Part shown: positions 1 to 21,930 of the stretch, piece after piece
How the letters are laid out: each line of letters opens with the position of its first letter
Position numbering within the stretch: position 1 is the first letter of the stretch
Virus record (IMG/VR): IMGVR_UViG_3300031999_002727
Span: 1-21,930 of that record
Direction: 5' to 3' (one strand)
DNA: 21,930 bases
Source: a virus
The notes under the pieces: model-generated
Databases searched by the model: none
Seen by the model: the letters and a program-made list of their open reading frames with translations, nothing else
Told to the model about the DNA's origin: nothing
Made by a program: the position numbers and the translations under genes

Positions 1-178
1 GTGTGCCGCCAGTTACCGTACCGCTGTTTGTAATCGTTCCCGATATAACAGCCGTCACAGTACCTGTAACAATGGCACCAGAAATAGTACCACCGGAAAT
101 AGTACCAGTGGATGTTAATGTTCCAGTGAGTTTGCTATTTGTGATTGTGCAAACTAGATTGCCTTTGAAAGTTGGCAT
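1..178 (-). CDS. Thr/Gly/Ser-rich repeat protein, N-terminal part (possible virion surface or fibre protein)
   Basis: The reading frame opens at the ATG on 176-178 and runs off the left edge, so only about 59 residues are visible. A ribosome binding site, GGGAGG, lies about 10 bases upstream. The protein begins MPTFKGNLVC and then becomes a run of short beta-type repeats rich in Gly, Thr, Ser and Ile (for example GTISGGTISGAIVTGTV and SGTITNSGTVTGG). Such repeats are typical of extended beta-solenoid or fibre-like proteins, but the family is not recognised. It follows the major capsid gene in the head operon, which suggests a structural or decoration role by inference. The opposite strand is also open here (3-188), but that is a mirror effect of the repeats. 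Confidence 0.7.
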   Translation of the reverse strand, partial: MPTFKGNLVCTITNSKLTGTLTSTGTISGGTISGAIVTGTVTAVISGTITNSGTVTGGT

Positions 179-202
179 TTGTTTTTGATTCCTCCCTTAG
201 TC

Positions 203-230
203 GGGGGAGTAGTCTTTCAACCACTCCCCC
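203..230 (-). promoter_or_regulatory. Hairpin between the capsid gene and the Thr/Gly-repeat gene
   Basis: GGGGGAGT (203-210) and ACTCCCCC (223-230) form an 8-bp perfect stem with a 12-base loop. There is no T-run after it on the minus strand, so it is not a canonical terminator. On the minus strand its 3' arm holds CTCCC, complementary to the GGGAG of the next ribosome binding site, so an alternative fold could mask that site. It may instead act as an mRNA-stabilising or processing hairpin. Confidence 0.45.
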
Positions 231-251
231 GCCACTTTATTCAAGCGGCGA

Positions 252-1127
252 CTAATAGCCTTTCAGCCAGTAACGCCAATCGGTAACGCCGGCGCACCCG
301 CGCCAGTAAATAGAAGCCTTCCAAATCTTGACATTGTTGTCATACCAAGTATCGATAGACGGACCCTCGCGGTTGAAGAACAAAAGTCCCTGCTTAGCAT
401 TGCCGATGTACCATTCAGTCGCAGAGCTAATCCACGGCCAAACGATCAGGTTCAAAGAACCCTGCAATACATTGATGTCGTTATCGGCATCACCAGGAGA
501 CATACTCGCCTTCAGGATGTTCATTGCCGTATAACGCAGAGAGGGACCGACAATCAGAGTGTCCATTACCAGGCGGATGCGATTACCACGCTCATCATAA
601 GCATTGGTATTTTCCGCTTGGATCAAAGCAGTTTGGAGGTTGGTATAGGTTAGGGCAGTGTCGTTGTCGTTGTCGTAGGAACCACCGACTAGGCTAGGAT
701 GAGTAGCAGAAAAGAAAGCATAGCCATCGTAAATGGCAGCAGTAGAACTAAATACACCATAGGCAAGATCTTCCTTCAGATAGGAAACGCCACGCGCCCA
801 TGTGCTAGTTACCCGTTTCATAAAGGGAACGAGTTTCTTGCTATCAGCGGCCAGTTCATGCGTTACATTTACGCCATCGGCATAAGGCGCATGAGTGAAT
901 GTAGCCAACCAACCCTCCATCGGATCATGGAACTTGATTGGTTCCCCTTCGGGTTTACTAACAGGGACACCCATTCCAGCACCAGAGGCCCAAACTTCAG
1001 TAGCGTTATCCGAATTTTCGACTTGGAAAATCTTATCGTAAGTGCTTGGCAGACCTTCGTACTGATCGAAGAAATAAGCGTAAAGGTCACGCCGAAGTGC
1101 GTATGCAAAATCTTGAGTTCCGACCAT
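252..1127 (-). CDS. Major capsid protein (HK97-fold, Mu gpT-like)
   Basis: This 291-residue protein is the main shell subunit. The order of neighbours (terminase, portal, minor head, scaffold, small acidic protein, then this gene) is the classical head-operon order. The central segment FFSATHPSLVGG, the stretch LVMDTLIVGPSLRYTAMNIL and the C-terminal LNLIVWPWISSATEWYIG match the layout of Mu gpT-like and related HK97-fold capsid proteins: an F..THP loop, a LIVGP strand and a hydrophobic C-terminal domain. The length is on the short side, consistent with a separate scaffold gene instead of a fused N-terminal delta domain. The ATG is preceded by GAGGGAGA. It lies 12 bases after the decoration-type gene. 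The identification is by motif and context. Confidence 0.88.
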   Translation of the reverse strand: MVGTQDFAYALRRDLYAYFFDQYEGLPSTYDKIFQVENSDNATEVWASGAGMGVPVSKPEGEPIKFHDPMEGWLATFTHAPYADGVNVTHELAADSKKLVPFMKRVTSTWARGVSYLKEDLAYGVFSSTAAIYDGYAFFSATHPSLVGGSYDNDNDTALTYTNLQTALIQAENTNAYDERGNRIRLVMDTLIVGPSLRYTAMNILKASMSPGDADNDINVLQGSLNLIVWPWISSATEWYIGNAKQGLLFFNREGPSIDTWYDNNVKIWKASIYWRGCAGVTDWRYWLKGY

Positions 1128-1139
1128 TTCTATCTCCCT

Positions 1140-1562
1140 CTACGCCGACGGCTGTTTGGCGATCTTGACGAAGACAGTGTTATTAGTCACATCTACGTCT
1201 TGAATCCAGAGAGTATCATCAGTAGCATCATCGAAATTGACAGACTGAGCGCCGCCAATATCACAAGTCAATCCCTTGTAGGCAACAGTAATTGAACCAG
1301 TATCGGTAGGGTATTCGTAAACAGCTTCTTTGGAAGTGTTCACCAATACTTCAGTTGCCCCGATAATGGCTTTTTCCATTGCTACACCAAGAACAGTATT
1401 AGCCCCTGCCGCAGCAGTTACTACAGAACCAGTAACGGTAGCAGACAAGACTAGAAAATCTCCCGCATCAATCGTGAGCGCAGCCATTGCAGTAAGATCC
1501 ACAAGGTAATGCACGGCGACAATGGGGCCGTAACGATAGCCATACGGCTTATAAACAGTCAA
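1140..1562 (-). CDS. Small capsid-associated protein, decoration or head-stabilisation type
   Basis: This 140-residue protein is rich in Val, Thr, Ala and beta-strand-like segments (AGDFLVLSATVTGSVV, GITEV-like turns, TVFVKIAKQPSA at the end). Short all-beta proteins directly between scaffold and major capsid are commonly capsid cement proteins or DUF2190-like proteins. A segment LGVAMEKAIIGATEVLV resembles the G.A...A..G..V.V core of such proteins. No catalytic motif is visible. GGAGGAG lies about 8 bases before the ATG. The role is inferred mainly from position and composition. A head-tail connector component is less likely because none is usually placed here. Confidence 0.6.
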   Translation of the reverse strand: MTVYKPYGYRYGPIVAVHYLVDLTAMAALTIDAGDFLVLSATVTGSVVTAAAGANTVLGVAMEKAIIGATEVLVNTSKEAVYEYPTDTGSITVAYKGLTCDIGGAQSVNFDDATDDTLWIQDVDVTNNTVFVKIAKQPSA

Positions 1563-1623
1563 AATTACTCCTCCATGTTGAACTACGTTGTTCGCTTTTG
1601 TTACGAACTGCGCAGTTAAGTTT
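1563..1623 (-). repeat. Short palindromes between scaffold and decoration genes
   Basis: AACTGCGCAGTT at 1606-1617 is a perfect 12-base palindrome. GTTCG (1590-1594) and CGAAC (1604-1608) form an overlapping alternative stem. No T-run follows on the minus strand, so this is probably an mRNA structure or processing site in the head operon and not a terminator. Confidence 0.35.
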
Positions 1624-2196
1624 TTATAGTGCTATGCCCTTCTCAATCCTCGGCAAGACCGTAGTAACGAAGTCTTTCACTTGATCTTCATTGTTCGGAT
1701 CAAAGCCGAACTTCCGGGCTTGTTCTTTCTGAATCTCGCTTAGGACAGGACGGGTAGGTTGATTGATTGGTGCTGCCCCCTCGATACCGGGGATTTTAAT
1801 TTTCAATGAAAGAGCCTCCTTAAACTTTTTCGCCATCAGGCGCAAGTTTTCCTCGTCCTCTGCGGTAACATTTTCGAGAAAATCGTGGGGAATTTGAAGC
1901 TCGGTGAAGATAGCAACCTTCTTTATTGCCAAGTCCTTTTTCTGAATCTCTTTGTCTTTTTCAGTTAGTTTGGCTTCAAGGTCGGACTGCACTTTCTTCG
2001 CTTTTTCGATTTCGGAAAGTTCAGCAGTTTTGCGATCTTCTTCCGCCTTGCGGAATGCTTCTAGTTCCTTTAGGACTTTCTCGTTCTGTCTTTGGAGGTA
2101 GTAATAATCCTCCGGTTTGATTACCTTCTCTGACTTTTCACCAGGTTTTTCTCCCAGTTTAATTTCTTCTGGGGTTTTTACTTCTTCAGTCATCAT
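1624..2196 (-). CDS. Capsid scaffolding protein (DUF4355/gp20-like)
   Basis: This 190-residue, highly charged protein has a long central coiled coil (about residues 28-100, rich in Lys, Glu, Gln and Leu heptads such as LEAKLTEKDKEIQKKDLAI). The N-terminus is acidic and disordered (TEEVKTPEEIKLGEKPGE). The C-terminal domain ends FGFDPNNEDQVKDFV. This architecture and its place just before the capsid genes match phage scaffold proteins that direct procapsid assembly and are removed before DNA packaging. The start MM at 2191-2196 overlaps the TGA of the small basic gene upstream, indicating translational coupling. AAGGAG precedes it. No protease motif is visible, so release would be proteolysis-independent or use a protease elsewhere. 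Confidence 0.85.
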   Translation of the reverse strand: MMTEEVKTPEEIKLGEKPGEKSEKVIKPEDYYYLQRQNEKVLKELEAFRKAEEDRKTAELSEIEKAKKVQSDLEAKLTEKDKEIQKKDLAIKKVAIFTELQIPHDFLENVTAEDEENLRLMAKKFKEALSLKIKIPGIEGAAPINQPTRPVLSEIQKEQARKFGFDPNNEDQVKDFVTTVLPRIEKGIAL

Positions 2197-2351
2197 TTCT
2201 CCTTACGGGTTTTCTTTCTCCGCTTGGTAGCGGGTTTTTTTACTTTCTTCGGCAAATCTTTCGATACGCCATATTTATCAGCCCAGCGTTTAGCAATGCC
2301 GGGGTGTTTGGCAAACATAAATTTTTGTTGAGTTTTACTTTTGAATGGCAT
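2193..2351 (-). CDS. Small basic phage protein of the MPFKSK type
   Basis: This 52-residue protein starts MPFKSKTQQKFMFAKHPGIA and ends in a Lys/Arg-rich tail (KPATKRRKKTRKEK). Short proteins beginning MPFKSK.QQ..M.AKHP are found in many tailed phages near head genes, but their function is not established as far as I know. The basic tail suggests nucleic-acid binding, possibly inside the head; that is inference. The gene overlaps the stop of the minor head gene by 17 bases and shares an ATGA overlap with the scaffold start, so it sits inside a coupled three-gene chain. It is easily missed because of its length. Confidence 0.75.
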   Translation of the reverse strand: MPFKSKTQQKFMFAKHPGIAKRWADKYGVSKDLPKKVKKPATKRRKKTRKEK

Positions 2352-2949
2352 TTCTATACTCCAAGTGACATTTACAATTGCTGCCGCAAACGGTTTGCCC
2401 AGGATAAGTCGGCAGAGTCATGGTGGTATAAGGACCGCCATAGGCAAGACTAGGGCATTGAGTACAGTGCTGTGCGCCATCATCCAGAATCCAGTCAATG
2501 ATTACCGTTGATTGCATGGACCGTGCCTTCGCTTCATTATAGGAACCCCACACCCTACCCCAACGGTCCAGGCGAAACTCCTGTGCTTCAAAACTAGTAT
2601 CACGAATATCTTGTACAAAATCAGTAGCCCACTGCTGGTACTTGCCAGTTATCTCAGCAATTAAATCACCAGCGTTTGAGGGAAGTTCTGTCATGGTTTG
2701 AAAGGCTTGCGCTTCCATGATTCCGGCAAGGATGGCACGGGTATGGAAGTGGGCTAGGAGGGCCAATAACAAGAGCAGAAAAAAAGTAGTGGCCTTATCT
2801 TTCTCCTCAATCCTCTTGGCCGCTTCCCAATCCCGCCTCAGATCTGTGTCAAACTCGTCTTCCAGGTCAAGAATGTATCGCTCCGCATCGGAGGGTTTTT
2901 TCATCTTATGCAGGAGGCTGTTTAGTTCCGCCAGTATTGACCTGTCCAC
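2335..2949 (-). CDS. Minor head / head morphogenesis protein with C-terminal Cys cluster
   Basis: This 204-residue protein lies directly after the portal gene, the usual place for Mu gpF / SPP1 gp7-like head morphogenesis proteins. The N-terminal half is helical and contains a leucine stretch (about residues 55-66, TTFFLLLLLALLAHF). The C-terminal part has DDGAQHCTQCPSLA, then TLPTYPGQTVCGSNCKCHLE, the conserved cysteine and histidine pattern seen at the end of many such proteins and probably a metal site. The protein is shorter than typical gpF (over 400 residues), so it is a compact version. Its start overlaps the portal gene by 44 bases. The ATG choice is the best available; a weak GGTGG-like signal precedes it. 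Confidence 0.75.
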   Translation of the reverse strand: MDRSILAELNSLLHKMKKPSDAERYILDLEDEFDTDLRRDWEAAKRIEEKDKATTFFLLLLLALLAHFHTRAILAGIMEAQAFQTMTELPSNAGDLIAEITGKYQQWATDFVQDIRDTSFEAQEFRLDRWGRVWGSYNEAKARSMQSTVIIDWILDDGAQHCTQCPSLAYGGPYTTMTLPTYPGQTVCGSNCKCHLEYRNAIQK

Positions 2950-4345
2950 TGATATACCCTTCCACCTTAGATTTTACAGTACGTACACCATCTATCACTT
3001 CGCGGGGAATACCACCAGGAGTTATCTGACTGCGGATGGCCTTGTCAATGTCGTTTTCTTTGTCAGATTCCGCTTCCTTAAAGATTTTGACAATCTCATC
3101 TTCAGTGTAGCCAAACTCGCGCAGGGCTTGCTTGCGACTAATTACATACTTCTCTAATTTCATGGCAATCTCATTGGTTAGAACGCTACGATCCTGCGGA
3201 GAAACAGACTTCCAGCGGATTTCAGTCTCTGGTGGAATCTCACCATTATATTGACCTAGATATTTACCCATGGTCAGCAAGATCTGATTCAACCGCTCAT
3301 AACCATCGCCAAGGGAGATTTGCCGTTCCAGTGCCTTGTTATTCAGCGCGGCATGGGAACGTTCCAAGGATTCACCAGAAGGTAAACCACCAGTTAATTT
3401 GCCAAGGGCAGAACGTGGTGTAGCAGAAATCTCACACAAGTTCTCGATCATACCGTCAATTGCCAGGCGGAGATTGGTCAAGTCTGCGGGTACAAGTTGA
3501 GAAACCTTTACTTGATTATTGAACATCCAAACTTCACCGGGACCACTCTCTAAACCAGTGTCCGGTACAATCTCTCCCTCTAGCCCAGAAACCGTAGTTT
3601 GCGGGAATCCGTGCAAGTCCGCAACCTTCAACAGATCAACGCCCATCTTGTTAATCGCATCCTGGGGACCGATCACGTTTACCAGTTCTGATTCGCCCAA
3701 GGCAGTATCTACCAGTTTATTTTTAAAATGCACAACTGGCAGAATATTGAATGGATTCTCCACTCTTTCTATCGGAGTCCAATTCTTTGCCGGACTCTTA
3801 CTGGTATCATCGGTAGAACTGTATTTTTCAACGCGGTCTGTATAATATTTATTCATCCGCATCATGGCAACGCCATTTTTATCATGGTCATGCCACATTT
3901 TAATAGCGTGCTTAAAACGTTCACCGCTAACTTCATCGTACATTGGATAAATTGCATCAGAAGGATTGAAATAGATATGAATATCGTTGTTATCATCTGG
4001 CCAAGCAATCAAATAAGAATCGCCAGAGATAATGGAATTACGATGGACTTTAATCGAAGAAGCTAAGGCTTTGTTCTTACGCCACAGATCCCATAACCAT
4101 TTACGGGCCTTATCATCGTCACAGAGAATACCGTCAATCTTTAGTTTGGCTACCAGGGCATCAACGACGGGAGCGCAGTAGTTAATCACCAGCCCGTAAG
4201 TAGATTCCAAAACTTTTTTGGACGCATCGGGCATTTTCAGATCATGGTTGCCATCGTAATACCGCTGGTACTTGTCTATTTTCTCCCAGTAATCCTCAAT
4301 CGCCTGTCGTTCAAAGTCCATAAATGAAGCCGAAATTAGTCCCAT
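2906..4345 (-). CDS. Portal protein (SPP1 gp6-like)
   Basis: This 479-residue protein forms the dodecameric ring at the capsid vertex through which DNA enters and leaves. The N-terminal region (RYYDGNHDLKMPDA near residue 30, then GLVINYCAPVVDALVAKLKI) is the hallmark of the SPP1_gp6-like portal family: a Y..G.H tract followed by N....VVD....L. Further family-like segments are FNPSDAIYPMYDE and the central NPFNILPVVHFKN. The C-terminal third is helical (crown/barrel region). It is preceded by terL with 7 bases between genes and followed by the minor head gene, as in SPP1. Length is typical for the family. Confidence 0.92.
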   Translation of the reverse strand: MGLISASFMDFERQAIEDYWEKIDKYQRYYDGNHDLKMPDASKKVLESTYGLVINYCAPVVDALVAKLKIDGILCDDDKARKWLWDLWRKNKALASSIKVHRNSIISGDSYLIAWPDDNNDIHIYFNPSDAIYPMYDEVSGERFKHAIKMWHDHDKNGVAMMRMNKYYTDRVEKYSSTDDTSKSPAKNWTPIERVENPFNILPVVHFKNKLVDTALGESELVNVIGPQDAINKMGVDLLKVADLHGFPQTTVSGLEGEIVPDTGLESGPGEVWMFNNQVKVSQLVPADLTNLRLAIDGMIENLCEISATPRSALGKLTGGLPSGESLERSHAALNNKALERQISLGDGYERLNQILLTMGKYLGQYNGEIPPETEIRWKSVSPQDRSVLTNEIAMKLEKYVISRKQALREFGYTEDEIVKIFKEAESDKENDIDKAIRSQITPGGIPREVIDGVRTVKSKVEGYISGQVNTGGTKQPPA

Positions 4346-4352
4346 AGTCCCC

Positions 4353-5576
4353 TCAGCCGGAATAATAATTGAATGTCTTTACCCGCATGTTGCTCCGGTT
4401 CAGCCCATAGACAAGCATTGCCAACATAATCACGCAGTCGTCATGCTTTCCTTTCGGCGCTCCCGATTTCAGATGCCCAGTAGGAGAAGTTTGATATTCA
4501 AATGCCCTTAGTTCTTCCACCAGTACATCAATCTTGGGATAAGATATTTTCTCTTGCTCCAAGGCCAGGGATAAAGCATCAATCAAATTGGCCTTGCTCA
4601 AAGTCTGAATGGTGATACCTTCTACATTCAAGCCGGTATGGCGCAGATCTTCCAGAATCGGAAGTCCCATCGCTGTAGAATCAATATATGTTTTGGCATG
4701 GTATTTGGTAGCAAGATTCGTTATTCGTATTTTCTGCGAATTGAAATCCAATTTACCAAACCGCTCAAATGCCACTACATGACCGCTGGCTGTATCCATC
4801 ACGCCAAGAACCGTGAAGTCCTCGTAACGGGCCACATCGACACTCAAAATATAATTGTGATATTGTTGCGGCGCTTCTAAACTACCCTTAACGCAAGCCT
4901 CAATGTTATTGAATACAGCACCAGAATCAGAAATAAATTCTGCCAGAAATTCTTGGCGATAGATGCGGTCTGGCAGAAGTTGTTTCTGTTTCTCCAACTC
5001 TATGGCAGGAAAGAAGGGATTAGTCGAAGTGGGGAAACGGAAAGATTGCCAATCGGGATCTACGCCAGAAAGCCCTAACATGTAAATGTCATAGACCCAG
5101 TTGAATGCCAATGGGGTAGTGATAAATATTGCCCTGCCCTGCTTGTCGCCCAAGGCCGGTGAAAGGGATTGATACCATGCCACGCGCCCATCTACCCGCG
5201 CTGCTTCATCAATAATTACCAGGTCCAAACCAACGGAAACAAGGGAAAGCGGATTGTCGGCTGAGCGGGCCTCAATATAAGTACCATTCTTCAACTCAAT
5301 TGACTTCTGGGCATTGTGCATGTGTAATACAGCTTCACGCGGCATATACTTCACCACAGTACGCCAGAGGGTTTGAGTAAGGGGATAAGAGGGGGCAACT
5401 AACCAGATATGAGCGTTCGGCTTTCTCAGCCCTGCCATAATCGCTTCATTTGCGGCCGCCAGGGACTTACCCCAGCGACGACCACAAATCAGAGTGCGAA
5501 AACGGGCTTTACTTTGGTGAAACTCCTTCTGTGCCGGATGCGGGCGATAGGGGATTGTTTTCACTATCTCCGTCAT
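4353..5576 (-). CDS. terL: Terminase large subunit (ATPase and nuclease)
   Basis: I choose the ATG at 5574-5576, giving 407 residues. The frame stays open to 5711, but that part overlaps terS and lacks a good ribosome binding site. The ATPase domain shows a Walker A variant GRRWGKS (residues 32-38), Walker B LDLVIIDEAAR (about 117-127) and a coupling motif ITTP. The C-terminal RNase H-like nuclease has ILSVDVARYEDFTVLG with its first acidic residue, TYIDSTAMG in the middle and HDDCVIMLAML near the end. The enzyme translocates DNA into the procapsid through the portal and cuts the concatemer. It overlaps terS by 68 bases. Confidence 0.95.
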   Translation of the reverse strand: MTEIVKTIPYRPHPAQKEFHQSKARFRTLICGRRWGKSLAAANEAIMAGLRKPNAHIWLVAPSYPLTQTLWRTVVKYMPREAVLHMHNAQKSIELKNGTYIEARSADNPLSLVSVGLDLVIIDEAARVDGRVAWYQSLSPALGDKQGRAIFITTPLAFNWVYDIYMLGLSGVDPDWQSFRFPTSTNPFFPAIELEKQKQLLPDRIYRQEFLAEFISDSGAVFNNIEACVKGSLEAPQQYHNYILSVDVARYEDFTVLGVMDTASGHVVAFERFGKLDFNSQKIRITNLATKYHAKTYIDSTAMGLPILEDLRHTGLNVEGITIQTLSKANLIDALSLALEQEKISYPKIDVLVEELRAFEYQTSPTGHLKSGAPKGKHDDCVIMLAMLVYGLNRSNMRVKTFNYYSG

Positions 5577-6015
5577 CTGTCTTTGTGTTTTCTTCAGCCT
5601 CGCCGTTGGAAAGGTCAAAGTCAGGTTTGCTTGATTCATCATCCATCCATTTGTAGGTAGTTTCAGTAGGCTTTGTGATTGCCTTGGTTTTACCTTCAGA
5701 GTAATCGCCAAGGACTTCCAGTAAGAGTTTTGCAGCAGGGATATTAGGAGTTTTGGAAGTAGCAGATCGAATTAGAGCGCGGTATATGTCCGTGCGGGCA
5801 CGGTGCAGGGCATCATCGGTCAGGGCCGCAACACATTCCCAGAAACCAGGTGCTTGCGACCATTTCTGTAACGTAACAAGGTTTTTGCCAATAGAACGGG
5901 CAAAACCTTCAATCTCCTCAGAGTTCGGCCCCTTCTCTATGATGAACTGCATGTAGAGCCGTTGTTCGGGACCAAACTGTTGGAAAAGTTTTGCTATTTC
6001 TTCGGTGTCAGACAT
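5509..6015 (-). CDS. terS: Terminase small subunit (DNA recognition)
   Basis: This 168-residue protein sits immediately before terL and overlaps it. The N-terminal half looks like the helix-turn-helix of phage small terminases: ARSIGKNLVTLQKWSQAPGFW contains a turn-containing recognition helix (LQKWSQ). The middle (ALTDDALHRARTDIYRALI) is helical and likely oligomerises, and the C-terminal 50 residues are acidic and Ser/Thr-rich, presumably disordered. In the family the protein forms a ring that binds the pac or cos site, often located in or near its own gene. The identification rests on position, the HTH and size. Confidence 0.8.
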   Translation of the reverse strand: MSDTEEIAKLFQQFGPEQRLYMQFIIEKGPNSEEIEGFARSIGKNLVTLQKWSQAPGFWECVAALTDDALHRARTDIYRALIRSATSKTPNIPAAKLLLEVLGDYSEGKTKAITKPTETTYKWMDDESSKPDFDLSNGEAEENTKTDDGDSENNPLSPASGTEGVSPK

Positions 6016-6027
6016 AAACTAACTTAA

Positions 6028-6303
6028 TTAAGTAGAAGTAATAATCCTAAGAGCCTGTGTACTAGTAGTGGTAACATCTTCAACCGTATAAGTAGTAGCG
6101 CAAGAAATTGATCCGCTAGAACTGGTATAAATTACATTTCCGTTCCAATAAGGCCAGTAGGGATATAATGGATAAATTGTTCTTGTTGGAGCAAAGGCTT
6201 TGTCCAGCACTTCCTGCAACTCTTTTACTTCTTCCAGACTAAGCGCAAATTCACTCTTACCGATCTTCAAAACTACTTTCTTGATTTTTACAGATTTACT
6301 CAT
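6028..6303 (-). CDS. Hypothetical protein with Tyr/Pro/Trp-rich linker
   Basis: This 91-residue protein was not recognised. Residues 1-38 look like a small alpha/beta unit (VKIKKVVLKIGKSEFALSL followed by a helix EEVKELQEVLDKAF). Next comes an aromatic linker (IYPLYPYWPYWNG) and a Ser/Thr-rich tail (SSSGSIS...TTTSTQALRIITST). The ribosome binding site GGAGGAAAG before the ATG is strong. It lies 12 bases upstream of terS in the packaging operon. The N-terminal strand-helix resembles short phage proteins that follow zinc ribbons, but no function can be given. Confidence 0.65.
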   Translation of the reverse strand: MSKSVKIKKVVLKIGKSEFALSLEEVKELQEVLDKAFAPTRTIYPLYPYWPYWNGNVIYTSSSGSISCATTYTVEDVTTTSTQALRIITST

Positions 6304-6339
6304 TGCTTTCCTCCATTGAATTTATGGACATAAGACATA

Positions 6340-6459
6340 CTACTTTTCTACGATGGTTACTTTCCCTTTAAGGAAATTATCAACCACTTGCTTCCCCAAC
6401 ACACTTTGCAGAGTTTCCTCTTTGGGGGTTTCTTCTGCTTCAATCTTTTCTTCAGTCAT
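6340..6459 (-). CDS. Small acidic hypothetical protein
   Basis: This 39-residue frame starts MTEEKIEAEETPKEE and ends KGKVTIVEK. Its ATG overlaps the end of the zinc-ribbon gene by 8 bases, and AGGAG lies about 9 bases upstream, both favouring real translation. The first half is acidic and probably disordered. The second half (LGKQVVDNFLKGKVTIV) could form a helix-strand unit. No function is proposed. Confidence 0.55.
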   Translation of the reverse strand: MTEEKIEAEETPKEETLQSVLGKQVVDNFLKGKVTIVEK

Positions 6460-6598
6460 TTTTTATGCTCCTATCGGGGAACTTCAAAACACCACCACAA
6501 AACTTACAGATAATTTCGCCAAGTGGTTTTACTTCCCCAAGATACTTGCCACAGAGCCAGCAATGTAGTAAAACTGGTCTGTCAGTTTTTTTAGTCAT
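6452..6598 (-). CDS. Com-like zinc ribbon protein
   Basis: This 48-residue protein has two CxxC pairs: HCWLCGKYLGEV near residue 12 and IICKFCGGVL near residue 30. The spacing and the GK.L segment after the first pair resemble the Mu Com family of small zinc-finger proteins, where Com binds mom mRNA and activates its translation. Here no mom-like gene is adjacent, so RNA binding is only an analogy. The gene lies immediately downstream of the structured region at 6636-6935 and opens the packaging operon. The ribosome binding site is weak (GGAA about 5 bases before the ATG). A plain zinc ribbon with another role is equally possible. Confidence 0.65.
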   Translation of the reverse strand: MTKKTDRPVLLHCWLCGKYLGEVKPLGEIICKFCGGVLKFPDRSIKND

Positions 6599-6635
6599 TA
6601 CATTCCATTTCTCGTTAATTGCCTCAGAGGGAACT

Positions 6636-6935
6636 TACGCATAATAGGATGTAATGCGGGGTAGGATATGCCTTTGACGCAATAGGTGCGTCCCCGTTGC
6701 AACGGATCTCCTGGCCTTCGGCTAAGAGCATATCCCAACCCCTGAACGGTAGCTGCTCTATACAACTAATGGCTTACCGTTGGCCCCACGTTACTCGCGT
6801 GAGGGGTGATCCTTGCTGCCCCATCGTGTTAATCCTTCTTCCAGCGCGCAAGCACAGACTGGGGAAGCTAATAACCCTGCCCGAGGCCCCGAGTGGACCA
6901 CTAGAGCTTCCGAGTGGGACAAGTTGGGCAGGGAG
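6636..6935 (-). ncRNA. Candidate structured RNA, multi-hairpin, upstream of the packaging operon
   Basis: This stretch of about 300 bases is clearly more GC-rich than its surroundings and has no convincing gene on either strand, but it is filled with inverted repeats. The main stems are 6638-6642/6654-6658, 6658-6662+6664-6671/6728-6735+6738-6742 (13 pairs) enclosing three hairpins (6676-6681/6687-6692; 6694-6705 palindrome; 6714-6716/6720-6722), 6745-6751/6775-6781, 6784-6790/6798-6805 with one bulge, 6838-6844/6859-6867 and 6875-6882/6926-6933. The strand is chosen because all genes are on minus. It does not match tRNA, tmRNA, RNase P RNA or group I intron landmarks I know. It could be a trans-acting phage RNA, a packaging RNA or a long leader. 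Confidence 0.65.
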
Positions 6936-6940
6936 TAAAC

Positions 6941-6954
6941 CAAAATTTATTTTG
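6941..6954. repeat. Palindromic box CAAAATNNATTTTG, copy 1
   Basis: CAAAATTTATTTTG. On the minus strand the stop codon TAA of the HExxH gene is embedded in it. It is one of seven exact matches to CAAAATNNATTTTG in the window, and it sits between that gene and the structured RNA. Confidence 0.7.
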
Positions 6955-7345
6955 ATTCACTTCGCTCAATCAAATTGTAGAAAGCAATAGCAAGACTGCC
7001 GACCAATATCTCCAAATGATCTTCAACCCGCTTTTTTACCTCGTCAGCGGAAAGGGCATCTACATAAGTGTGGATAATATCGTTTGTAACAGAGCGGAGA
7101 AAAGCAGAGTACGCATGAACCGTTTCGTGATAGATGTTCTTTAAACAATCCTCATGACTATGAGTCATATCCGGGTGACGTAAATTCCAGTGTGTATAGA
7201 TCTTCTTATGTACCGTATCTACTTCATTGATCGCACAACACGTTTCCCCTACCGGTAATATCCGATCTGCTTCTGCCATCCAACCTGGAAGGCCAATCAA
7301 GGGAAGGATACGATTTAGGTGGGAGAGAATTTCCTTGATGGTCAT
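6947..7345 (-). CDS. HExxH-motif protein (putative small zinc metallopeptidase-like)
   Basis: This 132-residue protein contains IYHETVHAYSAFL at residues 71-83, an HExxH zinc-binding motif in a predicted helix, preceded by H62, H64 and C67. A third zinc ligand could be one of the later acidic residues (DALSADEV... or EDHLEIL), as in minimal zincins. In phages such small zincin-like proteins are often of unknown role. The C-terminal helix AIAFYNLIERSESK ends the protein inside a palindromic box. The start overlaps the glycosyltransferase stop by ATGA, so it belongs to the sugar-module operon and might act on a host or virion surface component (inference). Confidence 0.65.
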   Translation of the reverse strand: MTIKEILSHLNRILPLIGLPGWMAEADRILPVGETCCAINEVDTVHKKIYTHWNLRHPDMTHSHEDCLKNIYHETVHAYSAFLRSVTNDIIHTYVDALSADEVKKRVEDHLEILVGSLAIAFYNLIERSESK

Positions 7346-8070
7346 TCGCTGAATTTCAACTTCGCCAAGTATTCATCGTAAATCTCATGCGGCAAACGAC
7401 CATGCTTCTTCAAAAACCATTCTTTGCCAATTTCAAGATCTTTACGCCAGTCGATACCGTTAAGTTCCATAGCGCCATGCCCAATGTGGTGGAGTCGAGC
7501 GCGACCAATTACATTAACGTAGTCTTTTGCCAAGAGGTGACAACTAAAATCATCATCTACGTACTGTAAAGAAGGAGCATTCTCATCAAAACCGCCTACG
7601 TCCCAGAATGCTTTCTTACTAATCATAGATATGCCATCTACGATGCGGGGAACATGATGGAAGCAATGACCAACGGGAACTTGGCTGAAATCTTGAAAGC
7701 CTGAAACATTACACGAAGCTGCACCTAACCAACCCAGTTTGTATTGGCTACTAAAACTGGCGTGATCTTCTACCATTAGGTTCAGCCAGTTCGGTGTAAC
7801 TACCAGATCGTCGTTCATAAACCAAATAAGATCCTGTTTGGCAAATTCAACACCACGGTTTTGTTTTGCACCGTAGTTGTTATGGCAGACTACCAAACTG
7901 GTTGGTATATCGAACAGGTCCAGAATCTCTTGTGTCTTTGCCGGATCGGAACCGGAATCACACACCACGACTTCAAAGGGAACCTTATGGTCGTTAAAGA
8001 TAATCATGGAATCAAGGAGCAGAATTAAAAAGGGGTAAGAGTTAAATGTAGATACTATGACGCTTACCAT
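7342..8070 (-). CDS. Family 2 glycosyltransferase (GT-A fold)
   Basis: This 242-residue protein begins MVSVIVSTFNSYPFL, the typical GT2 N-terminus, followed by FEVVVCDSGSD for nucleotide binding and NRGVEFAKQDLIWFMNDDLVV with the DxD-like motif at residues 86-88. The later VGGFDEN and YVDDDFSCHLL correspond to the acceptor-side acidic motif (ED-like) of the family. It should transfer a sugar from a nucleotide-sugar donor to a glycan, lipid or protein. No membrane segment is seen, so it is probably cytoplasmic. It is coupled to the methyltransferase upstream and the HExxH gene downstream, and two NDP-sugar enzymes lie in the same operon, so a dedicated sugar may be made and attached. Confidence 0.88.
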   Translation of the reverse strand: MVSVIVSTFNSYPFLILLLDSMIIFNDHKVPFEVVVCDSGSDPAKTQEILDLFDIPTSLVVCHNNYGAKQNRGVEFAKQDLIWFMNDDLVVTPNWLNLMVEDHASFSSQYKLGWLGAASCNVSGFQDFSQVPVGHCFHHVPRIVDGISMISKKAFWDVGGFDENAPSLQYVDDDFSCHLLAKDYVNVIGRARLHHIGHGAMELNGIDWRKDLEIGKEWFLKKHGRLPHEIYDEYLAKLKFSE

Positions 8071-8558
8071 TGGATCTGTGCCGTTCCTTTTCTTACGATG
8101 GTAAGACCAGGATGCTGAACAATTGTAAGCACTTCCACCGGCAGTTGTTTAATTTTCATCACAGTTTGCCATGCGGTACCGCAACGGCCAGCGTTTGTAG
8201 CGCGTTCATCTGCCGGTGCCGTATCGTGTAAGAGGATGTATCCGTTCTTCTTCACGTACGGGTAAAAGTGATCGAAGTCCTCCCAGACAGATTCCTTGCT
8301 GTGATTCGAGTCAATGAATAAAACGTCTATTGGAACAGGGTCTAACATAAAAAAAGCATGATATTCATTGCAACTGCCGGTAAATATTTCTATCGTTGGA
8401 TCAGCGCTCTTGTACGGCGCTACATCCACACCTACCCTGCGTTTAGCCGTTACTTTGGAAATAGTGCCAAGAGAACCACAACCAAGTTCCAAATAGAAGT
8501 CAGGGCGCAGAGCAAAAGTAAGGGCGGCGATCAGATCACGATGCCAGGTTTCGCTCAT
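8064..8558 (-). CDS. Class I SAM-dependent methyltransferase (Methyltransf_24/CmcI-like)
   Basis: This 164-residue protein shows motif I FYLELGCGSLGTIS (residues 21-34), the acidic strand end VGVDVAP, motif IV DVLFIDSNHSKESVWEDF and post-motif GYILLHDTAP. The arrangement IDSNHSKESVWEDFDHF resembles the ID..H.Y..V..D metal-binding segment of sugar O-methyltransferases related to CmcI and rhamnosyl methyltransferases. With a GT2 gene and two sugar-nucleotide enzymes alongside, O-methylation of a glycan is the most economical idea, but the substrate is not shown by sequence. Start and stop overlap the neighbours (ATGA and ATGGTAA), indicating coupled translation. Confidence 0.8.
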   Translation of the reverse strand: MSETWHRDLIAALTFALRPDFYLELGCGSLGTISKVTAKRRVGVDVAPYKSADPTIEIFTGSCNEYHAFFMLDPVPIDVLFIDSNHSKESVWEDFDHFYPYVKKNGYILLHDTAPADERATNAGRCGTAWQTVMKIKQLPVEVLTIVQHPGLTIVRKGTAQIQW

Positions 8559-9037
8559 TCGTTCCCGTCCAGAATAAAACAGGCGATATGGCGTCCGGTT
8601 CCATTACCTTGTGAACCATCCTCGGTTGCAAGCCAGCGCACATCACCTAGATTTCTGACCCTTGCACCCGCAGCTAGGAGCATCAAAACCCACTTGTCAA
8701 TCGGATACACCAGTACAACCCGCTTGCCCTTGCGGTTTTCTTCGATAGCCTTGCGTACCCACGCTGTCGGACCCTTTTTGCGTCCGTTGTGAATGATGGA
8801 TCCAAAAGGCGGATTGACATAATTTGATTGACCCCACTCACACATCAGGCCATCAAAATCATCTGGCTTGGGATATGGGCAAGGATCAAAAGTAAAATTA
8901 AACTCAGAATCAAGTGCTGAATATACATCTGGCGGCGTCAACCAATAATGCTTGCCATTCGAACCATTGCCTTGTTGAAATTTGTTAGACAGAATAACTA
9001 CCTTATCGTAACCGTAAAGGTCTTGACTCAAATCCAT
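8555..9037 (-). CDS. Phage DNA N6-adenine methyltransferase (Dam-type, PF05869-like)
   Basis: This 160-residue protein has HYWLTPPDVYSALDSEF near residue 30, FTFDPCPYP near 48 and the catalytic NYVNPPFGS at 73-80 (NPPF). This W.TP...Y..L..EF.....DPC...NPP order defines the phage Dam-like family that methylates adenine, usually to protect phage DNA from host restriction. FYV-like core strands follow (GKRVVLVYPIDKWVLMLL). The family lacks a separate target-recognition domain, as here. It is translated from an ATG overlapping the stop of the SDR gene. Its place among sugar genes is notable; the operon may simply collect defence and surface functions. Confidence 0.85.
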   Translation of the reverse strand: MDLSQDLYGYDKVVILSNKFQQGNGSNGKHYWLTPPDVYSALDSEFNFTFDPCPYPKPDDFDGLMCEWGQSNYVNPPFGSIIHNGRKKGPTAWVRKAIEENRKGKRVVLVYPIDKWVLMLLAAGARVRNLGDVRWLATEDGSQGNGTGRHIACFILDGNE

Positions 9038-9951
9038 TTCTCCTCTTTCAGCAACATCTGCAAATCATTTGGCTCTAATACATAGTCGGCAGAGGAAAAC
9101 TCTTTATCCAAGCGGAAATCCTTATTTACCCCATGACCAGATGGTTGCACTACCAGGTATTCATCTTCCGCTACCGTTCTTGGCAATTCCTCTTCCGAAA
9201 CCAAGATTTCGTGGACTTTCTCACCGGGGCGCGAACCCACAATCGCAATGTCATTGCTGAAACACTGTGCCAAGTCGTAGATGTTGGCAGATGGCGTTTG
9301 CGGTATCCATATTTCACCGGGATTACCACATTGCAAGGCCATCATTACTGTGTCTACCGCTTGGTTCAACGTCAAAAGGAAACGAGTCATGCGCTGGTCA
9401 GTAACAGGTAACGGTTTCTTTTCTGCGCTTAAAGAGGCAAAAAGCGGGATAACGCTCCCTGTACTTCCCATTACATTTCCGTAGCGAGTCAAAATAAATT
9501 TTGTATAGACCGGCTGTTCCGCAGTGAACAACCGCTCCATCAACATCTTCGTTGCGCCGTAGGCGTTCACGGGCTTCACTGCTTTATCCGTAGAAATACC
9601 AACCACCACGTCTACTGCCCATGCTTTTGCCGCACGGATCACGTTCTGAGCGCCAAGGATGTTGGTCTTGATTCCTTCAAATGGGAAGTTCTCAACCGTA
9701 GGGATCTGCTTTAAAGCACTGGCGAGGATAACGTAGTTGACGCCAAAGAGAACATCGTAAACGGCATCATAATCACGCACATCGCCAATTATGTAATGGG
9801 CTTCGGGATAGACTGCCTTCATCTGACGTTGTTTCTCTTCGCTGCGAGAAAACACAGTAACGTCAAGGTCAGTTGTCGCTAGGAAACACTTGACGAGGGA
9901 TTGACCCAAAGAACCAGTGCCACCCAGGACGACAATGTTTCCGGTCAGCAT
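9028..9951 (-). CDS. NAD(P)-dependent nucleotide-sugar dehydratase/epimerase (PseB/CapD-like SDR)
   Basis: I choose the ATG at 9949-9951 (307 residues), since the longer frame to 10005 lies inside the upstream gene. Dinucleotide binding is shown by NIVVLGGTGSLGQSL (GGTGSLG, residues 10-16) and a later FGVNYVILASALKQIP. The signature STDKAVKPVNAYGATKMLME carries the Tyr131/Lys135 catalytic pair and is characteristic of UDP-GlcNAc 4,6-dehydratases (PseB, CapD, FlaA1). RPGEKVHEILVSEEE near the C-terminus is also family-typical. There is no N-terminal membrane region, so it is the short soluble type. It probably makes a 4-keto-6-deoxy sugar used by the RmlD-like reductase and GT2 encoded next to it. 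Confidence 0.85.
   Translation of the reverse strand: MLTGNIVVLGGTGSLGQSLVKCFLATTDLDVTVFSRSEEKQRQMKAVYPEAHYIIGDVRDYDAVYDVLFGVNYVILASALKQIPTVENFPFEGIKTNILGAQNVIRAAKAWAVDVVVGISTDKAVKPVNAYGATKMLMERLFTAEQPVYTKFILTRYGNVMGSTGSVIPLFASLSAEKKPLPVTDQRMTRFLLTLNQAVDTVMMALQCGNPGEIWIPQTPSANIYDLAQCFSNDIAIVGSRPGEKVHEILVSEEELPRTVAEDEYLVVQPSGHGVNKDFRLDKEFSSADYVLEPNDLQMLLKEEKWI
9490..9503. repeat. Palindromic box CAAAATNNATTTTG, copy 2
   Basis: CAAAATAAATTTTG, inside the PseB/CapD-like coding sequence, where it encodes part of YTKFILTRYG. Confidence 0.6.
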
Positions 9952-10829
9952 GTGCTTCGCTTCGCCATAATCTCCCCTGCCAAACCGTCCAACATTTCTT
10001 TCCAATCGGGTATCTTCAGATCTGGCACCGCCTTCCGCAGCTTTATCATGGAGAGGGAGCGATCACAGAAATTGTCCTCTACCGGGAAGACTTCTATCGA
10101 CTTCCAGCTCTGCAAACGATAAGCCAGTAGGGAAAGAAGGGCATACTTGTCGATCAGGGGACCGGCCAGATGATAGACTCCCTGCAAACCAAACGGCAAT
10201 AAATCCAAAATTAATTTTGATAATGCCTCGGTCGTGAAACCAGTAAAGTAATGATTCACAAAGCCGGGGCAAGTGTCCTGTTGCAAAAACCACTCGATTA
10301 ACGATCCCCTCCGCTGTACTTCCAACCCGATCATAGATGTACGAAGGACAAGGGCATAATCTTTCGGTTCCCCAATGAACTTGGAACGGCTATAAAGAGT
10401 AACGCCGTCCGCGTTATCTTTCTCGCGGTAGTTCCCCTTCTTGCCAGAGAAAACACAATCGGTAGAAAGATGAACCAAGGGGATCAACCAACGCTTACAG
10501 GCTTCTGCTAGAGAATGAGGGAAAAGGGAATTGACGTTATAGGCGAGGGCGGGGTTGTGAATGTCAGGATTCTGGATCGTAATACCGATACAGTTCACTA
10601 CCGCATCGGGTTTAATCATTACTAAGATACGGTCTATATCATCTGCCACTTCAAAGAGCCAGGGGATAAACATTCGATGAAAGTGATTGTCAAAATGGCA
10701 GGAAGGATTAGCGGCACGGAATGATTCTTGATTCTGATAAGTAGCAGAAACGATATAGTTTCTGTTAGCAGCCACTTCTACGAGTTTGTGGCCCAGCATG
10801 CCGCTGCCGCCAAAGACCAGGAGTTTCAA
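9945..10829 (-). CDS. RmlD-like dTDP-4-dehydrorhamnose reductase family protein
   Basis: This 294-residue extended SDR has MKLLVFGGSGMLGHKLVEV with the Rossmann GGSGMLG at residues 8-14, PDAVVNCIGITIQNP, the active strand VHLSTDCVFSGKKG (STD.VF.G is diagnostic for RmlD-type reductases) and the catalytic LYSRSKFIGE (YxxxK). The family reduces 4-keto-6-deoxy nucleotide sugars, for example to dTDP-L-rhamnose; homologues pair with PseB/CapD-like enzymes in N-acetylfucosamine or related pathways. It is followed with a 7-base overlap by the PseB/CapD-like gene, which would supply the keto-sugar. The stop of the Lar-like gene directly abuts its ATG. Confidence 0.87.
   Translation of the reverse strand: MKLLVFGGSGMLGHKLVEVAANRNYIVSATYQNQESFRAANPSCHFDNHFHRMFIPWLFEVADDIDRILVMIKPDAVVNCIGITIQNPDIHNPALAYNVNSLFPHSLAEACKRWLIPLVHLSTDCVFSGKKGNYREKDNADGVTLYSRSKFIGEPKDYALVLRTSMIGLEVQRRGSLIEWFLQQDTCPGFVNHYFTGFTTEALSKLILDLLPFGLQGVYHLAGPLIDKYALLSLLAYRLQSWKSIEVFPVEDNFCDRSLSMIKLRKAVPDLKIPDWKEMLDGLAGEIMAKRSTC
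10206..10219. repeat. Palindromic box CAAAATNNATTTTG, copy 3
   Basis: CAAAATTAATTTTG, the only copy that is a fully perfect 14-base palindrome together with copy 6. It lies inside the RmlD-like coding sequence. Confidence 0.6.
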
Positions 10830-11198
10830 CTACGTCCTCAGCATTTTATAAAGATCGTAAATACCACTTTCTAACTTGGCGATATATGCTTGCAAAGATA
10901 AAGATTCGCGTTGAATATCTTCAAGCCAGATTGTCGCATCACCGATCACATCACGGGTACTGGGTTGCCATGATTTTCTACGGGGAAGGTTGTTCCACTT
11001 TCTAATCAAATGCTCCCTATCGTGTTTTGCCTCTTCCCATGAAGTTGCACATGCTGCAACTGGATCAATCTTTAATCCACAACCAGTACAGCGAACTATC
11101 TCATAAAATGCCTCACGGACAACTTTGGCTTCTCCACCGCAACCAGGACAGGGCAAGAGATCTGTGTCATTATCCAAATTTATTTTGGCTTTTTCCAT
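10830..11198 (-). CDS. Lar-like restriction-alleviation-family zinc protein
   Basis: The ATG at 11196-11198 is preferred (122 residues) because GGAGGG lies 6 bases upstream; the frame stays open to 11246 without such a site. Residues 14-22 read LLPCPGCGG and a second pair follows in VRCTGCGLK, then EEAKHDREHLIRKWNNLPRR. The pattern PCP.CGG......V.C..CG......A...WN.R is that of Lar, a Rac-prophage protein that lowers EcoK restriction, and of many phage paralogues whose function is untested. The C-terminal 40 residues are helical and have no counterpart in Lar that I recognise. It is the first gene of the sugar-module operon. Confidence 0.72.
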   Translation of the reverse strand: MEKAKINLDNDTDLLPCPGCGGEAKVVREAFYEIVRCTGCGLKIDPVAACATSWEEAKHDREHLIRKWNNLPRRKSWQPSTRDVIGDATIWLEDIQRESLSLQAYIAKLESGIYDLYKMLRT

Positions 11199-11217
11199 TG
11201 TTCCCTCCATGTAAGTA

Positions 11218-11246
11218 AACCTACCACTTTTTTGGAATTGTGTCAA
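11218..11246 (-). promoter_or_regulatory. Sigma70-like promoter in front of the Lar-like gene
   Basis: On the minus strand TTGACA (11241-11246, perfect -35) is followed after 17 bases by TAGGTT (11218-11223), a weak -10. The predicted start lies about 12 bases before the ribosome binding site, leaving a very short leader. The spacing is ideal, but the -10 matches only half of the consensus. Confidence 0.5.
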
Positions 11247-11310
11247 GAGATGTATAAATCAGACAAGCAGACCACCCTAATATAACTTCACTTAACGCGC
11301 CGTATAGTTC

Positions 11311-11379
11311 CTATACAGAATGAAGTAATCTCGCCGTGTATCCACTTGTCCAAACAAAACGGGCTGACCTTAGGGACAT
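11311..11379 (-). CDS. Possible 22-residue leader peptide
   Basis: ATG at 11377-11379 is preceded by AAGGAG at good distance. The frame encodes 22 residues starting MSLRSARFVWTSGY and stops with TAG inside the palindrome GTATAG-ttc-CTATAC. A leader peptide controlling the operon by translation is possible; chance is also possible because the frame is so short. Confidence 0.28.
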   Translation of the reverse strand: MSLRSARFVWTSGYTARLLHSV

Positions 11380-11495
11380 CCCATCTCCTTCTACCTTGGG
11401 CAGATGAGATATAAAAGTAGGGGCAAGCAGAAGATGCTCTGTCTTTTCTGTCTTATCAACGATTGCTGGTAAAGAAACAGTAACAAATGCCCCTA

Positions 11496-11524
11496 TATAT
11501 ATATTGTGACAGAATTTATTCCAA
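11496..11524 (-). promoter_or_regulatory. Candidate upstream promoter of the leader region
   Basis: On the minus strand TTGGAA (11519-11524) and TATATA (11496-11501) are 17 bases apart. Transcription would begin near 11489, at the 5' arm of the long-range stem 11418-11425/11488-11495. Confidence 0.35.
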
Positions 11525-11555
11525 AACTAGACAATGGAGCCAATAGAACCAAAGT

Positions 11556-11828
11556 TTATTTCTGGTCTTCCCGCATTTTCGGACAGGTGGTGGGACCGCA
11601 AGTATAATCACAAGTACCTACATATATACCAAACTGACATTTATTAAAGATGGATTCATATGAAGGAATGTGCCAAGAATTTTCCTCCCGTTCCTTTATG
11701 AGGGCATCCCGCTCAACGAGAAGGGTGGTAATAACTTGCCAGTATTCGTCCAATTCCCAAATAAATCCGCAACCATCGTTAATGTTGGCAATCACTTCAC
11801 GAAGCCCTGCATACTTGTCCTCTGTCAT
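11556..11828 (-). CDS. Hypothetical small protein with DKY..LRE and Cys-rich C-terminus
   Basis: This 90-residue protein has DKYAGLREVI at the start, a middle helix WQVITTLLVERDALIKERE and a C-terminal cysteine cluster (KCQFGIYVGTCDYTCGPTTC). The first half matches in layout the protein at 17653-17865 (DKYQELREW, then WKLIFVLLRERDKLFKE), so the two are probably paralogues. They resemble small coiled-coil phage proteins of unknown function. The Cys cluster may bind metal. It follows the DNA methyltransferase by 13 bases with AAGGAG as ribosome binding site and ends the operon begun at the promoter near 13790. Confidence 0.7.
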   Translation of the reverse strand: MTEDKYAGLREVIANINDGCGFIWELDEYWQVITTLLVERDALIKEREENSWHIPSYESIFNKCQFGIYVGTCDYTCGPTTCPKMREDQK

Positions 11829-11841
11829 TTCGGCTCCTTTC

Positions 11842-13371
11842 TCAAAATAAATTTTGACTTTCTCCCGACAAACCCTTCACCCGACACTCAGCGATCCGGC
11901 AATACTCCGGGTCCAATTCAATCCCGATATATCGGAAACCCTCTTGATCGGCGGCCACACAAGTGGAACCGCTACCGGCAAAGGGGTCTAATACAATCCC
12001 ATTGGGCGGGGTCACTAGGCGGCAAAGGTAACGCATCAGGGAGAGGGGTTTGACCGTGGGATGGAAATTCCTAGCGAACTTATCCGTTCCCTCACTCTGA
12101 AATGTACCAGGTGACTGATCGCCAGAGGACCATCGGAGCATCTTCTTATTCAGCCCCTCACATCCCATATCCCGTTCCGCACGGGAAGCCTTAGCACAAT
12201 AGAAGAACCGGGCGGCTGAACCGGAATCGGTATATCCACGTTCCGTTGTGTCCATTGTGGAACTTGTCAGCATCGCGGCAGAATTTCCCCCTTCTGGATG
12301 TCCATAAACGTGGCCTCCAGTAGGTTCCCGCATATTGCTCTTACTCTCCGGGAACAATCCCATTACTTCCTCGCTGCCATCGTGGATCAGGTTGGCGGGG
12401 AAACGACCGGAGGGATGGGATTCTTGTGGAAGATTTGGAACGGCTATCCCCGAACCGACAAAAGCACCCCCGCGTATATCATGCTGATCGGGTGTGCTGC
12501 GCTTCCACTCTCCATTTATTCTGCATCCGTCCACGTTAATCCCCCCGGTTCCCCATTTCAGGACGTTATTAGCTACCGTACCATCCAAGGGTTTCCGGGC
12601 CATGATGATCGGTTCCCATGCTGGCTTGAGGGCGGTTCCCCAACCTTGCCATTGGATAGCGGCGGAAGTGGCGGGGGTGGTAACGCGAACGGTTGAATCG
12701 TCATTTGCCATTGGACCATCATGCCACCCCTTAGCTGCCGTCATACCTGACGGCCCGCCATTGCGCTTTCGTATATTTACCACTTCCCGTTCTACTCCCG
12801 CCGCCTTATCAATCGCCTTACTCACATCCAGCGACTTAGGGAATCCGCTACCATATACCCACATCAAGGTATCCCGTATTTCCCATCCGGCGTCCTCTAT
12901 GGCACAGGCCAGACGATGGAATGTCCTGGTTCCCCCAAAGGCCAATAAATAGGCACCGGGTTTAGCGACACGGAGAGCGGCAACGGCCCAGTTATAGTGC
13001 CAGGATTGCATCTGTTGGGCATATTCATATTGACGAGTATCCCAATCGGGTGATTCGCATTGGCATTTATATTGGCTGTGATCGAATTTGAGCCGCCCAC
13101 AAGTTTTACAACGTGGGTTTTTATGAGGCGCTCCATATCCATTGCGTTCCGTTTTCCAAGGATTAGTCTTACCACCCGGTCCGGGAGACATATCATAAGT
13201 AATCTTTTTAGAAACGGATGATCCGTTCGGACCGATGTGGGGCTGTAACTTGTCCCATTCCTTCCCCATAAACTCTAGGCCATAGGGCGGATCGGTTACG
13301 ATAGCGTCAATCGAATTGGGAGGGAGGTCGGCCATGACTTCTAGGCAATCGCCCTGAATAATCTTATTCAA
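11842..13371 (-). CDS. DNA methyltransferase, N4-cytosine/N6-adenine type (PF01555-like)
   Basis: This 509-residue enzyme has the catalytic DPPY motif at residues 27-30 after the typical start MNKIIQGDCLEVM, and the SAM-binding DPFAGSGSTCVAA at about 462-474 followed by YIGIELDPEYC. The motif order (DPPY first, FAGSG last) is the beta class. HPTVKPLSLMRYL before the SAM site is also typical. Unusual is a Cys-rich insert (CKTCGRLKFDHSQYKCQC, about residues 87-105), perhaps a zinc knuckle, and a long central region that may recognise the target. It starts with TTG without a clear ribosome binding site, 3 bases after the Phd-like gene. Both start and stop codons lie in palindromic boxes. No cognate restriction gene is adjacent, so it is an orphan methylase, likely for self-protection or regulation. 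Confidence 0.92.
   Translation of the reverse strand: MNKIIQGDCLEVMADLPPNSIDAIVTDPPYGLEFMGKEWDKLQPHIGPNGSSVSKKITYDMSPGPGGKTNPWKTERNGYGAPHKNPRCKTCGRLKFDHSQYKCQCESPDWDTRQYEYAQQMQSWHYNWAVAALRVAKPGAYLLAFGGTRTFHRLACAIEDAGWEIRDTLMWVYGSGFPKSLDVSKAIDKAAGVEREVVNIRKRNGGPSGMTAAKGWHDGPMANDDSTVRVTTPATSAAIQWQGWGTALKPAWEPIIMARKPLDGTVANNVLKWGTGGINVDGCRINGEWKRSTPDQHDIRGGAFVGSGIAVPNLPQESHPSGRFPANLIHDGSEEVMGLFPESKSNMREPTGGHVYGHPEGGNSAAMLTSSTMDTTERGYTDSGSAARFFYCAKASRAERDMGCEGLNKKMLRWSSGDQSPGTFQSEGTDKFARNFHPTVKPLSLMRYLCRLVTPPNGIVLDPFAGSGSTCVAADQEGFRYIGIELDPEYCRIAECRVKGLSGESQNLF
11843..11856. repeat. Palindromic box CAAAATNNATTTTG, copy 4
   Basis: CAAAATAAATTTTG. It covers the last codons of the DNA methyltransferase gene, which ends QNLF and a TGA that shares bases with the box. 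Confidence 0.7.
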
Positions 13372-13382
13372 AATTTATTTTG
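13369..13382. repeat. Palindromic box CAAAATNNATTTTG, copy 5
   Basis: CAAAATTTATTTTG, in opposite orientation at its centre to copy 4. On the minus strand it contains both the TAA stop of the Phd-like gene and the TTG start of the DNA methyltransferase gene. Confidence 0.7.
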
Positions 13383-13704
13383 GGTTTCTAGCATTGGGGC
13401 ACCAGGATATAAGACATTCCCCTGGTTTCGCCCGATGGAAACAAGGACCACCATTGAAGGGCAGTTTTTGTTTCTGTTCAATGGCAGAACGAACAAAAAA
13501 ATCTGTATCCAGGGTAACGTTTTCAAGATCAACCCTTTCATCTAACGGTATTTCTTTTTTAGAAACCAAAAATTTTTTGGCTTCTTCACCTTCCGGTTCT
13601 ACCAACCAAGCGATAGGTTTCCCATGTGTTGTTATTTCCAATGGCAGATCCTTCAGATACTTAGAGAGATTGGCTTTCAGTTCACGGATGTTTACTTGTT
13701 TCAT
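13375..13704 (-). CDS. Phd/YefM-type antitoxin-domain protein, orphan
   Basis: Residues 1-36 (MKQVNIRELKANLSKYLKDL, then ITTHGKPIAWLVEP) are a clear Phd/YefM DNA-binding domain: I.ELK..LS.YL......I...GKP.A.L.P. The rest is unlike normal antitoxins: a charged middle and a tail with C88, H90, C97 and C102 that could bind zinc. No toxin gene (Doc, RelE, PIN) is next to it; the DNA methyltransferase follows 3 bases later. The ribosome binding site GGAGG precedes the ATG. A promoter with a symmetric operator pair lies just upstream, so autoregulation and control of the methylase are plausible. An anti-toxin decoy against host systems is another possibility. Confidence 0.8.
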   Translation of the reverse strand: MKQVNIRELKANLSKYLKDLPLEITTHGKPIAWLVEPEGEEAKKFLVSKKEIPLDERVDLENVTLDTDFFVRSAIEQKQKLPFNGGPCFHRAKPGECLISWCPNARNPK

Positions 13705-13749
13705 TCAATGCCTCCATTCTCAAAAAAATTTGGTTTTTGCATATCTTTC

Positions 13750-13810
13750 TGTAGTCACCTCTCCATCGTGCAGTATCAACATGGTATAAATATATCCCAA
13801 TGTGACTACA
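13750..13810. promoter_or_regulatory. Paired operator: 9-bp inverted repeat around the Phd promoter
   Basis: TGTAGTCAC (13750-13758) and its exact inverse GTGACTACA (13802-13810) have centres 52 bases apart, about five helical turns. One half lies between -10 and -35, the other about 30 bases downstream of the predicted transcription start. No further copy was found in the window. This geometry suits a dimeric or looping repressor, probably the Phd-like protein encoded downstream (inference). Confidence 0.55.
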
Positions 13811-13817
13811 ATGTCAA
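13789..13817 (-). promoter_or_regulatory. Near-consensus sigma70 promoter of the Phd-methylase operon
   Basis: On the minus strand TTGACA (13812-13817) and TATATT (13789-13794) are exactly 17 bases apart: a perfect -35 and five of six bases of the -10. Transcription should start near 13782 with a leader of about 78 bases. A second TTGACA at 13845-13850 lies 33 bases upstream, without a good -10. Confidence 0.8.
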
Positions 13818-14078
13818 GGTATACTTTACGGAAAAAGGATATAGTGTCAAGAACAGGAACGTAGGAAAGTTGGAAAAATCCAAAATATCAAAAAACCGTA
13901 GGGAAAAATTTTAGTACGGGAGACTAAGCGTAGGGTTTTTATCCTGGATATTGTTGTGTGAATCACCCCCCGTCCCTCTCTCAGACTGTGTTTGCTGTTA
14001 CGATAGACGCGCTGGACTAATGATTACCTACGTCTCAGGGCTTCCAAACCGTGCATCCGGCGCTGCAAGCGGGCTGAG

Positions 14079-14096
14079 AACTGGTAGTTACCAGTT
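14079..14096. repeat. Perfect palindrome AACTGGTA-gt-TACCAGTT
   Basis: Two 8-base arms separated by 2 bases, in the gene-free region beside the iteron-like repeats. It could be a protein-binding dyad or a cruciform. Confidence 0.55.
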
Positions 14097-14123
14097 GGAT
14101 AATTAGAACTCTTGCTCTTGTTT

Positions 14124-14201
14124 CTGGTGTTTCTGGTGCTTCCCGTTCTTATCTCTGTTCCTGGTGTTCCTTGTCCCTGGTGTTCCCTGTACTGGTGTTC
14201 C
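14124..14201. repeat. Iteron-like repeats, consensus CTGGTGTTCC
   Basis: Five copies start at 14124, 14133, 14161, 14177 and 14192; the last three are exact and the first two differ by one or two bases. Spacing is irregular (9, 28, 16 and 15 bases). All are in the same orientation, as iterons are. On the minus strand the reading frame 14024-14242 passes through them, giving a low-complexity Arg/Thr/Gly peptide. Confidence 0.55.
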
Positions 14202-14342
14202 CTTCCCCTGTTACATCCTGCTACATAAATAGATCCCTTCACTCCTGTTATAGCCCATTGCCATTAGAAACCCATAAAACCATGCTGTATCATGCGTTCT
14301 AAGGGCTTGCCTTATAGTCTCCCTTATGAATCATTGCCAAAC

Positions 14343-14373
14343 AAAAAGGGAGTGCCTGTTATAGCGCTCCCTG
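14343..14373 (-). terminator. Intrinsic terminator after the clamp operon
   Basis: On the minus strand AGGGAGCGC-tataacag-GCACTCCCT (one mismatch-like wobble; 14347-14372) is followed by TTTTTGTTT. Stem, loop and U-tract are canonical. It ends the unit running from the promoter near 17250 through dnaN to the 87-residue gene. Confidence 0.82.
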
Positions 14374-14380
14374 GTAAAGT

Positions 14381-14394
14381 CAAAATATATTTTG
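14381..14394. repeat. Palindromic box CAAAATNNATTTTG, copy 6
   Basis: CAAAATATATTTTG, a perfect palindrome. It lies 4 bases after the stop of the 87-residue gene and just before the terminator. Confidence 0.65.
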
Positions 14395-14398
14395 GGTT

Positions 14399-14662
14399 TT
14401 ATGGCTTAGTTATAGATCTTAATAGGGCAGTCGTATAACCGCCCCATCCCCAAGGACCACCTTCACCAATCCCCTCATCTTCATTCCAATCGCGAGTTAA
14501 GCAGATTTGGACTGTATTACCAGGAAAATACTTCCTCCCTCGGAACTGCAAAGTTCGATTTGATTCGTTGGAGAATACAATCCGCTCTCCAGCACTATGC
14601 TTCCCGCTTTGTTCCCGTTCTGTTTTCCACCTTGCATGCCCTGCTTCCAGTTCTTTGTTCAT
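14399..14662 (-). CDS. Hypothetical protein with Gly/Trp-rich C-terminus
   Basis: This 87-residue protein is not recognised. A basic helical start (MNKELEAGHARWKTEREQSG) is followed by a beta-type stretch RTLQFRGRKYFPGNTVQICL and a Gly/Trp-rich segment GIGEGGPWGWGGYTTALL. GAGGAGGAAAC before the ATG is a strong ribosome binding site. It lies 17 bases after dnaN and is the last gene before a terminator. A role connected with the sliding clamp is possible only by proximity. Confidence 0.68.
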   Translation of the reverse strand: MNKELEAGHARWKTEREQSGKHSAGERIVFSNESNRTLQFRGRKYFPGNTVQICLTRDWNEDEGIGEGGPWGWGGYTTALLRSITKP

Positions 14663-14679
14663 TCTAGTTTCCTCCTCTC

Positions 14680-16116
14680 TTATCTATCTCTTAATGGCAT
14701 TACTATCGAATAGTACCCATCTACTGTATCATCCCCTGGAGCCTTGAATAGCACCGGTCTCATGTCCCCTGTATATTGCATCCTAATTGTCCCATTGCAG
14801 GGAGCGCTTGCAATAACATCAGATAGAAACGCATGGTTGATCCCAAAGATGATGGGATCTTCTGGCAATGTAGCAACCTGGATCTTAGACAATAGATGCT
14901 GACTGATAATTCCGCTGTCTGCGTTTCCCGCTTTTAGTGTAATGCCATCAACGAATAGCTCACATTCAATCCGTTTATTATCCTTGGTTGCCGGTTTCAA
15001 GCATGCAAGCGCCCTACTCATGCTTTCAGTTGATAATGCGAACTCATATTTCACGTCTTCCAGCTTGGGAATCACTACTTTCCAATTAGGAAACCTGGAC
15101 TGGATCAACCTCGATACGATGGTGAAGTTATCACCTTGGAAGTATATACGCTCTCCCTCGGTGAACACGTCAAGCACTTCGCTCTTAGCACTCTGAAGGA
15201 TCTTTAATGTATGGGTAGGGATTAGATACTCTCCTGGTTTCCTTATTTCACTGGCAGACTGTACTGCATGAGCCAATCGACTTCCATCAGTAGAAATCAA
15301 AAAAATATTTGATTCTCCTACAATGGTCAGAATACCAGCAAGTTCCGGGCGAGCATTACGATCAGTACTGGCAAACGGTAAGACTGCCGGGGCTGTAATA
15401 GTTTGCAGTTCTTTTAGTTCACCGCTATCTAAACTGAATACCTTATCCCAGGTATTCTGATTTATAGATGGGAAGGGAAACTCTTCTCCTGCTATCGCCG
15501 GTAGGATCTGCTCTTCTCCATCTAGAATCACTGAAGCGCTGGTCTCGCTGCTGCTCTTTATAATAATACTGGCCGGTTTAATCGCTTTTAGCATCTCGCA
15601 CAAGGGACCGGAAGCAAGTGTAATAATCCCTTGGCAAGCGCTAGAATCAGACTGAATCGTTAACTCTATTCCTACCTCTAGATCTGTAGTAGTAAACGTC
15701 ACCTTGTCTAATCTTCCTACCATGCAAACATTACAAGTGATAGGCAGAGTAGAACGCTTGTTTATAGCTTGCATGGTGAACTTCAGCGCATTGTATAAGG
15801 TCTTCCAATTGTCAAAGGAAGCGTAGAAGCCAGTATCTTTTACTAATTCCTGGCAACTAACTTCCTTGGTTTGCACTGGTTCCGGTTCTATTTCCTCCGT
15901 TTCATTTTCTGGTGTCATTCCAGCCGGTTCTAATTCGTTTGTCATTTCCTGCTCTATTTCCTCCACTGGTTCCGGTTCTATTGGTTCCGGTTCCCGTGCT
16001 GTTTCCGGTTCCTGTGTTGAATTTGACAATATTTCCCTTGCAGTGGCAATCAAAGTATTGGCCTGATCTAAACATTGTGCAATCTTGATAATATCCCGTG
16101 CTGATAGTATTGGCAT
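14680..16116 (-). CDS. dnaN: DNA polymerase III beta subunit-like sliding clamp with N-terminal extension
   Basis: This 478-residue protein is a bacterial-type sliding clamp, which encircles DNA and tethers polymerases. Family features are LPITCNVCMVGRLDKVTFTT and TDLEVGIEL in domain I, GEEFPFPSINQ in domain II, ISTDGSRLAHA between, RFPNWKVVIPK at the start of domain III and the C-terminal PVLFKAPGDDTVDGYYSIV, MPLR. Cellular DnaN is about 370 residues; here about 95 extra N-terminal residues include an acidic EP-rich linker (EPEPIEPEPVEEIEQE) that is probably disordered, after a short helix. GAAGAG-type ribosome binding signals precede the ATG. A phage clamp suggests a dedicated replisome, though no polymerase gene is in the window. 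Confidence 0.93.
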   Translation of the reverse strand: MPILSARDIIKIAQCLDQANTLIATAREILSNSTQEPETAREPEPIEPEPVEEIEQEMTNELEPAGMTPENETEEIEPEPVQTKEVSCQELVKDTGFYASFDNWKTLYNALKFTMQAINKRSTLPITCNVCMVGRLDKVTFTTTDLEVGIELTIQSDSSACQGIITLASGPLCEMLKAIKPASIIIKSSSETSASVILDGEEQILPAIAGEEFPFPSINQNTWDKVFSLDSGELKELQTITAPAVLPFASTDRNARPELAGILTIVGESNIFLISTDGSRLAHAVQSASEIRKPGEYLIPTHTLKILQSAKSEVLDVFTEGERIYFQGDNFTIVSRLIQSRFPNWKVVIPKLEDVKYEFALSTESMSRALACLKPATKDNKRIECELFVDGITLKAGNADSGIISQHLLSKIQVATLPEDPIIFGINHAFLSDVIASAPCNGTIRMQYTGDMRPVLFKAPGDDTVDGYYSIVMPLRDR

Positions 16117-16131
16117 TTCTCTTCTCCTTTC

Positions 16132-16236
16132 TTATGGCGCAAGCGCCAAAGCATCGCAAACAGCAGCGTGCCAGATGCAATAAGTTAGAAACAGCAAGTA
16201 AACGATGGCGGCGATTAGATAGCGGCTAGTCCTCAT
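16132..16236 (-). CDS. Small single-pass membrane protein
   Basis: This 34-residue frame starts MRTSRYLIAAIVYLLFLTYC, a positively charged N-terminus followed by one hydrophobic helix of about 17 residues, with a short outer tail ending in ALALAP. The ATG overlaps the end of the 134-residue gene by 11 bases, with GAGGAC-like sequence close upstream as a poor ribosome binding site. The end contains a perfect palindrome TGGCGC-aa-GCGCCA. A superinfection-exclusion or lysis-related role cannot be told from sequence; chance is possible but the membrane profile is clean. Confidence 0.5.
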   Translation of the reverse strand: MRTSRYLIAAIVYLLFLTYCIWHAAVCDALALAP

Positions 16237-16630
16237 AATAAAAGCACCTAGCATAGGTCAGTACGTCAGCTTCTTCCTCGGCAGTCAGCCATAGAGATTC
16301 CCAGCCGGTAAACCAATCCTGGAATTGTATCTTTACTCTTTCCGGCTCTCCATATGCTGACAATTCGCCAACAATCCTCACAGCAGGACCACCAGTACAA
16401 AGCAGAATCGAAAAATCTGTAGGCTTATTCTCTGCTTCACTGCCTGGGGAGTACCAGTTATCGCGTACCGATACTTCAAGGGGATCTTCTTCTATTGCCT
16501 GACGTGCATTCTCTTGATCGTCAGCCGTCAACTTTTCTGAGTCCTTAAGTGCTTTTACCATTTCGCGGATTGATTCAAGTTGCGCCCATGCCTGTTCCTC
16601 TGCTGCTTTGTTTTTCGGATCTTCTACCAT
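16226..16630 (-). CDS. Conserved phage protein of unknown function (acidic)
   Basis: This 134-residue protein resembles a widespread phage family: a helical start (AEEQAWAQLESIREMVKAL), then IEEDPLEVSVRDNWYSPG, FSILLCTGGPAVRIVGELSA, VKIQFQDWFTGWESLWL and an acidic aromatic end CFYYED. The blocks EDPL.V.VR..WY.PG and ILL.TGGPAVRI.GEL are familiar from hypothetical proteins of many tailed phages; I do not know a proven function. The ATG is preceded by AGGAGGCTTGAA, a good ribosome binding site. It stands directly upstream of a membrane peptide and the clamp gene. Confidence 0.78.
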   Translation of the reverse strand: MVEDPKNKAAEEQAWAQLESIREMVKALKDSEKLTADDQENARQAIEEDPLEVSVRDNWYSPGSEAENKPTDFSILLCTGGPAVRIVGELSAYGEPERVKIQFQDWFTGWESLWLTAEEEADVLTYARCFYYED

Positions 16631-16631
16631 T

Positions 16632-16805
16632 TCAAGCCTCCTCCCTCTTTTTAATCACGTCTAATTTCTCAATAGCATCTAATAGAACATCATTGGTTTC
16701 ATTTATTAAGTTAACATCGCCAATATCCATTAAATAGATATACTTTCCAATAAATTCATGTATCCATGCTTTTTCCGAAAAATCCCCTAGTTTACGGTTT
16801 ACCAT
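16632..16805 (-). CDS. Small hypothetical protein
   Basis: The ATG at 16803-16805 (57 residues) is preferred because GGGAGGAATT precedes it; an earlier ATG at 16889 lies inside the upstream gene. The protein has an alpha/beta look (IHEFIGKYIYLMDIGDVNLI followed by a helix ending KKREEA). The start overlaps the stop of the previous gene. No family was recognised. Confidence 0.62.
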   Translation of the reverse strand: MVNRKLGDFSEKAWIHEFIGKYIYLMDIGDVNLINETNDVLLDAIEKLDVIKKREEA

Positions 16806-17044
16806 TTTAATTCCTCCCCTTCCTCTGATTCCCGGTATAGATACTTTGCCGCAGATAGCGAATAAATCCAACGGTCTTTTTTCATCCACGGCTTAGCCAG
16901 TAGGGAGATTATGAACCCTTCCACTTCCAGTTCCTTGACTCGCTTGTTACGATCATCGGAAGTGTAGAAATTCTCGTTGATATTTATGGTCTGCATGTCG
17001 AGGGCTTCGCGTGTTCCTGGTGGGGTGTCTTGCCAGTTATTCAC
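16799..17044 (-). CDS. Small hypothetical protein, GTG start
   Basis: This 81-residue protein begins with GTG that overlaps the TGA of the small upstream gene (GTGA). It contains TININENFYTSDDRNKRVKE, then a compact segment FIISLLAKPWMKKDRWIYSL and an acidic end ESEEGEELKW. The layout suggests a small alpha/beta domain; no motif identifies it. Confidence 0.62.
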   Translation of the reverse strand: MNNWQDTPPGTREALDMQTININENFYTSDDRNKRVKELEVEGFIISLLAKPWMKKDRWIYSLSAAKYLYRESEEGEELKW

Positions 17045-17193
17045 ACTTGCACTCCCATCGCTTGTCTTCGTTCTCGGTACTTAGCTAAACGGGCACGACT
17101 GCAATTTCCTTGGCAATGTTTCAAGTACCGCTCATGCAAACGGCGGACTTCTACCCTAGCAAGTTCCTGATCCTTGCTGCTCTTCTCCTTCAT
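17041..17193 (-). CDS. Small basic protein with Cys/His motif
   Basis: This 50-residue protein starts MKEKSSKDQELARVEVRRLH and has HERYLKHCQGNCSRARLAKY, then ERRQAMGVQV. The H...H-C..., C arrangement with many Arg residues resembles a helix with an ARLAKYRERR-type basic recognition stretch (HTH or nucleic-acid binding), but it is too short for assignment. GAGGAGAAGAG gives a strong ribosome binding site, and a promoter lies 43 bases upstream. It is the first gene of the clamp operon. Confidence 0.65.
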   Translation of the reverse strand: MKEKSSKDQELARVEVRRLHERYLKHCQGNCSRARLAKYRERRQAMGVQV

Positions 17194-17235
17194 CTCTTCT
17201 CCTCTCTTCCCGGTTGTCCCGGTGAATCTATATGG

Positions 17236-17264
17236 ATCTTAACACTTTGAGTAGGAAACATCAA
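17236..17264 (-). promoter_or_regulatory. Promoter of the clamp operon
   Basis: On the minus strand TTGATG (17259-17264) and TAAGAT (17236-17241) are 17 bases apart. Each matches four of six consensus bases. The leader to the first ATG is about 36 bases. It follows the four-hairpin terminator region, which fits a new transcription unit. Confidence 0.6.
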
Positions 17265-17407
17265 GTAAACGCAAGATAAGTGAAAATATATTTTACCGAC
17301 AGGGGCGGCCAGGGGTAAAGCATGGGGAGGATGATGAAGGGGTCAAATTTCAAAAAATTTTGTAAGTTATAGATAGAATGCGTTAAGGCCGTTGTGACAC
17401 TTGGCGA
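17265..17407. other. Non-coding spacer with AT-rich palindromes
   Basis: These 143 bases have no gene. GAAAATATATTTTA near 17282 and CAAAAAATTTTG near 17351 resemble, but do not match, the palindromic box family. TGTGACACTT occurs at 17393-17402 and recurs at 17516-17525 and 18075-18084. Confidence 0.4.
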
Positions 17408-17488
17408 TCATATTGCTGGTGTTAGCAATATGATATTTGTGACAGTTTCATCAAATGATGAAAGTAACAGTTTTCTTAAATAAGAAAA
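17408..17488. repeat. Row of three hairpins next to the terminator
   Basis: Three perfect stems follow each other: TCATATTGCT-ggtgtt-AGCAATATGA (17408-17433, 10 bp), TTTCATC-aaat-GATGAAA (17446-17463, 7 bp) and TTTTCTT-aaat-AAGAAAA (17471-17488, 7 bp). Between them stand GTGACAG and GTAACAG. With the terminator at 17490-17511 they form a four-hairpin block bracketed by TGTGACACTT on both sides. The sequences of the stems differ, so they are not copies of each other. Confidence 0.75.
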
Positions 17489-17656
17489 ACGGCAGTTCTG
17501 GGAAACTGCCGCGAGTGTGACACTTTTCAACTTTTTCCTTACTCTTTTTCTTCCCTTACGCTTGAACCAGCGTTTTGCTGGCGGTGAGTGACAGTCGTCT
17601 GGATGTGAAGGGCGTTTTCTTGTGTACCATTTTTTGTTTATGTTAATGACGCTCAT
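17408..17656 (-). CDS. Basic hypothetical protein running into the hairpin row
   Basis: The 82-residue frame starts at an ATGA overlap with the upstream gene, which supports translation of at least the N-terminal part (MSVININKKWYTRKRPSHPD, then a very basic KRKGRKRVRKKLKS). After about residue 45 the coding DNA is the terminator hairpin and three more stems, and the stop codon lies in the arm of the last hairpin (17408-17410). A gene reading through its own terminator is odd. Either the natural gene ended earlier and was disrupted, or the C-terminus is incidental. A nucleic-acid-binding role is suggested by charge only. Confidence 0.45.
   Translation of the reverse strand: MSVININKKWYTRKRPSHPDDCHSPPAKRWFKRKGRKRVRKKLKSVTLAAVSQNCRFSYLRKLLLSSFDETVTNIILLTPAI
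17483..17511 (-). terminator. Intrinsic terminator (fourth hairpin of the row)
   Basis: On the minus strand CGGCAGTT-tcccag-AACTGCCG (17490-17511) is a perfect 8-bp GC-rich stem followed by TTTTTCTT. It should end transcription from the right part of the window. Confidence 0.82.
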
Positions 17657-17865
17657 AGGTTATCAAGTTCTTCCTCTCCTACCATGTGCGCTTCCAGTCT
17701 CCAAAATTTTGCATCTTTCCGCAGTTGCTTATTCTCTTTGAACAACTTATCTCGTTCTCTTAGGAGTACAAAAATAAGTTTCCATTGTTCACTAAGTTCA
17801 TATTGTGGTGAATCATCATCGACAAACCATTCCCGTAGTTCTTGATATTTGTCCTTCTTAATCAT
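17653..17865 (-). CDS. Small coiled-coil protein, paralogue of the 11556-11828 product
   Basis: This 70-residue protein begins IKKDKYQELREWFVDDD, then EQWKLIFVLLRERDKLFKEN, a charged coiled coil that ends VGEEELDNL. DKY..LRE and W..I..LL.ERD.L.KE align with the 90-residue protein at 11556-11828, which instead has a Cys-rich tail. Both may be variants of a small phage coiled-coil family of unknown function. The gene overlaps the regulator upstream by 8 bases and is coupled by ATGA to the basic protein downstream. Confidence 0.68.
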   Translation of the reverse strand: MIKKDKYQELREWFVDDDSPQYELSEQWKLIFVLLRERDKLFKENKQLRKDAKFWRLEAHMVGEEELDNL

Positions 17866-18271
17866 CTTTTGCTACCTCCTTTATCTTTTCCTGCGCCCGT
17901 GCCAGGATCTTGCTTACTTCGCCTTGCGAACATTGGAGTTCATCTGCTACGTCACATTGTTTCATTGCCAAGAGGACAAGGGAGGACCAAACGTCCCATT
18001 CCTGGGGAGTGAGCAGTTGGTGTACTAAAATCAAAATTTTTTTGGTTTTTGGTAACAGTTCTTGTTCCGCTACTTGTGACACTTCTATTTGCTCATGTAG
18101 CGGAATAGCAGAAGAACAGCGGTCAGAACGCCAGTAAAAACAATAATCTTCAAGTCCTTTGACAATGTCTTTCCCTTGGAGTCTTAACAGTTCAACTTCC
18201 TGCTCCAAATCCTCTAACTCAATCTTGAACCGTTTATTTTTCTTGTAAAAGTTGTGGACGATGGATTTCAC
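17858..18271 (-). CDS. Sigma-70-region-4-like / ArpU-like transcription regulator
   Basis: This 137-residue protein starts at a GTG (18269-18271); no better start is seen. The N-terminal half is a helical, charged region (FKIELEDLEQEVELLRL). The C-terminal third TPQEWDVWSSLVLLAMKQCD, then VADELQCSQGEVSKILARAQ, is a helix-turn-helix of the sigma region 4 type: V...L..S...V..I..RA...I. Phage proteins of this form (ArpU, LmaC-like) control late genes. The position, last regulator before the terminator, suits such a role. It contains one copy of TGTGACACTT (18075-18084). Confidence 0.72.
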   Translation of the reverse strand: MKSIVHNFYKKNKRFKIELEDLEQEVELLRLQGKDIVKGLEDYCFYWRSDRCSSAIPLHEQIEVSQVAEQELLPKTKKILILVHQLLTPQEWDVWSSLVLLAMKQCDVADELQCSQGEVSKILARAQEKIKEVAKDD

Positions 18272-18277
18272 GGAGTG

Positions 18278-18946
18278 TCAAATGCTACGATCCTGCCGCT
18301 GGACAAAATCAACGAGTTTGAGCCAGATACGCTCTAGGTCTATAACGTCCTTTTCACAATGAGAAGTTATATATCCCAATGATTCTGTATCACCTTGTAA
18401 TGCTTTGATCCAGTAATGCGGCAGAATATGATCCTTGTTAGTTTCGCCATAGAGAAAGCGGCAAACATTTTCGAGCCTATTGCTGCTGAGCCGTAGCCTG
18501 TTCCGGGCCATATAGTATGTGTCTGAATGTTTAATAGAACCAAAAAACGGGAAATCCAAATTATTTTTGAGCGCACGGCTGCGAAGGAAGGGAAGGTCAA
18601 ACTTCGTGCCATAGTGAGTAATTAGTCGATCAAACTGGCTAACATCCTTAATCGCTTGCCGTACCACTTCCTGATCCAGTACCGTTCTTAGTTCCTTGGC
18701 CGTGACAGTACGGCTAATAATCTCACCACCGCCCAAGGGCTTTATGCAGTAACAGAGCATGATCCCCCAGTCTGCGGTAAGATTGCTTGCTTCAATATCA
18801 AAGAATCCGATCCGTTCCTGGCTACTGACATTTTCCTTGAGCCAGCAACTGTAATGCACTAGGCCGGAATGAGAATGTTCCTTGCACCGCCACGCTGCTA
18901 GTTTGCGGATCTCTAACAGTTTCAGCCGATGAACAGGAGCTAACAC
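18278..18946 (-). CDS. RNase H-fold 3'-5' exonuclease (YprB-like, RNase_H_2)
   Basis: This 222-residue protein has the exonuclease motifs in order: ExoI GFFDIEASNL (Asp50, Glu52), ExoII ITHYGTKFDLPFL (Asp117), a segment HSDTYYMARNRLRLSSNRLE and ExoIII YITSHCEKDVIDLERIW (Asp200). An N-terminal CKEH-SH-GLVHYSCW pattern (residues 21-35) may bind zinc. The sequence F.DIE.SNL.AD.GIML.YCIKP is typical of a phage family related to YprB. The substrate is probably single-stranded DNA or structured DNA ends. The start is GTG overlapping the stop of the upstream gene. The GTG is weakly supported, but the N-terminal Cys/His pattern is conserved-looking. Confidence 0.85.
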   Translation of the reverse strand: MLAPVHRLKLLEIRKLAAWRCKEHSHSGLVHYSCWLKENVSSQERIGFFDIEASNLTADWGIMLCYCIKPLGGGEIISRTVTAKELRTVLDQEVVRQAIKDVSQFDRLITHYGTKFDLPFLRSRALKNNLDFPFFGSIKHSDTYYMARNRLRLSSNRLENVCRFLYGETNKDHILPHYWIKALQGDTESLGYITSHCEKDVIDLERIWLKLVDFVQRQDRSI

Positions 18947-19245
18947 TTGTCCCTGCCTAACATAAACTGTTGCATAAATGCTTCAAGTTTTTCTTGTATA
19001 TCGCTAATTTCTGTGGGTTCCATGCCTAATGTATCGGCAAGGAAATCAACCATGCGGTCATCTTCCATCGCTACCCTTGCCGCTTCAAAAACAACAAGCG
19101 TTTCTTCTTCGGTAAGTTCAATATCTACTACAGGTTTTATTTTATCCAGCAGTTCCCAACCTTCAGTAAGTTCACAAATTCTGGACAATTTCAGCAAACG
19201 AGTTTCTTCGCACAGTTTTCGCCAATAGGGGGTAGTTTCAACCAT
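18940..19245 (-). CDS. Hypothetical acidic helical protein
   Basis: The ATG at 19243-19245 (101 residues) is preferred; GAGGGGAC precedes it and the longer frame lies inside the next gene upstream. The protein is helical and acidic (WRKLCEETRLLKLSRICELT, IELTEEETLVVFEAARVAME, MEPTEISDIQEKLEAFMQQF). No known motif is present. It overlaps the genes on both sides. A structural or partner role for the exonuclease next to it is speculation. Confidence 0.65.
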   Translation of the reverse strand: MVETTPYWRKLCEETRLLKLSRICELTEGWELLDKIKPVVDIELTEEETLVVFEAARVAMEDDRMVDFLADTLGMEPTEISDIQEKLEAFMQQFMLGRDKC

Positions 19246-19543
19246 CTGTCCCCTCTGTCTCCTCTTTCTCCCAAACCAGTCTTTTGTTGTAGAAATCGTC
19301 CCAGAGTTGATCCATAATCTTTTTTTCAATATTAGATTCGATATAAAGAACACCATCAGACCAACGTATCTTCACTTTATAAACATCGACACCCGACGGT
19401 CCCCTCTTGGAAAAACGCGAACCATCAAAATATTCCATGCGTAAATGCTGCGGATAGATTATCGTTCCTCCATCATTTAAAACCCTGCTACCACAATTTT
19501 CCGCGTTAATCTCTAGTGCTGTTGTTTTTTTCCGCAATTTCAT
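19238..19543 (-). CDS. Hypothetical basic/beta protein
   Basis: The ATG at 19541-19543 follows GGAGGAAAAAGG and gives 101 residues. The sequence has strands such as GTIIYPQHLRMEYFDGSRFS, then VDVYKVKIRWSDGVLYIESN, and an acidic tail EKEETEGTDG. A small beta-barrel-like fold is possible; the family is unknown. It lies between two other unknown early genes. Confidence 0.64.
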   Translation of the reverse strand: MKLRKKTTALEINAENCGSRVLNDGGTIIYPQHLRMEYFDGSRFSKRGPSGVDVYKVKIRWSDGVLYIESNIEKKIMDQLWDDFYNKRLVWEKEETEGTDG

Positions 19544-19570
19544 CCTTTTTCCTCCAGCGCTTTCCATTCT

Positions 19571-19834
19571 TTAAAAAATTTCATCTCGATCACTCCTCGC
19601 AGGACGGTTCTTGCATTCTTCAACCCAGTCAGCCCAGTCCTTCCTTTCCAGTAACACTTTCTGATCATCTAACCTCTTGGCAAGTTTCTTAAAAGAAACC
19701 TCAAAGTCTTTTAACTGTTGATGATCCACGATCCCTGTAATCTCTTTTCGCAACCAGGACCAGAGTGGATCATCACGACCAAAGATCAAAGAAGCATAGT
19801 AAAGCGCTTGTTGACGTAAAGTTCCTAGCCCCAT
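19571..19834 (-). CDS. Hypothetical helical protein
   Basis: This 87-residue protein starts MGLGTLRQQALYYASLIFGR and has an aromatic helix WSWLRKEI, then a charged region LKDFEVSFKKLAKRLDD ending SDRDEIF. Its start overlaps the stop of the HTH/zinc protein by 10 bases. No motif was recognised. It may be a partner of the preceding protein. Confidence 0.62.
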   Translation of the reverse strand: MGLGTLRQQALYYASLIFGRDDPLWSWLRKEITGIVDHQQLKDFEVSFKKLAKRLDDQKVLLERKDWADWVEECKNRPARSDRDEIF

Positions 19835-20310
19835 GTTTCAAACTCTCCTATCTTTTCTTTGCAGAAAGGGCAGAATACCGCTTGCCCTCCCCGATCCTTG
19901 AGAAAAGCGCGTATCACAATGTCAGAATCACAATGGATAAAGGATTGCGTTTCCGGCTTAATGGTAAGATCCTGTTGGTATTGTCCAATCTCGCGGAAAG
20001 ACCAGCCTTCGGCAATGGCTAGGTTCATTAGCACAAGCGGGTCTATGTTCAGTGCTTTGGCTCGGTTATAAATAGCTAAGTGCCAAGAGTAGGGATGTTC
20101 AATGCTGCGATCATCCTTGAAAGCTAACCAGACTTTAATCCATTGCCGTACCGTTTCAGAACAGACAACGGCAACAGAGGCAATAGCACCAATGGATTTC
20201 TTACCGTAAACACCCACAATACGGGTAGCTTCCTTTCCCAATTCCCATTTACTGTCATGGTAGTTTTCCAGGGTATTAGTAAAACATTGGAGATCTTCTT
20301 CGAGGCTCAT
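19825..20310 (-). CDS. HTH protein with C-terminal zinc knuckle
   Basis: The ATG at 20308-20310 (161 residues) overlaps the TGA of the resolvase gene and follows AAGGAGAAGT. KKSIGAIASVAVVCSETVRQ, then WIKVWLAFKDD is a helix-turn-helix of the ParB/sporulation-regulator style (IA...V..S.ETVRQWI.V). The segment RAKALNIDPLVLMNLAIAEG, then WSFREIGQY is a second helical unit. The end CPFCKEKIGEFETWG has one CxxC pair; with H/C residues earlier it may bind zinc. Probably a DNA-binding protein of early regulation or replication; the function is not known. Confidence 0.65.
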   Translation of the reverse strand: MSLEEDLQCFTNTLENYHDSKWELGKEATRIVGVYGKKSIGAIASVAVVCSETVRQWIKVWLAFKDDRSIEHPYSWHLAIYNRAKALNIDPLVLMNLAIAEGWSFREIGQYQQDLTIKPETQSFIHCDSDIVIRAFLKDRGGQAVFCPFCKEKIGEFETWG

Positions 20311-20732
20311 ACTTCTCCTTCCCACTCCATGAGTAATTCTTCTAACTTGGTCAAGGTCATGTGAACAATGGGATCTGACCCTCCCATAGCACCCTCAATC
20401 ACAAAATCAACACCGCCACCCTGGGAGAGCCAAGAACGTAATTGTTTCATAGCTCCCTCGCGTCTCTTTACTTCGGCAAGACGGAAACACACAGCACCGT
20501 TAGAACGCTTAAGATCGCCAGAGAGAGAGCCGCCAAGAGAACCGGAAAGGGGAACACGTTCAAAACCGAACCGGGACAATCTGCCGGCAAGATAATGTTC
20601 AAACTGATAGCCCCTGCGCTTCTGGGTGCGGCCAAAATTTATTTTGGGTTTTCGCTCTGCCTTGGCTACCTTCCGTGACAGTTTCTTATCTGCTTGTACC
20701 TTAGCAATGTGCTGATCGATTTCATCAACCAC
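20307..20732 (-). CDS. Holliday junction resolvase-like nuclease (PD-(D/E)XK)
   Basis: This 141-residue protein carries RRGYQFEHYLAGRLSRFGFE (Glu45), PLSGSLGGSLSGDLKR (Asp73) and the core RLAEVKRR (Glu87, Lys89), the archaeal Hjc-like PD-(D/E)XK arrangement with the conserved Ser-Gly-Ser loop. Such phage enzymes cut branched DNA before packaging. The N-terminus is basic (KKLSRKVAKAERKPKINFGR). The gene begins with ATG overlapping the next zinc-ribbon gene end by 8 bases. A palindromic box (20633-20646) lies inside it and encodes KPKINFG. Confidence 0.8.
   Translation of the reverse strand: MVDEIDQHIAKVQADKKLSRKVAKAERKPKINFGRTQKRRGYQFEHYLAGRLSRFGFERVPLSGSLGGSLSGDLKRSNGAVCFRLAEVKRREGAMKQLRSWLSQGGGVDFVIEGAMGGSDPIVHMTLTKLEELLMEWEGEV
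20633..20646. repeat. Palindromic box CAAAATNNATTTTG, copy 7
   Basis: CAAAATTTATTTTG inside the resolvase-like gene. Like copies 5 and 6 it is followed on the plus strand by GGTTT, so the shared sequence is longer than the palindrome. Confidence 0.6.
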
Positions 20733-20934
20733 AGATGTTCATTCTTCCAAACGGCCATTCAGGTTCTCCCGGTTCTAGTATCTTACGAGTCCAGCGTCCT
20801 GTGCGTTTTCCACACATGTTGCAGTGAATTTCAGACACGCCGTCATAGTGAGCCAGAGTATGATAGTCATACTCGATACAAATGATTTTCACAGTTTCGC
20901 CACAGGCGGCGCAATAGAATGGATTATCAGTCAC
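20725..20934 (-). CDS. Small zinc-ribbon protein, GTG start
   Basis: This 69-residue protein has two CxxC pairs: FYCAACGETV at the N-terminus and IHCNMCGKRTGRW near residue 38, with an aromatic, His-containing stretch between them and a Pro/Trp-rich tail (EPGEPEWPFGRMNICG). The fold is a zinc ribbon; such small proteins are common in phages and may bind nucleic acids or proteins. The GTG at 20932-20934 shares its bases with the end of the upstream membrane-peptide gene. The start is supported by this overlap. Confidence 0.68.
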   Translation of the reverse strand: MTDNPFYCAACGETVKIICIEYDYHTLAHYDGVSEIHCNMCGKRTGRWTRKILEPGEPEWPFGRMNICG

Positions 20935-21013
20935 GGTTCAACCATTGCCAGTAGGAATCGAACAAAAAGAAGATAATAATAATCCAGAGCAGGGCAGACG
21001 CAGTTTCGTTCAT
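20927..21013 (-). CDS. Very small membrane protein
   Basis: A 28-residue frame starting MNETASALLWIIIIFFLFDS and ending WQWLNRD has one transmembrane helix. Both ends overlap neighbours: ATGA with the gene at 21010-21204 and TGA with the GTG start of the next gene. This double coupling argues for a real gene that is easily missed. No function can be named. Confidence 0.58.
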   Translation of the reverse strand: MNETASALLWIIIIFFLFDSYWQWLNRD

Positions 21014-21204
21014 TCTTCATCTTCATCGTCAAAATAATCCGCGATAGATTTTTTAGTAAAAGTCATGGCAAGCAAGGCGGGTTTAATAAGATCGTCCATC
21101 ATCTCATCGATGGTACAATCGTCACGATCAACTTCAATTGTTACCTTGCGTAATGTGTGATTGCTAAATTCAAGGCCAACCGTTTCTTCAAGGGTAATTC
21201 GCAT
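21010..21204 (-). CDS. Small acidic hypothetical protein
   Basis: This 64-residue protein begins MRITLEETVGLEFSNHTLRK and has an acidic end DYFDDEDEE. The layout beta-beta-helix (VTIEVDRDDCTIDEMMDDLI) looks like a small folded domain. No family is recognised. One base separates it from the stop of the Ala/Trp-rich gene. Confidence 0.62.
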   Translation of the reverse strand: MRITLEETVGLEFSNHTLRKVTIEVDRDDCTIDEMMDDLIKPALLAMTFTKKSIADYFDDEDEE

Positions 21205-21205
21205 T

Positions 21206-21784
21206 TTAGTCCCCAGCCCTTTCCCCTAAATATTCCAGCAATCGTTTTATCTGCCACTCACACTCAGCATCCCATCCAACTGCCCCGGCAGCGGCCCAGG
21301 CAGCGGCCCAGGCAACATCCCCGGCAGCGGCCCAGGCAGCGGCTAGTTTTTCTTTGGTGATTTTCCCGTCCGCAAATAATCTGGCCGCCTCAATCGCTTT
21401 GCGCGGCCGTAGATCGCCCGGATATTTCTTCTCCCAAATTGGCAAGACGTGTTCGGCGCAGTCGGCGGCAAACAATCTTTCCGTCCGTTCATTCCAGTTC
21501 TCGCAGACGGAAAGCAATCGCGCTTGGGCGAATACAATCTTGTCATCGCAGACAATCTGCTCGCCACGGCCCTCAGCAACACAGATCATCGGGCCGAGCC
21601 ATCGGGTTAAATCTTGTTCCTGGCAGAGATGATAACCATGCTTGCAGGGAACCAGTTCGGTCAGTTTTGGCATCCACTTACCCGGCTCCCAAGTGCCATC
21701 CCGTTTTTTAGTGGGCAGATACCACTTGCCCTTGCCGCCATTGTGAGCGGACCCGTCCAGATTAAGAATCTTGTAAAATGTCAT
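21206..21784 (-). CDS. Conserved phage protein with Ala/Trp repeats near the C-terminus
   Basis: This 192-residue protein has an N-terminal part with HGYHLCQEQDLTRWLGPMIC, then a conserved core ERLFAADCAEHVLPIWEKKY, LRPRKAIEAARLFADGKI, and a repeat tract of Ala, Trp and Gly (KLAAAWAAAGDVAWAAAWAA). The core with AIEAAR...A..AAWAA is common in phage and bacterial proteins of unknown function, sometimes noted as an immunity-like (Imm-5-like) C-terminal domain; I rate that as uncertain. In DNA the repeat is a run of GGCAGCGGCCCA-like units at 21281-21345. GGAGGAGAA precedes the ATG, a strong ribosome binding site. Repeat number may vary between relatives. Confidence 0.72.
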   Translation of the reverse strand: MTFYKILNLDGSAHNGGKGKWYLPTKKRDGTWEPGKWMPKLTELVPCKHGYHLCQEQDLTRWLGPMICVAEGRGEQIVCDDKIVFAQARLLSVCENWNERTERLFAADCAEHVLPIWEKKYPGDLRPRKAIEAARLFADGKITKEKLAAAWAAAGDVAWAAAWAAAGAVGWDAECEWQIKRLLEYLGERAGD

Positions 21785-21806
21785 TTCTCCTCCTTTTTTT
21801 CTTGGC

Positions 21807-21930
21807 TCATAGCCTTTCCTTTAATTCCTTGTCCAGGTCAAACGCCTCGCGCAGCAGTTCAAATTGTCGCCACGCCTTGTCTAAATTGGCCCAGAAATGG
21901 TGGGTAAAATCGCCTTCCACCTTGGAGAAT
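21807..21930 (-). CDS. C-terminal end of a helical hypothetical protein (truncated by the window)
   Basis: The open frame enters from the right edge and stops at TGA on 21807-21809. About 40 residues are visible (for example HHFWANLDKAWRQFELLRE and AFDLDKELKERL), clearly helical and charged. The beginning is outside the window, so no family can be given. The stop overlaps an ATG that opens only a 9-codon frame before the next gene. Confidence 0.6.
   Translation of the reverse strand, partial: FSKVEGDFTHHFWANLDKAWRQFELLREAFDLDKELKERL

Follow-up and report, generated by a model that had tools for sequence, protein, structure and literature searches.

A GC-rich, gene-free gap ahead of a phage packaging operon is a candidate structured mRNA leader

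A gene-free gap of 348 bases (positions 6599-6946, minus strand) in the genome of an uncultivated phage may, as we tentatively propose, constitute a cis-acting structured 5′ leader, or intergenic control region, of the packaging/head operon encoded on the same strand. The position of this element, the strand of the genes, the non-coding status and the predicted pairing are the observed part of this reading. A function as RNA is plausible but unproven, and a gap that acts as a DNA site, or has no RNA function at all, is nearly as likely as a leader; the other alternatives weighed below are less likely.

A long GC-rich gap precedes the packaging genes

The window, that is, the whole stretch of DNA analysed here, comprises 21,930 bases (positions 1-21,930 of IMG/VR record IMGVR_UViG_3300031999_002727), and every credible gene in it is encoded on the minus strand. 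In the order of transcription, a sugar/methylase module and a 132-aa gene are followed by the element, ORFs of 48, 39 and 91 aa, the terminase subunits, the portal, a scaffold-like protein and the major capsid protein. The 132-aa gene directly upstream of the element (6947-7345, minus strand) is of unknown family, and no relative of it was found. The first gene after the element is the 48-aa ORF (6452-6598, minus strand), which carries a CxxC...CxxC zinc-ribbon pattern; its end overlaps the 39-aa ORF (6340-6459, minus strand), and the 91-aa ORF occupies 6028-6303 on the minus strand. Searches of Pfam, PHROG and NCBIfam with the zinc-ribbon ORF reached no family, and its nearest match (37%, E = 0.8) lacks a similar leader. 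The terminase small subunit (TerS; 5509-6015, minus strand) matched PHROG 7344 (E = 1.6e-5), and the large subunit (TerL; 4353-5711, minus strand), whose true start is probably further downstream, matched Pfam Terminase_6N/6C and PHROG 2 (E = 2.3e-40).

Within 2906-5711 (minus strand) the nearest relatives of neighbouring genes differ: TerL resembles those of Tunturi_4 and Thermus phages, and the portal resembles Streptomyces satellite and actinophage portals, which suggests that the head module is mosaic. Elsewhere in the window, a gene with a Lar (restriction-alleviation) domain (10830-11246, minus strand; Pfam PF14354, E = 8e-9) lies near two DNA methylase genes, and the C-terminal half of a phage protein encoded at 21206-21784 (minus strand) contains a putative Imm-5-like immunity domain (PF21805, E = 1.5e-11).

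The first-pass annotation had described positions 6636-6935 as free of a credible gene and richer in GC than the flanking genes. Both observations hold: the reading frames of the gap are broken by stops or are non-coding by codon usage, its longer open frames gave no PHROG match, and GC content is 0.56 at 6636-6935 and 0.53 over the whole gap vs 0.42-0.45 in the flanks. A GC content as high as that of 6636-6935 occurs in just 30 of 2163 windows of 300 nt. The gap is the longest and GC-richest intergenic gap in the window (0.455 GC overall), long for such a tightly packed genome, and differs in composition from the AT-rich remainder, most other gaps lying at 0.39-0.43 and one at 0.49. In AT-richer genomes, structured RNAs have been found preferentially in long GC-rich gaps (PMC6429828).

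The predicted fold is concentrated next to the start codon

Folding energies were compared with those of dinucleotide shuffles. The element had been called strongly folded; its stems do exist, whereas folding much beyond chance was not found at 6636-6935, where the whole-element z-score is -1.59 on the plus and -0.97 on the minus strand. Both stems named in that description are present, namely a 13-bp stem with a small internal loop (GGGGT/ACCCC together with GGATATGC/GCATATCC) that closes three hairpins, and the 8-bp stem CCCTGCCC/GGGCAGGG. Stems of at least 6 bp are not enriched (8 vs 4.96 ± 2.08 in shuffles, with 34 of 300 shuffles reaching 8), and longer ones are mildly so: four stems of at least 7 bp were observed vs 1.17 in shuffles (reached by 7 of 300), and two of at least 8 bp vs 0.25 (reached by 11 of 300). 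An interrupted stem of at least 13 bp appeared in 3 of 300 shuffles.

The folding signal is concentrated in the 3′ 150 nt of the element (6594-6743), extending past the left boundary first drawn for it. This segment, a predicted four-way junction plus hairpin, reaches z = -4.9 on the minus strand with boundaries picked after seeing the fold. The junction itself (6657-6743, minus strand, 87 nt) consists of the 13-bp interrupted closing stem around its three hairpins, with z = -4.4 on the minus strand (0 of 1000 shuffles) and -4.1 on the plus strand; one of these hairpins is a perfect 12-bp palindrome, CCGTTGCAACGG. The 65-nt start-codon hairpin follows at once (6594-6658, minus strand), with z = -3.5 on the minus strand (3 of 1000 shuffles) and -3.1 on the plus strand. 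Further 5′, the predicted parts comprise a hairpin closed by the 8-bp stem CCCUGCCC/GGGCAGGG (6875-6933, minus strand; z = -2.0 on the minus, -2.8 on the plus strand), an arm GCU.CCCCA/UGGGG.AGC (6815-6868, minus strand) that does not exceed chance (z = -0.3 over 6813-6870), and a hairpin CCUCACG/CGUGGGG with the stem AACGGUA/UACCGUU (6745-6804, minus strand). The latter stem is predicted to compete with a long-range stem between GGUUUAC (6941-6935) and GUAAGCC (6777-6771).

In a window-wide scan of local folds with optimised boundaries, the junction ranked 13; other intergenic regions scored better, as did several folds within genes, and we therefore regard the predicted fold as suggestive rather than exceptional. 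With trimmed boundaries both strands fold nearly equally; with windows fixed at 110 nt, the region of the hairpin scores -3.9 on the minus vs -0.8 on the plus strand.

The strongest local fold of the window, at 17393-17523 (minus strand, z = -7.8), is a GGCAGTT...AACTGCC hairpin followed by GTTTTTCTTA, an arrangement resembling an intrinsic terminator, and then by more AT-rich hairpins. The second strongest (171-279, minus strand, z = -7.4) lies at the end of the capsid gene, where a GC-rich hairpin around GGGGGAGT...ACTCCCCC, lacking a T tail, precedes the ribosome-binding site of the next ORF.

These results bear directly on the closest competitor of the leader, in which there is no functional RNA: the GC-rich gap would be recently acquired or decaying sequence, or a DNA-level operator or packaging site, and its stems would reflect composition chance or DNA palindromes. 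We consider this a serious possibility. It accords with the modest z-scores at 6636-6935, the lack of enrichment of stems of at least 6 bp, the scan rank of the junction and the near-equal folding of the two strands, as well as with the palindrome CCGTTGCAACGG, which has no other exact copy in the window. Against it, the 3′ 150 nt beat nearly all shuffles, the gap is long and not AT-rich as the others are, and a start codon falls within the hairpin.

A predicted hairpin encloses the first start codon of the operon

On the minus strand, CAUUACAU (6656-6649) is predicted to pair with AUGUAAUG (6603-6596) over 8 bp at a pairing probability of 0.98, and the AUG of the zinc-ribbon ORF lies inside AUGUAAUG. 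An adjoining predicted stem pairs the weak ribosome-binding GGA of the same ORF, and the apical part of the hairpin is CCUCUGAG. Start codons of the 132-aa gene, a 164-aa gene and the Lar gene are also predicted to be paired, so start-codon pairing by itself is not special.

If the element is a leader, it would be transcribed together with the operon, and its 3′ 150 nt would fold into the junction and, immediately after it, the hairpin that encloses the start codon and ribosome-binding site. The hairpin would then keep translation of the zinc-ribbon gene and of the overlapping 39-aa ORF low until opened, possibly by a protein that binds the apical loop. The leader reading draws on the location of the element directly before the first start codon and on the same strand, on the z-scores of the hairpin and junction, and on the gap being the longest and GC-richest and devoid of coding signal. 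Weighing against it are the post hoc choice of the boundaries behind these z-scores, the rank of the junction in the scan, and a promoter search that yielded no convincing candidate.

The predicted arrangement invites comparison with the com-mom pair of phage Mu, in which the zinc-finger protein Com is the proposed opener of a start-codon hairpin in mom mRNA and selects the motif CC(N)2-3GAG (PMC6483171). In both cases a start codon would be held in a hairpin, here by prediction, and the first ORF of the present operon encodes a small protein with two CxxC motifs. The apical CCUCUGAG fits CC(N)2-3GAG, and a second copy, CCAGGAG, lies in the junction; the minus strand of the window contains 28 copies, giving about 0.45 expected in 353 nt vs 2 observed, a mild excess that is weak evidence. 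The two systems also differ: the 48-aa zinc-ribbon ORF falls outside the Pfam Com family (no match at an E limit of 10), no mom gene was recognised, and here the zinc-ribbon gene's own start codon is the one hidden.

The element matches no known RNA family

The first-pass annotation had assigned the element to no known class, and a search of Rfam 15 agrees: at the gathering score, no riboswitch, ribozyme, intron, RNase P or tmRNA matched it. Relaxed thresholds produced implausible matches (to a snoRNA within the element, weakly to SAM-III outside it and to a BiP IRES elsewhere), and none of the models for group I/II introns, tmRNA or RNase P was credibly matched. The element contains GCCAGGAGA, which we take to resemble a cobalamin-riboswitch box; this candidate was dropped, as no cobalamin model matched. 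The remaining description, a structured non-coding element just before the packaging genes, is a fair one with no Rfam family attached. Structured leaders and riboswitches recovered by searching GC-rich intergenic regions (PMC6429828) share with the element a gap that is long, GC-rich and directly followed by a gene, and its junction followed by a start-codon hairpin recalls their layout of sensing domain and expression platform. They differ from it in that no conservation was seen here and no known aptamer model matched.

GOLLD and ROOL had been mentioned as examples of large phage RNAs, and the element, too, is a phage-encoded RNA candidate with multiple stems. ROOL env-120, by comparison, measures 659 nt and many GOLLD RNAs exceed 800 nt, and both classes often lie near tRNA islands (PMC12286853), whereas the element, at about 350 nt, is roughly half as long, a search of the window found no tRNA, no GOLLD or ROOL match appeared at E up to 10 (6300-7350), and the thermodynamic signal is modest; we do not place it in that group. 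A free-standing phage ncRNA of an unreported class, trans-acting or serving as a scaffold and arising from the gap by processing or by transcription within it, would be in keeping with a predicted multi-helix fold of about 350 nt that matches no Rfam family. We consider it unlikely, given that no promoter stood out from chance and neither end of the element showed a terminator, and given the lack of homologues among the sequences searched, the modest folding energy and the absence of nearby tRNAs, unlike many GOLLD and ROOL RNAs (PMC12286853). Because the element lies directly before a start codon and on the operon strand, a cis-acting mRNA leader is favoured over a free ncRNA.

Less probable still is an antitermination leader of the late operon. 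HK022 put and the EAR RNA are antitermination leaders, and by analogy a nascent folded RNA would modify RNA polymerase and let it pass the terminators within the long head operon. The element does head a long operon and is predicted to form a multi-stem leader, but it matched neither EAR nor any other leader in Rfam, and no promoter was mapped. A packaging RNA that works in the motor translocating the DNA, as in phi29, had also been raised and is highly improbable: the position of the element near and upstream of the packaging genes is the sole likeness, no packaging-RNA model of Rfam matched, and the terminase is of the two-subunit TerS/TerL kind, which is not known to need RNA.

No relative of the element turned up in the collections searched

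A blastn search of the element against phages and plasmids found no similar DNA, and when four stretches of it were scanned against IMG/VR as exact patterns, only isolated short, chance-like matches came back. We assembled 243 loci from viruses and bacteria, each carrying a TerL match on the same strand and none exceeding 48% identity in TerL; nhmmer detected no similarity to the element in them. A single-sequence covariance model did not find it in about 195 loci and 50 whole records, a weak probe whose negatives exclude only fairly close homologues. Nor was the element found in about 800 whole genomes from three phyla, an uninformative result. Records very near the window were possibly left out of the searched collections, among which the phage is a singleton. 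For the leader reading, the lack of a homologue, and hence of covariation, counts against it.

Among 177 TerL relatives with at least 1.5 kb of upstream sequence, 122 have a gap of at least 150 bases there, whereas a gap at least 5 points GC-richer than its locus occurs in only 11, by crude ORF-based delimitation of gaps. None of the closest relatives is among these 11, and the lack of a comparable GC-rich gap in them likewise speaks against a leader. In one of the terminase relatives, a different phage (locus L256, 2780-3640), a gap of about 850 bases without an obvious gene, partly GC-rich, lies upstream of the terminase genes; its sequence is unrelated to the element.

Implications

The most far-reaching version of the leader reading, which we regard as improbable, would be a new class of phage cis-regulatory RNA: a multi-domain leader of about 350 nt whose junction, possibly bound by the zinc-ribbon protein, controls the start-codon hairpin and the onset of the packaging operon. 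As it stands, the element is one sequence without relatives and chiefly a target for re-examination once related genomes exist. Should it prove genuine, it would place a structured leader not so far listed at the head of a phage packaging operon, where few RNA controls are known, and would connect a small phage zinc-ribbon protein with translation control in a testable way beyond the com-mom pair of Mu.
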